Source of the DNA: Erysipelotrichaceae bacterium
Lineage (GTDB): Bacteria > Bacillota_I > Bacilli_A > Erysipelotrichales > Erysipelotrichaceae
Direction of reading: 5' to 3'
NCBI GenBank assembly: GCA_015058955.1
Contig: SVBJ01000003.1
Span: forward strand, 62,001-126,000
DNA length: 64,000 nt
Shown: one piece after another, positions 1 through 64,000 of the stretch
How the letters are laid out: every line of letters starts with the position of its first letter
Position numbering within the stretch: position 1 is the first letter of the stretch
Made by a program: the position numbers and the translations under genes
Notes under the pieces: model-generated
Database searches by the model: none
What the model was told of the DNA's origin: nothing
The model's input: the letters and a program-made list of their open reading frames with translations, nothing else

Positions 1-133
1 CTTCAATCATTTCATCATATCCGGTCAGAGCGGCAAAAGGAGCAAACTGAGCGGCACGCTGAGAATTACTCATGTGCATGCGCCCTTCCACACCCTTATA
101 TTCACGTTTTATGATATCGTCATACTTACCCAT
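1..133 (-). CDS. YolD-like protein, N-terminal 44 residues (runs off the window)
   Basis: The frame opens at ATG 133 and continues past base 1. The visible residues start MGKYDDIIKREYKG and contain S-x-x-x-R-A-A-Q-F-A-P-F-A-A-L-T-G-Y-D, the hallmark of the short YolD-like family of Bacillota. Such proteins are often encoded beside a Y-family DNA polymerase (UmuC/DinB) in damage-inducible operons, but the neighbour lies outside this window, so that context is unverified. Biochemical role is unknown. An AGAAGG element about ten bases upstream can serve as ribosome site. A promoter is proposed at 175-203. The family call rests on the motif; the 3' part cannot be assessed. Confidence 0.75.
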   Translation of the reverse strand, partial: MGKYDDIIKREYKGVEGRMHMSNSQRAAQFAPFAALTGYDEMIE

Positions 134-174
134 TGCCGTCGCCTTCTTAACTTGATTTATTTTCTAGTAACTTT

Positions 175-203
175 AATATAACATGACTAGATTCTTTTCG
201 CAA
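175..203 (-). promoter_or_regulatory. Putative sigma-A promoter for the YolD-like gene
   Basis: On the minus strand TTGCGA (203-198) and TATATT (180-175) are 17 bases apart, and TGT precedes the -10 box, making it an extended -10. The box overlaps the 3' end of the nucleoside phosphorylase gene, so the YolD gene is probably transcribed independently of the operon above it. Confidence 0.5.
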
Positions 204-957
204 TCTCCCATGCCACATAAAAATACTTTAAACGGCTGTCCATTTCCATGATGCCCAGTATCCTGCGGCTCCAGTCAGTATCCAGGGAATCTGCCGCATA
301 GACAAACTGATACAGGCCGGCACCGTAAAAGTCGCACATGGCCTGTAACCGGCTGCATTCCATTTCCACACAGATGCATCCCTGTTCTACCCTTTTCTCC
401 TTGTTATTCACGGTTTCACGGTAAAAGGCATCAGTGGTCCAAGTTTTCCCCAGAACATAACCAATCTCAAGTTCATCCATTATCTCTGCCAGTCTGTCAG
501 CATTTCTGATCTTGATGAAATCAGCTGCCGGGGCATAATGATAACTGGTTCCCTCATCCCTGTAAGCTTCATCCGGAAGGATTATCTTTCCCTCCGGCAG
601 ATCCGTCAGGGCACCGCAGGAGCCAAACACAATGAACTTATTACAGCCAAACACCACTCTTAACTCTTCGGCAATAGCTGTAGCCAATGGTGCTCCTATT
701 CCGGTCAGAACTACTCCTACATCAGTATTTTTGATCCTGTAAGCCGGAGAATGACCGGCTGCGGAGCCAACCTGTATTCTTTCATCAATGACTTCAATCA
801 GTCCATCCTCAATAAGGGCATTTATCAGTCTGTAGGAAAAAGTCATGATGATGACTCTGATATTGGCCTTATGACCAAGATCAATGACTTCCTGCGGTAT
901 GGTCTGAACAGGTGTGATAATCGCCTTGCTGGCATTGTCAAAGGTTTCTGTTATCAT
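187..957 (-). CDS. Nucleoside phosphorylase (uridine phosphorylase-like)
   Basis: This 256-residue cytoplasmic protein fits the PNP/UDP phosphorylase family, which cleaves nucleosides with phosphate to base and ribose-1-phosphate. Visible hallmarks are the glycine-rich VLTGIGAPLA phosphate-binding segment (about 83-92), the GSCGAL strand, the P-D-E-A-Y-R-D-E-G-T-S-Y loop and the V-E-M-E-C-S segment near the C-terminus that contacts ribose. The length is normal. The start lies inside the end of the upstream HAD gene (4-base ATGA overlap), so translation is coupled. Together with the HAD phosphatase it suggests nucleoside or sugar-phosphate salvage. Substrate (uridine, purine nucleoside or other) is not decided by the sequence. 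Confidence 0.8.
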   Translation of the reverse strand: MITETFDNASKAIITPVQTIPQEVIDLGHKANIRVIIMTFSYRLINALIEDGLIEVIDERIQVGSAAGHSPAYRIKNTDVGVVLTGIGAPLATAIAEELRVVFGCNKFIVFGSCGALTDLPEGKIILPDEAYRDEGTSYHYAPAADFIKIRNADRLAEIMDELEIGYVLGKTWTTDAFYRETVNNKEKRVEQGCICVEMECSRLQAMCDFYGAGLYQFVYAADSLDTDWSRRILGIMEMDSRLKYFYVAWEIAKRI

Positions 958-1721
958 GCTTCTTCCTCATTTCTCTTCATGATCATTTCAATTGCTTCTG
1001 CAGCAGAATCAACACAGTAATCAGCTGCCTTCTTCAGTTCTTCGCTGCCGTCATTCATCGCAAACTTCAGATTCACGGCCGCAAAGATCGCCAGGTCATT
1101 ACGCCCGTCACCGATTCCGGCGGTCTCTTCCCTGGATATTCCATAGTGTTCACAGAACTCTTCAATGGTTCTGCCCTTGTTGACACCCTTTTCCGTTATG
1201 TCTGCCAGAATGGCTTCCGGCGGGGAAAACGTCACTTCATCACCAAAGCGTTCCCTTATCAGTCTTTCACACAGATCAAGGTCATGGTGAGTGTTAGTAA
1301 TCAGGGTAATGCTGCTGATGTGGCCGTCATTCTCATTGAAGGTATCAATGTAATCATCATTATGTTCATAGAGAACCGTTCTGCCGTCATCGGTATAGTA
1401 ACAGAACTTTCGCGGATCAATGTTTTCCCTGACGATTTCAAACACTCCTCTGGCTTTCGTTGAATCCATGAAGCGGACAATTCGGGTCCCATCATCATAC
1501 ACACTGATCGATCCGTTGGCACAGATGTAATCATTGCCCAGTCCCATGCCTTCAGAAAGCTGCAGAAAAACCCCCTGAGGTCTTCCTGTCGTAATGACAA
1601 AATGACATCCTGATTCTCTGAACTTCTGCAGAGCCTTCAGGTTTTCTTCAGGCATGTAATCACCGTTTTCATCATGCAGGTACATCGTACCGTCAAAATC
1701 GGAAAACAGTATCTTTATCAT
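954..1721 (-). CDS. Cof-type HAD-superfamily phosphatase
   Basis: 255 residues of the haloacid dehalogenase superfamily, Cof/YidA type (class IIB cap). Motif I F-S-D-F-D-G-T is at 6-12, motif II at the T-T-G-R-P segment (about 44-48), and motifs III/IV near the C-terminus (K-G-x-x-K-G-like segment, then G-I-G-D-G-R-N-D). These enzymes remove phosphate from sugar phosphates, FMN or PLP-type substrates through an aspartyl-phosphate. The gene overlaps both neighbours by four bases, placing it in the middle of a three-gene operon with a Gfo/Idh/MocA dehydrogenase and a nucleoside phosphorylase. The exact substrate is unknown. Confidence 0.85.
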   Translation of the reverse strand: MIKILFSDFDGTMYLHDENGDYMPEENLKALQKFRESGCHFVITTGRPQGVFLQLSEGMGLGNDYICANGSISVYDDGTRIVRFMDSTKARGVFEIVRENIDPRKFCYYTDDGRTVLYEHNDDYIDTFNENDGHISSITLITNTHHDLDLCERLIRERFGDEVTFSPPEAILADITEKGVNKGRTIEEFCEHYGISREETAGIGDGRNDLAIFAAVNLKFAMNDGSEELKKAADYCVDSAAEAIEMIMKRNEEEA

Positions 1722-2704
1722 AAATTGGCGTCGTCCTCAAACACTATGCCGGCTGATTTCTTAGCCATGTCAACAACACTCATGACATCCAGAGTCTCCC
1801 GTTTCATCCTGGCCGCAAAATCCAGATCCTTGCCGTCAATTACTTCTCTGAACTTTTCAAATTCATACTTCATGCGATGTACATTTTCCCTCTCAATGTG
1901 AACAGGTTCTTCCTTGCCTTTTCGGAAGCTGAATTCGTTAAGGAAGTTAGGAGGTCCGTCAAACCAGATGCATCCCTTATTTCCCTGTAAGGCAGATGTA
2001 TATGGACTGCCGCAGTCCTTAGCCCGGATCAGTACCGCCTGGAAATCCGGATACTTCATGGTAAGGATTCCCGAGGTATCCACTCCTCTTTCAATGTTCG
2101 GCAGATATGCCGCTTCCAGAGGCTTGCCAAAAAGACCTACGGCGAAATGAATGTTGTAGATATTGAGGTCCATCATGGCTCCGCCTGACTGTCTGACATC
2201 AAAAGCCGGTCTGATAACACCCTGCTTGAAGGCCTCATATTTGGAAGAATACTGCGTGAAATTAAGAGTAACTATCTTCAATTCTCCCAGATTACCTAGT
2301 AACTCTCTCAGCTTTTCATAAGTCGGAAGATATAAAGTCGTAATGGCTTCAATCAGAACCAGACCCTTTTCCTCAGCAACCTCATACAGCCTTACAGCCT
2401 GCCTGCGGTTGGAAGTAAAAGGCTTCTCCATGATGACATTCTTACCGGCCTGCAAAGCCTTCAGACCATAACGGTAATGCAGATAGTTAGGCACCGCTAC
2501 ATAAATGGTATCTATTTCCTCATTTTCCAGCATTTCATCATAATCCGTGTACCAGTTCTTAAAACCGTGCTCATCAGCCAGCTGAACAAGATGTTCAACA
2601 TTCCTTTTGGTAGCACATATTCCGGTTAACTCAATGTCAATTTCATGCACGCACTGCAGCAGATCGTTGACGATCATGCCTGCTCCGACGATTCCCAGCT
2701 TCAT
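1718..2704 (-). CDS. Gfo/Idh/MocA-family oxidoreductase
   Basis: 328 residues when started at the ATG at 2704, chosen because GAGGT lies just upstream and the protein then begins with the Rossmann motif G-I-V-G-A-G-M. The family signature E-K-P-F (about 92-95) supplies the catalytic lysine. The C-terminal alpha/beta domain follows at about 120-328. Members are NAD(P)-dependent dehydrogenases acting on sugars, inositols or trans-dihydrodiols. It opens the operon that continues with a HAD phosphatase and a nucleoside phosphorylase (ATGA overlap), which suggests sugar or nucleoside breakdown. A longer in-frame start exists upstream but lacks a ribosome site. Substrate unknown. Confidence 0.85.
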   Translation of the reverse strand: MKLGIVGAGMIVNDLLQCVHEIDIELTGICATKRNVEHLVQLADEHGFKNWYTDYDEMLENEEIDTIYVAVPNYLHYRYGLKALQAGKNVIMEKPFTSNRRQAVRLYEVAEEKGLVLIEAITTLYLPTYEKLRELLGNLGELKIVTLNFTQYSSKYEAFKQGVIRPAFDVRQSGGAMMDLNIYNIHFAVGLFGKPLEAAYLPNIERGVDTSGILTMKYPDFQAVLIRAKDCGSPYTSALQGNKGCIWFDGPPNFLNEFSFRKGKEEPVHIERENVHRMKYEFEKFREVIDGKDLDFAARMKRETLDVMSVVDMAKKSAGIVFEDDANL

Positions 2705-2727
2705 AATTGTACCTCGCTTACATTTCC

Positions 2728-2736
2728 ATTTTACCA
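2728..2736 (-). promoter_or_regulatory. Putative extended -10 promoter for the oxidoreductase operon
   Basis: The minus strand reads TGGTAAAAT (2736-2728), an extended -10 element about two dozen bases upstream of the ATG at 2704. No good -35 is present. It lies just after a terminator hairpin, as expected for a new transcription unit. Confidence 0.4.
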
Positions 2737-2750
2737 TAATCAGACACATT

Positions 2751-2776
2751 AAAAGAGACCGGATGATTCCGGTCTC
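2751..2776 (-). terminator. Rho-independent terminator after the Liv/URO-D operon
   Basis: Perfect 8-bp stem GAGACCGG/CCGGTCTC with a 6-base loop, followed on the minus strand by TTTT. It closes the long operon whose last gene ends at 2788 and separates it from the oxidoreductase operon. Confidence 0.75.
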
Positions 2777-2787
2777 CTTATCGTTTT

Positions 2788-3780
2788 TTACTTTGATGTC
2801 ACTTCATCAATAGCTTCCCTGATGTATTTCAGGGTAACCGTATTAAGCGGATATCTGATGACGCATCCAGGTGAGAGAATGTGATGAACACCGCCCATGA
2901 CATTCCAGCAATGCTGGATCTGTTCTTTTATCCGGGCGTGATTGCTTTCGGTGATGTCACCTCTGACAATACCGCCCATTAAGCATTTGTTCATCTTCTT
3001 GGCTTCTTCAATGGTTGGCAGTGATTCACCGGCGTGCCAGTTGAAGATGTCTACCGGATATTCCTTCAGAATGTCATACATGATGTCTGAACCATGGCAG
3101 TGCACAGCATCCGCAAAACCTTCACTGGCTTCCAGAATCTGTCTGTCATAATAAGCACCGAACTCTCTGAACACTTCTTCAGAGCATACGGAATAATTGC
3201 TCATCTGAGTGGCAAAATAAACACCTGAAGCACCCAGTCTGTTGGCTTCCCTGACCAGTTCAATGGTCGTTTCGGTAATGACCTGTAAAGCTTTATGAAT
3301 GTCTTCCGTCTGTCCGGTGGCAATATGCTCCAGCACCTTACCCCCGCACAGCTTATTGGCTGTGGTAAATGGGGAGAATACCGTAAACAGCACCGGAACT
3401 TCTTCATCCTTAACCATCTCCAGCAGCAGTTTCAGGGAATACAGTTCCCTCTTCAGAGCTATTGAATCCTCAATTGAAACAGGCTTGATCTTCTTCCAGT
3501 CATCAATACTGTTTACCGGGGTGGAAACCACCTTGGAAACACCGCCCTTTGCCACTTCGGAATAGTCAACGACACAGCCGAAGTCCTCAACGGCATACAT
3601 GCCATTGTTCATGGTCTTGATAAGATCAATGTCATAGTCCTTATAGAACTGATAGGTTGTTTCAGCCAGCTTTACCGGATCAAGATCGATTCCCGGCAGA
3701 TGTGTCCACATTGCGTATGGCTGCCTGTCTGTTTTTAATCCGTTAACGGCGTTATATATACGTTCCTTCTTAGTTGTCAT
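2788..3780 (-). CDS. URO-D-fold protein, methyltransferase-like (not HemE)
   Basis: 330 residues of the uroporphyrinogen decarboxylase/cobamide methyltransferase fold. The N-terminal HemE signature with its substrate-binding arginines is absent. Instead it has H-C-H-G at 227-230 and a late S-P-G-C (Cys306), matching in position the H-x-C...C zinc site of MtaA/MtbA/CmuA-type methyltransferases but with His in place of the first Cys. Zinc binding is inferred. It is the last gene of the Liv operon; its start overlaps the stop of the desulfidase-like gene (TAATG). Its paralogue at 5041-6099 lies on the other side of that gene. It may move a methyl or similar group from an imported compound; no corrinoid protein is encoded nearby, so this is unproven. 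Confidence 0.75.
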   Translation of the reverse strand: MTTKKERIYNAVNGLKTDRQPYAMWTHLPGIDLDPVKLAETTYQFYKDYDIDLIKTMNNGMYAVEDFGCVVDYSEVAKGGVSKVVSTPVNSIDDWKKIKPVSIEDSIALKRELYSLKLLLEMVKDEEVPVLFTVFSPFTTANKLCGGKVLEHIATGQTEDIHKALQVITETTIELVREANRLGASGVYFATQMSNYSVCSEEVFREFGAYYDRQILEASEGFADAVHCHGSDIMYDILKEYPVDIFNWHAGESLPTIEEAKKMNKCLMGGIVRGDITESNHARIKEQIQHCWNVMGGVHHILSPGCVIRYPLNTVTLKYIREAIDEVTSK

Positions 3781-5051
3781 TAATCCTCCAGCATGATATG
3801 CAGAATTTCCAGGTCCGTACTCTTCATTCCTTCACGTCCCATTCTGCCGACTGCCTTGACAGTCTCATCATCATCACTCTTTACAATGCCTTCACCAGGT
3901 CTGTATCTTAACCCTTTCTCAGCCATCCGCATGCCCTGTAAAGCTGCTTCAATGCTCAATGATATCTTGCCTGCACAGCTGCTTTTAGCCCCGTCACAGA
4001 CCATTCCGCCAATCGTAGCCATGGCATTTACCACGGTATCGGCGATCATCTGACGCGTTCCGCCCTTTAACCAGCAGATGCCACATCCGGCACCCGCACC
4101 GGCGCTTACCGCACCGCAATAGGCACTCAGATAACCGATGTATTTCTTCTGATGCAAAGCCATCAGATTGGCTAATACCAGGGCTCTTAACAGTTTTTCA
4201 TGGGAAACATTGAGTTCTTTTGCGTATTCAATGACCGGCAGGGAAACTGTCATTCCCTGATTTCCGCTTCCGGAATTGATCACTACCGGCATGGCACAGC
4301 CGTTCATTCTGGCATCGCTGCCGGCAGCTGCCGCTGCCCTGGCACGGACCACGATGCTGTTGCCATAGGCTTCCAGCAGAGTCTGTCCCACGCTTTCACC
4401 CCATCTGTTCTTAAGGCCTTCATTCGAGATGGCGGTATTGTCGGCTATCTGTCTTTCAATTGTCTCTCTGACATCGTCAAGATCCACCGTTTCGGCATAT
4501 TCGATGATGTCATCAATATTCATCAGATCGGTTTCAATGCCCACAATGGCATCTCTGTCAAAGGCCTTACTGAAGATGACTTCGTCATCCTTGACGATCT
4601 TGGTGAAATTGGTGTGCGTCTGAGCTATTTCAACTTCTGCGGTATGATAGCCGCTTCTGACTTTTATCCGGATATACAGAGGCGGAACTCTTTCAGCCAG
4701 AATGACCTTCACCCTGACATGCTCCATGGCCTCTTTCAGTGCCTTTCGGCCTTCATCATCCACATGGCTGATTACCTGCAGAGAGGCATCCGGGTCTCCT
4801 GCCACAATGCCCAGCAAAGCTGCAACAGGTATGCCTTTCAGCCCACCGCTGTTAGGCACTACAACAGCCTTGACATTCTTGACGATGTTGCCGCTGCAGT
4901 AGATTTCAACTTCTTCCGGCATTTCACCCAGTACGCTTCTGGCCTTGGCAGCTGCCAGTGCCAGCGCAATCGGTTCAGTACATCCGGTAGCTTCAATCAG
5001 TTCTGATTTCAGTAATGACGTATATGTATCGTATACTTCTCTACTCAGCAT
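3780..5051 (-). CDS. L-cysteine desulfidase / UPF0597 serine dehydratase-like protein (CyuA family)
   Basis: 423 residues from the ATG at 5051, which overlaps the end of the upstream URO-D gene by 11 bases and has AAGG upstream; an earlier in-frame start would reach further into that gene. The family includes archaeal and E. coli (YhaM/CyuA) cysteine desulfidases that use a [4Fe-4S] cluster to convert cysteine to pyruvate, sulfide and ammonia. Conserved cysteines are visible: G-C-T-E-P (Cys24), C-G-I-C in a glycine-rich segment, and G-M-V-C-D-G-A-K-S-S-C. These match the reported cluster ligands of the family. The context, a Liv-type transporter and a thiazoline-carboxylate hydrolase-like protein, fits amino-acid or cysteine catabolism. 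Serine as substrate cannot be excluded. Confidence 0.8.
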   Translation of the reverse strand: MLSREVYDTYTSLLKSELIEATGCTEPIALALAAAKARSVLGEMPEEVEIYCSGNIVKNVKAVVVPNSGGLKGIPVAALLGIVAGDPDASLQVISHVDDEGRKALKEAMEHVRVKVILAERVPPLYIRIKVRSGYHTAEVEIAQTHTNFTKIVKDDEVIFSKAFDRDAIVGIETDLMNIDDIIEYAETVDLDDVRETIERQIADNTAISNEGLKNRWGESVGQTLLEAYGNSIVVRARAAAAAGSDARMNGCAMPVVINSGSGNQGMTVSLPVIEYAKELNVSHEKLLRALVLANLMALHQKKYIGYLSAYCGAVSAGAGAGCGICWLKGGTRQMIADTVVNAMATIGGMVCDGAKSSCAGKISLSIEAALQGMRMAEKGLRYRPGEGIVKSDDDETVKAVGRMGREGMKSTDLEILHIMLED

Positions 5052-6099
5052 GCAGATAACCTTCTTCCTCAACTACTTCCTTCATCAAAGTGAAGACATA
5101 TCTGTCAACATCCATCGGCAGTGCGCATCCCGGGGCAAATACCACTCTCTTATCCTGACTTTCATCAAGCACAGTCAATAAGCGCTTGCGGAAGAACTCC
5201 TTGAGTTCGTCGCGGTTATTGTCATCATTGTAGTAGTCATAATGTCTGGCCAGTCCGGTGATGAGAACCTTATCAGTCATTTCCCTGACTTTGGCTACCG
5301 TGGAGATCGTATCTGATTCCAGCCCCGGAACACAGTTTTCCCAGCTGTAAGCCTGGACGTCATATAACATGGCCTTGTCGAACATCAGATTGTTTTCCCC
5401 ATGGACATGCAGCACATTGAACCATGTTCTGTCTTTAATGTAGTCCAGCAGTTCCAGATCATAAGGTGTGCAGAACTCATCAAACAGTTCAGGAGTAATT
5501 ACATTAGTTGTAATGTACTGATGAGCATAGAAGATGCCATCAATGTGTGCTTCATTGATCAGTGCATCGAGATAGTTCTTATTGGTCTGTACCAGTTTTC
5601 TTAAGGCCTCGTGTACTTCTTCCTTATGGTTTTCCATTAAAGGAATGGTCTTGTTATGAGTACCTCTTTCCATCATTTCCTGTAAACAGGTAAGCGGAGT
5701 GAATATCGTTGCGATCACCGGCTTTTCACCTTTATAGTGTTCAACCAGATTCTTGGCAATCGCTACTTCTCTTTTAAATACCCAGTTATCCTTAGTCAAT
5801 ACCGGGATCTTCTTCAGTTCTTCCAGATTGGTGATCGGATAACGGTGGATCGTACCGTTCCAGTGAGTCGGATCCTTACTGAGAGTAATGTCCGCACCAA
5901 AGGCTTCCGGTACATAATGGCCGGTCGTCATGATCTTGACGAAGTCCCAGCCGCAGTAATCAGTAACCATGATTGTGGCTCTGGTCATGTCGGTAACATT
6001 GTGATCTACGAAAGGCATATGAACCCAGCCGGCAACGCCAATGCGGTCAAACGGCTGATGGTTGATCATGGCCTTTATGCGTTCTGTAGATGTCATCAT
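5041..6099 (-). CDS. URO-D-fold protein, methyltransferase-like, second paralogue
   Basis: 352 residues, paralogous to the 2788-3780 product. It carries L-H-V-H-G-E at 230-235 and A-P-G-C (Cys325), again an H-x-H...C set rather than uroporphyrinogen decarboxylase residues. An AGGAGGTAACTGCAT ribosome site precedes two adjacent ATG codons (6099 and 6096). It follows livF closely and overlaps the cysteine desulfidase-like gene, so it belongs to the same transcript. The HxH pair and the late Cys could bind zinc and activate a thiol or other methyl acceptor. Two different URO-D proteins in one operon suggest either two substrates or a heteromeric enzyme. Heme synthesis is unlikely. Confidence 0.75.
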   Translation of the reverse strand: MMTSTERIKAMINHQPFDRIGVAGWVHMPFVDHNVTDMTRATIMVTDYCGWDFVKIMTTGHYVPEAFGADITLSKDPTHWNGTIHRYPITNLEELKKIPVLTKDNWVFKREVAIAKNLVEHYKGEKPVIATIFTPLTCLQEMMERGTHNKTIPLMENHKEEVHEALRKLVQTNKNYLDALINEAHIDGIFYAHQYITTNVITPELFDEFCTPYDLELLDYIKDRTWFNVLHVHGENNLMFDKAMLYDVQAYSWENCVPGLESDTISTVAKVREMTDKVLITGLARHYDYYNDDNNRDELKEFFRKRLLTVLDESQDKRVVFAPGCALPMDVDRYVFTLMKEVVEEEGYLHAE

Positions 6100-6116
6100 A
6101 TGCAGTTACCTCCTGA

Positions 6117-6824
6117 CTATCCACCCAGATAGCTCTTGATTACCATCTCGTTTTCCAGCAGTTCCTTGCCGGTACCGGTCATTGAAATCTCACCGGTTTC
6201 CAGGACATAGGCTCTGTTGGATATTTCCAGGGCAGCCATGGCATTCTGCTCAACCAGCAGAATGGTGGTTCCCTGCTTATTGATCTCTTCAATGAGAGCG
6301 AAGATCTGCTCAACCAGAATCGGGCTTAAGCCCAGTGACGGTTCATCCAGCATCAGAATGTGCGGATTGGACATTAAGGCACGTGATATGGCCAGCATCT
6401 GCTGCTCACCGCCTGACAAGGTACCAGCCAGCTGTTTCTGACGGTCCTTGATCTGCGGGAACAGTTCAAATACCTTATCGTAATTCTGCTTTATCAGATT
6501 CTTATCCTTTACGGTATAAGCACCCATTAACAGGTTTTCCTCAACAGTGAACTTAGGGAAGATCTGTCTGCCTTCCGGACACAGAATGAATCCCTTCTGT
6601 ACTCTGTCTCTTGGAGACATTTTCGTGATGTCTTCACCCTGGAAGATGATTTCTCCCTGCTTAGGCTTCAGGGTTCCGGCCAGAGTATTCATCAGTGTGC
6701 TCTTACCGGCACCGTTGGCACCGATGAAGGAAAGGATCTCACCTTCATCAACATAGAAGGAAACACCGCGTAAGGCCTTGATATTGCCATAATATGTATG
6801 TAAGTCTTTAACCTGCAGTAACAT
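6117..6824 (-). CDS. livF: Branched-chain amino-acid-type ABC transporter, ATP-binding protein LivF
   Basis: 235 residues from the ATG at 6824, selected because AAAGGAG lies 9 bases upstream and the protein then starts at the family's usual position. Walker A is G-A-N-G-A-G-K-S (35-42), the ABC signature is L-S-G-G-E-Q-Q, and Walker B ends in L-M-L-D-E-P. The T-Y-Y-G-x-I-x-A-L-x-G-V-S opening is typical of LivF. It pairs with LivG to drive uptake through LivH/LivM. It overlaps livG by 17 bases. The solute is an amino acid or similar compound; the neighbouring cysteine/thiazoline and URO-D genes hint at something other than leucine. Confidence 0.9.
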   Translation of the reverse strand: MLLQVKDLHTYYGNIKALRGVSFYVDEGEILSFIGANGAGKSTLMNTLAGTLKPKQGEIIFQGEDITKMSPRDRVQKGFILCPEGRQIFPKFTVEENLLMGAYTVKDKNLIKQNYDKVFELFPQIKDRQKQLAGTLSGGEQQMLAISRALMSNPHILMLDEPSLGLSPILVEQIFALIEEINKQGTTILLVEQNAMAALEISNRAYVLETGEISMTGTGKELLENEMVIKSYLGG

Positions 6825-7620
6825 TGCGCTGTACTCCTTTCTTTCCCAGATAAGCTTCAATGACTTCTTCGTTAGTCTGTACTTCTTCCGGCTTGCCTTC
6901 ACAGATCTTGGCGCCGTGGTTGAGTACAACGATCTTATCGGAAATGTCCATGATAAGCTTCATGTCATGTTCAATTAACAGAATGCCTTCTACCTCATTC
7001 AGCAGTGATCTGATGAACTGGCTTAATTCCTTCTTTTCAGCAGGGTTCATGCCGGCAGCCGGCTCATCCAGTAACAATACCTTTGGATGGGAAGCCAGGG
7101 CACGGCCGATTTCCAGTTTTCTCTGCATGCCATATGGCAGTGAAGTAGCTCTTTCATAAGCAGCATCTTCCAGTCCGACCTTCTTCAGAATTTCCATGGC
7201 TTCTTCCTTAGCCTGCTTCTCACACTTGTTCTTCTGAGCATTAGGGAACATGGACAGGAAGGAACCGTATTCGATTCTGTGCTGCATGCCAACCAGGATG
7301 TTATCCAGGGCTGTCATATTGGAGAACAGTCTGATGTTCTGGAAAGTACGGCTCAAGCCCTTCTTTACAACCAGATCAGTACTGTTACCGGTAATGTCTA
7401 CCGGTACTTCATTGCCCTTTTCGTCCTTTTCATAAAGAACGATGTGGCCGGCAGTAGGAGTATAGAAACCTGTCAGCATGTTGATGACCGTTGTCTTGCC
7501 GGCACCGTTAGGGCCGATAAGAGAAGTTATCTTGCCAGGTTCCATTTCGAAGCTCAGATTGTCAACTGCTACCAGACCGCCGAATCTGATCGTAAGATTC
7601 TTAACACTTAATAAACTCAT
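6808..7620 (-). CDS. livG: Branched-chain amino-acid-type ABC transporter, ATP-binding protein LivG
   Basis: 270 residues. Walker A G-P-N-G-A-G-K-T is at 36-43. The LivG-specific features are the long insertion after the first strands and the S-R-T-F-Q-N-I-R-L-F Q-loop, with Walker B L-L-L-D-E-P-A-A-G-M-N. AGGAGG precedes ATG 7620. It lies 11 bases after livM and overlaps livF. The signature motif reads L-P-Y-G-M-Q-R, as in LivG proteins generally. It forms the cytoplasmic ATPase pair with LivF. Confidence 0.9.
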   Translation of the reverse strand: MSLLSVKNLTIRFGGLVAVDNLSFEMEPGKITSLIGPNGAGKTTVINMLTGFYTPTAGHIVLYEKDEKGNEVPVDITGNSTDLVVKKGLSRTFQNIRLFSNMTALDNILVGMQHRIEYGSFLSMFPNAQKNKCEKQAKEEAMEILKKVGLEDAAYERATSLPYGMQRKLEIGRALASHPKVLLLDEPAAGMNPAEKKELSQFIRSLLNEVEGILLIEHDMKLIMDISDKIVVLNHGAKICEGKPEEVQTNEEVIEAYLGKKGVQRNVTAG

Positions 7621-7631
7621 AATCAGACCTC

Positions 7632-8591
7632 CTATGCTTCTGTATTCTTTTTATGGAATATCGCATTCTTAAGTTTGGTTCCCGGAATGGAGTGGTTGAT
7701 CCACATTACGATAACCAGAACCAGACCGTAAGCGATCATGCGGTATTTGAACAGGAATTCAAATTTTCTCAGATACTCTGGCAGGATGGTAAGGAACAGT
7801 GCTCCAAGCATTGTGCCGGAGAAATTACCCAATCCGCCGATGACTACCATGCTGATGCACTGGAATGACAGATTGGAGTTGAAGGTTGAAGGTTCAACAT
7901 ATGACATCAGGTGGGCATATAATGAACCAGCTATGCCTGCAAAGACGGCTGAAATCGTAAAGACGATGACCTTATAAGGGAATATCTTGATGCCCATGGC
8001 TTCAGCAGCGATTGGGTCATTGCTGATGGCGCGCAGGTTACGTCCCAATTTTGAATTAACCAGCCAGTTCATAATGATGTATGTCATGATGACAAAGAAC
8101 ATGGTCAGATAGAAGAATTCCGTCTTGCTCTTGAGAACATGCCCGAACAGGTTGACGGATGGAATACCGACAATACCCATCTGTCCCAGTGTGACAGGGT
8201 CCCAGTTCTTGATGATCAGGTTAACGATCTCTGCAAATGACAGAGTAATGATCGTAACATATCTGCCGGTAATACGGCTCATTGGAAGTGACAGCAGCAA
8301 ACCTGCCAGTCCCGTAATAAGCAATACCGGAATGAAGTTTGTTGAATATGCAGTACCGAAGTGATACCACAGCACAGCCGTAGTATAGGCACCGATACTG
8401 TAGAAAGCAGCATGACCGAATGATACCGTTCCCCCTATGCCCATTAAGAGGTTAAGGCTCATTGCGAAGATCATGGCTAAGGCAGCTGAAATAAGGATAC
8501 GCAGCTGATAGGCATTGGTGAAGACAGGAGCTACGCACATGCCGATGACAATGATAAGGAATAATAAATGTTTCTTTAATGTACTCTTCAT
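7632..8591 (-). CDS. livM: Branched-chain amino-acid-type ABC transporter permease LivM
   Basis: 319 residues, highly hydrophobic, with about 8-10 membrane spans. The segment N-L-L-M-G-I-G-G-T-V-S-F-G-H-A-A-F-Y near residue 47 and the later G-R-x-x-R-A-I-S-x-D-x-I-A-A-E-A-M-G-I motif are typical of LivM, the latter being the coupling loop that contacts the ATPases. It starts 3 bases after the livH stop, with its ribosome site (AAGGT) inside the end of livH, so the two permeases are translationally coupled. Confidence 0.9.
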   Translation of the reverse strand: MKSTLKKHLLFLIIVIGMCVAPVFTNAYQLRILISAALAMIFAMSLNLLMGIGGTVSFGHAAFYSIGAYTTAVLWYHFGTAYSTNFIPVLLITGLAGLLLSLPMSRITGRYVTIITLSFAEIVNLIIKNWDPVTLGQMGIVGIPSVNLFGHVLKSKTEFFYLTMFFVIMTYIIMNWLVNSKLGRNLRAISNDPIAAEAMGIKIFPYKVIVFTISAVFAGIAGSLYAHLMSYVEPSTFNSNLSFQCISMVVIGGLGNFSGTMLGALFLTILPEYLRKFEFLFKYRMIAYGLVLVIVMWINHSIPGTKLKNAIFHKKNTEA

Positions 8592-8594
8592 ATG

Positions 8595-9482
8595 CTATAC
8601 CTTATGCTGTTCCTTCTTACCGAAAATACCGGTAGGCTTGATGATCAGGACAATGATGATTACCGAGAATGAAACGAAGTTCATGGCGGACATTGACCAG
8701 TATCCGGCAACAAAGCTTTCAATTACTGCCAGGATATAACCACCGACTACAGCACCTTTCAACACGCCGATACCACCCAGAACGGTAGCAGCAAATGCCT
8801 TATTACCAATTGCCGCACCGACTGAGATGGAAATACTGCTTAAATACATGCAGTAAGCAACACCGCTGACCGCAGCCAGTATGCTTCCTACTGCGAATGA
8901 TACACCTATCAGGGTATTAACAGGCATACCCATCAGATGGCAGGCATTCAGGTTCTGAGACAGAGCTCTTAAACCGCGGCCTACTCTGTTATGCTGGGTA
9001 TACCAGTTCATGACAAACAGGATCACCAGTGTAACAACGATGATGATTATCTGAATGGCACTTGTTCTGGCCCCGAATAAATCTATATACTTGCCGGCTA
9101 ACAGTGTCGGGAATGATTTGATCTCACTTCCGAATGTTCCCTGGCATATCTGTTCAAGTATGGTCTTTACACCGATTGAAGAAATCAGTGCATAGGTATT
9201 GGAGTCGCCTTTTTCACGGATCGGTCTGATGGCGACTAATTCAATGATGTAACCCAGAGCGCCGGCAGCGATCAGGGTCAGAATGAAAGTAAGGGCAATC
9301 TGCCCTGCTGTTATTGAACTGTAAAGGGCATAGAAAATAACAGCACTTGTTAAGAATACGGCAGCATTGGACATGTTGATGAGCTGCAGTATTGAATAAA
9401 TCAATGAATATCCTATGGCTGTCAGAGCATATATTGATCCCAATGATATGCCGTTGACGAGAATCTGCAGAAACTTGGCCAT
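8595..9482 (-). CDS. livH: Branched-chain amino-acid-type ABC transporter permease LivH
   Basis: 295 residues with about 8 membrane spans. The opening segment N-G-I-S-L-G-S-I-Y-A-L-T-A-I-G-Y and the coupling-loop motif G-R-G-L-R-A-L-S-Q-N mark it as LivH. An AGAAGAAAGGAG ribosome site precedes ATG 9482. A perfect stem-loop (9503-9540) lies between this gene and the upstream binding-protein gene and probably lowers its expression relative to the binding protein. Confidence 0.9.
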   Translation of the reverse strand: MAKFLQILVNGISLGSIYALTAIGYSLIYSILQLINMSNAAVFLTSAVIFYALYSSITAGQIALTFILTLIAAGALGYIIELVAIRPIREKGDSNTYALISSIGVKTILEQICQGTFGSEIKSFPTLLAGKYIDLFGARTSAIQIIIIVVTLVILFVMNWYTQHNRVGRGLRALSQNLNACHLMGMPVNTLIGVSFAVGSILAAVSGVAYCMYLSSISISVGAAIGNKAFAATVLGGIGVLKGAVVGGYILAVIESFVAGYWSMSAMNFVSFSVIIIVLIIKPTGIFGKKEQHKV

Positions 9483-9502
9483 ATAATTCTCCTTTCTTCT
9501 AA

Positions 9503-9540
9503 AATAGACTTCACTTCATTCAGCTGAAGTGAAGTCTATT
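9503..9540 (-). promoter_or_regulatory. Intercistronic 16-bp perfect stem-loop between livK and livH
   Basis: AATAGACTTCACTTCA is followed after 6 bases by its exact reverse complement. On the transcribed (minus) strand the hairpin is followed by TATTTTAG, a weak U-tract. Hairpins after the solute-binding-protein gene are well known in ABC operons, where they stabilise the upstream mRNA or partly terminate, giving excess binding protein. That role is inferred here from position and structure. Confidence 0.8.
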
Positions 9541-9561
9541 AAGCTTATTGTTTAAAAACTG

Positions 9562-10809
9562 TTATTTTAAGCCTGCTACAGCGTCGACATCAAATGTGTT
9601 CAGCAGATCTTCGTAGTTGATCCACTTTAACTTGCCGTCTTCGCCTCTGACGATCTGTGACAGATACTGAACCTGTAAGATCTTACGTCCGGAAGCGAAT
9701 GTTAACTTACCCTGAACGCCTGGGAAGTCAGTTAATGTAGCTAACTTGTCTCTGAAAGCCTGACGGGTTGTACCGGTCTTCATGGTTTCCTTGATAGCCC
9801 AGATAACTGTCATCATGCAGTTGTAACCCTGGTCAGCATACTTCTGAGTTGTATTGTTATCTTCAGCAAACTTGGCAGGATACATTTCCTTGTATAAAGC
9901 TTCATATTCCAGATATACAGGATCTGTTAAGTCCTTTGTCTTGGCATAGATACCGTATAAGCCTTCGCCTAAGTCACCTAAGTTCTGTAAGACGTTAGAT
10001 GTACGGGACTTTGAAGATACCTGCCATGCGCAGTCTAAGCCGACTGTTTCAGCCTGCTGTCTGATTAAGACGATGTCGTTCTCAGCGCAGAAGCACATAA
10101 CTAACTGAGGATTGGTTTCCTTGATCTTGGTTAAGATTGAAGTGAAGTCCTGCTGGCCATCATCATACTTTTCGCTTGCCAGTAACTGAACGCCTAACTT
10201 TTCAGCAGTTGCAGTGTAGAACTTGCATGTTTCCAGACCCCATGAGTCATTTGAATAGATCAGAGCGATCTTGTCAAAGCCTAAGTGCTTGATATCATAT
10301 GCAGCAACACGGGCAGCAGCTGTATCCTGAGTCATTGACAGAGAGAAGCCCCAGTCACCGCTTGTTGCCAGATAGTCTGACTTTGAGCAGGTTAAGGCAT
10401 ACTGTACCATTTCTGCTTCCTTGTAGATTGTGGCGCATGGATAAGAAACGCCTGAAGCGAATGAACCAACTTCCAGCAGATAGTATGGTTCAGTGCTGGT
10501 GGTAACCTTAGTTGCAATTGTTGCACCTTCAGTAGCATCGTTCTTGTCATCATAGTAATCGCAGATGATCTTGCCGGTGCCGTCGCCGTTTAACCAGCCT
10601 TCGTTTTCCAGTTTCTTTAATGCAACCTTGATACCCATGTCGATGTATTCGGCATAGGAAGCATTTGTACCAGTATATGGTAAGCTTACTGCAATATGGA
10701 AGTCGCCGTTTGCATCTGCAGCTGATTCAACTTTGTCTTCAGGCTTTGAACAGCCAACTGTTGTGATCAGCATTAAGATGACCAATAATAAACTAATTAA
10801 CTTTTTCAT
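9562..10809 (-). CDS. livK: Liv-type ABC transporter substrate-binding lipoprotein
   Basis: 415 residues from ATG 10809, supported by AAGGAGGAACT and by the lipoprotein signal that then starts the protein: M-K-K, a hydrophobic core, and the lipobox T-V-G-C at 16-19. The mature protein is a periplasmic-binding-protein type 1 fold (Peripla_BP_6): I-A-V-S-L-P-Y-T-G-T opening, and an E-V-G-S-F-A-S-G-V-S-Y-P segment lining the cleft. It would be anchored outside the membrane and deliver ligand to LivHM. Codon use is highly biased, consistent with high expression. A serine/threonine-rich hinge is normal for the family. The ligand cannot be read from the sequence. Confidence 0.9.
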   Translation of the reverse strand: MKKLISLLLVILMLITTVGCSKPEDKVESAADANGDFHIAVSLPYTGTNASYAEYIDMGIKVALKKLENEGWLNGDGTGKIICDYYDDKNDATEGATIATKVTTSTEPYYLLEVGSFASGVSYPCATIYKEAEMVQYALTCSKSDYLATSGDWGFSLSMTQDTAAARVAAYDIKHLGFDKIALIYSNDSWGLETCKFYTATAEKLGVQLLASEKYDDGQQDFTSILTKIKETNPQLVMCFCAENDIVLIRQQAETVGLDCAWQVSSKSRTSNVLQNLGDLGEGLYGIYAKTKDLTDPVYLEYEALYKEMYPAKFAEDNNTTQKYADQGYNCMMTVIWAIKETMKTGTTRQAFRDKLATLTDFPGVQGKLTFASGRKILQVQYLSQIVRGEDGKLKWINYEDLLNTFDVDAVAGLK

Positions 10810-10852
10810 AGTTCCTCCTTCTTTTATTACTGTGGTTTGCCCACTAACGACC

Positions 10853-11362
10853 TTATTTACGTGTCTTGTATCTGAGGGTGCAGCACTTGCATCCTTCAGC
10901 CAGTGTTCCTTCGAGTTCGAAATCCAGACCTGCGCCTTCGGCAATGCCGCGGTCGCCTTCCATGGCGATGTCGCACAGCTTGGCACAGTCTTCATCGCTT
11001 AAGCCCATCTTCTGCCAGGCTGCCAGCAATGCGCAGTAGTGAAGTGTAACCACTGCTTCGTCCTCTGTATCATAATCCAGGCTCTTTTCGAATGTTTCAC
11101 TGAGAGCCTTTTCGGTAAAGTAATGTGCATAACCGCTGGCGGTTACCTTTTCGTTATTGAAATACTTGGCCTTTTCTCCCTGACCTCCTTCAACGCCGAT
11201 CTTATGAATTGCCTTGCGCATGATCGGTTCCAGATCAATGCCTTCTTCTCTGGCGGCAACATAAAAACCTGCGGCCCACTTGCCACGCTGTTCAATGGCT
11301 GCTCTTCTGACATTAACTCCATAATTATCAGTAACAGACGGCTTATTTGTTATTTTGCTCAT
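10853..11362 (-). CDS. L-2-amino-thiazoline-4-carboxylic acid hydrolase-like protein
   Basis: 169 residues. The C-terminal half has the pattern of the ATC hydrolase family: H-Y-C-A-L-L-A-A-W-x-x-x-G, then a C-D-I-A-M-E-G-D segment, and an ending E-G-T-L-A-E-G-C-K-C-C. The founding Pseudomonas enzyme (AtcB) opens the thiazoline ring of ATC to N-carbamoyl-cysteine on the way to L-cysteine; many homologues have unknown substrates. It is the first gene of the Liv operon, 43 bases ahead of the binding protein, and the operon also encodes a cysteine desulfidase-like enzyme, which fits a route ending in cysteine breakdown. GGGGA upstream of ATG 11362 is the ribosome site. Family assignment is by motif memory only. 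Confidence 0.6.
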   Translation of the reverse strand: MSKITNKPSVTDNYGVNVRRAAIEQRGKWAAGFYVAAREEGIDLEPIMRKAIHKIGVEGGQGEKAKYFNNEKVTASGYAHYFTEKALSETFEKSLDYDTEDEAVVTLHYCALLAAWQKMGLSDEDCAKLCDIAMEGDRGIAEGAGLDFELEGTLAEGCKCCTLRYKTRK

Positions 11363-11397
11363 TATAAATATCCCCTAACTGTTTTTAATCTATTTTT

Positions 11398-11403
11398 ATT
11401 ATA
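11398..11403 (-). promoter_or_regulatory. Putative -10 box for the thiazoline-hydrolase/Liv operon
   Basis: TATAAT on the minus strand at 11403-11398, about 35 bases upstream of ATG 11362. The -35 region is poor (TTAGCG), which would suit activation by the adjacent AraC-type response regulator. That regulatory link is an inference. Confidence 0.45.
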
Positions 11404-11469
11404 ATATGAGACAAAATACCCGCTAAATAATAAAAATCTATGCTTTCTTTCACTTTTTTACGAAATGAA

Positions 11470-11492
11470 AGGATCGGTTTATTACCGATCCT
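11470..11492 (-). terminator. Hairpin overlapping the stop codon of the response-regulator gene
   Basis: 9-bp perfect stem AGGATCGGT/ACCGATCCT with a TTATT loop. It includes the last codons and stop of the yesN-like gene. The downstream U-run is weak, so termination may be partial, allowing read-through into the Liv operon. Confidence 0.5.
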
Positions 11493-12534
11493 CGTTTTCA
11501 TTTTCGAAGTCAGATTCCATTATCTCCCTGCGGTACTGCAGTGGTGTCTTTCCCTCGTAATCTCTGAACAGCTTATTGAAATAACTGACATCGGCAATGC
11601 CGACTCTTTCAGCTATTTCATATACCTTCAGACTGACATTCTTCAGCATTTCCCTGGCTTTATCGATTCTTAAATTATTCAGATAAACCGAGAAACTCTG
11701 GTTCATGTCGCGGGAGAATCTTCCGGAAAGATAGCTTGGTGTTACATCAAGCTTATTGGCACAGTAATTCAGGTTGAGATCTGCATTGTCATATTCTCTC
11801 TGCATAATGCGCAGGCACGATTTTACAAGTACAGTAACATTATCATTAAGGACAAAACGGTCACAGCATCCTCTCAGATAGCGGGAGATCACTTCCTGTA
11901 GTTCCTCTTTTCCCTTGGCTTCAAACACCTTATTCATTGTCCGTCGGGAATCAAATGATCTGGTCTTATTATCAGCGAATACTGCATTGTGCACATACAT
12001 GATCCAGCCATAGCACTGATTCTTCATTTCCTGCAGTGACACATCCTGGCTGAAAAACTCACCGAGATACTTTTCAATTGACGGAAAGTCATTATTGAAT
12101 ATGTTGCTGACAAGCAGAGCCATGCCTGATTCATCGTTGTGTTCAACGGCGTATTTCTTATGGAATCCCGAAGCACCCTGTAAGGCGGCAAAGAATTCCT
12201 CATTGCGGAAAGGCTTAAACAGATAGTCATATACCAGCGGACATCTGATGGCTGCCCTCAGATAATCCCTGTCGTCGTAAGCAGAGATGACAATGATGCT
12301 GACGCCCAGATTCTGCCGTACGCACTGTTCAATCATGGTCAGGCCATCCATGACCGGCATCTTTATGTCGGTTATGACCAGTTCAGGGCTCTTTTCCCTG
12401 ATCAGTTCCAGACATTCCCGGCCATTGGATGCTTTCCCCACGACCTTAAAGCCTTCTGTTTTATCAATGAGATTGCTGATGCCATTGAGAGCCAGTATCT
12501 CATCATCAGCTACCACAACTTTAATGTCGCTCAT
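11482..12534 (-). CDS. YesN-type response regulator (receiver plus AraC HTH)
   Basis: 350 residues. The N-terminal receiver domain shows the acidic D-D-E at 10-12, phospho-acceptor Asp56 in V-I-T-D-I-K-M-P-V-M-D-G, and Lys107 in the F-K-P-F loop. Residues about 250-345 form an AraC-type double helix-turn-helix ending in the usual Y-F-N-K-L-F-R-D-Y-E-G-K-T-P-L-Q-Y-R pattern. The gene follows its histidine kinase by one base and points toward the Liv operon, whose expression it probably controls. Such YesMN pairs usually respond to extracellular nutrients sensed by the kinase's outer domain. Confidence 0.9.
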   Translation of the reverse strand: MSDIKVVVADDEILALNGISNLIDKTEGFKVVGKASNGRECLELIREKSPELVITDIKMPVMDGLTMIEQCVRQNLGVSIIVISAYDDRDYLRAAIRCPLVYDYLFKPFRNEEFFAALQGASGFHKKYAVEHNDESGMALLVSNIFNNDFPSIEKYLGEFFSQDVSLQEMKNQCYGWIMYVHNAVFADNKTRSFDSRRTMNKVFEAKGKEELQEVISRYLRGCCDRFVLNDNVTVLVKSCLRIMQREYDNADLNLNYCANKLDVTPSYLSGRFSRDMNQSFSVYLNNLRIDKAREMLKNVSLKVYEIAERVGIADVSYFNKLFRDYEGKTPLQYRREIMESDFENENEDR

Positions 12535-12535
12535 T

Positions 12536-14215
12536 TTAAACCTCCATCTTCAGTTTATCCATCGGCAGTCTCATGCTGACAATGGTCATTCCCTCTACCA
12601 GACTGTATTCCAGATGACAGTCAGGTCCATAGTACATCATCAGTCGGTCATTGACATTCCTGATACCATAGTGCTTCTGTGACAGTTCCGGATCATTGTT
12701 AAGAAGTCTGTTTACCTTTTCCAGTTCAACTTCTGTACCGGTATTGGCTACTTCCAGTACCAGATGATCCCCTTCAATGCGGCTGGATATGATGATCCTG
12801 CCCTTTTCCTGTGATTCCACAAATCCATGCATCAGAGCATTCTCAGCCAGTGGCTGCAGAATCTGCTTGGTCACGATCAGTTCCAGCGTATTTTCATCAA
12901 TGTCGAATTCCGCTTCATAACGGTCCGGATAGCGGAATGACATGATTTCCAGATAGTTTCTGACATGTTCAATTTCCAGTCTTAACGGAAGCGTTGACTT
13001 ACCATTATTCAGGCTTATTCGATAAAGGCCCACCAGAGCAATGACTACCTTCTGAATGTCATCATCCTGATTATTGGCGGCCATCCATGAAATGGTGTTG
13101 AGGGTATTGTAAAGGAAGTGCGGATTGATTTCCGCCTGCAGCAGTCTGAATTCATTCTCTGCATCCTTACGGGAGAACTCTTCAGCTTCCGACATTGACA
13201 GATTGACCTGGTCTATCAGCTGGTTATAGCTGTCATACAGTTCCCTTATCTCACTGGTAATGCCTTCCGGCGGATCAATGTGATCAAATTTCTTCTGTAT
13301 TCTGATGTTGTGCATTTCACCTGACAGCTGTTTTATCGGCTCGGTAATACGGTTGGTGATCACAAAGGTAAATATGATGCCGATGGCTTCCAGTATCACG
13401 GCTGCCAGAATGGTAAGTCTGATGAAATGTCTGGTATCCGCATACATGTCAGAACCGCTTACCACCGCTACCATCTTCCAGTCATTCTGACGGAAGGTAT
13501 TGCACACCAGCAGAGTATTCTGAACGATGGACGGTTCCTGAATGCTTAATTCACCGGTTTGATACTCCTGTAATTCCATCGTCCCTGTCTTATTTGACGG
13601 CAGCAGGTAATTGTTGCCCTCGTCCAGCAGACAGAGATAGTCATCCCTGCCGTTACCCTTGAATGAATATATTATTTCCGTAAAATCCGTCAGTGATATA
13701 TCTACAGAAGCAATACCAATGATCTCTTCAATGTTGTCCAGTGAATAAATGGCTCTGACTACTCTGACAACCCGGAGATTATCAGGTCTGAAATGCCATT
13801 GATATGAATAATCGAGTTTATAGTCATAAAGACCGTTTTCCTCAACCTGATATATTTCATTCTCCCGATCCCAGATATAGACATCCGTACCCTTTACCGG
13901 ATAAACTTCGATATTTTCCACAGCCATTATCTCTCTGAGGGCATTAAGTTCCCTTCTCAGGGCTTCCTGTTCAGGAACGCCTGAATTCAGCAGGTTCTGC
14001 AGCGTACGGTTGGCACAGACAATCAGCAGCTTATCCTCTCCACCGGCAAGCACATTATTCAGTGATTCCTGGGCAGCAGTGATCATGTTGTTATACTGCA
14101 GAGTATTCTCACGGTAAAGAAGACTCCTTAAAGCCCTGGTTTCAAAGAAAGTAGCCAGGCCCAGAGTCAGAGTAAGAATAATGATGTTAACGATTATCAG
14201 CCTTCTGCGTATCAT
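12536..14215 (-). CDS. YesM-type sensor histidine kinase
   Basis: 559 residues: a membrane span at about 6-24, an extracellular Cache-like sensor domain to about 265, a second span at 267-287, a HAMP linker, then the His_kinase domain with phospho-acceptor His366 in N-P-H-F-L-Y-N-T and a HATPase_c domain with N-A-L-M-H-G (N box) and G-I-R-N-V-N-D-R (G box). This is the LytS/YesM layout. The start codon at 14215 has no ribosome site; an extended -10 box ends 6 bases before it, so the mRNA is likely leaderless. It is cotranscribed with the response regulator. Confidence 0.9.
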   Translation of the reverse strand: MIRRRLIIVNIIILTLTLGLATFFETRALRSLLYRENTLQYNNMITAAQESLNNVLAGGEDKLLIVCANRTLQNLLNSGVPEQEALRRELNALREIMAVENIEVYPVKGTDVYIWDRENEIYQVEENGLYDYKLDYSYQWHFRPDNLRVVRVVRAIYSLDNIEEIIGIASVDISLTDFTEIIYSFKGNGRDDYLCLLDEGNNYLLPSNKTGTMELQEYQTGELSIQEPSIVQNTLLVCNTFRQNDWKMVAVVSGSDMYADTRHFIRLTILAAVILEAIGIIFTFVITNRITEPIKQLSGEMHNIRIQKKFDHIDPPEGITSEIRELYDSYNQLIDQVNLSMSEAEEFSRKDAENEFRLLQAEINPHFLYNTLNTISWMAANNQDDDIQKVVIALVGLYRISLNNGKSTLPLRLEIEHVRNYLEIMSFRYPDRYEAEFDIDENTLELIVTKQILQPLAENALMHGFVESQEKGRIIISSRIEGDHLVLEVANTGTEVELEKVNRLLNNDPELSQKHYGIRNVNDRLMMYYGPDCHLEYSLVEGMTIVSMRLPMDKLKMEV

Positions 14216-14221
14216 GTACTT

Positions 14222-14230
14222 ATTTTAACA
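14222..14230 (-). promoter_or_regulatory. Extended -10 promoter giving a likely leaderless yesM mRNA
   Basis: Minus strand TGTTAAAAT (14230-14222) is followed by AAGTAC and then ATG at 14215. Transcription normally begins about 7 bases after the -10 box, that is at the start codon itself. Confidence 0.6.
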
Positions 14231-14261
14231 GTTTTCAGCAAATAGTTCATTCCAATGTACA

Positions 14262-14283
14262 TAAAAAGCCATCAGTGATGGCT
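14262..14283 (-). terminator. Terminator after the FAD dehydrogenase gene
   Basis: AGCCATC/GATGGCT 7-bp stem with a 3-base loop and a TTTTTAT tail on the minus strand, just past the stop at 14291. Confidence 0.75.
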
Positions 14284-14290
14284 TGAGTGT

Positions 14291-15682
14291 TTATTTGTTG
14301 ATTCTGTCAGCTATGACACGGGCAACCTTGACGCCGCTGGCACCGGCCTGAGCCAGTCCTCTGGTAATTCCTGCCCCATCGCCAATTGCGAAGAAGTTAT
14401 CAACTGCAGTTTCCAGGTTTTCATTTAACTGAATGCGGCTGGAATAGAACTTGACCTCAGCACCGTATAACAGAGTATCGTAGTTGGCAGTTCCCGGTGC
14501 GATCTTATCCAGAGCCTGAATCATCTCGATGATGTCATCAAGCTGTCTTTTTGGCAGAGCCAGGGACAGATCACCAGGAGTAGCAGCCGTAAGTGTCGGC
14601 TTTACCGTTGACTTGGCCAGACGGTGTTCAGTAGTTCTGGTACCTCTCATTAAGTCACCGTATCTTTGTACAAGAACTCCCCCGCCCAGCATGTTGCTGA
14701 GGGAAGCAATGTGCTTGCCGTAACGGTAAGGTTCATTGAACGGTTCCGTGAATCTGCTGGATACCAGCAGAGCGAAGTTGGTATTTTCACTTCTCAGTTT
14801 TTCATCGGAATAGCTGTGTCCGTTAACGGTCTGAATGCCGTCAACGTTTTCAGCTACGACATAACCGTAAGGATTCATGCAGAAGGTTCTGACTCTGTCA
14901 CCGTACTGCTTGGTGCGGTAAACCAGCTTGCTTTCATAGACTACGTCAGTGATGTGCTGGAAGATTACTGCCGGCAGTTCAACTCTGACACCGATGTCGA
15001 CCTGGTTGTTTGTCAGCTTTAATCCCATTCCGCGGCACTGGTCAGCGAACCATTCCGCACCGCTTCTGCCAGGGGCTGCAACCATGTAGTCACCGCTGTA
15101 TTCATCACCGTTCTTCAAGACGGCTACGAGTTCATCTTCTTTCTTGATTTCCACAACCTCACTGTTGAACATGAGGTCTACTCTTTCATTAAGATATTCA
15201 TAGATGTTGGTGAGGATCCTGAGGTTGTTCTCAGTTCCCAGATGCTTGCATGATGCCTGCAGCAGATGCAGGTCTACCTGCAGGGCTTTCTTGCCGAGTT
15301 CCATGGCTTCCTTGGATGCGGTGGAATATCTCTCTTCCGTAGCCCCGAACTTTACATTAATGCCATCAACATGTTCGATCAGATCCATTACTTCCTTACC
15401 CGGCATGAAGTCAGTAAGCCAGCCGCCAAAGTCAGTCGTGAAATTGAACTTGCCGTCAGAGAAAGCTCCGGCTCCGCCAAATCCGTTCATGATGGCACAG
15501 GTTGGGCAGTTGATGCATTCCTTGACCTTGCCGGCCACGATCGGGCAGCTGCGGTGCTTGATGTCCTTGCCCTTTTCCAGGATGGCAATTTTGATTCCCG
15601 GACTCAGCTGCAGCAGTTCATAAGCGGCATATAAGCCTGCTTCACCGCAGCCGATAATAACAGTATCGTAGTGTTTGCGCAT
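14291..15682 (-). CDS. FAD-dependent dehydrogenase (COG2509-like)
   Basis: 463 residues. The N-terminal dinucleotide-binding motif is I-I-G-C-G-E-A-G-L (about 9-17), and the C-terminal FAD-closing motif is F-F-A-I-G-D-G-A-G (near 435). A cysteine cluster C-P-I-V...C-I-N-C-P-T-C at about 47-62 precedes F-G-G-A-G-A-F-S-D-G-K, the marker of the uncharacterised COG2509 dehydrogenase group. No membrane segment or signal is present. It follows an LCP-family gene by 2 bases, so the two share a transcript, but no functional link is obvious. Substrate unknown; the cysteines could bind a metal or be redox active. Confidence 0.75.
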   Translation of the reverse strand: MRKHYDTVIIGCGEAGLYAAYELLQLSPGIKIAILEKGKDIKHRSCPIVAGKVKECINCPTCAIMNGFGGAGAFSDGKFNFTTDFGGWLTDFMPGKEVMDLIEHVDGINVKFGATEERYSTASKEAMELGKKALQVDLHLLQASCKHLGTENNLRILTNIYEYLNERVDLMFNSEVVEIKKEDELVAVLKNGDEYSGDYMVAAPGRSGAEWFADQCRGMGLKLTNNQVDIGVRVELPAVIFQHITDVVYESKLVYRTKQYGDRVRTFCMNPYGYVVAENVDGIQTVNGHSYSDEKLRSENTNFALLVSSRFTEPFNEPYRYGKHIASLSNMLGGGVLVQRYGDLMRGTRTTEHRLAKSTVKPTLTAATPGDLSLALPKRQLDDIIEMIQALDKIAPGTANYDTLLYGAEVKFYSSRIQLNENLETAVDNFFAIGDGAGITRGLAQAGASGVKVARVIADRINK

Positions 15683-15684
15683 AA

Positions 15685-17265
15685 TCAGTTACCTATAGAA
15701 ATCCTTTCTCCATTAAGCATTGCGTTTATATAATATGTAGCCTTGTTGACACTTTCCTGATCCAGTATCAGCATCGACAGTTCTTCACCGACTTCCATAC
15801 TGTAGGCAAAGTCGCTTTCACCCTTGATGCTGACGGTCATGATCTCCCAGTTAGGACTCTTATCCAGCTGGAATCTGCCCAACTCGATTATCTGCTTGGT
15901 TTCCATGTTAGTCAGGAAGGTATTGCTTAAGGCATTAAGCAGTTTTTCAAAATTCATGATGACTTCCGGTGATGCTGCTTTCTTGACCAGTGCCTTGATG
16001 ACAATGGTCTGATGCAGGTTACGTCCCAGATCTCCATCAGGAAGTGACTTTCTTTCTCTGACATAGCCAAGAGCCTCAGCTCCTGTCAGATGGATCTGTC
16101 CTTCCTTGAAAGTAGTCAGACGGCTTCTTTCCTCTTCGTTTTCCTCATCATACCAGGCAACGGCACCAGTAGAGAATTCGTATGGGTTATCAATGTCAAG
16201 ACCGCCAATGGCATCTATGATCTTGACTACGGAAGAGAAGTTGACCTTGACAAAGTAGTTCATGTCAAAGTCCAGCAGATTTTCCAGAGTCTTGATCCAG
16301 CCCGGGATGCCGGTAAAGAAGGTAGCGTGAGTCAGCTTGTCCATTCTGGTATCTTCACCGTTTACCGCCACATAGGAGTCACGCGGAACGGATACCAGCA
16401 GTACCTGTGAGGTATTCGGATTGACCGTAACAATCATGTTGACGTCACTTCTGAATTCATCAGTCTTGGTCAGATCGTCCAGGAACCATTCATCATTGCC
16501 GACAATGCCAACCACAAACGGTGTGGTGGTAATTGACTTAACCTTATCCACTTCGGAAGGCAGCCGGACATTTCTGGTGCACTGGTATATTGACTTCGCC
16601 CTTGTAGCAAAATCCTTGTAATCATCAAAGTTATTGAGGATCGAAACGCTGGTGGCATTTAATACCACGGCATCTACCACCCCGTTGTAAAGCTTGTTAA
16701 CGGCATCAATGACACTGTGGCAGTCTCTGGTGGCTACCTGCTTGACGCTCATGCCCTGAGACAGTGAGTCAAAGATGTATTCAACTTCTTCATCTTCCAT
16801 GTTGCTCTGGAATCCCAGAGTTGACTGTTCCAGTCCCTTAAGATCCGTTACAGTGGAATCCCGCAGAACATAGACGTTATATACAACTTCCTTTTCCAGA
16901 GGGATCTGATTGAACATTCTTTCAATCTTGCTTCTGTAAGCAGGGATCTTAATTGATCCGATGATCATGCCAATGCTTAGCACCAGCGAAATCACAGTCT
17001 GAATGACTTTATTCTTATTGTTTACCTTGCGGGAGAAACCCAGGAAATATACGATCCGGTCAATGGCTCCCAGCACCAACATCAGAAGCAGAATGTATTT
17101 AAGAGGAAGAATGCCCAGAGCCAATACAACGACAAGGAATATCAGTGAGGCAGCTACCGTCAGTAATGCGGTAATTCTGGCTGCAGGAAAAATGATTTTC
17201 CTTCTTTTCCTGTACGCAATACGGCGTGCTTTCTCCTGTCTTGTTAACTGCGGTTTTTCTGACAT
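15685..17265 (-). CDS. LytR-CpsA-Psr (LCP) family cell-wall ligase
   Basis: 526 residues from ATG 17265, chosen for the GGAGGAATTGGCA ribosome site. There is a cationic N-terminus, two or three membrane spans at about 30-110, an accessory DNA-PPF-like outer region, and an LCP domain at about 245-450. Conserved residues are present: R-S-D, V-P-R-D, and R-E-R-K...G-D-L-G-R. LCP proteins move teichoic acid or capsule polymers from lipid carriers to peptidoglycan. The usual first G-S-D-S-R motif is altered to G-N-D-E-W. It heads a two-gene operon with a FAD dehydrogenase. Compare the more divergent LCP protein at 21160-22719. Confidence 0.88.
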   Translation of the reverse strand: MSEKPQLTRQEKARRIAYRKRRKIIFPAARITALLTVAASLIFLVVVLALGILPLKYILLLMLVLGAIDRIVYFLGFSRKVNNKNKVIQTVISLVLSIGMIIGSIKIPAYRSKIERMFNQIPLEKEVVYNVYVLRDSTVTDLKGLEQSTLGFQSNMEDEEVEYIFDSLSQGMSVKQVATRDCHSVIDAVNKLYNGVVDAVVLNATSVSILNNFDDYKDFATRAKSIYQCTRNVRLPSEVDKVKSITTTPFVVGIVGNDEWFLDDLTKTDEFRSDVNMIVTVNPNTSQVLLVSVPRDSYVAVNGEDTRMDKLTHATFFTGIPGWIKTLENLLDFDMNYFVKVNFSSVVKIIDAIGGLDIDNPYEFSTGAVAWYDEENEEERSRLTTFKEGQIHLTGAEALGYVRERKSLPDGDLGRNLHQTIVIKALVKKAASPEVIMNFEKLLNALSNTFLTNMETKQIIELGRFQLDKSPNWEIMTVSIKGESDFAYSMEVGEELSMLILDQESVNKATYYINAMLNGERISIGN

Positions 17266-17378
17266 TGCCAATTCCTCCAAAAAGCCTTACATTTTATTAT
17301 AACACAGGCTCTGTATAATTTTATCCCGTCTTCCTTCACATGCTGATAAATCTTTTTTACAAATGAATCTTATGAAAA

Positions 17379-17387
17379 TGTTAAAAT
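17379..17387 (+). promoter_or_regulatory. Putative extended -10 promoter for the Old Yellow Enzyme gene
   Basis: TGTTAAAAT at 17379-17387, followed by AAAGGAG at 17394-17400 and ATG at 17411. A TATAAT at 17387-17392 overlaps it but would leave the ribosome site at or ahead of the transcript start. Confidence 0.4.
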
Positions 17388-17410
17388 ATAATAAAAGGAG
17401 TTATACCAAT

Positions 17411-19384
17411 ATGACCAATTACAATGTACTGAATCAGCCTTACAGAATCTGCAATGTTGAAATCAAAAACCGTTTTACTGTCATCCCAATGACCATGGGC
17501 GGTCTGGCCTATGATGAACAGGGCGGTTTTTCCGAGAATCTGATCCACTATTTTGAATTAAGAGCCCAGGGCGGCTTCGGCCTGATCATACCTGGTGCTG
17601 CCGGAACCGATGCCCACGTTGACCCTTATTCAGCTCTTGGACCACTGGTAACCAATCCGCACTGGCAGGAAAGAGCCAAAGTCCTGGTTGAAAGAGTTCA
17701 TAACCGGGGTGCCAGGATCTTCTGTCAGATCACCATGGGCCTGGGCCGTAACTATCCTGGTCTTCCGGGACCGTCAGAAAACCCGGTCTGGAGAAATCCT
17801 GACGTAAAGTCACCGGAAATGACTACTGAACAGATCAAGCAGAAAATAGCTGACATCATCGAAGGTGCTGTCATTGCCCAGCAGTGCGGCTATGACGGTG
17901 TTGAGATCCATGCCATGCACTGGGGCTATCTGCTGGACCAGATGGCCATGGCCTTCTATAACAGAAGAACCGATGAATATGGCGGATCACTGGAAAACAG
18001 ATTACGCTGTGCTAAGGAAATTGTTGAAGGCATTCACGAGAAATGCGGAAGAGACTTCCCTGTCGGCATGCGTCTTGGCCTTAAAACCTATATCAAGGAC
18101 TATGACAAGGCAACATTAACCGGTGAAGAAGAAGTCGGCCGTACGCTGGAAGAAGGCATTGAAATTGCCAAGCTGCTGGAAAAATACGGTTATGACTTCC
18201 TGGATACCGATACCGGTACCTATGACTCATTCTATTATGCCTGCCCGCCAATGTATAATCCTCAGGGATTCATGATCCCATTGGCTGCAGCCGCCAAGAA
18301 GGAAGTAAGCATTCCGGTAATTGCCGGCGGCAGAATGCAGGATTACGATCTGGCAGCCAAAGCTGTTGAAGCCGGAGAAATTGATGCCATCGGCTTAGGC
18401 AGACCTTCACTGGCTGATCCTGAATATCCTAACAAGCTCTTTGCCGGCCATCCTGAACAGATAAGACCATGCATCGGTTGCAACATGGGATGCTTCAGAA
18501 GATGCGTTGAAACCGGTGAACCGGTATCATGCGCCGTTAACCCGCAGGCCGGACGTGAAACAGTCATGGGCTTAAAGCCTGGCAACGGTGAAAAGAAAGT
18601 CGTTGTTGTCGGCGGCGGTGTTGCCGGCATGGAAGCAGCCAGAACCGCAGCCTTAAGAGGCTACAAGGTTACCCTGTTTGAAAAGAGCGATCACCTGGGT
18701 GGCCATATCGTTGAAGCAGGTGCACACAGCTTCAAGAGTGAAATTGCCAAGCTGAATGCCTGGTATCAGAATGAACTGAAGAACCTGAACGTCAACATCA
18801 AGATGGAACATGAACCTTGCATCAACTGCATCAGGAAACAGGAGCCTGATGCCATAGTTCTGGCAACCGGAACCAACGTTGCATCACCTAAGATCCCTGG
18901 ACTGGATAAAGCCGTTGATTCATTAACAGCCATTGACAAACCTGAACTGCTTGGCAACAAGGTCGTCATCGTCGGCGGCGGTCTGGTAGGTTGCGAGATC
19001 GCTCTTGATGAAGCCAACCACGGCAAGGATGTAACGATCGTTGAAGCACTGGGTGACATCATGGCAGCCGGCGGAGCCGGGGCTCCATATCCTAACAGAC
19101 AGATGATCGTTGACCTGTTTGAAAACAAGGGTGTCAAGGTCTTCACCAACACCAAGCTGGTTGAAGTAACCGACAACGGTGCCATTGTTGAAAAGGCCGA
19201 CGGAACTCAGGAACTCTTCCCTGCTGACACCGTTGTTTCAGCCTTAGGCTTCAGACCTGCCCCGAACATGAAGGAACAGTGGGCTGAATTAGGCGTACCA
19301 ATGTATGAAGTAGGAGACGCTACCGGAGCCGGTACGATTCTGAAAGCCATCTGGGACGCTTACGAAGTCGCAAATAACATCTAA
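17411..19384 (+). CDS. Fe-S Old Yellow Enzyme-type NADH:flavin oxidoreductase / enoate reductase
   Basis: 657 residues from ATG 17411 (AAAGGAG 11 bases upstream). Residues 1-340 form the FMN-binding TIM barrel (G-V-E-I-H-A-M-H-W-G-Y-L, R-T-D-E-Y-G-G-S-L-E-N-R). The [4Fe-4S] ligands follow in C-I-G-C-N-M-G-C and a Cys 13 residues later in S-C-A-V-N-P. Two GxGxxG motifs for FAD and NAD(P)H fill the C-terminal half (V-V-G-G-G-V-A-G and I-V-G-G-G-L-V-G). The layout is that of 2,4-dienoyl-CoA reductase, trimethylamine dehydrogenase, BaiCD/BaiH and enoate reductases, which reduce activated C=C bonds under anaerobic conditions. A terminator follows at 19393. Substrate unassigned. Confidence 0.88.
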   Translation: MTNYNVLNQPYRICNVEIKNRFTVIPMTMGGLAYDEQGGFSENLIHYFELRAQGGFGLIIPGAAGTDAHVDPYSALGPLVTNPHWQERAKVLVERVHNRGARIFCQITMGLGRNYPGLPGPSENPVWRNPDVKSPEMTTEQIKQKIADIIEGAVIAQQCGYDGVEIHAMHWGYLLDQMAMAFYNRRTDEYGGSLENRLRCAKEIVEGIHEKCGRDFPVGMRLGLKTYIKDYDKATLTGEEEVGRTLEEGIEIAKLLEKYGYDFLDTDTGTYDSFYYACPPMYNPQGFMIPLAAAAKKEVSIPVIAGGRMQDYDLAAKAVEAGEIDAIGLGRPSLADPEYPNKLFAGHPEQIRPCIGCNMGCFRRCVETGEPVSCAVNPQAGRETVMGLKPGNGEKKVVVVGGGVAGMEAARTAALRGYKVTLFEKSDHLGGHIVEAGAHSFKSEIAKLNAWYQNELKNLNVNIKMEHEPCINCIRKQEPDAIVLATGTNVASPKIPGLDKAVDSLTAIDKPELLGNKVVIVGGGLVGCEIALDEANHGKDVTIVEALGDIMAAGGAGAPYPNRQMIVDLFENKGVKVFTNTKLVEVTDNGAIVEKADGTQELFPADTVVSALGFRPAPNMKEQWAELGVPMYEVGDATGAGTILKAIWDAYEVANNI

Positions 19385-19392
19385 TGTAAACT

Positions 19393-19417
19393 GCAGCTCA
19401 ACCTGAGCTGCTTTTTT
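19393..19417 (+). terminator. Terminator after the first Old Yellow Enzyme gene
   Basis: 8-bp stem GCAGCTCA/TGAGCTGC with an ACC loop followed by TTTTTT. The next promoter starts within five bases of its tail. Confidence 0.85.
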
Positions 19418-19421
19418 AATG

Positions 19422-19427
19422 TATAAT
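19422..19427 (+). promoter_or_regulatory. -10 box immediately before the yigZ start codon
   Basis: TATAAT ends 8 bases before ATG 19436, with TG directly in front. A terminator lies just upstream, so this must be a fresh promoter. The transcript would have no or almost no leader. Confidence 0.6.
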
Positions 19428-19435
19428 GGTTATGT

Positions 19436-20038
19436 ATGTATCACATTAAGAAAGAAGTAATCAGCGAGATCGAAATCAAGAAGTCCAAGTTCTTTGGCAT
19501 TCTTTCACCTGCTTCTTCCATTGATGAAGCCAGGGAGATCCTCAGTGATATCCGCAAGAGATATCCCAACGCTACACATTACTGTACAGCCATGATTATC
19601 GGCAACATTCAGCGTTCCAATGATGACGGGGAACCGTCAGGAACAGCAGGACTGCCGATGCTGGAATGCCTCAGGCATAAGGAGCTGGATAATGTGGTAA
19701 TGATCGTTGTCCGTTACTTCGGTGGTACATTGCTGGGAACCGGCGGACTGGTAAAAGCCTACCAGCAGTCCACCCTGTCTGCCATTGCCCTGGCAACCCT
19801 GACCATACCGGTGGAAACCGGACAGTATGAGATAACCGTTCCTTATGATCTGATCAGCAGAGTTGAGAACCTGCTGCAGAAACAGGCTGTTATCATTGAC
19901 CGTCAGTATCATGAACAGATAACCTTCGTCTACCAGAGTGAAAATGACCTGGCTTCCCAGTTCCAGGAGATAACCAATGGTCATTATGCACCGCTGTACC
20001 AGAAAACTCTTATCGTTGAAAAGGAGGTAGCTCAATGA
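19436..20038 (+). CDS. yigZ: YigZ/IMPACT (UPF0029) family protein
   Basis: 200 residues. The N-terminal IMPACT domain shows I-E-I-K-K-S-K-F (about 13-20), N-A-T-H-Y-C-T-A and the family signature N-D-D-G-E-P-S-G-T-A-G-x-P-M-L, then V-V-R-Y-F-G-G-T-L-L-G-T-G-G-L-V-K-A-Y. The C-terminal part (about 130-200) is the DUF1949-like ferredoxin fold. Bacterial YigZ has been linked loosely to translation or nucleotide binding; its role is unsettled. The start at 19436 gives exactly the family N-terminus, yet there is no ribosome site and the -10 box is 8 bases away. The stop overlaps the next gene (ATGA). Confidence 0.88.
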   Translation: MYHIKKEVISEIEIKKSKFFGILSPASSIDEAREILSDIRKRYPNATHYCTAMIIGNIQRSNDDGEPSGTAGLPMLECLRHKELDNVVMIVVRYFGGTLLGTGGLVKAYQQSTLSAIALATLTIPVETGQYEITVPYDLISRVENLLQKQAVIIDRQYHEQITFVYQSENDLASQFQEITNGHYAPLYQKTLIVEKEVAQ

Positions 20039-20355
20039 TAACACTTCATCTCTTCTATACCGGCACTAATGGCAATGCCATAAAGTTTGCTCAGGAAATG
20101 GAATCATCAGGTACTGCTGAACTAATCAGACAGGAACCTGGTAATCTCCGTTATCAGTACTTTACCCCATTTGATGATCCGGAAACCGTGCTGCTGATAG
20201 ACAGCTGGAAAAGCCAGGAAGCCATTGATGTCCATCATGCTTCGCCAATGATGGCTCAAATAGCCAGACTAAGGAAAAAGTATGATCTGCATATGAAAGC
20301 AGAGCGATTCGTTTCCGAGGAAATGGGAACAGATGAGATATTCCTTCGCAAATAA
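20035..20355 (+). CDS. Putative quinol monooxygenase (antibiotic biosynthesis monooxygenase domain)
   Basis: 106 residues of the ABM ferredoxin-like fold: an alternating strand/helix pattern, L-I-D-S-W-K-S in the third strand, the D-V-H-H-A-S-P-M-M helix start and a K-Y-D-L-H-M-K-A-E-R-F ending typical of YgiN-type monooxygenases. These small dimeric cofactor-free enzymes oxidise quinols; others degrade heme or have unknown roles. AAGGAGGTAGCTCA inside the end of yigZ is its ribosome site, and the start overlaps the yigZ stop by four bases. A bidirectional terminator follows. Confidence 0.75.
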   Translation: MITLHLFYTGTNGNAIKFAQEMESSGTAELIRQEPGNLRYQYFTPFDDPETVLLIDSWKSQEAIDVHHASPMMAQIARLRKKYDLHMKAERFVSEEMGTDEIFLRK

Positions 20356-20373
20356 ATCCCAATTACCAAAATA

Positions 20374-20405
20374 AAACAGATGATCTTACCCGATCATCTG
20401 TTTTT
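20374..20405. terminator. Bidirectional terminator between convergent genes
   Basis: 12-bp perfect stem AAACAGATGATC/GATCATCTGTTT with a TTACCC loop, T-rich on both sides. It serves the yigZ pair on the plus strand and the phosphoribosyltransferase gene on the minus strand. Confidence 0.85.
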
Positions 20406-20422
20406 GTTTACTAAGTATAATG

Positions 20423-21022
20423 CTATTCGCCTAACGGCAGAGTGAACAGGTAGAAGATGCCATCTGGCAGTTGTACTCCTGCTTCAACGGCAATGACCGC
20501 ATGAGCTGCGACAATGGCTTCAGCCTTGGCACACAGTTCCATCAGACCCTTTGTCGTTCCGCCTCCGCCATAAACGTCATCAACGACCAGCACTCTCTTG
20601 CCCTTGATGTATTCTGCATCATCATCTGTTAAGGACATGATCTGATCTCTTGGCGTGGTTACTGAACGGTATACCGCCTGGATCTTATTGCCTTCGCTCT
20701 TTCTGGCAACGACTGTCTTGAAGATGTCTGTTCCCTTGGCCTTGTTCCAGCGTAATGCGATCGCATGAGCCAAGGCATTTGACTTGGCAACCGGATTGAG
20801 GATCGTATCGAATTCAACTCCTGCTTCCAGCAGCAGATCGACGATATCATCAGCGGCAGCTTCATTGAGACTTACCTGTCCTGAAATATCCAGGAAAGCC
20901 ACTTTCTTGCCGGACAGGACCTTGAATGGCAGATAGTAGTCTCTTCCGCTCATCGTAACTTTTAAGAATTCCTGACCGTCCTTTACAACCTTTTCCGTAG
21001 GTGTCTGATTGATCTTGCTCAT
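20423..21022 (-). CDS. Phosphoribosyltransferase, adenine phosphoribosyltransferase-like
   Basis: 199 residues of the type I PRTase fold. The PRPP-binding motif V-L-V-V-D-D-V-Y-G-G-G-G-T-T is at about 147-160, and a second loop N-P-V-A-K-S-N near 78-84 resembles the APRT substrate region. Such enzymes join a nucleobase to PRPP in salvage. It is single-gene, with a strong GGGGGAGG site before ATG 21022. The protein is longer than classical APRT (about 170-180) and the G-G-G-G run is unusual, so the base specificity is uncertain; a xanthine- or regulatory-type PRTase is possible. Confidence 0.75.
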   Translation of the reverse strand: MSKINQTPTEKVVKDGQEFLKVTMSGRDYYLPFKVLSGKKVAFLDISGQVSLNEAAADDIVDLLLEAGVEFDTILNPVAKSNALAHAIALRWNKAKGTDIFKTVVARKSEGNKIQAVYRSVTTPRDQIMSLTDDDAEYIKGKRVLVVDDVYGGGGTTKGLMELCAKAEAIVAAHAVIAVEAGVQLPDGIFYLFTLPLGE

Positions 21023-21093
21023 AATGGTTCCTCCCCCTCTTGAAGATACATCTATTATAACTGATTACTCAGTTCCATAGATAACAAAACGAA

Positions 21094-21122
21094 TTAAACT
21101 GACCGCATAAACATAGTATAAT
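21094..21122 (+). promoter_or_regulatory. Putative promoter for the divergent LCP gene
   Basis: TTAAAC (21094-21099) and TATAAT (21117-21122) with 17-base spacing, about 38 bases upstream of ATG 21160. GGAGAAAGG (about 21141-21149) lies in the leader as ribosome site. Confidence 0.55.
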
Positions 21123-21159
21123 TAAATAAACACTGATATTCGGAGAAAGGACTGTACCC

Positions 21160-22719
21160 ATGGACAAAAAGACAATAAAGCCATTTACACTTTTGACCCT
21201 GCTGACAGGACTGGCTCTTTCCCTGTGGCTGGCCATTACCGTCATCACAGCAGGATATCTGAGTAACAGGATCATGTACATCATTCTTGCGATACTGGGT
21301 GTTGGCAACATCATCTGCCTGCTGATCGGTTTGCTGTCCAGACATAGCTGGCCACAGGCCATCCTTTCGATATTGCTGGTACTGGTATCAGCAGTCGGAT
21401 TATATGCCAACCGCGTTGTTACCAATACAATGAACCAGTTCCGCAAAGTCTTTACCGAAATACCGGAAACCACAGATCATTCCGTTTATCTGCTCAACCA
21501 CAGCTATTATATGATCATCGATGAGGTTGACAACAGAGAAATCGAAACTGCTGTTTTAGAACACTACAATACATGTGATATCGATCCGCTGGTAAAAGCT
21601 CTTGCTGAAAAGAACGCAACCCTGAAAATTACAGGTTCTTACAAAAGTATCTCTACCCTGTTCTCTGACTGGTTCAGGTACAGAAGCGACCATGTAACCC
21701 ATCTGTTACTGTCGACCATTCTGCCTGATGAACTGGTTGAGCTCTCAGGTGAAATATTCAATACCGAGATATTTTTATCCGGTCTGAAAGTTAAGTATCA
21801 GTATACCGAGGAAGTTTCAACTGGTCTGAATAATGATGAAAAACCTGATGTTGCACTTAAGCCATATACCGTGCTTATCGGCGGCAATGATGCCAGAGGG
21901 ATCAAGACAGATGAAGATTTTCTTAACCGTTCAGACACAAACTTCCTGCTGACGGTAAACCCCATAACTCGAAAGATACTTCTTACCGTTCTGCCGTTAG
22001 ACCCTATTATCAGTATTAATGGTAACCCTGACAGTCTGTCCTACGCCTCATTTTACGGCATCAGCTGCTGGGAAAACTGTGTAGAGGAACTGATGGGAGT
22101 TGACGTCGATTACTTTGCCCGCTTCAATTACTCCAAAATTGCTGAATTAATTGATGATTATGGCAGCATTACCGTTAACAACCCTTATGGCTTCCGGACC
22201 TACAGAGACATCAGAACTGAAGACGGCTGGGAGAACCCCGCCTGGTATTTCGATGGCGGTGACATTCAGCTTACCGGAGATAAGGCACTGGTCTATCTGC
22301 GTGAACTTAATCATCTGGCGAATGGACACGATGCCCGTTTCAATAACATTCTGCGAGTATTCTCAGGACTGTGGGAAAAGGTAAAACCGGAAATAGATGA
22401 CATCTCCTTTAAACAGGAAGATTCCATAAAGAATACGCTTGTCAGTTATAAGAATAATCTCCAGAAATGCCTGAAACTTCTCGACAAAATCGAAGGAGGC
22501 GTTGCTACTGACATCGACACCCATAAGCTTATGACCTTCATCATTAAAGACATTATGTCTTCAGATGAAAAGTGGAGTTTTGAATATCAGCTGCTGAATG
22601 CTGACTACAGCAGATATCCATGTTTCAGTGCAAATGATGCTGCGATGTTCTGTGGAAATCTGTATGAAGAAGAGCTGAAAACCGCAGTGCGGAAAATACA
22701 TGACGTATTAGGTAACTAA
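21160..22719 (+). CDS. Degenerate LCP-family membrane protein
   Basis: 519 residues with three hydrophobic spans in the first 90 residues and the same overall layout as the LCP protein at 15685-17265. The LCP domain is recognisable (I-G-G-N-D-A-R, N-R-S-D, a L-T-G-D-K-A-L-V-Y-L-R-E segment, H-D-A-R near the end). However, the V-P-R-D motif, whose arginine contacts the lipid pyrophosphate, is L-P-L-D here. Loss of this arginine suggests weak or no ligase activity, or a changed substrate; a regulatory or accessory role is possible. It is monocistronic, with its own promoter and a terminator at 22727. Confidence 0.75.
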   Translation: MDKKTIKPFTLLTLLTGLALSLWLAITVITAGYLSNRIMYIILAILGVGNIICLLIGLLSRHSWPQAILSILLVLVSAVGLYANRVVTNTMNQFRKVFTEIPETTDHSVYLLNHSYYMIIDEVDNREIETAVLEHYNTCDIDPLVKALAEKNATLKITGSYKSISTLFSDWFRYRSDHVTHLLLSTILPDELVELSGEIFNTEIFLSGLKVKYQYTEEVSTGLNNDEKPDVALKPYTVLIGGNDARGIKTDEDFLNRSDTNFLLTVNPITRKILLTVLPLDPIISINGNPDSLSYASFYGISCWENCVEELMGVDVDYFARFNYSKIAELIDDYGSITVNNPYGFRTYRDIRTEDGWENPAWYFDGGDIQLTGDKALVYLRELNHLANGHDARFNNILRVFSGLWEKVKPEIDDISFKQEDSIKNTLVSYKNNLQKCLKLLDKIEGGVATDIDTHKLMTFIIKDIMSSDEKWSFEYQLLNADYSRYPCFSANDAAMFCGNLYEEELKTAVRKIHDVLGN

Positions 22720-22726
22720 ACAATTA

Positions 22727-22753
22727 AGAGGATGATCCAGATCATCCTCTTTT
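22727..22753. terminator. Terminator between convergent LCP and S41 genes
   Basis: AGAGGATGATC is followed after CA by its exact reverse complement and then TTTTC, giving a long stem of at least 8-11 bp. It can act for both convergent genes. Confidence 0.8.
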
Positions 22754-22782
22754 CATATGGTTTGAATATGTATTAACTTTTA

Positions 22783-23688
22783 TTATTTCCTGTCAGGTTG
22801 TATTCCGATTCCAATGAACTCCGTACCATCCAGAAGCCTGTATCCTACTGATACTATCTGAACTCTTCCCCCGCACTTAAGATCAATAACATATGGGCTG
22901 CCGGTCGAACCATAAGTTGCTTCACCGACAAGAACAGCTCTTTTACTGCTCTTAAACATTGCTGTAAAATCTTCCGCCGCTGACATTGTTCCCTTTGATA
23001 TCAATAACTCCAGCGGTCCTTCGTACATTGCCTTATGATCCCGTGATCCGTATGTATCAATGTATTCTTCGTAATTCTGGTGGTTAATCAGCTTTAAATC
23101 GTTTTTAACGCTTTCCTCATTCATGAGTCCGTCTCTGATATACTTCTCGATTATTTTCTGGTTCATTCTGGCAACCTGACTGGCTGCAGCCATATCATTT
23201 GCCTTATGTATCTGTGTCCATTTCTGACAGCCATGGAAAACACCTGAAATAAACAGTTCTGCAACTTTTGCAGCATAATAGGTATTTCCGCCAATGTTAT
23301 CAGATACATCAATCCTCACAAGTGACACGCCTTCATTATCGTTAAGGCATTGCTTAACAAAACCCGAATAATCATTAAAGAAATCGTGCAGAGAAATCGT
23401 CAATACGCCATCTTCTCTTTTATACGAAGGTTTTTCAGGAGGAATAAATGTCTGCTTTTCGCTGTATTTCTCTGGTGGGTAATACTTTGTATGACCATCA
23501 TTCAGCTTACTGACAAACTCTTTAAGTAGTTCATGAAATACCTTTTCATCATCATTTGCGATCACTCTGTTCAGATATGATAAATATAATTCATCAAAAT
23601 TGAAATCCAGTTTTCCAAAGTAAGGGAAAACATCTCTGGCAGTTGACCAAATCAGCGAAAGATCATACACCATGTCTGCTTTATTCAT
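22783..23688 (-). CDS. S41-family peptidase-like protein, cytoplasmic
   Basis: 301 residues from ATG 23688, which overlaps the macrodomain gene by 8 bases; AGAGGT lies about 11 bases upstream. The N-terminal part has L-N-D-G-H-T as in S41 proteins, and the catalytic core has the Ser of M-S-A-A-E-D-F and the following [11 protein letters not shown]. The lysine typical of C-terminal processing proteases is absent here; the pattern is nearer the S41B (tricorn/IRBP-like) group, where Ser works with His and Glu. There is no PDZ domain, signal peptide or membrane span, so it probably acts in the cytosol. It is the third gene of an operon with a phosphodiester glycosidase and a macrodomain protein. 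Confidence 0.75.
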
Positions 23689-24217
23689 ACGTTTCTTTAC
23701 CTCTTTTAAAACCACTCTGTGACATATCCTGATAGATCTCATACATCCCCTGATCAAAACAGGAGAAGATGACACCAATGTCATAATCACTGTTACTTTC
23801 AACCCATTCCTTAACACTGCCAATGGCTATTTTTGCGGCTTCCTTCTTAGGATAACCATATACACCGGCTGAGATTGCCGGAAAGGCAATGCTGTGAAGG
23901 TCGTGCTTTCGGGCCAGATTCAGAGAATTGATGTAGCAGCTTCTTAATAATACCGGATCTTCGGGTGAACCTGAATAAATCGGTCCGACCGTATGAATGA
24001 CATACCTGGCAGGCAGACGGTATCCTCTTGTTATTTTGGCCTCACCTGTCCTGCATCCGTTCAGAGTTCGGCATTCCCGTAACAGTTCTGGTCCGGCTGC
24101 TCTGTGAATTGCCCCGTCAACACCGCCCCCGCCCAGCAGAGAACTGTTGGCCGCATTTACTATGGCATCACAGTTAAGTCTGGTTATGTCACATATTCTT
24201 ATTTCAACCTTGCTCAT
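23681..24217 (-). CDS. Macrodomain protein (ADP-ribose-binding, YmdB-like)
   Basis: 178 residues from ATG 24217, selected for AAAGGTGG just upstream; the gap to the preceding gene is 13 bases. The family hallmarks are D-I-T (8-11), [19 protein letters not shown] (about 20-38) and [12 protein letters not shown] for the phosphate loop. Proteins with this motif hydrolyse O-acetyl-ADP-ribose or remove ADP-ribose from proteins or nucleic acids. It sits between a phosphodiester glycosidase and an S41 protein, an arrangement that suggests processing of a nucleotide-sugar or ADP-ribose conjugate. Exact activity is not decided. Confidence 0.88.
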
Positions 24218-24230
24218 TTTTCCACCTTTT

Positions 24231-25571
24231 TTATCTGACATACAGTCCAACCGGAACGGCTCTTTCGATTTCACTGAAATCATCCGGGTCACGGTCTGAC
24301 AGTTTGAGTTTTCTCTCGTTTTTAACTAACAGCTGGGCACTGCCTCCCCCATCCAGGTTAATGCCGTTATACATTCCCAACTTCTCACAGATCTCAGCTG
24401 TTTCCATCAATGATGCTCCACAGCTTTCCTGGCCTTCTACATAGCCATACTTGCCTGCTCCTTCCAGCCATACCAGCATTGGTTTGTTGTCCTTATCCGC
24501 TCCCAGAACGATTCGCGGAGCTCTGTCCTTATTATAGTTGTGCGGATACAGACTTGGCGGATAAGCCGGTGAACCGACGTTGATGATGTTATGGAAGCGG
24601 GAGATGAACTTATCCGTTTTCACGCCATTGACTATGGTACTGTTTCCCACCTGAATGGCAAATCTGACCTTTTCCAGACCGCGGTAGATGACCTGATAAC
24701 TGTGGATGTTGATCTTTTCATCCACTTTCATGACAAAGCCGCTGGCCGGTACATTGGTGTTGCCGCCTTCCTTGAGGGCAATGATATCTCTTCCGGTAAT
24801 GACGATGTCAAAACCTCCAGCCGGGGTTCGACGATAATCAGGACGGCTGAAGATCCTGCAGTTTTCCCCATTACGGTAAAGACTGTTATCTATCTGGATC
24901 TCCAGGTCATTCAGGGAAATGCTGGTTATGGAAACTCTGCCCTCAGCGTCAACCATCAGTACTTCCCTGTCAAACAGCGGTGGCTGTTCAACGATACCGT
25001 TTTTTACATTCAGTCCGATTGGATTACCCAATATGTCATAGCCTGTGGCACAGTCAAAACGGTCCATGACAAAGAAAGACGAATTGACCTTTACTCTGGC
25101 GTCAATACTGCTGTGACTCAGAAAACCGAAACCGGAGCCAACTGCCAGCACTGAAACAAACGGAAGATTGCCGTTGGCTATCTGCAGGCAGTTCTTACGG
25201 GCCAGTTCACTGTAGAGTTTCCTGGTTCTCTCATCGTTGATGCGCACGGATCCGTCATAGTATCTGGCATATTTCCTTAAGGCCACACTGGCAGCCGTAA
25301 GTCTGTTTACCATTAAACCGTATTCCGGATCCTGCATCGGCACTTCGCTTTCCAGCACATCAGGCAGATGAAACAGGATGCTTTTGCCAAACAGATTGCC
25401 GTATTTCTTCGCAAAGACATTTTTATAGAAAGTTCCCAGATTCACAAATGCTTCTTCACTGTATTCCGGATGCAGAAAAAACAGATCATCCCAGCTGTCC
25501 CATCTGACAACCTGGACCCTCTGTATTTCCCGGGAACCGGAATAACTCAGTGTCTTCAGTATTGATTTCAT
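24231..25571 (-). CDS. Phosphodiester glycosidase (NAGPA domain) protein
   Basis: 446 residues. The C-terminal half is the NAGPA domain: N-S-S-F-F-V, G-N-P-I-G-L-x-V-K-N-G, and the strongly conserved [10 protein letters not shown] near 405, with R-A-V-P-V-G close to the end. The animal homologue uncovers mannose-6-phosphate by cutting GlcNAc-1-phosphodiester; bacterial members cleave related phosphodiester glycosides. The first 150 residues are unrecognised. No signal peptide is visible, so cytosolic action is likely, which is unusual. The start at 25571 has no ribosome site and an extended -10 box ends six bases ahead, so this operon is likely leaderless. Confidence 0.8.
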
Positions 25572-25577
25572 GCTCTT

Positions 25578-25586
25578 ATTTTATCA
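25578..25586 (-). promoter_or_regulatory. Extended -10 promoter giving a likely leaderless mRNA
   Basis: Minus strand TGATAAAAT (25586-25578), then AAGAGC, then ATG 25571. Spacing and sequence match the yesM promoter at 14222-14230 almost base for base. Confidence 0.6.
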
Positions 25587-25665
25587 CATGCGTGTTCTAT
25601 TTTTATTTTTATGATAAAATAAATTAGTGATTCACAAATAAATATAATTTTGAAAAGGAGAATTT

Positions 25666-26937
25666 ATGTTTAAAGGGTTAACTAAAGAAGAAAAGTCATG
25701 GGTACTGTATGACGTCGGTAACTCTGCTTTTACCATGCTGGCCTGCTCACTGATTCCTATCTGGTTTAAGGAACTGGCCATCGGTACCGGACGGGGTCAG
25801 ATCGATGCTGGCACTGCTACCGGTGTCTATGCCACATCCATCGCCATCGTTACGGTCATTGTAGCCTTGATCGGACCGGTCTGCGGCGCCATTGCTGACC
25901 ACAAGGACAGAAAGAAGCTCTTCTTCACAACTGCTGTCGCTCTCGGCGTTGCCGGCTGCATCATCAACGGCTTCGCTGCCAGCTGGGTTGCCTTCATCGT
26001 CATTTATGTACTGACAAAGATATTCTATTCAGCATCTCTGACATTCTATGATTCCATGCTTAACGACGTAACCACGGAGGAAAGAATGGACGAAGTATCA
26101 TCCTACGGCTATGCCTGGGGTTACATCGGTTCCTGCATTCCATTCCTGGTTGCCATGGTTGCCTACATCCTCTCTGGCGGCTTAAAGCCTGATCTGATGC
26201 TGTTTTCACCGGCAGTCGGTAAGTTCATCGGCTTTGCCGTAACGGGCATCTGGTGGTTCCTGGTAACCGTACCGCTGATCAAGAACTACAAGCAGCACAA
26301 CTATGTTGAAGCTGAAAAAGGTGAAGTCAGCAAGGTCTTTGCCAAGATCGGTGCTACCTTAAAGAGAATCTTCACCAAGGACAAGAAGGTATTCCTGTTC
26401 TTACTGGCATTCTTCCTGTACATTGACGGTGTCGGAACTATCATCGATAACTGCATCAACATCGGTACTGACCTAGGTCTGCCAACTGTCGGACAGGTTG
26501 TCTTCCTGCTGGCTACTCAGGTCGTTGCCTTTGGCGGTTCCCTGGTATTTGCCAGACTGTCAAAGAAGTATGATACCGTTACTCTGATCCTGATCTGCAT
26601 TGTCGGTTACTTCTGCGTATGCATCTATGCCTTATTCCTGCATACCTTAACTGACTTCGCGATCCTGGCCTTTGGTGTCGGCTGCTTCCAGGGTTCAATT
26701 CAGTCTCTGTCAAGAAGCTACTTCTCCAAGATCATTCCAGCTGAGAACTCCGGCGAATATTTCGGCATTTATGACATCTTCTCAAAGGGTGCTTCATTCC
26801 TCGGTTCTGCCGTAATCGCAGCAGTCAAGTTCATGGGCGGATCAATCAACATCGCCGTTGCCCTGCTTTCCATCTTCTTCGCCCTGGGCTTCATCTTCCT
26901 GAAGCTCTCTGACAAGCAGAAAGCCATGAACAGGTAA
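25666..26937 (+). CDS. UMF1-family MFS transporter
   Basis: 423 residues with about 12 membrane spans. The opening W-V-L-Y-D-V-G-N-S-A-F-T (about 11-22) is the signature of the UMF1/Atg22-like MFS group. The A-D-H-K-D-R-K-K loop between spans 2 and 3 is the MFS motif A. Members are putative exporters of amino acids or peptides, mostly uncharacterised. AAAAGGAG precedes ATG 25666. The gene is divergent from the phosphodiester glycosidase operon, sharing the 95-base spacer, and is followed by a terminator. Substrate and direction are not known. Confidence 0.85.
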   Translation: MFKGLTKEEKSWVLYDVGNSAFTMLACSLIPIWFKELAIGTGRGQIDAGTATGVYATSIAIVTVIVALIGPVCGAIADHKDRKKLFFTTAVALGVAGCIINGFAASWVAFIVIYVLTKIFYSASLTFYDSMLNDVTTEERMDEVSSYGYAWGYIGSCIPFLVAMVAYILSGGLKPDLMLFSPAVGKFIGFAVTGIWWFLVTVPLIKNYKQHNYVEAEKGEVSKVFAKIGATLKRIFTKDKKVFLFLLAFFLYIDGVGTIIDNCINIGTDLGLPTVGQVVFLLATQVVAFGGSLVFARLSKKYDTVTLILICIVGYFCVCIYALFLHTLTDFAILAFGVGCFQGSIQSLSRSYFSKIIPAENSGEYFGIYDIFSKGASFLGSAVIAAVKFMGGSINIAVALLSIFFALGFIFLKLSDKQKAMNR

Positions 26938-26962
26938 TTCATTTAAACACGAATTATATAAT

Positions 26963-26999
26963 AAGGTCTGTTTCCTGTTAAAGAAAACAGATCTTTTAT
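26963..26999 (+). terminator. Terminator after the MFS gene
   Basis: 11-bp stem AAGGTCTGTTT/AAACAGATCTT with one G-T pair, an 11-base loop and a TTTTATT tail. Confidence 0.75.
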
Positions 27000-27072
27000 T
27001 ATGATTGAGGGTGTCTCTGTTTATGCCGGAGATTACATCATATATACTGTAATTAAGGAGAATAAACATAAT

Positions 27073-29127
27073 ATGAAACAGGAGTACGAAGTTTTACTGA
27101 CACCATGGAAGATCGGTAACCTTGAAATCAAGAACCGCATCGTCATGGCGCCAATGGGAGGTACAAACATATTCGGCTGGACAGAACCAAGTCATTTTGA
27201 CAAGGAGGCTGCCAAGCTGTTAAAGACCGTAGCAGAAAATAACTGCGGGCTGATTTTCCCGGGTGTTGCCACCGTCAGAGACATCATCGGCAATGCCTGG
27301 CTTTATCAGCGCAAAGCCAAGTTCAAACAGCTGAAGAAATTCATGGAAGAGATCCATAAGACCGGAGCCAAAATGTTCATTCAGATGTCAGCCGGTTGCG
27401 GACGCTCTTTTGCCCTGAATGACCTGATGGTAGATCTGCTTAAAAACAAGGCCCTGGGAACCATTGCCAAACCTATACTGGACCCGGAATACAATTCACT
27501 GGCTCCAAGTGCCACACCTAACAGATGGGCTGACGGCATCATTTCCAAGGAGATCACCAAGGAACAGATTCAGGAAATAATCTATGCCTTCGGTGAAACA
27601 GCCAGACTGTGCAAAGAAGCCGGTGTAGACGGTGTGGAGGTGCACGCTGTCCATGAAGGCTACCTGATTGACCAGTTTACCCTGCCATATGTCAACAGCC
27701 GTACGGATGAATACGGCGGTTCATTTGAAAACAGATACCGTTTCCCGGTGGAAATCGTTAAGGAAATAAAGAAGAAATGCGGAGATGACTTCCCGGTATC
27801 AGTACGCTACAGCGTCACTTCCAAGACCAAGGGTTTCAGAGAAGGCGCCCTACCGGGTGAAGAATTCGTGGAAGTCGGCCGTACCATGGAAGAATCCGAA
27901 AAGGCCGCCAGATATCTGCAGGATGCCGGTTATGACATGCTAAGCTGCGATAACGGAACCTATGATGCCTGGTATTGGGCTCATCCGCCGGTATACATGC
28001 CGGAAAACTGCAACCTCGAAGATGTCAGCCACATAAAGAAGTTTGTCGACATTCCGGTGATCTGCGCCGGCAGAATGACCCTGGAAGCCGGCAGTGAAGC
28101 CATCAGAAACAATGAAATTGATGCGATAGGCATCGGCCGTCAGTTTCTGACTGACCCAACCTGGTTCACCAAGGTAATTGAAGATCGAGAAGAAGACATA
28201 AAGCCATGCATTGCCTGTCAGAGTGCCTGCCTTACCATGTCAAAATCCAACGGTACCAATAACTCCCAGAGCATGGACGATGCCACCAACATGTGCCGCT
28301 GTGCCCTGAACCCGGAAGTTATGCAGTCAAAGAGATTCCATATCACGGAAGCAGCCGTAAAGAAAAACGTCGCCATCATCGGCGGAGGTATCGGAGGAAT
28401 GGAAGCTGCCCTGGTATTAAAGAAGCGTGGTCACACTCCGATCATCTATGAAAAATCAGATAAGCTTGGCGGTGTCTTCAATGCTGCTGCAGCCCCTGAT
28501 TTCAAGAAACACGACAAGATGCTGCTGGACTGGTATAAGACCCAGCTGAAGAAGGAAAACATCAGCGTTGTCTACAACACCGAGATCAAGGATGTAAAAG
28601 ACATCATCGCTGATGCCTACATCGTCGCAACCGGTGCCAGAGCCAAGAAGCTGGCCATTCCGGGAGCAGATAAAACCATAGAGGCAACCGATTACCTTTT
28701 AGGCAACGGTGAAGTTGGCGATAACGTAGTCATCATCGGCGGAGGACTGACCGGCTGCGAGATCGCCTATGATCTGCAGAGAAAAGGCAGACATCCGGTC
28801 ATCGTGGAAATGCAGAATGACCTGATCACTACCCCTAACCTGTGTCTGGCCAACTCTTCATACTTAAGAGACTACTTCAAGGCCTACAAGGTTCCGGTAT
28901 ATCTGGAAGCCAGAACAAAGGAAGTCAGAAATGACTGCGTGGTCATTACCGATAAAGAAGGCAAGGAAACTGAAATACCTTGTGACAGCGTCATCCTGTC
29001 CGTCGGTTACAATCCAGCCCCATTAGCCAAAGCTGAAAAGAATGTCTACCTTGTTGGCGATGCCTCCAAGGTGGGAAATCTGCGTTCAGCGATCTGGGGT
29101 GCCTGGAAAGCCGCAATGTCCATTTAG
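27073..29127 (+). CDS. Fe-S Old Yellow Enzyme-type NADH:flavin oxidoreductase, second paralogue
   Basis: 684 residues from ATG 27073 (AAGGAG 12 bases upstream). The TIM barrel carries G-V-E-V-H-A-V-H-E-G-Y-L and R-T-D-E-Y-G-G-S-F-E-N-R, followed by C-I-A-C-Q-S-A-C and, after a longer loop than in its relative, C-A-L-N-P. FAD and NAD(P)H motifs (I-I-G-G-G-I-G-G and I-I-G-G-G-L-T-G) complete the C-terminal half. The spacing between the third and fourth cluster cysteines is 23 residues here against 12 in the paralogue at 17411. It belongs to the BaiCD/enoate reductase/dienoyl-CoA reductase group, but no bile-acid genes are nearby, so the substrate is open. Confidence 0.87.
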   Translation: MKQEYEVLLTPWKIGNLEIKNRIVMAPMGGTNIFGWTEPSHFDKEAAKLLKTVAENNCGLIFPGVATVRDIIGNAWLYQRKAKFKQLKKFMEEIHKTGAKMFIQMSAGCGRSFALNDLMVDLLKNKALGTIAKPILDPEYNSLAPSATPNRWADGIISKEITKEQIQEIIYAFGETARLCKEAGVDGVEVHAVHEGYLIDQFTLPYVNSRTDEYGGSFENRYRFPVEIVKEIKKKCGDDFPVSVRYSVTSKTKGFREGALPGEEFVEVGRTMEESEKAARYLQDAGYDMLSCDNGTYDAWYWAHPPVYMPENCNLEDVSHIKKFVDIPVICAGRMTLEAGSEAIRNNEIDAIGIGRQFLTDPTWFTKVIEDREEDIKPCIACQSACLTMSKSNGTNNSQSMDDATNMCRCALNPEVMQSKRFHITEAAVKKNVAIIGGGIGGMEAALVLKKRGHTPIIYEKSDKLGGVFNAAAAPDFKKHDKMLLDWYKTQLKKENISVVYNTEIKDVKDIIADAYIVATGARAKKLAIPGADKTIEATDYLLGNGEVGDNVVIIGGGLTGCEIAYDLQRKGRHPVIVEMQNDLITTPNLCLANSSYLRDYFKAYKVPVYLEARTKEVRNDCVVITDKEGKETEIPCDSVILSVGYNPAPLAKAEKNVYLVGDASKVGNLRSAIWGAWKAAMSI

Positions 29128-29134
29128 CCATAAG

Positions 29135-29166
29135 AAATCACCAGCTCAAACTGGTGATTTTTTTCT
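29135..29166 (+). terminator. Terminator between the second Old Yellow Enzyme gene and sucD
   Basis: 10-bp stem AAATCACCAG/CTGGTGATTT, 6-base loop, then TTTTTC. The complement is also usable for the convergent sucD transcript. Confidence 0.85.
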
Positions 29167-29175
29167 TTTGTTATC

Positions 29176-30075
29176 TTACAGGCAATCCTGCAGGATCCCT
29201 CTTATTTCCAGGGCCTGCTTCATAGCTTCACCGATCTTATCCGGAGTTTCGGCAACCACAACTCCCGCATCTCTTAAAGCCTGTTTCTTCCCTTCTGCGG
29301 TTCCGGTATTACCGGAAATGATGGCACCGGCATGTCCCATTCTTTTACCGGCTGGGGCGGATGAACCGGAAACAAAAGCCGCAACCGGCTTGCTGAAGCG
29401 GCCGGTTTTTATCATCTCAGCAGCTTTTTCCTCTTCATCACCGCCGATCTCACCGACCAGCAGAACCCCATAGGTATCTTCATCAGCTTCAAACCGTTTC
29501 AGGGCATCTTCAAAGGCAAAGCACTTTACCGGATCCCCTCCTATGCCCAGGCAGGTACTCTGTCCAATGCCCAGGGCTGTCAGCTGGGCTGCTGATTCAT
29601 AAGTGAGGGTACCTGATTTGGAGACAACACCAATGTGCCCTTTCTTATGAATGTATCCCGGCATGATGCCGATCTTGCACTGTTCAACGCTGGTTAATCC
29701 CGGACAGTTAGGTCCGATCAGAACCGTATCGGTTCCCTTCAGAAAATCCCTGACCCTTAACATGTCCAGTACCGGAATTCCCTCAGTTATGCAGACAACC
29801 AGCTTAATGCCGGCTTCAGCTGCTTCGATGATTGAATCAGCCGCAAACTTCGGAGGCACGAATATCACTGAGGCATTGGCATCAGTTTTTTCTCTGGCTT
29901 CCCTGACAGTATTGAATACCGGAACATCCAGCATGCTCTGTCCGCCCTTTCCCGGGGTGACACCGCCAACCACTTTGGTTCCGTATTCCAGCATCTTTTC
30001 CGTATGCAGTCTGCCCTGGGATCCGGTGATGCCCTGAACGATGACTCTGGTATCAGAATTAATCAGAATGTTCAT
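29176..30075 (-). CDS. sucD: Succinyl-CoA synthetase alpha subunit
   Basis: 299 residues from ATG 30075; the AGGAGG site lies in the end of sucC, whose stop overlaps this start (ATGA). The CoA-binding Rossmann opening has V-Q-G-I-T-G-S-Q-G (about 13-21), and the phospho-histidine is in G-H-A-G-A-I-I-S-G near residue 243. It pairs with SucC to interconvert succinyl-CoA and succinate with NTP formation. In this operon it follows 2-oxoglutarate:ferredoxin oxidoreductase, so the pair completes oxidation of 2-oxoglutarate to succinate. Confidence 0.95.
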
Positions 30076-31238
30076 GTCCGGACCTCCTTTCCAACATAAT
30101 CCGCACAATAGCGGGCTGCTTCTCCCAGTGAATTTGCGGAAACGATCTTCAGTCCTGAAGCAGTAATTATTTCTCTGGCCATTTCCATGTTTGTCCCTTC
30201 AAATCTGACAACTACCGGTACTTTCAGTTCCGTGACCTTAACTGCCTCAATGATCCCCTGGGCAATGACATCACACTTGACGATGCCGCCGAAGATGTTG
30301 ACCAGTATGATCCTTACTTCCGGATCAGACATTATTATCTCAAAGGCCTTGGTAACTCGCTCAACGGTAGCCGTACCGCCGACATCCAGGAAGTTTGCCG
30401 GTCTGGCACCCAATGAACGGATCATGTCCATGGTAGCCATGGCCAGTCCGGCCCCATTTACCATGCAGCCGATGTTACCGCCAATTGATATGTAGCTCAA
30501 TCCCCGCTGCTTGGCCTGTATCTCATATGGATCTTCTTCATTAAGATCTCTCATCTCCTCGATTTCCGGATGACGGTACAGGGCATTATCATCAAAGTTT
30601 ATCTTGGCATCTACGGCCTGATAGCTTCCATCAGTCAGTAAAGCCAGCGGATTGATTTCTACCAGTGAACAGTCCTTCTCAACAAACAGTCTGACCATGC
30701 CATTGATAATACCGGCCAGCTCTCCGGAATAAGGTAAACCCATCTTATCCAGGAAGTATCTGACATGATAATCCTTAAGTCCAGTGGTCAGTGAAAAAGC
30801 TGTCTTTATTATCCTTTCTGGAGCACTCCGGGCAATCTCTTCGATCTCTACACCGCCATCCCGGCATCCTAAAAGAACGATCTGACCTGCCCGGCGGTCA
30901 ACGGAAACCGCCACATAATACTCTTCCTTAATGTCAGCCGCTTCCGTTATCAGTAATTTATGAACAGTCTTGCCTTTAGGTCCCGTCTGTCTGGTCACCA
31001 GAACCTTGCCGAACAGTTCACCGGAATAAGTCCTGACTTCTTCCAGAGTATCGGCCTTCCTTATTCCGCCAGCCTTGCCACGGCCGCCGGAGTGAACCTG
31101 AGCCTTCAGTATGTATGGCGGATTGATTCCGGAAGCGATCTCAGCTGCTTGTTCGACAGTCTCAGCCATGCCGCCAACAGATACCGGTATGCCATACTGC
31201 TTAAACAGCTGTTTGGCCTGATATTCGTGTATGTTCAT
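30072..31238 (-). CDS. sucC: Succinyl-CoA synthetase beta subunit
   Basis: 388 residues. The ATP-grasp domain starts [12 protein letters not shown], with [14 protein letters not shown] for nucleotide binding near 45-58 and E-I-N-P-L-A-L-L for metal binding near 194. The CoA-ligase domain carries [10 protein letters not shown]. Length matches the family. It lies one base past korC, forming one operon KorDABC-SucCD. ATP versus GTP preference cannot be read safely. Confidence 0.95.
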
Positions 31239-31239
31239 C

Positions 31240-31776
31240 TTAACCTCCCAGATCCATCATGTTTCCGGCATTAAGTGCCTTCAGATTGATCTCTTCCGTT
31301 CCCTTAGGAATCCTGTTTCTGACTGTTTCCGTCAGCTGTTCAAAGGAACAGATGCCTAAGATCCTGTTAACAACTCCCACAGCGACAATGTTGGCCGTCA
31401 CTGATCTGCCAATCTCATATTCAGCAGTATCGAGGATCGGAAGATGATAAAGTTTATATTTCTCTGCATTCTGCGGAACCTGTACTCTTGAGTCAAGTAC
31501 AACCACAGCGTTTTCCTTCAGGTTTCTGACATACTTGTCAGCTGCCTTCTGCGTCAGCGCCAGCACAAAATCCGGTTCACTTACTTCAGGATAGGAGATC
31601 TTTCCCTCAGAGATGACTGCTTCAGCCTTGCAGGCTCCCCCTCTGGCTTCCGGACCGTAACTCTGGGTCTGACAGGCATATTTCCCGGCATTTACTGCCG
31701 CCTCTGCCAGAATGACAGAAGCCAGAATGACACCCTGCCCGCCGGTTCCGGCCAGGCGTATTTCCGTTCTCTTCAT
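31240..31776 (-). CDS. korC: 2-oxoacid:ferredoxin oxidoreductase gamma subunit
   Basis: 178 residues, the normal length for KorC/PorG-type gamma subunits. The G-T-G-G-Q-G-V segment at 11-17 and the S-Y-G-P-E-A-R-G-G-A-C-K-A-E motif (about 39-52) are diagnostic. It probably helps bind CoA and completes the DABC assembly. The gene abuts korB directly and overlaps nothing, with the start using an AAGCAGGTGG site at the end of korB. Confidence 0.9.
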   Translation of the reverse strand: MKRTEIRLAGTGGQGVILASVILAEAAVNAGKYACQTQSYGPEARGGACKAEAVISEGKISYPEVSEPDFVLALTQKAADKYVRNLKENAVVVLDSRVQVPQNAEKYKLYHLPILDTAEYEIGRSVTANIVAVGVVNRILGICSFEQLTETVRNRIPKGTEEINLKALNAGNMMDLGG

Positions 31777-32595
31777 TTATCTGCCACCTGCTTTCTCAAT
31801 GATCTTTTCATATTCATCTGTATATTCCGGATACTGTTCATCATTGAAGATGCCGGTGATTATCTTTCCCTTCAGTTCTTCCGGGCTCATCTTTTCCGCT
31901 GCCCTGACAGGAACACTGTTTTCCTTCTGCCACTGCAGCATTCTGACCGCATCGCCCTTCTTGTTCTTACGGCCATAGTAACTCGGGCATATTGATGCCA
32001 CATCGATCAGTGAGAAACCCTTGTGGTTAATGGCTTTTTCCATGACTCTGATGGCTTCCGGTATGCCATATGCCGTAACTCTGGCAGTAAAGGTTGCTCC
32101 GGCTGACTTGGCTAACAGAGGAATGTCAAAATCTCTGTCGATATTGCCATATGGAGCGGTAGTGGCATAATCACCTGACGGTGTCGTCGGTGAGTACTGA
32201 CCGCCGGTCATGCCGTAAATGTTATTGTTCAGAACAATGCAGGTTATGCCGATGTTTCTACGGCAGGCATGGATCAGGTGATTGCCGCCAATGGCGGAAA
32301 TGTCACCATCCCCGGTCAGTACGATGACATGCAGATCCGGTCTGGCCAGCTTGATGCCGGTCGCAAATGCCAGAGCTCTGCCATGAGTCGTATGGATGGT
32401 ATCAAAATTCAGATAGCCTACTGCTCGGCTGGAGCAGCCGATACCTGAAACAATTATCGTATTCTTTCTATCCAGTCCGGCGTTTTCGATGGCCTGGCAC
32501 AGTGCTCTCATGACACTGCCATGGCTGCATCCCGGGCACCAGATATGCGGAAGATTTTCCGTTCTCATTTCTCTTTCAATTAATCTGCCAGGCAT
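31777..32595 (-). CDS. korB: 2-oxoacid:ferredoxin oxidoreductase beta subunit
   Basis: 272 residues. The TPP-binding core is G-D-G-D...N-N-N-I-Y-G-M-T-G-G-Q, and C-P-G-C-S-H-G near residue 19 plus a later I-C-P-S-Y-Y provide the Fe-S ligands. This subunit carries thiamine pyrophosphate and one [4Fe-4S] cluster, and the sequence fits 2-oxoglutarate-type rather than pyruvate enzymes when combined with the SucCD neighbours. It begins one base after korA. Several in-frame start choices exist; the first ATG at 32595 follows an AGGAGATG-like site. Confidence 0.9.
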   Translation of the reverse strand: MPGRLIEREMRTENLPHIWCPGCSHGSVMRALCQAIENAGLDRKNTIIVSGIGCSSRAVGYLNFDTIHTTHGRALAFATGIKLARPDLHVIVLTGDGDISAIGGNHLIHACRRNIGITCIVLNNNIYGMTGGQYSPTTPSGDYATTAPYGNIDRDFDIPLLAKSAGATFTARVTAYGIPEAIRVMEKAINHKGFSLIDVASICPSYYGRKNKKGDAVRMLQWQKENSVPVRAAEKMSPEELKGKIITGIFNDEQYPEYTDEYEKIIEKAGGR

Positions 32596-32596
32596 G

Positions 32597-33718
32597 TTAC
32601 ATCTCCTCCGCTTTTTCCGCTACTTCTTCAGGAAGAATGTATGATCCGTTGATTCGGCCAATGAATTCTATTCTGGCCTTATCCCCCGCTACTCTTTCCA
32701 CTTCGTGGACATACTGGCCATGGTTATGCTCAATCACCAGGATCTTACCGCACTGTGTCGCCAGTTCCTTAAGTCTTGTTTCTGCCATCGGCCAGATGGT
32801 TACCGGACGGTACATGCCAGCCTTAATGCCCTTTTCTCTTAACATGTCAACGGCTGCCTCGCCAACCCTGGCACTGCCGCCATAAGCCACGATGAGGATC
32901 TCGGCATCATCAGTGAGATATTCGTCCCAGGCTTCAATGTCCCTGCGATTCTTCTCGATTTTATCCATCAGGCGGTTATTGAGCTGATCGGCAGTCTTAC
33001 GGTTATTGGTCGGGAATCCCCAGGTATCATGGGTAAGCCCGGTAATGTTATAGTAATGACCTGACCCGAATACCGGCAGAACAGGAACAAGATTATCTTC
33101 TGCCTTATAGGCTTCATATTTGTCTTCTGGGGCATCAGGCTGTTTTCTGTCAATGATCTCAACCTCGTCATCTATTTCAACCGTTTCCCTTAAATGTCCA
33201 ATCATTTCATCCATCAGGAAGATGACCGGAGTCATGTATTTTTCAGACAGGTTAAAAGCTCTGATGGCCAGATAATAGGTCTCAGAAACTGAAGAAGGTG
33301 AAAGAACGATTATAGGATGGTCACCATGGGTACCCCATCTGCTCTGCATGACATCACCCTGTGATGAAGATGTCGGCAGACCGGTTGAAGGGCCTGACCT
33401 CTGAACATTCACTATTACACACGGTATTTCTGCCACGCTGGCATAACCGATGTTTTCCTGCTTAAGCGAGAATCCCGGACCGGAAGTGGCTGTCATGGCC
33501 TTGGTACCGGTAACTGATGCACCGATTACCGCCGCCATTGAAGCGATCTCATCTTCCATCTGAATGAACTTGCCGCCCATCTTCGGCAACAGTACAGCAC
33601 AGCCCTCGGCTATTTCCGTACTTGGAGTGATAGGATATCCGGCAAAAAATCTCATGCCGGCTTTCAATGCGCCCTTGACACAGGCTTCATTGCCCTGCAT
33701 TAGTACTCTCTTACTCAT
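32597..33718 (-). CDS. korA: 2-oxoacid:ferredoxin oxidoreductase alpha subunit
   Basis: 373 residues from ATG 33718, which overlaps the ferredoxin gene by 8 bases and has AGGAGGACGGCA ahead of it. The G-N-E-A-C-V-K-G-A segment and G-Y-P-I-T-P-S-T-E-I-A-E (about 28-40) are typical of KorA; the R-S-G-P-S-T-G-L-P-T motif that binds the substrate carboxylate is at about 127-136. The catalytic partner is KorB. Together with the small ferredoxin KorD it forms the four-subunit enzyme that oxidises 2-oxoglutarate to succinyl-CoA and reduces ferredoxin. It may also run in reverse. Confidence 0.92.
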   Translation of the reverse strand: MSKRVLMQGNEACVKGALKAGMRFFAGYPITPSTEIAEGCAVLLPKMGGKFIQMEDEIASMAAVIGASVTGTKAMTATSGPGFSLKQENIGYASVAEIPCVIVNVQRSGPSTGLPTSSSQGDVMQSRWGTHGDHPIIVLSPSSVSETYYLAIRAFNLSEKYMTPVIFLMDEMIGHLRETVEIDDEVEIIDRKQPDAPEDKYEAYKAEDNLVPVLPVFGSGHYYNITGLTHDTWGFPTNNRKTADQLNNRLMDKIEKNRRDIEAWDEYLTDDAEILIVAYGGSARVGEAAVDMLREKGIKAGMYRPVTIWPMAETRLKELATQCGKILVIEHNHGQYVHEVERVAGDKARIEFIGRINGSYILPEEVAEKAEEM

Positions 33719-33920
33719 TGCCGTCCTCCTGTAGCCAGATTGCATAATCCGGACATCTTAATTCACACTGACCGCATCTGATGCAGTTTTCCTCGTCCTC
33801 AACTGATACCTTGTCATCAACAAGCTTAAGTACCTTTCTGGGACAGAAAGCCACACATATACCGCAGCCCTTGCACCATGATGTGTCAGTAACCAGTCTT
33901 TTCATACCCCTGTTACCCAT
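33711..33920 (-). CDS. korD: 2[4Fe-4S] ferredoxin subunit of 2-oxoacid oxidoreductase
   Basis: 69 residues with two cluster motifs: C-K-G-C-G-I-C-V-A-F-C-P (about 16-27) and C-I-R-C-G-Q-C-E-L-R-C-P (about 46-57). This is the delta subunit that passes electrons from the KorAB clusters to external ferredoxin. It is the first gene of the Kor-Suc operon. AGAAAGG about 6 bases before ATG 33920 favours this start over the internal ATG at 33905. The spacer to the next gene upstream (155 bases) holds the promoter, for which no clear consensus was found. Confidence 0.9.
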   Translation of the reverse strand: MGNRGMKRLVTDTSWCKGCGICVAFCPRKVLKLVDDKVSVEDEENCIRCGQCELRCPDYAIWLQEDGNE

Positions 33921-34035
33921 CTGAAACCTTTCTAAAATCCTTTAAACATGATATCTGATCATTGTTCCATCTACTAATAGAATAACACCTTTTTCCCGAA
34001 AAGAACCCTTTCCCTGTGTTATTTCCTGATTATTC

Positions 34036-34064
34036 AAAGAAAAAGGCCCATATTTCAGGACCTT
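34036..34064 (-). terminator. Terminator after the aminopeptidase gene
   Basis: 7-bp stem AAGGTCC/GGGCCTT (one T-G pair) with an 8-base loop and a TTTCTTTG tail on the minus strand, just beyond the stop at 34076. Confidence 0.6.
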
Positions 34065-34075
34065 CCATCAGTTAA

Positions 34076-35290
34076 TTAAATTGCAAAGTCGCCTTTATCG
34101 AAAATGACAACTTCCCTGCCATCCTTAGTCGTTCCGACAATGTGCATGTCTTCCGTACCGATCATGAAGTCGATGTGAATTACTGAATCATTGAAGGTGT
34201 ACTTAGGATCTGAGCACTTGCCCGGATTCAGGCCTCTGCCTAAGGCCAGATGGCATGAGGCATTTTCATCGATCAGGGTTGTATAGTATACGATTCCGCT
34301 CATGGAAATAGGAGAATGATACTCTACCAGAGCAGCTTCACCCAGGTAACCGGCATTTTCATCCATCGTTACCAGAGCTTCCAGCATTTCCTTGCCTTCA
34401 TTGGCAATTACTTCCACGACCTTGCCGTTTTCAAATCTGAAGCCGAAGTTTTCAACGCTCTTGCCTCCCAATACCAGCGGTCTGGACGCAAATACCACAC
34501 CGTTGGTGCCAAACTTCTCTGGAGTCGTACAGATCTCTTCCGTAGGAATATTAGCGTTATGTCTGATGTATCCAGGCGGCAGTTGTCTCTTACCGAAGCC
34601 GAAGTGTGAATCAGGTGTCAGTTCAACGACCAGATCAGTACCGTTGGAAGCGGTGTAATGGAACTTCGTGAAACCGTAGGAGTCAATGATATCTCCCTTT
34701 TCTCTCTTCCTGGCGTTCTTTTCTTCCCAGGTTTTGACGACATCGTTGTCTTCGTCAATGTAGCACAGTTTCAGGATCAGCTTCCACAGCTCATCATATC
34801 TGTCTTCTTCCTTAACATCCTTCAGAATGAAATCAGCCCATTCCTTAGTAGGGATCATAGCAATGCACCACTGACAGTGCTTCTCTCTGGAGGCCCTTCT
34901 CATGATGTTTCTGACAGCATCGGTATGCGCAAAGATGGCATTAGCCTGATCTTCCGGAACATCAGCCATCAGGGCAGGATTGACACCTTCCAGACGGATG
35001 TAGCAGGCTCCTTCTTCCAGATACTGGGTACACTGTAGCTCTTCCCACGGTTCAACCTTTCTGACATCTTCCGCTTTTCTGTATTTAGCGGCTACCTTCA
35101 GATTCGGTTCATCCAGATAATGTACGACAACATTGCCGGCACCAAGCTTATAGCACTCTTCCGCAAAGATCGGAGTAAAGTAAGCTCCTTCAATGGCGGC
35201 TTCTACCAGAACGGTCTGACCAGGCTGAACATTCAGTCCAACTCTCGCTAAGGTATAGGCATATTTATGCTGCATCTTTTCTAAATTCAT
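34076..35290 (-). CDS. M29-family aminopeptidase (PepS/AmpS type)
   Basis: 404 residues, the usual size for thermophilic-type aminopeptidases. Likely metal ligands are in N-I-P-T-E-E-I-C-T-T-P (about 247-257), G-E-A-A-L-V-E-Y, C-H-L-A-L-G-R-G and H-I-D-F-M-I-G, the set expected for the two-metal M29 site. No signal peptide, so it trims peptides in the cytoplasm. AGGAGGACCAATT precedes ATG 35290. It stands alone between the Kor operon and the propeller-ABC operon, with terminators on both sides. Confidence 0.9.
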   Translation of the reverse strand: MNLEKMQHKYAYTLARVGLNVQPGQTVLVEAAIEGAYFTPIFAEECYKLGAGNVVVHYLDEPNLKVAAKYRKAEDVRKVEPWEELQCTQYLEEGACYIRLEGVNPALMADVPEDQANAIFAHTDAVRNIMRRASREKHCQWCIAMIPTKEWADFILKDVKEEDRYDELWKLILKLCYIDEDNDVVKTWEEKNARKREKGDIIDSYGFTKFHYTASNGTDLVVELTPDSHFGFGKRQLPPGYIRHNANIPTEEICTTPEKFGTNGVVFASRPLVLGGKSVENFGFRFENGKVVEVIANEGKEMLEALVTMDENAGYLGEAALVEYHSPISMSGIVYYTTLIDENASCHLALGRGLNPGKCSDPKYTFNDSVIHIDFMIGTEDMHIVGTTKDGREVVIFDKGDFAI

Positions 35291-35366
35291 AATTGGTCCT
35301 CCTGATATTTCTTACATATTAATTCAAAACACCCGCTAAAGCAAACGATTGGCTTTTTCCCAAGAC

Positions 35367-35388
35367 AAAAAGGCATTTCTGCCTTTTT
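35367..35388 (-). terminator. Terminator after the propeller-ABC operon
   Basis: 9-bp stem AAAAAGGCA/TGCCTTTTT with a 4-base loop, ending in T5 on the minus strand. The stop of the permease gene is at 35396. Confidence 0.8.
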
Positions 35389-35395
35389 CCTTTTT

Positions 35396-36316
35396 TCATA
35401 CGTCTTTTCTGCTCATCAGCACAAAGCTGATCAGATAATTGATTACCGTCAGAGCTCCATATACTCCCAATAACACCGTTTTTGGAATGAAATTATTGGT
35501 CATGATCATGGTAGTGTTCATCTTGTGGGTAATATCCGGATCCAGTTTGAATGATTTGAAGATGTTCAATAATGCAGCCGGTATCGATAACTGTCCGGAA
35601 GTTCCGTTTATGCCTCCGCACAGATTACAGCACCAGTGAAACAGCGATCCGAACTGATAGTTGAGATCCGCAAGATAGAACAGATCTGATGGATATTCTT
35701 CCCTTCCGGTCATTCCCAGAACGATCCTTACGATTACCGGAATGGCCAGCACAGCTATGACGAGGAACATCATCGGCAGCAAGGCAATGACTTTCTTCCT
35801 GACCAGACAGCTTAACAGCGTTGCCAGTGAACTGAAGAACAGAATTACGATCAGGCCGTATAGAATGTAAGCCGGATAGTATGACAGCAGATCTTTCATG
35901 ACACTGCCGTCAAAACTGCCAAACAGGGTCTCAGCCAGATAGAACACGCTCAATCCCAGCATCATCAGAATGAAGCATCCCAATAACATGCCGATAATCT
36001 TACCCCGTAAGATCGCCCCGCGGCTGTTAGGCTTGGATACCAGGATCCTGATGGTTCCTTCATGAACTTCACCGGCAATTAATCCGGAACATACTGATGA
36101 GACGATTCCCATCAGAATGGCTCCGTTCATCAGGAAGAATATAACCAGATGCTGCATTATCAGACTCTTGTTGGCGAATTCCGCATAAGTTGGAACCTCC
36201 ACAAATGTCAGATTCTTACCGACAATATAACCACCGGCAATTCCGGCAACGATCACCAGTATTATGGCAGAGATTCTGAGAGTTTCCTCAAGCGTTCTCT
36301 TTATTATCACTTTCAT
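35396..36316 (-). CDS. ABC-2-type transporter permease
   Basis: 306 residues from ATG 36316 with about 6 membrane spans. The ATG is chosen because GGAGGG is 8 bases away, whereas the ATG two codons earlier is too close. The L-V-S-K-P-N-S-R-G motif after the second span is typical of ABC-2 permeases (ABC2_membrane_2 type). It overlaps the ATPase gene by 29 bases, so the two are coupled. It is the last gene of an operon beginning with a large propeller protein. Substrate and direction (export is usual for this type) are unknown. Confidence 0.85.
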   Translation of the reverse strand: MKVIIKRTLEETLRISAIILVIVAGIAGGYIVGKNLTFVEVPTYAEFANKSLIMQHLVIFFLMNGAILMGIVSSVCSGLIAGEVHEGTIRILVSKPNSRGAILRGKIIGMLLGCFILMMLGLSVFYLAETLFGSFDGSVMKDLLSYYPAYILYGLIVILFFSSLATLLSCLVRKKVIALLPMMFLVIAVLAIPVIVRIVLGMTGREEYPSDLFYLADLNYQFGSLFHWCCNLCGGINGTSGQLSIPAALLNIFKSFKLDPDITHKMNTTMIMTNNFIPKTVLLGVYGALTVINYLISFVLMSRKDV

Positions 36317-37232
36317 GACCATTACCCTCCATTATATGCTTATACAGTGAATCCAGAGACATGACTTCTTCCTGCATCAGATTCAGTGTCAGGTTACGCC
36401 AGTATACTTCAGCCACGACATCCTGTTTCAGCTGATTCATGTCATCACTCATCAGTCTTAAACCTTCATCCACCACCGAACACTGGTAGCGGTCCTTCAA
36501 AGCCCGGTATACTGCCTCATTATCGCTGGTATCAACAATAAGGATTCCCTTCTTGAACATTTCCTGAGCCTCGTGGATCGGAGCATCAAGAATGATCTTT
36601 CCGTGGGAAATCATTATTACGTGACTGATGACTGTCTCCAGTTCTGTCAGTACGTGTGAACTTATGAAGACTGTCAGCTTGTCCTTCTCCACCATTTCCC
36701 TGACTGTTTCCAGGATCTCCTGGCGGCTCGTCGGGTCCAGGTTGGCAGTCGGTTCATCCAGTAACAGGATCTTGGGATGATTGATCATGGCCTGGGCCAG
36801 TGAAACTTTTTTCTTCATGCCGGTGGAGAACTTGGCAACCTTTCTGCCGGCATGATCATTCAGATCAAACTTATCCAGCAGTTCTTTGGTTCTTTCCGTT
36901 GCTTCCTTATCACTCATTCCTGACAGGGTACCCATGTAGTGCAGATACTCCGCACAGCTCATGTCCCGATAGAAACTGGTAAATTCCGGTGAATATCCCA
37001 GTTCCTTCAGCGCTTCCGTGGAAGCCAGAGGATGGCCATAGACCTTGCCTGACCCACTGGTTGGAAACAGCGAGCCCATGATCATTGCCATGGTCGTACT
37101 CTTTCCGGCTCCATTCGGTCCGACAAAGCCATAGATCCTGCCCGGTTCCAGTTTCAGGGAGACATTGTCTACGGCAGTGAAATTACCGAACTTCTTGGTT
37201 ATGTTATTTAACTCAACGCAATATTCCGTCAT
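36288..37232 (-). CDS. ABC transporter ATP-binding protein, drug/lantibiotic-export type
   Basis: 314 residues. Walker A G-P-N-G-A-G-K-S is at 38-45, the signature is F-S-T-G-M-K-K-K, and Walker B ends L-L-L-D-E-P-T-A-N-L-D-P. The C-terminal 80 residues are an accessory extension as in CcmA/NatA-type ATPases. The ATG at 37232 overlaps the stop of the propeller gene by one base (TAATG). It energises the ABC-2 permease downstream. Its constant pairing with an outside propeller protein suggests that the three form one complex. Confidence 0.9.
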   Translation of the reverse strand: MTEYCVELNNITKKFGNFTAVDNVSLKLEPGRIYGFVGPNGAGKSTTMAMIMGSLFPTSGSGKVYGHPLASTEALKELGYSPEFTSFYRDMSCAEYLHYMGTLSGMSDKEATERTKELLDKFDLNDHAGRKVAKFSTGMKKKVSLAQAMINHPKILLLDEPTANLDPTSRQEILETVREMVEKDKLTVFISSHVLTELETVISHVIMISHGKIILDAPIHEAQEMFKKGILIVDTSDNEAVYRALKDRYQCSVVDEGLRLMSDDMNQLKQDVVAEVYWRNLTLNLMQEEVMSLDSLYKHIMEGNGHESDNKENA

Positions 37233-40200
37233 TATTTCCCTGCCCCCTTTCTGAACTTCCTGTTGATCCTGATCTTCTGGAAGATGCCCAGAAGAATGCT
37301 TAATATCAGTGAAATGGCTGCTATGACAGCTGCCACAACATAACTCTTTGGCTGCTGGGCAATTTCAATATCACAGGTTTCACTGTAGATCTTACCCTGT
37401 CCGTCATTCATGGACATCCTGATGTTATGATTGCCTTCCAGCAGTTTTATGTCACATTCATTATCTGAACCTTTATACACAACATTGCCGTTGTCATAAA
37501 CAGTCATGACGCTGTAGTCCTGAACATTATCCCATCCTAAGTGAATCGTATTGTTTTCACTGAAGGATGGAATCTCCCGGTTCAGGGTGAAGCTTGGCTT
37601 GGTATCCAGAGCATACAGTTTCTTGTCCTTCAGGCCAAGCAACCGGTCATCCTTGCCTACTGACATGCCGGTTACGTTAATGCTGTAACCCATGATCTCC
37701 CGGTTCTTTGTCAGATCGAAGATCCTGGTTGTTTTCTTATTCTCATTTGACAGAGCTACCAGACCATCCTTACCGGTTACCCCGATCAGTTTGCCGTAGC
37801 CTTCTTCATAGTCATTGATGCTGATGATGACTTCTCCCGTTTTCTGCCAGTCGGATCCACTGACGGATCTGATGGAGCAGACCCACTGGAAGTTATCATT
37901 GTCATAACGGTCAATATAGGCAAAATCCTGGCAGTTATCACCGTTGATGTCGCCTATCGGAGCGATTTCATAATCCATGTATTCCAGGATGGTGAACGGT
38001 ATCAGATAGTCTGCATAGTATTCATCCTTATATGGATCTTCATTCATGTTCGGCCTGAAGACCAGTTCCCCGGTCTTGCCGTCATAGATTCCCTGCTGCC
38101 ACATCTCAACGCCAACCAGTTCATTGTAGCCATCGTTATTGAAATCAGCATCCAATATCTTAAAGGCTTCACCATTGCCCTTCAAACCCTCAGGACACAG
38201 CCTGAACATGGTATACAGAGTCTTGCCGTTGACTACCTTGAAGATCTGACGTCCCTCAGAGTTATAGTCAACCATGCCTATTTCCTTAACGCCATCATTA
38301 TTGACATCGCCGAAAATGATCGATGAGTACATGGCATCAGCCTTGGCCGGGTTCGGGAATACCGATCCGGTCTTGGTATATGATACTTCCAGTACACCGT
38401 AACTGTAGGAGTACTTGGAGAGATAAAGTCTGGTTTCCGCCTTGGTTATGACTACGTAATCACTGAAGCCGTCTCCGTTGGCATCACCGACTTCCAGCGG
38501 AACGCCATCGGTTTCAATGTATCCCTGATTGTTGCCGACTACTTCATTACGCCGGCTGGATACGACATTTCCGTCCACTACCAGTTCCTTGACACCATCC
38601 CAGTCAATGTCTTTTAAAACACTCAGAGATGATCCGGTCAGATACTGAGTTATCTTATTCCAGTTTTCATCATAGTAGGTAGCGGTAATGACGTTCTTGT
38701 CAACCAGCACCTTACCGGAAGCTCCGTTAAGGATGATGAACTGGCTGTAGACCTTACTGTCCTTACTGTCGTAGCTGTTGACAATCAGGAAGACATCATT
38801 GATCTTGTCATTGTTGAAATCAGCGTCATATCCGATGTATTCGAAGCCCTTGTGGTTGATGTTCTTGTTCAGAACATATTCCCATACCGGTGTCTTGCCG
38901 TCGGTTTCACATCTGACGATCTTATTCTTGACACCGCCGACGCTGATCAGCTTGAGAATGCCGTCTTCTCTGATTTCCAGGACTTCCGTCTGAGAGGAAG
39001 AATAGCCTGAAGTCACTTTCTTCAGATTACCGGAAATGTTCAGACATCCAAATTCAAAGACTTCCAGTGCGTATTTTTCGCCATCCCAGTTCAGTTCCAT
39101 CTTCCTGTCATAACCGAAGTATGATGAACTCATCACTTTCTGTGTAAGGAGCTTTCCTTCCAGGTCATATAAGCCCAGGGTTGCGCTTCCTTCATCAATA
39201 TGATTAATGGCGGCAATTACCGGCTGGTCCTGATATACGCCAAAACAGGTCTTCTGATATTTGTACATTGGGTTTTCCGTTACAAAACGGGCTTCGACTT
39301 CACCGGTTTCCTTATTGTAAAGAACGATCTTGGCAGGATACTGGCTGTCTACCCATTGCGTTTCACCTTCCAGTGAACCCATGAAGGCATTTATCAGCAG
39401 ATACTGATCATTGCCGTCAGCGAAGCGATATCCCATGTAAGGCCAGTCCAGAATTCCTGCCGGATTGTACTGAATGTTGGTTTCACTGTAATAGCTGATT
39501 CTGTTACTCAGCAGATTTTTAAAGGCATCCCGGTCAAGCACTTCCAGATCAACGCTTGTGATGCTGGCTGTTTCATTGCCGTTTTCATCAACAAAGGAAT
39601 TAAACGGATCGATCATGTAGAGCCTGCCGTCTTCACACAGTATGTACAGAATCCCGTTTTCATATCTGAGATCCCACATGTTGAAGATGGCCTTGACGCT
39701 CTTTGATTCATCCCATGCCAGACTGAAGGTATATTCTTCAGAAGGATTATATCTCTTCAGGCTTTCCATGGTATTGCCGTCGACAATACCGGCAAAGTTG
39801 CTCTGTCCGCTGTAAGCCAGGTCGCAGAAACCGTCGCCGTTGATGTCATCGGCAAAGATCATTTTCCAGATGTTGTTGGTTTCCGTTAATCGGCCCAGTT
39901 CCGTGCCGTCAGCCAGATTGTATCTGATGATGCTGTAGTCACAGATGACATAGGCCGTACCGTCTTCAGCGCTCAGCATCTGCTGAATGAAGCAGTTAAC
40001 GACAACATTGATACCCAGAGCATTATTGTAATCATCTCTGGTTTCTCTCATGCTGGAAATTACATGCCCGTCCAGACCGCTGATACACATCAGCTGAGCT
40101 ACTTCATCCGGGACGAGTTGATAAGTCAGGAAATCCACATACCCATCCTTATCAATGTCTCCAACTGAGATCAGTTTCTGTACTGCATAGTTTGTTTCCA

Positions 40201-40414
40201 GTACCACACGTCCCTCAGGAGTGAACAGGTTAATGCCATTTTCACCGTAGTAAACCCTGGCTGTACCTTCACCATAAGGAATGATGATACTGGCTTCAGC
40301 ATTGGAAACACTGGTTTCCTCACTTAGTTCCTCTATGCTTTTTTCAAGTGCACTGACTCTGAACACCGGCAGTATCAGTAAAATGCTTAATAAAGCTGTT
40401 AATAGTTTTCTCAT
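37232..40414 (-). CDS. Membrane-anchored FG-GAP/VCBS beta-propeller protein
   Basis: 1060 residues. A signal peptide occupies about 1-22 (M-R-K-L-L, hydrophobic core, R-V-S-A-L) and a single membrane span lies at about 1023-1043 with a basic cytoplasmic tail (R-K-G-A-G-K). Between them are eight D-x-[DN]-x-[DN]-x-x-x-[DE] calcium-binding loops of FG-GAP type, for example D-I-D-K-D-G-Y-V-D, D-I-N-G-D-G-F-C-D, D-A-N-G-D-G-F-S-D and D-F-N-N-D-G-Y-N-E, suggesting one or two beta-propellers outside the cell. A beta-sandwich may precede the anchor. It heads an operon with an ABC-2 ATPase and permease. GGGGAGAG before ATG 40414 is the ribosome site. Function is unknown; a cell-surface sensor or adhesin linked to export is inferred. 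Confidence 0.8.
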   Translation of the reverse strand: MRKLLTALLSILLILPVFRVSALEKSIEELSEETSVSNAEASIIIPYGEGTARVYYGENGINLFTPEGRVVLETNYAVQKLISVGDIDKDGYVDFLTYQLVPDEVAQLMCISGLDGHVISSMRETRDDYNNALGINVVVNCFIQQMLSAEDGTAYVICDYSIIRYNLADGTELGRLTETNNIWKMIFADDINGDGFCDLAYSGQSNFAGIVDGNTMESLKRYNPSEEYTFSLAWDESKSVKAIFNMWDLRYENGILYILCEDGRLYMIDPFNSFVDENGNETASITSVDLEVLDRDAFKNLLSNRISYYSETNIQYNPAGILDWPYMGYRFADGNDQYLLINAFMGSLEGETQWVDSQYPAKIVLYNKETGEVEARFVTENPMYKYQKTCFGVYQDQPVIAAINHIDEGSATLGLYDLEGKLLTQKVMSSSYFGYDRKMELNWDGEKYALEVFEFGCLNISGNLKKVTSGYSSSQTEVLEIREDGILKLISVGGVKNKIVRCETDGKTPVWEYVLNKNINHKGFEYIGYDADFNNDKINDVFLIVNSYDSKDSKVYSQFIILNGASGKVLVDKNVITATYYDENWNKITQYLTGSSLSVLKDIDWDGVKELVVDGNVVSSRRNEVVGNNQGYIETDGVPLEVGDANGDGFSDYVVITKAETRLYLSKYSYSYGVLEVSYTKTGSVFPNPAKADAMYSSIIFGDVNNDGVKEIGMVDYNSEGRQIFKVVNGKTLYTMFRLCPEGLKGNGEAFKILDADFNNDGYNELVGVEMWQQGIYDGKTGELVFRPNMNEDPYKDEYYADYLIPFTILEYMDYEIAPIGDINGDNCQDFAYIDRYDNDNFQWVCSIRSVSGSDWQKTGEVIISINDYEEGYGKLIGVTGKDGLVALSNENKKTTRIFDLTKNREIMGYSINVTGMSVGKDDRLLGLKDKKLYALDTKPSFTLNREIPSFSENNTIHLGWDNVQDYSVMTVYDNGNVVYKGSDNECDIKLLEGNHNIRMSMNDGQGKIYSETCDIEIAQQPKSYVVAAVIAAISLILSILLGIFQKIRINRKFRKGAGK

Positions 40415-40418
40415 AATG

Positions 40419-41429
40419 TTAGCTCTCCCCTAAGAACCGTGAATAGTCATCAGTTCTTATCGCTTCCAGGTACTGATCCATGATACCCTTCAGATCCCGA
40501 TATGTATTCATTACATTTATTCTGTCCTTAACCTTATTGTTGTTAGGAAGACCGTTGATGTACCAGCAGGCATGTCCGCGCATTTCCTTGATTCCGTTGA
40601 TCTCTCCCTTGAGATCGATCAGTTTGCGGGCATGAAGCAGACACTGGTCAATTCTTTCTTCCGCAGTCGGATCCTGCAGAATTTCCCCTGTCTGTTCATA
40701 GTGAACCAGCTGCTGGATCAGCCATGGATTTCCCAGACATCCTCGAGAAATCATGAACCGGTCGCAGTTGGTCTGCTGCTTCATCCTGATCATGTCATCA
40801 ACGCTTTTGATGTCGCCGTTTCCGATGACCGGAATCTCCGCAATTTCCTTGACCTGTCTGATCAGATCCCAGTCACTTTTTCCGGAGTAATACTGGGTTC
40901 TGGTACGTGGATGGACACAGACGGCACTTATGCTGCTTTTCTGAATCTTTCTGACAAAGTCAACAACATTGATATGTTGCGCATCCCAGCCGGCTCTGAC
41001 CTTGACAGTCACCGGCTTTCTGACATTTCTGACGATCTCCGTCAGCAGTTCGACAGCATATTCAGATGAGCGCATTAACGCGCTGCCGGAATTGTTATTG
41101 ACGATCTTGGGAACCGGACAGCCCATATTGACATCAATGATGTCACAGTCGGTCTGTTCATCAAAAAACCTTGCAGCTTCCACCATGGAATCAATGTCAT
41201 GGCCAAACAGTTGCAAAGCCATCGGATGCTCAATTTCATCTATGACAGTCATTCTGATGGTCTTCTTGTTCTTGTAGACAATGGCTTTGTCTGATATCAT
41301 TTCCGACACGATCAAACCCGGATCAAACTGTTTGATCATCGTACGGAATCCCAGATTGCTGATGCCGGCCATCGGTCCCACGATGACGTGATTACTCAGG
41401 ACAACATCTCCTATTTCAAATCTGCTCAT
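40419..41429 (-). CDS. dusB: tRNA-dihydrouridine synthase
   Basis: 336 residues from ATG 41429, five bases after GGAGG; a TTG codon just before it is too close to the ribosome site. The FMN barrel has P-M-A-G-I-S-N (about 20-26), D-I-N-M-G-C-P-V-P-K with the catalytic cysteine loop near 100, K-V-R-A-G-W-D, and G-N-G-D-I. The enzyme reduces uridines in tRNA D-loops. It lies at the end of the tilS-hpt-ftsH-hslO block as dusB does in Bacillus, though a HAD gene on the other strand now intervenes. It has its own promoter. Confidence 0.93.
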   Translation of the reverse strand: MSRFEIGDVVLSNHVIVGPMAGISNLGFRTMIKQFDPGLIVSEMISDKAIVYKNKKTIRMTVIDEIEHPMALQLFGHDIDSMVEAARFFDEQTDCDIIDVNMGCPVPKIVNNNSGSALMRSSEYAVELLTEIVRNVRKPVTVKVRAGWDAQHINVVDFVRKIQKSSISAVCVHPRTRTQYYSGKSDWDLIRQVKEIAEIPVIGNGDIKSVDDMIRMKQQTNCDRFMISRGCLGNPWLIQQLVHYEQTGEILQDPTAEERIDQCLLHARKLIDLKGEINGIKEMRGHACWYINGLPNNNKVKDRINVMNTYRDLKGIMDQYLEAIRTDDYSRFLGES

Positions 41430-41480
41430 CAAAGCCTCCTATACAGAATGACAGAAAAAAACTTGCTTCGGTCACTGAAC

Positions 41481-41489
41481 ATTATAACA
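41481..41489 (-). promoter_or_regulatory. Extended -10 promoter for dusB
   Basis: Minus strand TGTTATAAT (41489-41481), about 50 bases upstream of ATG 41429. No clear -35. Confidence 0.6.
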
Positions 41490-41545
41490 TTCTATTCATA
41501 TAAATACTTTAAGAATAGATTAATAACACTACACACAATATAAAC

Positions 41546-41571
41546 ACGGCAGCCGCCGTTCATGGTATACT
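41546..41571 (+). promoter_or_regulatory. Extended -10 promoter with overlapping inverted repeat before the HAD gene
   Basis: TGGTATACT (41563-41571) is an extended -10 box about 28 bases before ATG 41599. An inverted repeat ACGGC-4-GCCGT (41546-41559) lies where a -35 element would be, and could be an operator. That function is only suggested. Confidence 0.4.
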
Positions 41572-41598
41572 TCTAATGTATTAAGGAAGGTCTGTCTT

Positions 41599-42294
41599 AT
41601 GAATTATCTGTTTGATCTTGATGATACCGTTTATGATCTCTCTCAGCCTTTTGTCCGTGCCTTTGACCTGATCTTTGCCCGGGATTATCCGGTTGATGTC
41701 AACCAGCTTTTCATAGGTCACCGCGTTCACAGTGAGGAGACCTTTGCCCGGAGTGAAAGAAACGAAATATCAATGGAAGACATGTACTGCTACCGCATCA
41801 CGGCTGCCTTCCGGGATCAGGGTTATTCCATCACCCGTCAGCAGGCTCTGCTGTTTCAGAATACCTATGCCGAGATCCAGCATAAGCTCATTCTCGGAGC
41901 AGAAATGGCGGAAATACTGGACTACTGCCGTGATACAGATCAGTTTGTCCAGATAGTTACCAACGGGCCAAGTGAACACCAGAGAAAAAAGATTTCTTCA
42001 TTAGGCCTTGATAAATGGATGGATACCTCAGCCATTGTCATCTCATCAGAAACAGGCTTCCGTAAACCGGAAAGGGAAATATTTGACATCGCCAGGGAGC
42101 GTTTCAATCTTGATCTCAATAAAACTTACTTTGTCGGAGATAACGTTGACACTGACATCCTGGGTGCCCATAATGCCGGCTGGAAGAGCATCTGGTTCAA
42201 CCATCGCCATCATCCCAACAATACCGGCATCACTCCTGATTACACTGTCTACAGTTACCGGGAATTATTACAGCTCATAAAAGATCTTACATGA
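41599..42294 (+). CDS. HAD-superfamily pyrimidine 5'-nucleotidase-like phosphatase
   Basis: 231 residues. Motif I is F-D-L-D-D-T-V-Y-D (5-13), whose Asp6 and Asp8 are catalytic; Y-D-L near the start is typical of the SDT1/PyrF-nucleotidase subgroup. Motif II is in I-V-T-N-G, motif III includes K-P-E-R-E, and motif IV is V-G-D-N-V-D-T-D-I. Family members dephosphorylate UMP, CMP or related modified nucleotides. It is a single gene with AAGGAAGG before ATG 41599 and a terminator right after the stop. Confidence 0.82.
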   Translation: MNYLFDLDDTVYDLSQPFVRAFDLIFARDYPVDVNQLFIGHRVHSEETFARSERNEISMEDMYCYRITAAFRDQGYSITRQQALLFQNTYAEIQHKLILGAEMAEILDYCRDTDQFVQIVTNGPSEHQRKKISSLGLDKWMDTSAIVISSETGFRKPEREIFDIARERFNLDLNKTYFVGDNVDTDILGAHNAGWKSIWFNHRHHPNNTGITPDYTVYSYRELLQLIKDLT

Positions 42295-42318
42295 AATCCT
42301 CAAGAAGAGGATTTTTTC
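42294..42318 (+). terminator. Terminator after the HAD gene
   Basis: AAATCCTC/GAGGATTT 8-bp stem with a 5-base loop and T6. The stop codon of the gene partly overlaps the start of the hairpin. Confidence 0.8.
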
Positions 42319-42321
42319 ATG

Positions 42322-42344
42322 AAAAAAGGACACCGTGTGTCCTT
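42322..42344 (-). terminator. Terminator overlapping the hslO stop
   Basis: Minus strand AAGGACAC/GTGTCCTT 8-bp stem with a 3-base loop, followed by TTTTTTC. It includes part of the hslO stop codon. Confidence 0.75.
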
Positions 42345-43218
42345 AACTCATTTTCTTTACTCTCTGAGCAGTAATGTATCCTTCCAGGGTCTCCTTGGAA
42401 AACTGATACTTATTGCCGCACATCTTGCAGACAACTTCACAGCCGCCATCTTCATCAACCATGGTCTGCAGGTCTTCAACCGGCAGCTTCCGGATGATGC
42501 GGGCAAACTTGCCCTTGGAGCATTCACATCTGAATACCGGTGTTTCCCTGCCCAGTTCCTGATAGTCATCAAACAGGGCATCAATCAGTTCCTTAGGATC
42601 CTCATATTCCGCCATTAACTGTGATACAGGCTTAATGTTTCCGATGATGTCCTCAATGATTCTGATGCTTTCTTCAGAAGCACCAGGCATCAACTGCAGG
42701 ACCAGTCCTCCTGCTGAAGCCATCTTACCTTCCTCATCATATCCCACACCGACACAGACAGCACTTGGGGTCTGTTCGGAAATCAGGAAATAATAGGCAA
42801 AGTCATCACCGATCTCACCGCTCTGCAGATCAACACTGGACACAAACGGTTGCTTCAGACCCATGTCCTTGACTACTCTTAATGAGCCGTTGGTTCCAAT
42901 CAGCTGACCTATGGTTGCCTTAGGATCATCATAACTGCCGTTTTCCACAAAGCCTCTTACCGCTCCGCCGAAATATCCGTCAACAACGATCTGACCTAAA
43001 GGCCCCTTGCCGTCAATTGTCAGTTCCAGTTTTTCCTTATCGGTCTTTAACATGGTTCCCATGACTGAACCGACAGTGAGAACACGTCCCAGAGCAGTCT
43101 CAGCCGATCTGCTGAGATGATGCCTTTGGGATGCTTCCCTGACCAGTTCCGTTGTACGGCAGCAGAACACTCTGACTTCCTCGTTGAGAACCGTTCCTCT
43201 TGATAATATATCCTTCAT
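42343..43218 (-). CDS. hslO: Hsp33 redox-regulated chaperone
   Basis: 291 residues. The conserved zinc-binding cysteines appear near the C-terminus as C-E-C (about 235-237) and C-K-M-C (about 268-271), the CxC...CxxC redox switch that releases zinc on oxidation and exposes the chaperone surface. The D-G-K-G-P-L-G segment and G-x-V-x-G-x-V are family hallmarks. The start overlaps the stop of the membrane protein gene by four bases. This cytoplasmic holdase defends against oxidative unfolding, useful for an anaerobe exposed to air. Confidence 0.93.
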   Translation of the reverse strand: MKDILSRGTVLNEEVRVFCCRTTELVREASQRHHLSRSAETALGRVLTVGSVMGTMLKTDKEKLELTIDGKGPLGQIVVDGYFGGAVRGFVENGSYDDPKATIGQLIGTNGSLRVVKDMGLKQPFVSSVDLQSGEIGDDFAYYFLISEQTPSAVCVGVGYDEEGKMASAGGLVLQLMPGASEESIRIIEDIIGNIKPVSQLMAEYEDPKELIDALFDDYQELGRETPVFRCECSKGKFARIIRKLPVEDLQTMVDEDGGCEVVCKMCGNKYQFSKETLEGYITAQRVKKMS

Positions 43219-43766
43219 TTGATTTTCTCCTCCAGTTTGCCTGCCAGCTTGAATACCGTTAACAGGGCATATAATATGATCGCATACATCAGTATTCCCA
43301 GCAATGCCATGATGAATCCGTTGCCGAACATAATCATGGTCAGATAGTTGCCGATATAGGTAATGATGTAGGCAGCCATTATCGATCTGATGGTAATGGC
43401 GGTATCCGGCAGATCATTGTCTTCTGCCAGCACTGAGAGATGGTGAAACAGCATGTACATTAAGACAAGATTACAGACCAGATCAGCTATGCCCAGAGCC
43501 AGTCCCCAATATCCTACCTCAGCCCTCATTAATGCCAGAATGAAATCCACCAATGAGATGCCGCAGCAGACCAGACTGAGGATCCTGACGAACTGACCCT
43601 TACCGTCATCAAACAGATCCAAAGCTGCTAATGAGACCAGATAATACCCGATGAAAGAAGGAACGAAATTGACGATTCCTATCTTCAGTTCAATGTTGAT
43701 GTTTATCATGATGAATATCAGAGCAATGAATATCTGTCTGACTGCTTTCACTGTTTTATAATTCAT
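43215..43766 (-). CDS. Hypothetical integral membrane protein
   Basis: 183 residues with about five hydrophobic spans (roughly 9-28, 32-50, 60-80, 88-108, 130-172). No motif was recognised. It lies between ftsH (after a terminator) and hslO, the slot held by coaX in Bacillus. ATGA overlap with hslO implies translational coupling. AGGAGAGAATA upstream of ATG 43766 is the ribosome site. Function unknown. Confidence 0.8.
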   Translation of the reverse strand: MNYKTVKAVRQIFIALIFIMININIELKIGIVNFVPSFIGYYLVSLAALDLFDDGKGQFVRILSLVCCGISLVDFILALMRAEVGYWGLALGIADLVCNLVLMYMLFHHLSVLAEDNDLPDTAITIRSIMAAYIITYIGNYLTMIMFGNGFIMALLGILMYAIILYALLTVFKLAGKLEEKIK

Positions 43767-43783
43767 TATTCTCTCCTGAAATG

Positions 43784-43805
43784 AAACAGCACTTTCGTGC
43801 TGTTT
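43784..43805 (-). terminator. Terminator after ftsH
   Basis: 9-bp stem AAACAGCAC/GTGCTGTTT closed by a GAAA tetraloop on the minus strand, followed by CATTTC. A stable tetraloop with a short U-tract; the downstream membrane-protein gene begins at once, so read-through is likely. Confidence 0.7.
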
Positions 43806-43816
43806 TCATTATACTC

Positions 43817-45685
43817 TTACCGAACAGTTTCTTCTACTGTTTCAGGCTTTACCTTACCGTACTTGACGATATTGTCGAGATCTTCCTTGGTCAGGGTTTC
43901 CTGATCAATCAGAGCCCGGACAATGTTATCCAGATCCTTGCGGTGTTCGGAAATGATCCGCTTGGCCTGATCATAACAGCCATTGACGATTTTTCTGATT
44001 TCCTGATCTATCTCATAGGCAACCGTATCGGAATATGACTTGTTGGAAGTATAGTCTCTTCCCAGGAAGACATTTTCACCCTGAGAATCATACTGAACCG
44101 GACCTATGGCTTCACTCATGCCATACTGATTGACCATGCTCTTGGCGATCTTGGTGACCTTTTCCAGGTCATTGGAAGCACCGGTACTGACTTCTCCCAG
44201 TACCAGTTCCTCAGCTACACGACCACCCAGTAACCCGGTGATCTGAGCCAGCAGTTCCTTCTTGGTTGACAAAAACATGCTGTCTTCCTTTGGTGTCATT
44301 AAGTTATAGCCGCCAGCCACACCTCTCGGTATGATGGTGACCTTCTGAACGATATTGGCACCTTCCAGGAACAGACCGATTACAGCGTGGCCTGCTTCGT
44401 GAGTGGCCACCAGAGTCTTTTCCCTGTCGGAATACTTTCTGCTCTTCTTAGCCGGACCGCCCATGGTTCTGTCGATGGCTTCATCGAGGTTGCTCATGGT
44501 GATCCTGTCCCTGTTTTCTCTGACAGCCAGAATGGCTGCTTCATTGAGAACGTTCTCCAGATCAGCACCGGAGAATCCAGGTGTTCTGGCAGCCAGGGCT
44601 TCCAGATCAACATCATCTTCAAAACGCTTGTTTCTGGCATGTACTTCCAGAATGGCTTTTCTGCCGTTTTTGTCAGGCAGATTTACCGTGATCTGACGGT
44701 CGAAACGGCCAGGTCTTAATAATGCCGGGTCCAGTACGTCCGGACGGTTGGTAGCGGCAATTACCACGATACCCTTGTTGTCTTCAATGCCGTCCATCTC
44801 GACCAGCAGCATGTTCAGTGTCTGTTCACGTTCGTCGTTACCGCCGCCTAAACCGGCACCACGCTGTCTGCCTACGGCATCAATTTCATCGATGAATACT
44901 ATGCAAGGCGCTGTGCTCTTAGCTTTCTTGAACATGTCTCTGACACGGCTGGCGCCGACACCGACAAACATTTCCACGAAGTCAGCACCGCTGATGGAAT
45001 AGAACGGAACGTCCGCTTCACCGGCAACAGCCTTGGCCAGTAAGGTCTTACCTGTTCCCGGAGGACCGACCATCAGAATGCCCTTAGGTATTCTGGCGCC
45101 CATCTTGGCGTATTTTTCCGGTCCCTTCAGATAACTGATAAGTTCAGCTACCTCTTCCTTTTCCTCGTCACAGCCGGCAACGTCAGAGAATCTGACCTTG
45201 ATGTTGCCTTCCAGACGGGCTCTGGACTTGGAGAATTCAAAGGCTTTGTTATTCTGGCTGCCGCTCATTCGGGATATGAAGTATATGCCCACCGCCGTCA
45301 CGATGATCAGCGGAATGACCTGCACCAGAGCCTCTATCAGAGGATTGGTCTTATAGGCATCAACGATCTTGATGTTTCCGTCCTTGACTTTACTCTGAAG
45401 AGTGGTCACAAGTCCGTTATTAACTGTTTCTGTGTTAGGCAAGGTAACCTGGAATCCCTTTTCACCGTTCTTGTCATTGTATATGCCCTTGACATCAATG
45501 ACGGTGTTGCTGAGAGTCAGCTGTACCTGCTCGATCTGTGCATCCTTCCGGTTAAGTAACTCAACAAACTGGCCATAGGTCATGGCAATGTTATTGCCGC
45601 GCATGGCTGCAGTAGTCAGGAAGATCAGAATAGGCAGCATCAGCAGATATGGAACCAGATTTGCCCATGTTCTGTTATTTCTCAA
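43817..45685 (-). CDS. ftsH: FtsH membrane-bound ATP-dependent zinc metalloprotease
   Basis: 622 residues. Membrane spans at about 10-28 and 119-139 bracket a small outer domain. The AAA module has Walker A G-P-P-G-T-G-K-T (207-214), Walker [10 protein letters not shown] and the R-P-G-R-F-D-R second region of homology. The protease has H-E-A-G-H at 429-433. It degrades membrane and regulatory proteins. The start codon is TTG at 45685, the only in-frame option consistent with the GAGGAG about 12 bases upstream; the N-terminus then matches the family. It follows hpt by 21 bases. Confidence 0.95.
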
Positions 45686-45706
45686 TTTACTTTCACACTC
45701 CTCAAA

Positions 45707-46246
45707 TTAGTACAATTCTTCTTTCAATACTCCTACATACGGGAGATTTCTGTATTTCTGATTGTAGTCAAGGCCAAAGCCTACCACAAATTCATTTTCT
45801 ACTTCAAATCCTATATAATCAGCCTTAACATCAACCTGTCTTCTGGAAGGCTTATCCAGTAAGCTGACGACCTTGACGTCATGTGCTCCCTTGTTATAAA
45901 GCAAAGTCTTAAGTGCCTTGATGGTAATGCCGGTATCGACAATGTCCTCTACAAGCACCAGATCACGTCCCTGAATTGAATGTTCCAGGTCCTTGATGAT
46001 CTTTATGTCGCCCAGGGTTTCCGTTCCTGAATAGCTGGAAACAGCCATGAAGTCGATCTCAATGTCCAATGTGACTCTCTTGATCAGTTCAGCCATGAAT
46101 GGTACTGAACCCTTCAAAATACCGACAAACAGAAGGCCGTTGTGGTTATCTGCATAATCATGGTCAAGCTGCCGTCCCAGTTCGAAACAGCGCTGTCTTA
46201 TCTGTTCTTCGCTTATCAGAATCTTCTTTAAATCGTCTTTAATCAT
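45707..46246 (-). CDS. hpt: Hypoxanthine phosphoribosyltransferase
   Basis: 179 residues from ATG 46246 (GGGGGTG upstream). The PRPP motif V-L-V-E-D-I-V-D-T-G-I-T-I is at about 91-103, and the C-terminal F-V-V-G-F-G-L-D-Y-N segment is the usual Mg/PPi-binding ending. It salvages hypoxanthine and guanine to IMP and GMP. Position between tilS and ftsH is conserved throughout Bacillota. Confidence 0.94.
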   Translation of the reverse strand: MIKDDLKKILISEEQIRQRCFELGRQLDHDYADNHNGLLFVGILKGSVPFMAELIKRVTLDIEIDFMAVSSYSGTETLGDIKIIKDLEHSIQGRDLVLVEDIVDTGITIKALKTLLYNKGAHDVKVVSLLDKPSRRQVDVKADYIGFEVENEFVVGFGLDYNQKYRNLPYVGVLKEELY

Positions 46247-46270
46247 AAGCACCCCCGAAAAAACAAGTTA

Positions 46271-47488
46271 TTAAAATTTTAGCACAAATAAATTCGGTTT
46301 GATAGTGTAATGCGATTTATCACACCCAATATTGGCGATAAAGACAACCTGTCCCTTACTGTTTACCACTACCGGCCATCTGCTGCGCTCTTTTCTTTTT
46401 ATTTTACGGTCAATGAAGAAACGCGACAGTTTCTTTCGGCCGTAACGCAGCTGGATCTCATCACTGCCCTGCCCGTTTCGCACAATTACCGGAAAATCCT
46501 CTTCACTCAGCGATACTCCTTCTATGACCTTCCCACTGTCCTTCAGTTCAAAATACGGTGTTTTGAAATACTCCGGTTTTTCCAGAACATAGCAGTATCC
46601 TTCAAAAGGTTCATTGACATAGATGACACCGTATTCGTATACGATTTCCAGGCCCTGATAAACCGGTATGTAACCGTTTCTCTTACTGTTAAGTATCGTA
46701 TTGACAATGTCATCAATGTAGTCGGAAGAATAGCTGCCGGTTCTGTCTTTCTGCCAGATCAGCCATCTGATCAGTTCACCTTTTCTGCTTTCCCGGACAA
46801 ACTGTTCCATCGGAATCTCTTCTCCATATTGTTTTTCAAACCTTTCCAGCATTTCCTGCTGCTGCCGGTTGAACTGATCTATTTCCTGTAACCAGCACTC
46901 TATCTGCTGATCATCAGCCGGTTCAATCAGTGAATGCCTGATGCGGTTTCTGGTATAGTGATCGGTGAAGTTGCTTTCATCGTCATGGAAAGGAACCCCA
47001 TTCTCCAGGCAGTATTCTCTGGTCTGCTTCTTACGGTACTTTAGCAGAGGTCTTAAGATCCTCATGCCATGATGGTATCCTTCGTAAGGAATACCGTAAT
47101 ACCAGCCATGGGAACCTCTTTCCAGTGACATCAGGTAATTCTCAATATGATCATCCATCTGGTGCCCCGTTAACAGATAATCACACTGCTCCCGGTCATA
47201 TACCTTCTTATAAAACTCATAGCGGACATTGCGGGCCCACATCTGGAAGTTTTCACTGCCATGCTGGACAGGATAATCCTTATACAGCTTTACGCCATGT
47301 TTATTGCAGAATCTCTCCACAAGCCGTTCTTCCAGGTCAGCTGATTCCCTGATCTTATAATTCACAAAGCATACAACGACATCCAGTCCTTCCTCAAGGC
47401 ACAGTGAAAGAAGCATCATGGAATCACTTCCCCCTGATACTCCCACAAGATATCGGTACTGCTTTTCGAGATTCAGTTTTTCGTTCAC
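46271..47488 (-). CDS. tilS: tRNA(Ile)-lysidine synthase
   Basis: 405 residues. The PP-loop S-G-G-S-D-S is at 18-23, followed by the domain that carries H-Q-M-D-D-H-I-E-N. TilS adds lysine to C34 of tRNA-Ile(CAU), changing its identity and codon reading; it is essential. The start codon is GTG at 47488 with no ribosome site. A TGATATCAT extended -10 box ends six bases before it, so the mRNA is likely leaderless. It opens the tilS-hpt-ftsH operon. Confidence 0.9.
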   Translation of the reverse strand: MNEKLNLEKQYRYLVGVSGGSDSMMLLSLCLEEGLDVVVCFVNYKIRESADLEERLVERFCNKHGVKLYKDYPVQHGSENFQMWARNVRYEFYKKVYDREQCDYLLTGHQMDDHIENYLMSLERGSHGWYYGIPYEGYHHGMRILRPLLKYRKKQTREYCLENGVPFHDDESNFTDHYTRNRIRHSLIEPADDQQIECWLQEIDQFNRQQQEMLERFEKQYGEEIPMEQFVRESRKGELIRWLIWQKDRTGSYSSDYIDDIVNTILNSKRNGYIPVYQGLEIVYEYGVIYVNEPFEGYCYVLEKPEYFKTPYFELKDSGKVIEGVSLSEEDFPVIVRNGQGSDEIQLRYGRKKLSRFFIDRKIKRKERSRWPVVVNSKGQVVFIANIGCDKSHYTIKPNLFVLKF

Positions 47489-47494
47489 GCTTCT

Positions 47495-47503
47495 ATGATA
47501 TCA
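47495..47503 (-). promoter_or_regulatory. Extended -10 promoter giving a likely leaderless tilS mRNA
   Basis: Minus strand TGATATCAT (47503-47495), then AGAAGC, then GTG 47488. The same six-base gap is seen at yesM and at the phosphodiester glycosidase gene. Confidence 0.55.
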
Positions 47504-47520
47504 CTCTATTTCCCAATATA

Positions 47521-47545
47521 CAAAAGCACTGGATTAACCAGTGCC
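47521..47545 (-). terminator. Terminator after the fatty-acid isomerase-like gene
   Basis: 7-bp stem GCACTGG/CCAGTGC with a 5-base loop and TTTTG tail on the minus strand. Confidence 0.7.
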
Positions 47546-47567
47546 TGTATTATTAATAATTGATTGT

Positions 47568-48980
47568 TTAGAAGAATCTGGTAACGATGTCCTTGCTGGC
47601 AGCACAGGTATCTTCCATGTCACCGAAGCTGATTATCTCACCGGCATAGTAAGTACCCTGTTTGCCCTGCATGGCTTCCAGCTTGTCATACCAGCCGTCT
47701 GCGTAATCCTTGGAGCTGACATGCGGACAGTAGTAGGTTTCCTGTTCAAACAGTCTTTCCTTTACCGGGAATCCGCATAGCTCCATGTCCTTCATCATGG
47801 TATCAATTGTATAGTCGTAGCTGACATCCTTGCTGCCAAGATGGTTGCGTAATGCATAAACCACGCTCGGGCAGTTGCCCTTCAGGTCTTCCCAGCGGTG
47901 ATAATATACCATGGCATGTCCCAGACGATCATATGTCATGTTATCAAAGATGTAACCGGAAATGGTCGGGCCGGCATTTTCATCAAACCTGGCGATGAAG
48001 TCAACATACTTTTCGTGAATGATCTTGCTGAAGAGTTCCTTTTCTTCTTCTCTGGCATCTGCATATGTGGCAAAGTAATCCAGAGGTGTGGTAACGATCA
48101 GCTTATCGAATTCTTCTACTCTTTCTCCCTTAGCATCCTTAATGGTGACCTTGATCTTTCCTTCGGTTCCTTCAGCCGGACGGACAACCTTGACTACCTC
48201 AGTATTCAGATGTGCAGGGTGCAGAAGTTTTTTATTGGCATTTACATAGATGGACTGCGTACCATCCTTCCATGTCCACAGTCTCATGTTGACAAATTCA
48301 ATGGCTGTTGTGGTATCCAGATATTTCATAACATAGGCAGCCGGGATTTCATCAAAGTAACCGTAGCCAAATGAAGTATAAGGTCCGATCCATATTCTCA
48401 TGACTTCTTCAACACCGTTGAGCTTGCAGAACTGATCAAATGGCAAAGCAAGATCCTTCAGATTAGGATTTTCTCCTTCAATCATATTCAGTGCATTATC
48501 AACGTTCTTATCCAGACCTGAATACCTGCCCTGAGCAACTCCACGGTGACCGTAGCAGTCATATCCCTTATACTTGGTATTCATGATCTCAACAAGCTTC
48601 TTCATCTGCTTCTTCAGTTTCAAAAGGCCAAGTGTCTTTCTGATGGAGAAGTTCTTCTTGATGTCAAACGGGAAGATTTCCTTACCGCTGGAATCTCTGT
48701 ACATACGGCGCATGTTTGGACCGTCAGCGTGACTGGTTCCGCCGAATTCCTCAACCTCATGAACGGCATGATATGTTATTGCTCCCATGATGGCTCCGGT
48801 TTCGTATGATCTCTCTTCACCGTTTACCTTAATCTTTGGTGAATAGGACTTTCCTCCTACCTTATTGAGCTTTTCATAGATTTCATAGTTTGTGTATCCC
48901 TTTTTCTGAAGATACATGGCAGCAGAAATGCCCGCAGGGCCTCCTCCGATGATGCAGATTCTTTCATTAAGATTTGTCAT
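47568..48980 (-). CDS. Polyunsaturated fatty-acid (linoleate) isomerase-like flavoprotein
   Basis: 470 residues with an FAD-binding motif I-I-G-G-G-P-A-G at 10-17 and V-G-G-K at 41-44. The rest resembles the Propionibacterium (Cutibacterium) acnes isomerase PAI, which makes 10E,12Z conjugated linoleic acid: compare Y-K-G-Y-D near 137, P-Y-T-S-F-G-Y-G-Y-F-D-E-I-P-A-A-Y-V, a W-T-W-K-D-G-T-Q-S segment, P-T-I-S-G-Y and Y-Y-A-G-E-I-I-S-F-G. PAI is shorter (about 424). The match is from recall, not from an alignment. No signal peptide or membrane span. It is a single gene, AAGAGGTAAATAATA before ATG 48980, in an accessory region beside an IS remnant. A general amine-oxidase-like role remains possible. 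Confidence 0.7.
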   Translation of the reverse strand: MTNLNERICIIGGGPAGISAAMYLQKKGYTNYEIYEKLNKVGGKSYSPKIKVNGEERSYETGAIMGAITYHAVHEVEEFGGTSHADGPNMRRMYRDSSGKEIFPFDIKKNFSIRKTLGLLKLKKQMKKLVEIMNTKYKGYDCYGHRGVAQGRYSGLDKNVDNALNMIEGENPNLKDLALPFDQFCKLNGVEEVMRIWIGPYTSFGYGYFDEIPAAYVMKYLDTTTAIEFVNMRLWTWKDGTQSIYVNANKKLLHPAHLNTEVVKVVRPAEGTEGKIKVTIKDAKGERVEEFDKLIVTTPLDYFATYADAREEEKELFSKIIHEKYVDFIARFDENAGPTISGYIFDNMTYDRLGHAMVYYHRWEDLKGNCPSVVYALRNHLGSKDVSYDYTIDTMMKDMELCGFPVKERLFEQETYYCPHVSSKDYADGWYDKLEAMQGKQGTYYAGEIISFGDMEDTCAASKDIVTRFF

Positions 48981-49012
48981 TATTATTTACCTCTTATTTA
49001 TCCCAAATCCAT

Positions 49013-49021
49013 TTTAGCACT
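49013..49021 (-). promoter_or_regulatory. Putative extended -10 promoter for the isomerase-like gene
   Basis: Minus strand TGCTAAAAT (49021-49013), 33 bases upstream of ATG 48980. A perfect TTGACA occurs further upstream (49054-49049) but the spacing of 30 is too wide to pair with it. Confidence 0.4.
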
Positions 49022-49068
49022 ACTGATAAATACAAGATACTGAAACTATGTCAACTTTGCGCATTTTT

Positions 49069-49605
49069 TCACAATGTCAGCCCTTCAATGAAGCGTTCCT
49101 GAATATTTCTGAACTTTGCCCCGTTTACCGGCAGATTTCCCTTAACGTCTATTATCCTGGCCGTATTGATGTACTTGCCGTCATTAAGAAATAACACGGA
49201 TTCCTTATACAGCCCTTCCACATAACCCAGACGGTAAAGATGCTTCAGTCCTTCAGGATTGTCCTTTTCATCATAAGCTTTCAGCCAGGCTTCGTGATTG
49301 GAAGTCATCGGTATGACAAAGGCCTTCCCGTTGAATACCTTCAGTACCACACCGAAATGCTGGTAACCTATTTCTGAAACATAGGCACGTCCGAAGTCAA
49401 TAAAACATATGTCACCGGGAGATATGTTCAACCCGAAATGGCGGCAGGACTTCAATTTTGATCTTGTTTTATAATTGTATTCACTTATCAGCGTACTTCT
49501 GGCCATGCTGACCGGCATGCTGTAGTATTCATCTCTGAGTTCTCTGATATGATCCTTTATCAGATGATCAATATTACTGTAGTTAAAGTTATTTATTTCT
49601 GACAT
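49069..49605 (-). CDS. PemK/MazF-like protein with an N-terminal extension, no antitoxin seen
   Basis: 178 residues. Residues 62-178 fit the PemK/MazF endoribonuclease fold: S-P-G-D-I-C-F-I-D-F-G (62-72), V-V-L-K-V...V-I-P-M-T-S (about 86-102), and a late strand I-N-T-A-R-I-I-D-V-K-G. The first 60 residues are a charged helical region not found in the standard 110-residue toxins. The usual R-P after the first strands is replaced by Y-Q-H-F-G. No antitoxin gene lies upstream or downstream. AAGGGAG precedes ATG 49605. An orphan toxin relative, or a type III-like or regulatory protein, is possible; activity is unproven. Confidence 0.6.
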   Translation of the reverse strand: MSEINNFNYSNIDHLIKDHIRELRDEYYSMPVSMARSTLISEYNYKTRSKLKSCRHFGLNISPGDICFIDFGRAYVSEIGYQHFGVVLKVFNGKAFVIPMTSNHEAWLKAYDEKDNPEGLKHLYRLGYVEGLYKESVLFLNDGKYINTARIIDVKGNLPVNGAKFRNIQERFIEGLTL

Positions 49606-49700
49606 TATGTAACTCCCTTCAATACTGAGTAGTCAGAAATAACTGTTCTTCCTGAAAAAATCTCTGCTTCACTGAACTTGTCAACGAAAAGTAGACAGGT

Positions 49701-49934
49701 TTAAAAAGTCAAACGGAAGCCCTGATCGAGAGCAAACTCGGCGGGGCTTTTATAGTTAAGCTTGTACATTGGTCTATCATAGTTGTAATACTTGATGTAC
49801 CGATTAATAAAGTCATCCAAGGAATCATATTCATTGATTCTGTAGTCTGCCCAGCCATTTATAATATCCTGATCTGTTTACTGACATCACTTTGCACAGA
49901 TATTTCACCGGATATTTATTACTTAACTTTTTTA
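49701..49934 (-). pseudogene. IS3-family transposase orfB remnant, internally deleted and frameshifted
   Basis: The minus strand first reads C-E-Y-E-I-I-K-K-L-S, then K-Y-L-C-K-V-M-S-V-N-R-S-G-Y-Y-K-W, the start of OrfB. It then jumps in another frame to N-G-W-A-D-Y-R-I-N, Y-I-K-Y-Y-N-Y-D-R-P, and the C-terminal S-P-A-E-F-A-L. The junction lies at AAATGGCTGG (about 49851-49864), which fits both frames, so deletion by short-repeat recombination is likely. No DDE triad remains. Confidence 0.8.
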
Positions 49935-50300
49935 TGATCTCGTATTCGCAGCGAAGATAGTAACGTACTCCTTGTTTACACCACCTCCTTTGACCAGATA
50001 TCCTTTTTTTAATCGTTCATTCTCTATTTTCAACTTTAGGTTCTCCAGTTCAAGACGTTCTTCCTTGCTCAGTGACTTTGAAGTATGAAGCGCTGAAAAG
50101 GGATTTCCCGGTCTTTTCCTGCCAGTTTCTAACAGCCCTTCGTTATATAGTTTTACCCAGGCACGCACACGCGCTTCCGCAATGTTCAATTCGGCAGCGA
50201 CAGATCTAAAAGAACGATGCTCGTTCAGATATGTTTTAACTGCTTTTAATTTGAATTCATATGGATACTTTCTGTTTTTACCGCCTTTTGGTCTTCCCAT
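49932..50300 (-). CDS. IS3-family transposase OrfA
   Basis: 122 residues. Residues 1-60 are a helix-turn-helix of the IS150/InsC kind (Y-P-Y-E-F-K-L-K-A-V, then S-V-A-A-E-L-N-I-A-E-A-R-V-R-A-W). Residues 75-95 form a leucine-rich coiled coil (L-E-N-L-K-L-K-I-E-N). It would bind the element ends. AAGGAGGTAATATC precedes ATG 50300. An A7 run (50003-50009) in the late part is the expected slippery site for making the OrfAB fusion, now useless because orfB is deleted. Confidence 0.8.
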   Translation of the reverse strand: MGRPKGGKNRKYPYEFKLKAVKTYLNEHRSFRSVAAELNIAEARVRAWVKLYNEGLLETGRKRPGNPFSALHTSKSLSKEERLELENLKLKIENERLKKGYLVKGGGVNKEYVTIFAANTRS

Positions 50301-50354
50301 GATATTACCTCCTTCATTTAAATCATAAGAAAAAGTAGACTTTGGATTAAGTCT

Positions 50355-50381
50355 TTTGACTTTTTTCCGTGTCTACTTTTA
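50355..50381 (-). repeat. Right terminal inverted repeat of the IS3-family element
   Basis: Minus strand AAAAGTAGACAC...AAAAGTCAAA, the imperfect counterpart of 49687-49713. A third copy of AAAAGTAGAC in direct orientation lies at 50331-50340. Confidence 0.65.
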
Positions 50382-50428
50382 TCTTACTAGTTCATTCACA
50401 CAGAGATTTTCATTTCATTTATCAGTTT

Positions 50429-51562
50429 TTATTCAAAAGACCGGGCAATGTCCTGCAGTCTCTCAATGATGTTGATTCCCTGCGGACATACGCTTTCACA
50501 CTGACCGCACTGGATACAGTCACTGGCTTTACCTGATTCCATGGTAACTCTGTTATATCTTTCAACCAGTTTCTCATCATGATCAGGTAAACCATTCAGC
50601 AGCTGTCTGTTCTTGATGGAGAACAGATCTGGTATTCTAATACCCATCGGACAACCTTTCGTACAGTAACGGCAGGCGGTACAAGGAATCATGTTGATGC
50701 TTTCCAGTATTTCCTGAGCTTTCTTAATGACTTCCTTTTCCTCATCATTCAGAGGCTTGAAGTTGCCCATGTATGATACATTATCCTTCATCTGCTCAAT
50801 ATTGCTCATGCCTGATAATACGGTAATGATGCCATCCTGGGAAGCTACGAATCTGATTGCCCAGGATGCATAAGAAGCATCCGGATTGGCTTCCTTGAAT
50901 AATTTCTTGATGTCATCAACCGGGTTGGCAAGCTGGCCTCCCTTGACAGGTTCCATGACAACCACGCTCTTGCCGTGCTTGCGGGCAATTTCCAGACACT
51001 TACGGCTCTGTACCTGCGGATTCTCCCAGTCAGCGTAGTTGATCTGCAGCTGAATGAATTCAGCATCCGGATGTCTGGTCAGCAGGTCATCCATTCTTTC
51101 CGGTGAAGCATGGCATGAGAAGCCCCAGTGCTTTACCAGACCCTTTTCCTTAGCCTGCTTGACAAAGTCCCACAGACCAAGTTCTTCATATCTCTCATAG
51201 TTGTTATCCTGAAGAGCATGCAGCAGATAGTAGTCAAAGTAACCAGCCTGGGTTCTTTCCAGACTGATTTCCAGCTGCTTTTCAGCTTCTTCCTTTGTCG
51301 GGTTGCCCATCCAGGCATTAAGCTTGGTTGCCAGGGTAAAACTGTCTCTTGGATGACGCTTTACCAGCGCTTCTCTGGCAGCTTCCTCACTTGCACCGTT
51401 ATCGTAAACGTATGCCGTATCAAAATAAGTAAGTCCGTTATCCAGGAAAATGTCGACCATTTCCTTAACCTGTTCAATGTCAATACTGCCGTCTTCCAGC
51501 TTAGGAAGTCTCATTAAGCCAAAGCCTAACTTTGGAGTCTTTTCACCAAAATATCTTTCCAT
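50429..51562 (-). CDS. Aldo-keto reductase with C-terminal 2[4Fe-4S] ferredoxin domain
   Basis: 377 residues from ATG 51562, taken because GAGCGAGG is 7 bases before it. The AKR barrel (about 1-280) has F-D-T-A-Y-V-Y-D (catalytic Asp and Tyr), T-K-L-N-A-W (Lys) and Y-L-L-H-A-L (His). The C-terminus holds C-T-A-C-R-Y-C-T-K-G-C-P and C-I-Q-C-G-Q-C-E-S-V-C-P, ligands for two clusters. Such hybrids are common in anaerobes and probably link ferredoxin to reduction or oxidation of carbonyls. Single gene; substrate unknown. Confidence 0.88.
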   Translation of the reverse strand: MERYFGEKTPKLGFGLMRLPKLEDGSIDIEQVKEMVDIFLDNGLTYFDTAYVYDNGASEEAAREALVKRHPRDSFTLATKLNAWMGNPTKEEAEKQLEISLERTQAGYFDYYLLHALQDNNYERYEELGLWDFVKQAKEKGLVKHWGFSCHASPERMDDLLTRHPDAEFIQLQINYADWENPQVQSRKCLEIARKHGKSVVVMEPVKGGQLANPVDDIKKLFKEANPDASYASWAIRFVASQDGIITVLSGMSNIEQMKDNVSYMGNFKPLNDEEKEVIKKAQEILESINMIPCTACRYCTKGCPMGIRIPDLFSIKNRQLLNGLPDHDEKLVERYNRVTMESGKASDCIQCGQCESVCPQGINIIERLQDIARSFE

Positions 51563-51624
51563 GATCATACCTCGCTCTCTTATATTTATTATACTATTCT
51601 TTATTGATATATTGTAATATCTCA

Positions 51625-51649
51625 AAAAAGAAAACCGGCATCGCCGGCA
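51625..51649 (-). terminator. Terminator after the PPP phosphatase gene
   Basis: CCGGC/GCCGG stem with a 3-base loop and TTTTCTTTTTT tail on the minus strand. The stem can extend by weaker pairs. Confidence 0.7.
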
Positions 51650-51655
51650 TGTGTT

Positions 51656-52360
51656 TTAATAGTATTCTACGGTAAGATCATCCAGTTTCAAAGCAGCCAG
51701 TCGGGAATAGGCATCATTGGCCGCCAGTCCGCAGTCAATGTCATACCATTCACCATCAGTCTCAATGACTCTGCCTTCTCTGGTGATGCTGGAAACAACA
51801 TTGTGTCCGGTTATTACGATCTTGCCTTCAACATGACAGTATTTCGCACGGTCCCAGACATAATGGTCTATGTCCTCTTCCACATCGGTAAAGCAGACAT
51901 CAATGTCATAATCACCATATGGCTTGGAATGAACCAATAAGAAGGTTCTGCCATTTACTTCGACATTGAGCTGTACCGGCATTTCACGGAAATACTCAAA
52001 GACTTCCTCTCGCTTATCCCTGGATAGAGTCATGAAGTCATTATAGGTATCATAGCCGTAATTATAATACTGCCAGTGATCTCTCTTGCTGTAGTAATAA
52101 TCCAGCACTCTCAGATTTCCCGGTCTGGCTCTCAGCATCTTTTCCGCTTCCAGAAACAGATACATCATCAGTTCATGGTTTCCCATCAGAAAAGTGATTC
52201 TCGGATCTTCCTTCATGCTCAGAAAGACCTGAAAACCTGCTTCCCCTTTATCTATTGTATCGCCCAGACAGTATATTGTATCTTCAGCCGTAGTGGTCCG
52301 CAGAAACCTGTCCAGGTTCTCCTTATGCGAATGAACATCGCTTATTACGTAAGTTGACAT
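51656..52360 (-). CDS. PPP-type serine/threonine phosphatase or nucleotide phosphatase
   Basis: 234 residues with all metallophosphoesterase motifs: D-V-H (8-10), C-L-G-D-T-I-D-K-G (about 31-39), L-M-G-N-H-E (about 58-63), a histidine in V-H-S-K-P, and I-T-G-H-N. It resembles bacterial PrpA/PrpE-type enzymes and diadenosine tetraphosphatases. AGGAGT precedes ATG 52360. It lies 23 bases past the TagO-like gene and could be cotranscribed with it. Substrate not determined. Confidence 0.85.
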   Translation of the reverse strand: MSTYVISDVHSHKENLDRFLRTTTAEDTIYCLGDTIDKGEAGFQVFLSMKEDPRITFLMGNHELMMYLFLEAEKMLRARPGNLRVLDYYYSKRDHWQYYNYGYDTYNDFMTLSRDKREEVFEYFREMPVQLNVEVNGRTFLLVHSKPYGDYDIDVCFTDVEEDIDHYVWDRAKYCHVEGKIVITGHNVVSSITREGRVIETDGEWYDIDCGLAANDAYSRLAALKLDDLTVEYY

Positions 52361-52383
52361 TAAATACTCCTAAAAAAAGAGGA

Positions 52384-53469
52384 TTATTCATCACTCTTTG
52401 ACTCATCTGACTTATGGTAGTGCCTGCTGGCAATCTTATCCAGAATGCTCAGGATCGGCCTGTAGGTATTTGAGATCATACCGGTATATTCAATGAATAT
52501 TTCAAATATGATTACCAGAAGCAGCAGAATCGTTCCTCCCGTTGCCGGATCGACAATGTAGGAATATGCCGTAAAACCGAATACTGCGGTAATGCAGTAG
52601 ATGGTCAGTGTGGCACCGGTCTGGCCAAGGTCAAGATTGTTCATCAGAATATGATGGAAGTGCTTCTTGTCAGGCGCACTGATCTTCTGGTGACCTAATG
52701 TTCTTCTGGCGATGGCTGAGAAGGTATCAAAAATCGGGACAAACAGTAAGATGATTGGAATGGCCAGGGTAATGAATGTCGTACTCTTGAAACTGTATAC
52801 CGAAATGGCCGCAATCATGAAGCCGAGGAACTGCGCCCCGCAGTCACCCATGAATACACTGGCAGGATGGAAGTTATGGAAAAGGAATCCCATGGTACTG
52901 CCGGCCAGAACCAGTGAAATAATGTAGGAATGTCTGATCTTGAAGATGGCTGAGATGATCGCAATGGTCATCAGAACGATGATGCAGAAGCCACCAGCTA
53001 GTCCATCAAGACCATCAAGCAGATTGACCGCATTGGTAATGCCGACGATCCACAGATAGGTGACAATGTATCCCAGAATATTGATGTTAAGAACGATGTT
53101 GAACGGCAGTCTGATGACCTTCAGGTATACATTGCCCATGAAGATCAGTACCGTAGCGGCAGCCAGCTGGAAAACGATCTTTACCAGCGGTGATACATCA
53201 AAGATGTCATCGAGGAATCCTTCCAAAAAGATGATCGATCCCCGGATAATGACAGCTCTCAGTGTTTCGTTCTTTTCAACGAAGAGAACTGATCCAATCA
53301 GAAACGCAATGAAAATAGCCAGACCGCCAACTCTTGGAATCTTTCCGTGATGGATGGTCCTTTCGTTCTCCTTGGCATACCAGCCAAACTTTATCGCTAT
53401 TGCCTTAACAGGGAATTCCAATAATAAGGAAATTACCATTGGAACCAGAAAATATAATACTCTCATCAT
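52384..53469 (-). CDS. TagO/WecA-like UDP-GlcNAc:undecaprenyl-phosphate GlcNAc-1-phosphate transferase
   Basis: 361 residues from the first of two ATG codons at 53469 and 53466, with about 10-11 membrane spans. Catalytic motifs are L-D-D-I-F-D (DDxxD-like), N-L-L-D-G-L-D-G-L-A-G-G, G-D-C-G-A-Q-F-L-G, and the H-F-H-H-I-L loop. It starts wall teichoic acid or other polymer assembly on undecaprenyl phosphate, the lipid-linked polymers that LCP proteins later attach. The leader is very short: TGTTATACT ends 12 bases before the ATG, and a weak GGTG is the only possible ribosome site. Confidence 0.88.
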   Translation of the reverse strand: MMRVLYFLVPMVISLLLEFPVKAIAIKFGWYAKENERTIHHGKIPRVGGLAIFIAFLIGSVLFVEKNETLRAVIIRGSIIFLEGFLDDIFDVSPLVKIVFQLAAATVLIFMGNVYLKVIRLPFNIVLNINILGYIVTYLWIVGITNAVNLLDGLDGLAGGFCIIVLMTIAIISAIFKIRHSYIISLVLAGSTMGFLFHNFHPASVFMGDCGAQFLGFMIAAISVYSFKSTTFITLAIPIILLFVPIFDTFSAIARRTLGHQKISAPDKKHFHHILMNNLDLGQTGATLTIYCITAVFGFTAYSYIVDPATGGTILLLLVIIFEIFIEYTGMISNTYRPILSILDKIASRHYHKSDESKSDE

Positions 53470-53481
53470 TTCACCGTAGTC

Positions 53482-53490
53482 AGTATAACA
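53482..53490 (-). promoter_or_regulatory. Extended -10 promoter close to the TagO-like start
   Basis: Minus strand TGTTATACT (53490-53482), 12 bases before ATG 53469. It lies between the DUF1146 gene and the TagO-like gene, so the transferase may be transcribed both separately and with that gene. Confidence 0.5.
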
Positions 53491-53495
53491 CAATA

Positions 53496-53702
53496 TTACA
53501 GTCTATACATTATCGCAATTAAAAACTGTGCCACCAGATATCCCAAAGCCATGGACATCAGGAAAAGCAGTACCTGTCCCTTAGCCCCTCTTTCCGGGGT
53601 ATTCAGCATGATCTTGCTGAGATCAAGTCCGCTGAGACAGTAAAAACTGAAGGAGAATGTAATGATATGCAGAATGATTTTGACAATTGTGTTAATTTCC
53701 AT
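53496..53702 (-). CDS. DUF1146 (YwzB) family small membrane protein
   Basis: 68 residues with two membrane spans (about 5-23 and 45-63). The pattern G-L-D-L-S-K...A-L-G-Y-L-V-A-Q-F-L is that of the DUF1146/YwzB proteins conserved in Bacillota, often near ATP synthase or cell-wall genes. Function unknown. The only ribosome site is a weak GAAG. It ends 26 bases before the TagO-like gene. Confidence 0.8.
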   Translation of the reverse strand: MEINTIVKIILHIITFSFSFYCLSGLDLSKIMLNTPERGAKGQVLLFLMSMALGYLVAQFLIAIMYRL

Positions 53703-53893
53703 CTGACTTCTTCAGCCTTTCCTTTTCTTCAGTTCACATATTGTGAGTAAACATAATAAGTTTACCATCAATAAGAATTAATTCAACCTTATCCGGATAA
53801 TTAATTGCCTGATCTTTTCCTTCATTATGCCTGCGATTTAGTTCCCTGTCATTATTATCCGATAGCAATAGCTGATGAAAAGAAAAATAAGTA

Positions 53894-53902
53894 TGCTATA
53901 AT
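53894..53902 (+). promoter_or_regulatory. Extended -10 promoter for glutamine synthetase
   Basis: TGCTATAAT (53894-53902), about 25 bases before ATG 53927. GAGGTG in the leader is the ribosome site. The -35 is weak. Confidence 0.65.
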
Positions 53903-53926
53903 CACAATAGACGAGGTGTTATAAAA

Positions 53927-55351
53927 ATGTTTAAAGATATCAAGGAAGTTCAGAGCTTCATTAAGGAAAAGGGAGTCCGTTTTGTAGACTTCAAGATGAT
54001 TGATCTAAAAGGCCGCTGGAAACACCTTTCCATACCGGCAGAAAACTTCAAGCCTTCCATCATGGAAGAAGGAATCGGCTTTGACGGTTCCAACTACGGC
54101 TACGCTGATGTAAAAAACAGCGACATGGTATTCATTCCTGACCTGAAAACCGCTGTCATTGATCCATTTGTGGAAGAAACCACTCTGACCATGATGGGTG
54201 ATGTATATGTCATACGTGACCCTGAAAACATACCGTTTGACCAGTATCCACGCAACATTGCCCGCAATGCCATTAACTATCTCAAGGAAACCGGCATCGG
54301 TGATGAAATGATCATCGGTCCGGAATATGAATTCCATGTCTTTGACAGCGTTTCCCGCAAAGTCAGTGCCAACGAATCTTTCTACAGGCTTACCAGTACG
54401 GAATCCCACTGGTCAGCATCAGACGGTGATTCACTGGGCTACCATAACCGGTATAATGGCGGATACCATTGCGACATTCCTAATGATCTTACCTATGATC
54501 TGAGAAATGAGATCTGCCGTAACCTTGATCTCTTCGGTGTCAAGGTCAAATACCACCATCATGAAGTCGGCGGTTCAGGCCAGTTGGAAATTGAAGTTGA
54601 ATTGGATGACATGCTCAAACTCGCAGATGACACACTGGCAGTTAAGTACGTCATCAGGAACACTGCTGCCATTAATGGTGTAACTGCAACACTGATGCCA
54701 AAGCCAATCTACGGTGAAGCCGGCAACGGCATGCACGTTCACATGCTGATAAAGAAGAACGGCGAAAATGTCTTCTATGGCAATGAATATGCCGGACTTT
54801 CCCAGACTGCCCTCTATTTCATCGGCGGTCTGCTGAAGCATGTCAGAGCTCTGTGTGCCCTGACCAACCCTTCAACCAACTCCTACAAGAGACTGCTCCC
54901 TGGCTTTGAAGCTCCGGTGACCATCGGATATGCCTTAGCCAACCGCAGTTCAGTCATCAGAATTCCGGGCTATGCCAAAAACAGTGACAAGAAGAGATTT
55001 GAGTTAAGAAGCCCTGATGCCACCTGCAATCCATATCTGGCCTACAGTGCCATCTTAATGGCCGGACTTGACGGTATCGTTAATAAGATCGATCCTAAGG
55101 ATCATAACTGGGGACCGTTTGACTTCAACCTTTACGATCTCAGTGAAGAAGAAAAGAAACACCTTGAGCATCTGCCTAAGTCACTGGACGAAGCCATTGA
55201 AGCCCTGGAACAGGATCACGACTTCCTGATGGTCAACAATGTTTTCCCTGAAGCACTGTTAAAAGCCTGGATCGCGGCTCTCAAAAAGGATGCACGGCGT
55301 GTAAACAACGTCCCTAATCCGGCTGAATTTGATTTATATTACGACCTGTAG
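53927..55351 (+). CDS. glnA: Glutamine synthetase, type I
   Basis: 474 residues. The N-terminal beta-grasp (F-D-G-S-N-Y at about 52-57) and the catalytic domain with G-P-E-Y-E-F-H-V-F, N-G-M-H-V-H and N-R-S-S-V-I-R-I-P mark type I. It forms glutamine from glutamate, ammonia and ATP in a dodecamer. A tyrosine in N-L-Y-D-L-S-E-E-E near the C-terminus corresponds to the adenylylation site of enterobacterial enzymes, though no adenylyltransferase was seen. It is monocistronic; no GlnR-like operator was found in the 200-base upstream spacer. Confidence 0.94.
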   Translation: MFKDIKEVQSFIKEKGVRFVDFKMIDLKGRWKHLSIPAENFKPSIMEEGIGFDGSNYGYADVKNSDMVFIPDLKTAVIDPFVEETTLTMMGDVYVIRDPENIPFDQYPRNIARNAINYLKETGIGDEMIIGPEYEFHVFDSVSRKVSANESFYRLTSTESHWSASDGDSLGYHNRYNGGYHCDIPNDLTYDLRNEICRNLDLFGVKVKYHHHEVGGSGQLEIEVELDDMLKLADDTLAVKYVIRNTAAINGVTATLMPKPIYGEAGNGMHVHMLIKKNGENVFYGNEYAGLSQTALYFIGGLLKHVRALCALTNPSTNSYKRLLPGFEAPVTIGYALANRSSVIRIPGYAKNSDKKRFELRSPDATCNPYLAYSAILMAGLDGIVNKIDPKDHNWGPFDFNLYDLSEEEKKHLEHLPKSLDEAIEALEQDHDFLMVNNVFPEALLKAWIAALKKDARRVNNVPNPAEFDLYYDL

Positions 55352-55352
55352 A

Positions 55353-55380
55353 AAACTGAGCATTACAGCTCAGTTTTTTT
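55353..55380 (+). terminator. Terminator after glnA
   Basis: 9-bp stem AAACTGAGC/GCTCAGTTT, 6-base loop, T-rich tail. It can also serve the convergent 5'-nucleotidase gene, whose stop begins at 55380. Confidence 0.85.
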
Positions 55381-56897
55381 CATGGTTTGATCACTATATT
55401 ATTTACCGGTTCAAAATCAATTTCCCCGTGTTTAATGATGTATTCCGCCAGGATGTCAACCACGCTGTCCGGAATGTCTCTGACAGTCGGTGAATCGGAA
55501 ATCATCTCAAAGTTACCGCCTCCGGATGCACGGTAGTTGTTGATGACCAGAGTAAACTCGTCATCATCTTTAACCTCCTTGCCGTTTCTGGTAAGTGATA
55601 CCAGTCTGCTGCCGGAAGGTTTTCTGATGTCAGCTTCATATTCGACTCCATCAATCATATCATAGTTATGATACTGAATGTTTGGAAAATCATAGAGCGG
55701 GTTGATTATGACCTTGCCGGCTTCCATGCTCCAGAAATCCAGACACTTTTCCAGATACTCTCTTAACACTCTGCCGTTTATCTTCTTTACAGACAGAGTA
55801 TTAGGGAACATGTAGGTACTGATCAGATCCCTCATGGTTATGCCGCCGGCAAATCCCGGAGCCTTGAAGAAAATGGCGCTTCCCGACAGATCTGCTCCCG
55901 TCAGTTCCAGCTGTACCTTATTAATGAAAGTAGCCAGCTGCGACTTGTGATAGCGGCATTCAAAATCATCAGTTATTCTCATGTCCATGGAGGTGTGTCC
56001 CAACGGAGTATCCAGCCATTTCTGGGTTCTGTCTTCTTCCGGCTTTACCATCTCCAGAAGCTTTTCATCAGCCTTCCGGGTGGCAGGCAGAAGCTTTGGA
56101 GTGATGATTCCCGTTTCCGTGTCTATTTCGATGCAGGATAGATTATCGCCTTCAATGCCGCCTTCCGTATAGGCTACCCCATTAAGCATACCGCAGTAAT
56201 AACGGTGTTGATGGCCGCAGATCAGCACATCAAGTCCTTCAATTTCCTGAATCATGCGGTATCCCTGGTTTTCTCCGGTATCCTTTTCTCCCAGAATGCC
56301 GGTTACAGGATCTCTTTCCAGACCGCCATGATACAGACAGATAATATAATCAGGATTCTCTTTTTCCCTAATCAGTCTGACAGTATCTCTGGCTGCGGTA
56401 AAGGCATCAATGAATTCCATGTCAGCAATGTTCTCTTCCTTTTCCCAGTTTGGAACAAAATGGGTTATTATCCCAAAGAACGCAACCTTTTTCCCGGCCA
56501 GTTCCCTGATGTCATATACCTTGCCCAGAGGCTCACCTTTATAAAGAACATTAGAGGTCAGACAGACAGCGCCGCAGTCATCAATGTACCTCTTTAATTC
56601 CGCATAACCATAGTTGAAATCGTGGTTGCCCAGATTAATGTAGTCATAACCAATTTCACGGACACAGCCGATCATCGGACATTCCTTATCCCCTTCGTAG
56701 AGATAATGATAAAAAGTAAGAGGAGATCCCTCAATGGTATCCCCATTGTCTAACACAACGGTATTTTCATCTCTTAATTCCCTGACCATGGTGCTGATTT
56801 TACCCAAGCCGATGTTTCTTTCCCGGCCATTGGCATATCCATAAGGGAAGATGGCTCCATGAAGGTCCGTAGTTGATAAAATTCTTATAATACTCAT
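55380..56897 (-). CDS. Bifunctional UDP-sugar hydrolase/5'-nucleotidase-like protein, without signal peptide
   Basis: 505 residues. The N-terminal metallophosphoesterase has T-D-L-H-G (about 10-14), D-N-G-D-T-I-E-G, L-G-N-H-D-F-N-Y-G, C-L-Y-H-G-G-L and C-G-H-Q-H. The C-terminal 5_nucleotid_C domain (about 320-490) carries G-G-I-T-M-R-D and I-N-G-R-V-L-R-E-Y. UshA/YfkN relatives hydrolyse nucleotides or cyclic nucleotides and are normally exported; this one has no signal or anchor and is probably cytoplasmic. A TATAAT and AAGGTG precede ATG 56897. Substrate not resolved. Confidence 0.88.
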   Translation of the reverse strand: MSIIRILSTTDLHGAIFPYGYANGRERNIGLGKISTMVRELRDENTVVLDNGDTIEGSPLTFYHYLYEGDKECPMIGCVREIGYDYINLGNHDFNYGYAELKRYIDDCGAVCLTSNVLYKGEPLGKVYDIRELAGKKVAFFGIITHFVPNWEKEENIADMEFIDAFTAARDTVRLIREKENPDYIICLYHGGLERDPVTGILGEKDTGENQGYRMIQEIEGLDVLICGHQHRYYCGMLNGVAYTEGGIEGDNLSCIEIDTETGIITPKLLPATRKADEKLLEMVKPEEDRTQKWLDTPLGHTSMDMRITDDFECRYHKSQLATFINKVQLELTGADLSGSAIFFKAPGFAGGITMRDLISTYMFPNTLSVKKINGRVLREYLEKCLDFWSMEAGKVIINPLYDFPNIQYHNYDMIDGVEYEADIRKPSGSRLVSLTRNGKEVKDDDEFTLVINNYRASGGGNFEMISDSPTVRDIPDSVVDILAEYIIKHGEIDFEPVNNIVIKP

Positions 56898-56920
56898 ACG
56901 ATCACACCTTATCTGCTTAT

Positions 56921-56926
56921 ATTATA
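56921..56926 (-). promoter_or_regulatory. -10 box of the 5'-nucleotidase gene
   Basis: Minus strand TATAAT (56926-56921), 23 bases before ATG 56897; AAGGTG lies in the leader. No clear -35. Confidence 0.5.
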
Positions 56927-56942
56927 CCTTTCCAGAGTCAAT

Positions 56943-56972
56943 CAAAAAAGAAGACCGGTTCATTTTCCGGTC
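56943..56972 (-). terminator. Terminator after the C_GCAxxG_C_C gene
   Basis: 6-bp stem GACCGG/CCGGTC with an 8-base loop and TTCTTTTTT tail. Confidence 0.65.
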
Positions 56973-56979
56973 ATTCATC

Positions 56980-57405
56980 TTATCTCTTATTAATAATATC
57001 ATGACTGCTGATCATTTCTTCCAGAATGTCAGCACAGCCGATCAGGACATTCTGACACTTTATACCCTGAACATAGTAGTTGCGCTTGAGATGCTTGCAG
57101 TGCAGTCCACCGTATTTCTCCTCCACGCGGTTAAGAAACTCAATGGTCATTCTTCTCATAACTTCCGAATCATGGGCGTGACCGTTTACCGAATAGAGAA
57201 TACCCAGAACATTCAGACTGCTGGAGATTCCTCCGCACATCTCATCATGCCAGGCTCCTCCTGAAAACGGTCCTACCGCATAGAACATCTCTTCCGGAAG
57301 GTTCAGCTGATAGTAATCATTGGCAGCTCTTATCATTGACTCGGCACAGCTGTAATTGCGGTTGTTGGCCGGATTGTAATACTTTATTACTTCATCTCTA
57401 AGCAT
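56980..57405 (-). CDS. C_GCAxxG_C_C family protein
   Basis: 141 residues. The family shows a spaced-cysteine pattern: here C-A-E-S-M near 19-23, C-G-G-I-S-S near 57-62, then two later cysteines in H-C-K-H and C-Q-N-V-L-I-G-C. The group is thought to be redox-active and often lies near transport or metal genes, but has no established role. The start overlaps the sugar-isomerase gene by 8 bases. Confidence 0.7.
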   Translation of the reverse strand: MLRDEVIKYYNPANNRNYSCAESMIRAANDYYQLNLPEEMFYAVGPFSGGAWHDEMCGGISSSLNVLGILYSVNGHAHDSEVMRRMTIEFLNRVEEKYGGLHCKHLKRNYYVQGIKCQNVLIGCADILEEMISSHDIINKR

Positions 57406-57946
57406 CTTCGATCACGATTCCTTCTTCTCTGTAGAATACCCTGTGCGGGAACGGATGAGCTTCCACTCTCCGGTAGTCATGTCCGGCATTGCTGTTCCAG
57501 CAGCAGATTATTCTTAGATCAGTGTTGCCGGTATTAATGAGCCTGTGAGCCAGATGACCGTCAATGTGATGCAGGGAATTACGGCAGACCTTTTCACACC
57601 AGTCATTGCCGTTTTCATCCATGAACATTAACAGGCCTTCACCTTCAGCACACCAGTAGTATTCTTCACAGTCAGTAACAACATGGAAATGGCCTCTGGT
57701 CATGCAGCATTCATCATTGACCTTAACAGGATGCAGCAGACTGATTGCCCAATTAAGATATCCCGGTTCCTTCTTATCAGCATTTACCGTCATTACCTCA
57801 TACATTACGGTATCAGGATCCAGACTGGTATCTACTGACTTGTAAAAACTCATGGCATCCTTGTATAGCTTGCAGCTTCTTTCAACTTTCTTACCCTGTA
57901 AATCACCGTTGAAATAGTGAATAAGTTCCGGATTGATGATCTTCAT
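57398..57946 (-). CDS. Cupin-type glucose-6-phosphate isomerase
   Basis: 182 residues from ATG 57946, six bases after GAGGTGG. The cupin core has T-R-G-H-F-H (about 85-90), E-E-Y-Y-W and G-H-L-A-H-R, supplying the metal ligands His, His, Glu, His; G-H-D-Y follows. This is the archaeal-type phosphoglucose isomerase that uses Fe or Ni, instead of the larger Pgi found in most Bacteria. It interconverts glucose-6-phosphate and fructose-6-phosphate. Gene overlap with the C_GCAxxG_C_C gene ties the two. Confidence 0.85.
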   Translation of the reverse strand: MKIINPELIHYFNGDLQGKKVERSCKLYKDAMSFYKSVDTSLDPDTVMYEVMTVNADKKEPGYLNWAISLLHPVKVNDECCMTRGHFHVVTDCEEYYWCAEGEGLLMFMDENGNDWCEKVCRNSLHHIDGHLAHRLINTGNTDLRIICCWNSNAGHDYRRVEAHPFPHRVFYREEGIVIEDA

Positions 57947-58022
57947 GACTTCCACCTCACATTCCTCTTATATTTTATTATAGTTTTTAATCATTAAGTA
58001 ATAAGAAATTTCATTAATTTGA

Positions 58023-58057
58023 CAAAAGAAAAGGATCACCTTCAAACGGTGATCCCT
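58023..58057 (-). terminator. Terminator after the Ugp operon
   Basis: 8-bp stem GGATCACC/GGTGATCC with a 7-base loop and TTTTCTTTTG tail on the minus strand. Confidence 0.75.
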
Positions 58058-58077
58058 TAGTCATTAACAAACGGCTT

Positions 58078-58944
58078 TTATCCCTTGATACCGCCACGTG
58101 ACATGCCTGAGATGATGTACTTTCTGGCGAACAGGAAGATGATGATCATCGGCAATACGACGATTGTGGCAGCAGCCATCATTCTTTCGTTTCTCTGGCC
58201 ACCTTCGGTCATGAATGCATAAAGTCCAAACGGTAATGTTCTTACATCCTTGGAGTTAGTTGCGATCATTGGCCACAGGAATGAGTTCCAGGTTGCGATT
58301 GAATTCAGCAGAATGATCGTTGCCAGTGAAGACTTGGCCATTGGTACCATTACTCTCCACAGATACTTCCAGTCTGAGCATCCGTCTACTTTGGCCGCCT
58401 GATACAGTGATTCAGGAACACTGTCGAAGAAGCCTTTCAGAATGTAGGTATAGAAGATGCTTGACATAAATGGAAGAATCAATGCCCAGATCTTATTATG
58501 CAGATTCCACTGTACGATCGTACGGTAGTTGGTGATGATGATCATTTCATATGGAACCATCATCAGTGACAGCAGCATGGAGAAGATGACTTCTCTGCCC
58601 GGGAATCTCAGTCTGGAGAATGCATAAGCAGCCAGAATGGTTGTGAATGAGCAGGTTGTGATACATCCTAACAGTGCCAGTAATGAGTTAACAAAGTACC
58701 TGGCAAATGGAGCTGTCTGGAATGCATAAACGAAGTTTTCAATGTTCAGCGGGTTCTGAGGAAACAGTGTAGGTGGCATCAGGTTAACCTCAACCTGTGT
58801 CTTGAATGCACCTGTGATCATCCAGTAGAACGGGAAGATCATTACTACTGCACCAAGAATCAGAACGATGTACATTATGATGCGTCCAACGGAGATAGGT
58901 TCCTTATTTATTTGCATCTCTGTGTCTCTTGACTTGTTTGCCAT
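58078..58944 (-). CDS. ABC transporter permease, MalG/UgpE type
   Basis: 288 residues from ATG 58944 (AGAGGTG upstream), six membrane spans. The coupling-loop E-S-L-Y-Q-A-A-K-V-D-G-C near 192-203 is the MalG/UgpE-type EAA motif. It pairs with the UgpA-type permease, whose 3' end it overlaps by 41 bases. The long overlap is unusual and implies strong translational coupling. Confidence 0.88.
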   Translation of the reverse strand: MANKSRDTEMQINKEPISVGRIIMYIVLILGAVVMIFPFYWMITGAFKTQVEVNLMPPTLFPQNPLNIENFVYAFQTAPFARYFVNSLLALLGCITTCSFTTILAAYAFSRLRFPGREVIFSMLLSLMMVPYEMIIITNYRTIVQWNLHNKIWALILPFMSSIFYTYILKGFFDSVPESLYQAAKVDGCSDWKYLWRVMVPMAKSSLATIILLNSIATWNSFLWPMIATNSKDVRTLPFGLYAFMTEGGQRNERMMAAATIVVLPMIIIFLFARKYIISGMSRGGIKG

Positions 58945-59842
58945 CTTCACCTCTCTCCTTTCTAGCCCATGCCTGTACTAAGCGCTGCAGCATTGTGAAT
59001 GCGAACACTGTGATCAGCAGCATGACGGCAGCTGCTGATGCCAGGCCGTATTTCGGCGGCGTCAGTACTCTGAATTCGTAGTAGATGTAGTAAACGACTG
59101 TGAACAGGTTGTATGCAACACCCGGACCTGAGAACAGTGGGAACAGTTCGTGATACATCTTGAATGTATTGATTGAGTTAATGATGATTACCAGCATGAT
59201 GGTAGGTGCCAGCAGAGGTACGGTAATTCTGAAGAATATGCGTAATGTCTTGGCGCCGTCTACCTTGGCTGCCGTGTAATACAGCGGGTCAATGTTCTGC
59301 AGACCTGACAGCAGCAGAATGATCGTATTCGGCAGGATTGACCAGATACCGAATACTACTACTGCCATGAAGTTACCGGATGACTGACCCAGCCAGTTGA
59401 CAGGTTCCAGACCCATCAGACCGAGTAAGTAGTTTAAGATACCGATCTTGTCATTGAACATGAATCTCCAGGCAAGACCTACGGCCAGTGATGAAGTAAC
59501 CATTGGCAGGAAGTATGCTGTCTGGAAGAAAGCCTGGAACTTGATTTTCTGGTTAAGCAGGTTAGCCAGAACAACAGCGATAGCTGTTGAGATAGGTACT
59601 ACGCACAGTACATATTTGAATGTATTACCCAGAGCCTGTCTGAAGTAAGGGTCGGCGAATACCTTTTCATAGTTTTCCAGACCAACGCCTGTATAGGCAC
59701 CGGTCAGGTATTTATATCCTTCCAGGAAGGACATTCTGATAACGTTGACAATTGGATAAAGAGTGAAAACCGCAACAGAAATAATAAATGGCAGTAAGTA
59801 TAGTAATGGCTTTATTCTCTCAAAGAATGGTCTCTTGATCAT
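58904..59842 (-). CDS. ABC transporter permease, MalF/UgpA type
   Basis: 312 residues with six spans, the first at about 13-33. The coupling motif D-P-L-Y-Y-T-A-A-K-V-D-G-A (about 185-197) is the MalF/UgpA EAA loop. The C-terminus is rich in Lys/Arg. It is encoded four bases overlapping the ATPase gene. Sugars, glycerol-3-phosphate or phosphodiesters are typical ligands of the group. Confidence 0.88.
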   Translation of the reverse strand: MIKRPFFERIKPLLYLLPFIISVAVFTLYPIVNVIRMSFLEGYKYLTGAYTGVGLENYEKVFADPYFRQALGNTFKYVLCVVPISTAIAVVLANLLNQKIKFQAFFQTAYFLPMVTSSLAVGLAWRFMFNDKIGILNYLLGLMGLEPVNWLGQSSGNFMAVVVFGIWSILPNTIILLLSGLQNIDPLYYTAAKVDGAKTLRIFFRITVPLLAPTIMLVIIINSINTFKMYHELFPLFSGPGVAYNLFTVVYYIYYEFRVLTPPKYGLASAAAVMLLITVFAFTMLQRLVQAWARKERGEDGKQVKRHRDANK

Positions 59843-60888
59843 AAGTAACGCTCACCACTTTCGTAGTCAAAGACGAATACTCCTGTTTTCTTGAAGCCGA
59901 TGCCAACTTCCTGGCCTCTTTCGAAGTCCAGACTGCTGTCGAAGTAACCACGTACTTCCTTGCCAGCCAGATCGAATGCCGTGATCTTTTCCTTACCCAT
60001 TACAGAAGTCATGATGGCCTTGGCCTTCAGTTCGCTTTCAGGTCTGTATAATACGCTTTCAGATCTGAATGACAACCATACCTTCTTGCCTTCGTGTCCT
60101 TCAACTCTGACACCGCTGTCTGATCCGTCAGCCAGAATGACATTGCCGTCCTTAACTGTAGCTTCAACCTTGTTGATTGGAGGGTTGCCTAAGAAGTCAG
60201 CAACGAAGCAGTTAGCAGGCTGGTCATACAGGTTCTGAGGCTTGTCATACTGCTGTAATACACCGAGCTTCATTAAGATGATGTGGTCGGAAATACTCAT
60301 GGCTTCTTCCTGGTCGTGGGTTACGAAGATTGTCGTAACACCGGTCTCCAGCTGAATACGGCGGATTTCTTCTCTCATCTCAATACGGAGTCTGGCATCG
60401 AGGTTTGATAACGGCTCATCAAGTAACAGTAATCTTGGTTCCTTGACCAGAGCTCTGGCGATGGCGACACGCTGCTGCTGACCGCCTGACAGCTGGCCAG
60501 GCTTACGGTTAAGCATGGTATCAACATGTACCAGTTCAGCCATCTTCTTAGCTCTTTCGATTCTCTCCGCCTTTGGAACTTTCTTGATTTCCAGCGGGAA
60601 ACAGATGTTCTCCAGTACCGTCATGTGCGGATACAGTGCATAGTTCTGGAATACCAGGCCGATACCTCTCTTTTCTGATGAAACGTATGTTACATCGTCT
60701 TCATCAAAGTAGATCTTACCTTCGGTTGGATAGAGAATTCCAGAAAGCATGTTCAGCATTGTACTCTTACCACAGCCTGAAGGTCCAAGCAGGGTAACGA
60801 GTTCTCCGGATTCAATGACAGCTGAGAAATGGTCGACAGCTGTGTTGTCCCGGAATCTTTTGACAATGTTCTCTAATCTGATTTTCAT
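59839..60888 (-). CDS. ugpC: ABC transporter ATP-binding protein, MalK/UgpC type
   Basis: 349 residues. Walker A G-P-S-G-C-G-K-S-T is at 35-43, the signature is L-S-G-G-Q-Q-Q-R-V, Walker B L-L-L-D-E-P-L-S-N-L-D. Residues about 235-349 form the TOBE-type regulatory domain of MalK/UgpC. It starts 14 bases after the phosphodiesterase gene and feeds both permeases. MalK and UgpC cannot be separated by motif; the phosphodiesterase neighbour favours the phosphoester side. Confidence 0.9.
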   Translation of the reverse strand: MKIRLENIVKRFRDNTAVDHFSAVIESGELVTLLGPSGCGKSTMLNMLSGILYPTEGKIYFDEDDVTYVSSEKRGIGLVFQNYALYPHMTVLENICFPLEIKKVPKAERIERAKKMAELVHVDTMLNRKPGQLSGGQQQRVAIARALVKEPRLLLLDEPLSNLDARLRIEMREEIRRIQLETGVTTIFVTHDQEEAMSISDHIILMKLGVLQQYDKPQNLYDQPANCFVADFLGNPPINKVEATVKDGNVILADGSDSGVRVEGHEGKKVWLSFRSESVLYRPESELKAKAIMTSVMGKEKITAFDLAGKEVRGYFDSSLDFERGQEVGIGFKKTGVFVFDYESGERYL

Positions 60889-60901
60889 AAATTATTCTCC
60901 C

Positions 60902-62209
60902 TTAAACATTTCTGTTTATGATTTCCTCAATTACTTTTCCATCAGTATCCTTCATTTCAAGTCCCAGCATTGCTGCCATTGTCGGTGCTTCATTGACCAT
61001 GCTGCTTCTTTCAATGACTACTCCCTGTTTTACATCCGGTCCGCAGGCAATAAACGTTGTCGTTTCATCACGCCATGGCAGATGTCCGTGGCTGGCAACT
61101 GATGAATGCCGTCCGGCAGGCAGATATTTTTCGAAGGCATCCCTTCCAGCCAGAGTGCTGGAGAAGGCCATTGGCTCTCTGCCTTCAATGACGAAGTCCA
61201 GCGGACCAACCAGTCCGAACTGTTCTTCAGCTTCTTCTCTGGTATAGAGATATCCGATGTTGTATTTCGGATCGTCCCTGAGGGATTTCAGGAAGTCATA
61301 TACCTTTTCCCTCATCACCTTATCTTCAGGATCCCTTAGCTGGATCCAGGCTGACATCGATACGGAATGGCAATAAGCATCCCAGTCCGTCAACCTGCCG
61401 TTTTCATCGGTTCTGATGAAACCGGCATCTTTCAGCAGGACATTGACATTCAGATTCATTGTGATGTTCTGCTGACCGTGGTCTCCCATGACCACGAAAT
61501 CTGTATTATCAAAATCACCGTATCGGCGGATGCTTTCCAGCAGTACGCCGAATTCGTAATTATGCTTTCTCAACTGTTCCCGTGCCTCTTCACTGTAGAC
61601 ACCGTTTACGTGTCTGGCGCTGTCGAGGTCACACATCTTTACAAACATGACATCAGGCTGACCGTAATCACGGATGATATCCGGTGCCAGGGCCATGGTG
61701 AACAGATCCAGGCTTCTGTCCTTACCCATCAGGTAACGGCCGTATTTCCAGAAATATCTGTCCATCAGCTCATCAGAAGCATTGTTAACCAGGAACTGTC
61801 CCGGGTCATCACCGATGTATTTTGCCGGTACGATCATTGGCATGTTCAGCTTGATGTTCTTATCACCGCCGGTAACAGGCCAGCTCAGGGAGCAGGTAGT
61901 CATTCCCGCCTGGGCAGCATAATCGAAGATGGTAGGACACTTGATGTCCGAACGCTGGTTGTACCATGGTGCATTGGCATTTTCCACTTCAACCTTTGCG
62001 TTATGCGGTACCCCTATCTTCTTTACTCTGTTACCAGTAATAATAGAGCAATGACAAGGGTAAGTATAGCTTGGATATATCGGTTCAACATGCTTTATGT
62101 AAGAACCTTTTTCGAACATCCATGCGAAGTTGCTCATGCTTTTCATACTCTCAATGTCGTATGTGGCAAGAGCATCAAGCATGAACACAAACAGTTTTCT
62201 TCTTGTCAT
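60902..62209 (-). CDS. Type I phosphodiesterase / nucleotide pyrophosphatase
   Basis: 435 residues of the alkaline phosphatase superfamily (NPP type). Metal ligands and nucleophile are visible: Asp12 in F-M-L-D-A, Thr49 in P-S-Y-T-Y-P-C-H, a D-L-D-S-A-R-H segment, G-D-H-G-Q and H-S-S-V-A-S-H-G-H. The enzyme cuts phosphodiester or pyrophosphate bonds, such as nucleotides, glycerophosphodiesters or phosphosugars. There is no signal peptide, so it acts on imported material. It sits between the binding protein and ATPase genes of a Ugp-type transporter, which suggests the transporter brings in its substrate. Confidence 0.87.
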   Translation of the reverse strand: MTRRKLFVFMLDALATYDIESMKSMSNFAWMFEKGSYIKHVEPIYPSYTYPCHCSIITGNRVKKIGVPHNAKVEVENANAPWYNQRSDIKCPTIFDYAAQAGMTTCSLSWPVTGGDKNIKLNMPMIVPAKYIGDDPGQFLVNNASDELMDRYFWKYGRYLMGKDRSLDLFTMALAPDIIRDYGQPDVMFVKMCDLDSARHVNGVYSEEAREQLRKHNYEFGVLLESIRRYGDFDNTDFVVMGDHGQQNITMNLNVNVLLKDAGFIRTDENGRLTDWDAYCHSVSMSAWIQLRDPEDKVMREKVYDFLKSLRDDPKYNIGYLYTREEAEEQFGLVGPLDFVIEGREPMAFSSTLAGRDAFEKYLPAGRHSSVASHGHLPWRDETTTFIACGPDVKQGVVIERSSMVNEAPTMAAMLGLEMKDTDGKVIEEIINRNV

Positions 62210-62252
62210 TGCTCTATTCCTTTTAGATTATTCTATTATTTTGCGTTTCGAA

Positions 62253-63509
62253 TTAATCGCTTAATGCAGCGTTTGCAGTTGCCTGTGCATCTGCTAATGT
62301 AGCTGCTACATCTGCCTTGTCGATGATGATCTTCTTGATTGCTGCGACTAAGGCTTCCTTAGCTCCGCCTTCACCTGTTACGGATGGACGTGTGCCTGCG
62401 TATGACAGCATGCCTGCCAGTGCCTGGTTAGCGATACTGTTGTTGAAGTATTCCTTGTAAACTTCAGATTCTTCTACATCCTTGTAAGGAGTTGAAGCGC
62501 TGTACTTCTGGCAGAATGGTAAGTTGTTTTCTGCCTTAGTGAAGAACTTAACGAATTCTGCAGTTCCTGCATCTGTTGCTTCATCCTTCTTGAAGCCAAC
62601 TAATGCACGTGTAGTGATTTCAGTGTACTGCTTGCCGCCAGCTACCTGTGGAACAGGTCCTGTAACGATTGTGAATCCCTGAGGTGTGATGTATCCCATA
62701 CCTGCAGATGAACCCATGTAGCAGAAGTACTTCTGGTTGCCGAATGGGCCTGAATGATAACCTTCAGAATCAACTAACTGGAAGTATCCGGCTTCTTCAG
62801 CTTCCTTCCACCAATTCAGCCAGTCAGCGAACTTCTGATTTGTCCAGTCAGAAGCTGTCTTGTTGCTGTCGATGTACTTTAAGCCTAACTGTTCGAGAAC
62901 AACGATACCAACTACATCCGGTGAGTCTGGTCCGAAGCCCATGATGTCCTTGCCTTCTGCCTTTTCACCGTCAACTACGGTCTTGCAGGCTGCCAGCAGT
63001 TCATCCCATGTCTGAGGAATTTCAAGATTGTACTTTTCCAGTAATTCCTTGTTGTAGAACATGATTGAACCAGTGATTGTAGCGATAACTGCATGTAAGC
63101 CGCCATCAGCATATTCTGTTGAAGCTGCATAGACGCCTGGGCTTACACGGTCCTTGTAATCAGCTGCTGTGAAGTACTTGCCATAGTCAAGTGCCAGTCC
63201 AGCATCGATGTAGTCCTGTGCAGTGTTTGGATATAACCATACCAGGTTAGGTCCAACGCCGTTGGTAACTGCTTCGTAAACCTTGCCAGAGAAACCATCT
63301 AATGGCTGAGTTTCCTGAGTTACATGATACTTGCCTTCGTTTGCTGCGTTGAATGCTGCAACGATGTCGGCAACCATCTGTTCGTCATGGTCTGTCAGAG
63401 TATGCCAGAACACGATTTCCTGTGCCTTTTCTTCTTCTGCAGGCTTGGTACATCCGGTGAAAGAGAATACCATTAATGCTGCGAGAAGCATGGTTAAGAA
63501 TTTTTTCAT
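62253..63509 (-). CDS. Extracellular solute-binding lipoprotein, UgpB type
   Basis: 418 residues. Signal peptide with lipobox S-F-T-G-C at 16-20. The mature protein is the SBP_bac_1 type 2 fold: E-I-V-F-W-H-T-L-T near 31-39, P-N-L-V-W-L-Y-P, and aromatic residues in the cleft that fit a sugar or glycerol-phosphate ligand. AGAGGAGG before ATG 63509 and strongly biased codons indicate high expression. First gene of the operon, with a promoter near 63557. Confidence 0.9.
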   Translation of the reverse strand: MKKFLTMLLAALMVFSFTGCTKPAEEEKAQEIVFWHTLTDHDEQMVADIVAAFNAANEGKYHVTQETQPLDGFSGKVYEAVTNGVGPNLVWLYPNTAQDYIDAGLALDYGKYFTAADYKDRVSPGVYAASTEYADGGLHAVIATITGSIMFYNKELLEKYNLEIPQTWDELLAACKTVVDGEKAEGKDIMGFGPDSPDVVGIVVLEQLGLKYIDSNKTASDWTNQKFADWLNWWKEAEEAGYFQLVDSEGYHSGPFGNQKYFCYMGSSAGMGYITPQGFTIVTGPVPQVAGGKQYTEITTRALVGFKKDEATDAGTAEFVKFFTKAENNLPFCQKYSASTPYKDVEESEVYKEYFNNSIANQALAGMLSYAGTRPSVTGEGGAKEALVAAIKKIIIDKADVAATLADAQATANAALSD

Positions 63510-63556
63510 AATTTCCTCCTCTTAAAATGTTATGAAACAATTTCTTGTCTATGTAT

Positions 63557-63562
63557 ATTATA
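63557..63562 (-). promoter_or_regulatory. -10 box for the Ugp operon
   Basis: Minus strand TATAAT (63562-63557), about 48 bases ahead of ATG 63509. Only a weak TTTAAT lies 17 bases further upstream. Confidence 0.5.
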
Positions 63563-63607
63563 CTTTTTTTTCTTATAATATTAAACAAAAACTGCCCCCG
63601 ATTTTAC

Positions 63608-63640
63608 TAGAAAAGCATTCATTCACTGAATGCTTTATTT
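63608..63640. terminator. Terminator after the PHP phosphatase gene
   Basis: 10-bp stem AAAGCATTCA/TGAATGCTTT with a 5-base loop, T-rich on both sides. It can act for the PHP gene that ends at 63680. Confidence 0.8.
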
Positions 63641-63679
63641 ACATTGATTTATCTGATTTTCGAAGCTTGCGGCAATCAG

Positions 63680-64000
63680 TTACAGTTCATGAAAATCGGG
63701 TTTCATCCCCGTAAAGGTTGTGTAATGTTCAAAGCCTGCCTGTCTTAATGCCCTGACGGCATCTTCAAAATGATCTGCCAGATATTTTGTGGTATGCGCG
63801 TCGGAACCTATGGTAATGATCCTTCCTCCCAGATCCCTGTACAGTTTCAGCACATCACCGGAAGGCATGGTGTTATCCAGCCCATAATGCCAGCTGGAAG
63901 TATTGATTTCTATTCCCTTACCGTCTCTTATTGCCAGTTTCAGTATTTCCGCAACGTAGTCTTCCACCTTGCTGAAAGGATAGCGCCCTTGCAGGTCATA
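63680..64000 (-). CDS. PHP-domain histidinol-phosphatase-like protein, C-terminal part (runs off the window)
   Basis: The frame is open to base 64000 and gives 106 visible residues. They show K-G-I-E-I-N-T-S-S-W, L-G-G-R-I-I-T-I-G-S-D-A-H, and the ending typical of HisK-type PHP phosphatases; the G-S-D-A-H segment carries metal ligands. Such enzymes remove phosphate from histidinol phosphate or other small phosphoesters. The N-terminal half and start are outside the window. The GTG at 63967 is internal and not a real start. Confidence 0.8.
   Translation of the reverse strand, partial: YDLQGRYPFSKVEDYVAEILKLAIRDGKGIEINTSSWHYGLDNTMPSGDVLKLYRDLGGRIITIGSDAHTTKYLADHFEDAVRALRQAGFEHYTTFTGMKPDFHEL

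Follow-up and report, generated by a model that had tools for sequence, protein, structure and literature searches.

A predicted PAI-type fatty-acid double-bond isomerase of ruminant-gut bacteria and the redox genes that recur beside it

Introduction

The closest described relative of the gene analyzed here is the polyunsaturated fatty acid isomerase PAI of C. acnes, the protein in PDB entry 2B9W. In the PAI mechanism, the N5 of FAD shuttles a hydride from C11 to C9 of the substrate, and R88 and F193 act as a gate for the fatty-acid carboxylate. Bifidobacterium BBI and Lactobacillus LAI/MCRA hydratase likewise make conjugated linoleic acid (CLA) from linoleate, but by description they are other enzyme types, a membrane-bound isomerase and a hydratase. 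To our knowledge, the gene neighbors that we describe below resemble none known for PAI.

Trans-10 fatty acids are tied to milk fat depression, and the rumen bacteria and enzymes responsible for them have been described as unclear (PMC7339423, PMC9853040, PMC11770317). Of 28 rumen species tested, C. acnes alone produced them (PMC7339423), and it has been called an unlikely sole or predominant source in vivo (PMC9853040); AP1 has been presented as the available rumen isolate (PMC11770317). As of 2015, the fatty-acid oxidoreductase that acts in rumen biohydrogenation had eluded detection in genome databases (PMC4478896). PAI homologues in rumen metagenome-assembled genomes (MAGs) were reported in 2023 (PMC10019597); the accessible part of that report does not name Erysipelotrichaceae, leaves four MAGs unclassified, and mentions neither flavo-iron-sulfur/HypAB nor saturase-like neighbors. 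As far as that part shows, the isomerase is not new in kind, and its ruminant clade structure and conserved redox neighborhood are apparently undescribed. Here we present a PAI-type gene in a 64,000-nt stretch of an Erysipelotrichaceae genome (hereafter the window), together with its relatives.

Results

The isomerase gene encodes a full-length PAI homologue

The open reading frame at 47568–48980, predicted from homology to encode a PAI-type FAD fatty-acid double-bond isomerase, begins with ATG and runs for 470 aa with zero internal stops. A preliminary description of this DNA had given the same coordinates, which hold; the gene reads on the minus strand, as do all the window features described below. 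A phmmer search of the product against all PDB chains returned a single match, 2B9W with its five sister entries (E=2e-107, 363 bits), with 193 of 414 residues identical (46.6%) across two aligned stretches, a sequence likeness far above chance level. A profile built from 22 relatives recovered PAI at 3.7e-127 and matched other oxidases weakly. Pfam assigned only the generic Amino_oxidase domain (PF01593, 7e-12), and the NCBIfam models gave weak matches well under their cut-offs. The claim of homology to PAI along the full length is thus borne out, with the cofactor and gate residues conserved, and the segments named in its favor all occur in the frame: the FAD motif IIGGGPAG, YKGYD, FGYGYF, WTWKDGTQ and YAGEIISFG. 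The outcome named as speaking against it, low identity to PAI with closer kinship to amine or phytoene oxidases, was checked, and such oxidases are far more distant than PAI.

An AlphaFold model made from the relatives' alignment (pLDDT 78, pTM 0.83) adopts the three-domain fold of PAI, with low confidence over much of residues 199–236, part of the substrate region. The top Foldseek match was again 2B9W (TM 0.82/0.90, E 2e-43), while the non-PAI folds all had E>=1.8e-18, the value of the runner-up, which places the model outside the flavin amine oxidase (PF01593) functional family. The comparison with the PAI structures that had been proposed as a check also aligned the key residues. First, the FAD dinucleotide-binding motif (residues 10–17, 48930–48953) aligns with PAI residues 11–18, and the glycines of its GxGxxG pattern, G13, G15 and G18, are invariant among about 120–125 aligned relatives. 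Second, R92 (48705–48707), the putative carboxylate gate, corresponds to PAI R88, and F229 (48294–48296), its putative gate partner, to PAI F193; both are invariant in the same alignment. Third, F204 (48369–48371), which lies within FGYGYF, corresponds to PAI F168 and is conserved in clades A, A2 and B (see below). By all sequence and structure tests applied, the predicted product of 47568–48980 belongs to the PAI family. It differs from C. acnes PAI in its length (470 versus 424 aa), in its separate clade, and in an insertion of about 25–30 residues (residues 147–172, 48465–48542), which follows YGHR and according to the alignment is partly common to the other gut clades.

The locus predates the IS3-type remnant

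Directly 3' of the isomerase gene lies an intrinsic-terminator-like hairpin (47524–47546, a consensus match only), which suggests a single-gene transcript at this locus. The downstream neighbor is TilS (46271–47488), in the same order as in the relative L009. Upstream lies a conserved 178-aa protein, u178 (49069–49605), which is syntenic in L004, L009 and L085 and has no family match in Pfam or NCBIfam.

The preliminary description had placed the isomerase next to an IS remnant and suggested acquisition. The element is real, an internally deleted IS3-type element (49657–50410) with an intact OrfA (49932–50300) and imperfect 50-nt inverted repeats at its ends (49657–49706 and 50361–50410), but it sits upstream of u178 and does not adjoin the isomerase. 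It is absent at the equivalent spot in relatives: the order AKR-u178-PAI is found without an IS in both L004 and L009, and in L009 it runs on into TilS-Hpt-FtsH. Because relatives share the gene order without the element, the remnant is a later insertion and not the vehicle of the isomerase gene. The isomerase shows no GC anomaly, its GC3 being equal to that of its neighbors. Neither phage nor plasmid carriage was indicated; viral contigs gave no match, and plasmid matches were partial and only 25–30% identical.

Seven of the nine genomes of the window's genus carry the gene. In the six besides the window's own, the product is 91–99% identical; the position of the gene varies within the genus. 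Since it is present in 7/9 genomes, the gene is native to its genus. The proposal of IS-linked acquisition accordingly falls, while that of lateral movement survives at the level of the family, as described next.

Relatives are common in ruminant guts and form distinct clades

A scan of genome contigs yielded 185 relatives of the isomerase, of which 80 were retained for the distribution and locus counts. By title, 53 of the 80 are ruminant MAGs, 26 of them RGIG genomes from named ruminants and 27 bearing the RUG label, which presumably denotes a rumen genome. The earlier characterization as gut-type should be narrowed to the ruminant gut: relatives are widespread among bacteria from the guts of cattle, sheep, goats and deer, and the ruminant sequences fall in three clades. 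Sequenced isolates with the gene include Erysipelotrichaceae NK3D112 (84% identity) and, from pig, Porcincola intestinalis (71%). Within the window's order, the isomerase was found in 53/295 genomes, all belonging to one family. In the genus of one Butyrivibrio MAG (L045), an assignment that rests on that MAG's title, only 2/79 genomes match. Because host lineages come from MAG labels, we treated them cautiously; two relatives, L036 and L077, occur in MAGs labeled Gammaproteobacteria and Spirochaetaceae and are possibly mis-binned contigs.

The isomerase tree resolves clade A, which contains the window protein, clade A2 (486 aa, other Bacilli) and clade B (about 450 aa); C. acnes PAI branches on the side of the last. 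Identity to PAI is 53–57% in clade B and mostly 45–48% in the window's clade, which is set apart by about 45 type-specific positions in the alignment of relatives. Because of this lower identity and these positions, the substrate or product specificity of the window's clade may differ from that of PAI. In the genus g8, some genomes carry a clade A isomerase and others a clade B isomerase, and none in the survey carries both. Isomerase identity exceeds RpoB identity for both NK3D112 (84% versus 65%) and Porcincola (71% versus 58%), in a comparison that used the longest ORFs and in which two rows gave no usable value. On this sequence evidence, horizontal spread of the isomerase family between host lineages is well supported.

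A flavo-iron-sulfur oxidoreductase recurs beside the isomerase

In 36 of the 80 loci, a gene for a flavo-iron-sulfur oxidoreductase of ~940 aa (930–970 aa) lies near the isomerase. The encoded protein contains 4Fe-4S, Fer4_20 and pyridine-nucleotide oxidoreductase domains, and its C-terminal half resembles Nfn/GltD-type electron-transfer subunits; the predicted model of its N-terminal half (pLDDT 52) was too poor for interpretation. Ten surveyed clade A genomes have both genes on one strand with 20–52 bp between them. HypB- and HypA-like genes, whose products resemble nickel chaperones, are frequent beside this partner, as in L031 and L032, which have the order PAI-HypB-HypB-flavoFeS-HypA. The window genome carries HypB-HypB-flavoFeS (930 aa)-HypA on contig C14 (L163:9458–13931), a separate contig from that of the isomerase, and no hydrogenase gene was recognized among the ORFs read around this cluster.

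Across the order, the partner family is present in 53/53 isomerase-positive and 53/242 isomerase-negative genomes (Fisher 5e-29, uncorrected for shared ancestry). On the partner tree, whose sample is biased toward isomerase loci, the isomerase-linked partners fall into two deep clades, and on the isomerase tree they are intermixed; from these trees, the association arose or was exchanged repeatedly. The partner is not an exclusive companion of the isomerase, as the family is present in many genomes without it, including a full-length copy in about 40/79 genomes of the Butyrivibrio MAG's genus. Because it is so widespread without the isomerase, its role could be more general. In 15 loci of the Butyrivibrio genus, no recurring isomerase-like gene was seen beside the partner (unlabeled neighbors were left unannotated). 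This genus has two flavo-iron-sulfur paralogues (L184–L196), one mostly standalone and the other near HypA/HypB in most loci read.

A saturase-like gene follows the clade B isomerase

In 21/30 clade B genomes, a same-strand carotenoid-desaturase/saturase-like gene lies within 5 kb downstream of the isomerase, with a gap of 48–73 bp in ten genomes. Its product matches the CrtI/carotenoid isomerase/saturase family (TIGR02734 2e-24, TIGR02730 3e-21), both below cut-off and too distant for naming a function. At L150:6416–9143, downstream of the isomerase, the gene for the saturase-like flavoenzyme, a candidate conjugated-diene reductase, is neighbored by one resembling a [2Fe-2S] NADH reductase. 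No saturase-like gene was found in the window genome at E<=1e-60 or in the Butyrivibrio genus at E<=1e-40, the latter in a search without a positive control. An acyl-CoA-ligase-like gene is divergent from the clade B isomerase at L150:3543–4886 and L141:3566–4897.

Proposed function and alternatives

Considering homology, predicted fold and gene neighborhood together, we think it likely that the protein is a soluble FAD-dependent PAI-type isomerase that acts on free polyunsaturated fatty acids, with the conjugated product probably then reduced. By analogy with PAI, a free fatty acid would enter a hydrophobic tunnel and its carboxylate would be held at R92 of the R92/F229 gate. Because a double-bond isomerase is recurrently paired with reductases, we infer an isomerize-then-reduce step of biohydrogenation in these anaerobes. 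The candidate reductase would be the ~940-aa flavo-iron-sulfur oxidoreductase (on C14 in the window genome) and, in sister clade B, the carotenoid-saturase-like enzyme.

The genus group of Butyrivibrio makes trans-11 products (PMC7339423, PMC4478896), and the near-absence of the isomerase there (2/79) argues against a classical trans-11 isomerase, which does not by itself prove a trans-10 product. A broader proposal, which we offer tentatively and consider rather doubtful, is that ruminant-gut anaerobes encode a trans-10 biohydrogenation route, in which a PAI-type isomerase would work with a new NAD(P)H-linked flavo-iron-sulfur conjugated-fatty-acid reductase (with HypA/HypB-like assembly) or, in clade B, a saturase-like reductase, and that these bacteria, beside C. 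acnes, make milk-fat-lowering CLA. One hindgut study saw enrichment of NK3D112 when the feed was low in concentrate (PMC8845480), which is not the kind of diet that favors the trans-10 shift and is at odds with a simple tie to milk fat depression under high-concentrate feeding. The widespread isomerase clade and its recurrent redox neighbors are testable candidates for a reaction in the rumen that is associated with low milk fat. As the clade is represented among sequenced cultures (NK3D112 and Porcincola intestinalis), the questions of the trans-10 maker and of the reductase are both directly testable.

The foremost alternative, which we judge improbable, is a PAI-type isomerase of other specificity, forming cis-9,trans-11 CLA or using alpha-linolenic or another polyenoic acid. 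The split of clades A and A2 from C. acnes PAI and clade B, the about 45 fixed differences and the extra insertion are consistent with such a change, but the gate residues are unchanged. Sharpea, a relative within Erysipelotrichales, also speaks for this alternative. It makes trans-11 products (PMC7339423). Against it, 77/79 genomes of the trans-11-making Butyrivibrio genus are without the gene.

Much less probable still is another oxidoreductase of the flavin amine oxidase superfamily with nothing but the fold in common, such as an amine, phytoene or protoporphyrinogen oxidase, as the generic Pfam domain and the superfamily folds next in the Foldseek ranking might suggest; the global identity to PAI, the lead of 2B9W over every other fold and the weak, sub-cut-off NCBIfam matches argue against it. 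Finally, a decaying or silent gene carried as mobile-element cargo, to which the nearby IS remnant and the varying gene position within the genus could point, is hardly credible given the intact full-length frame, the close conservation of the protein in six further genomes of the genus, the conserved residues, and the same synteny in relatives without the IS.
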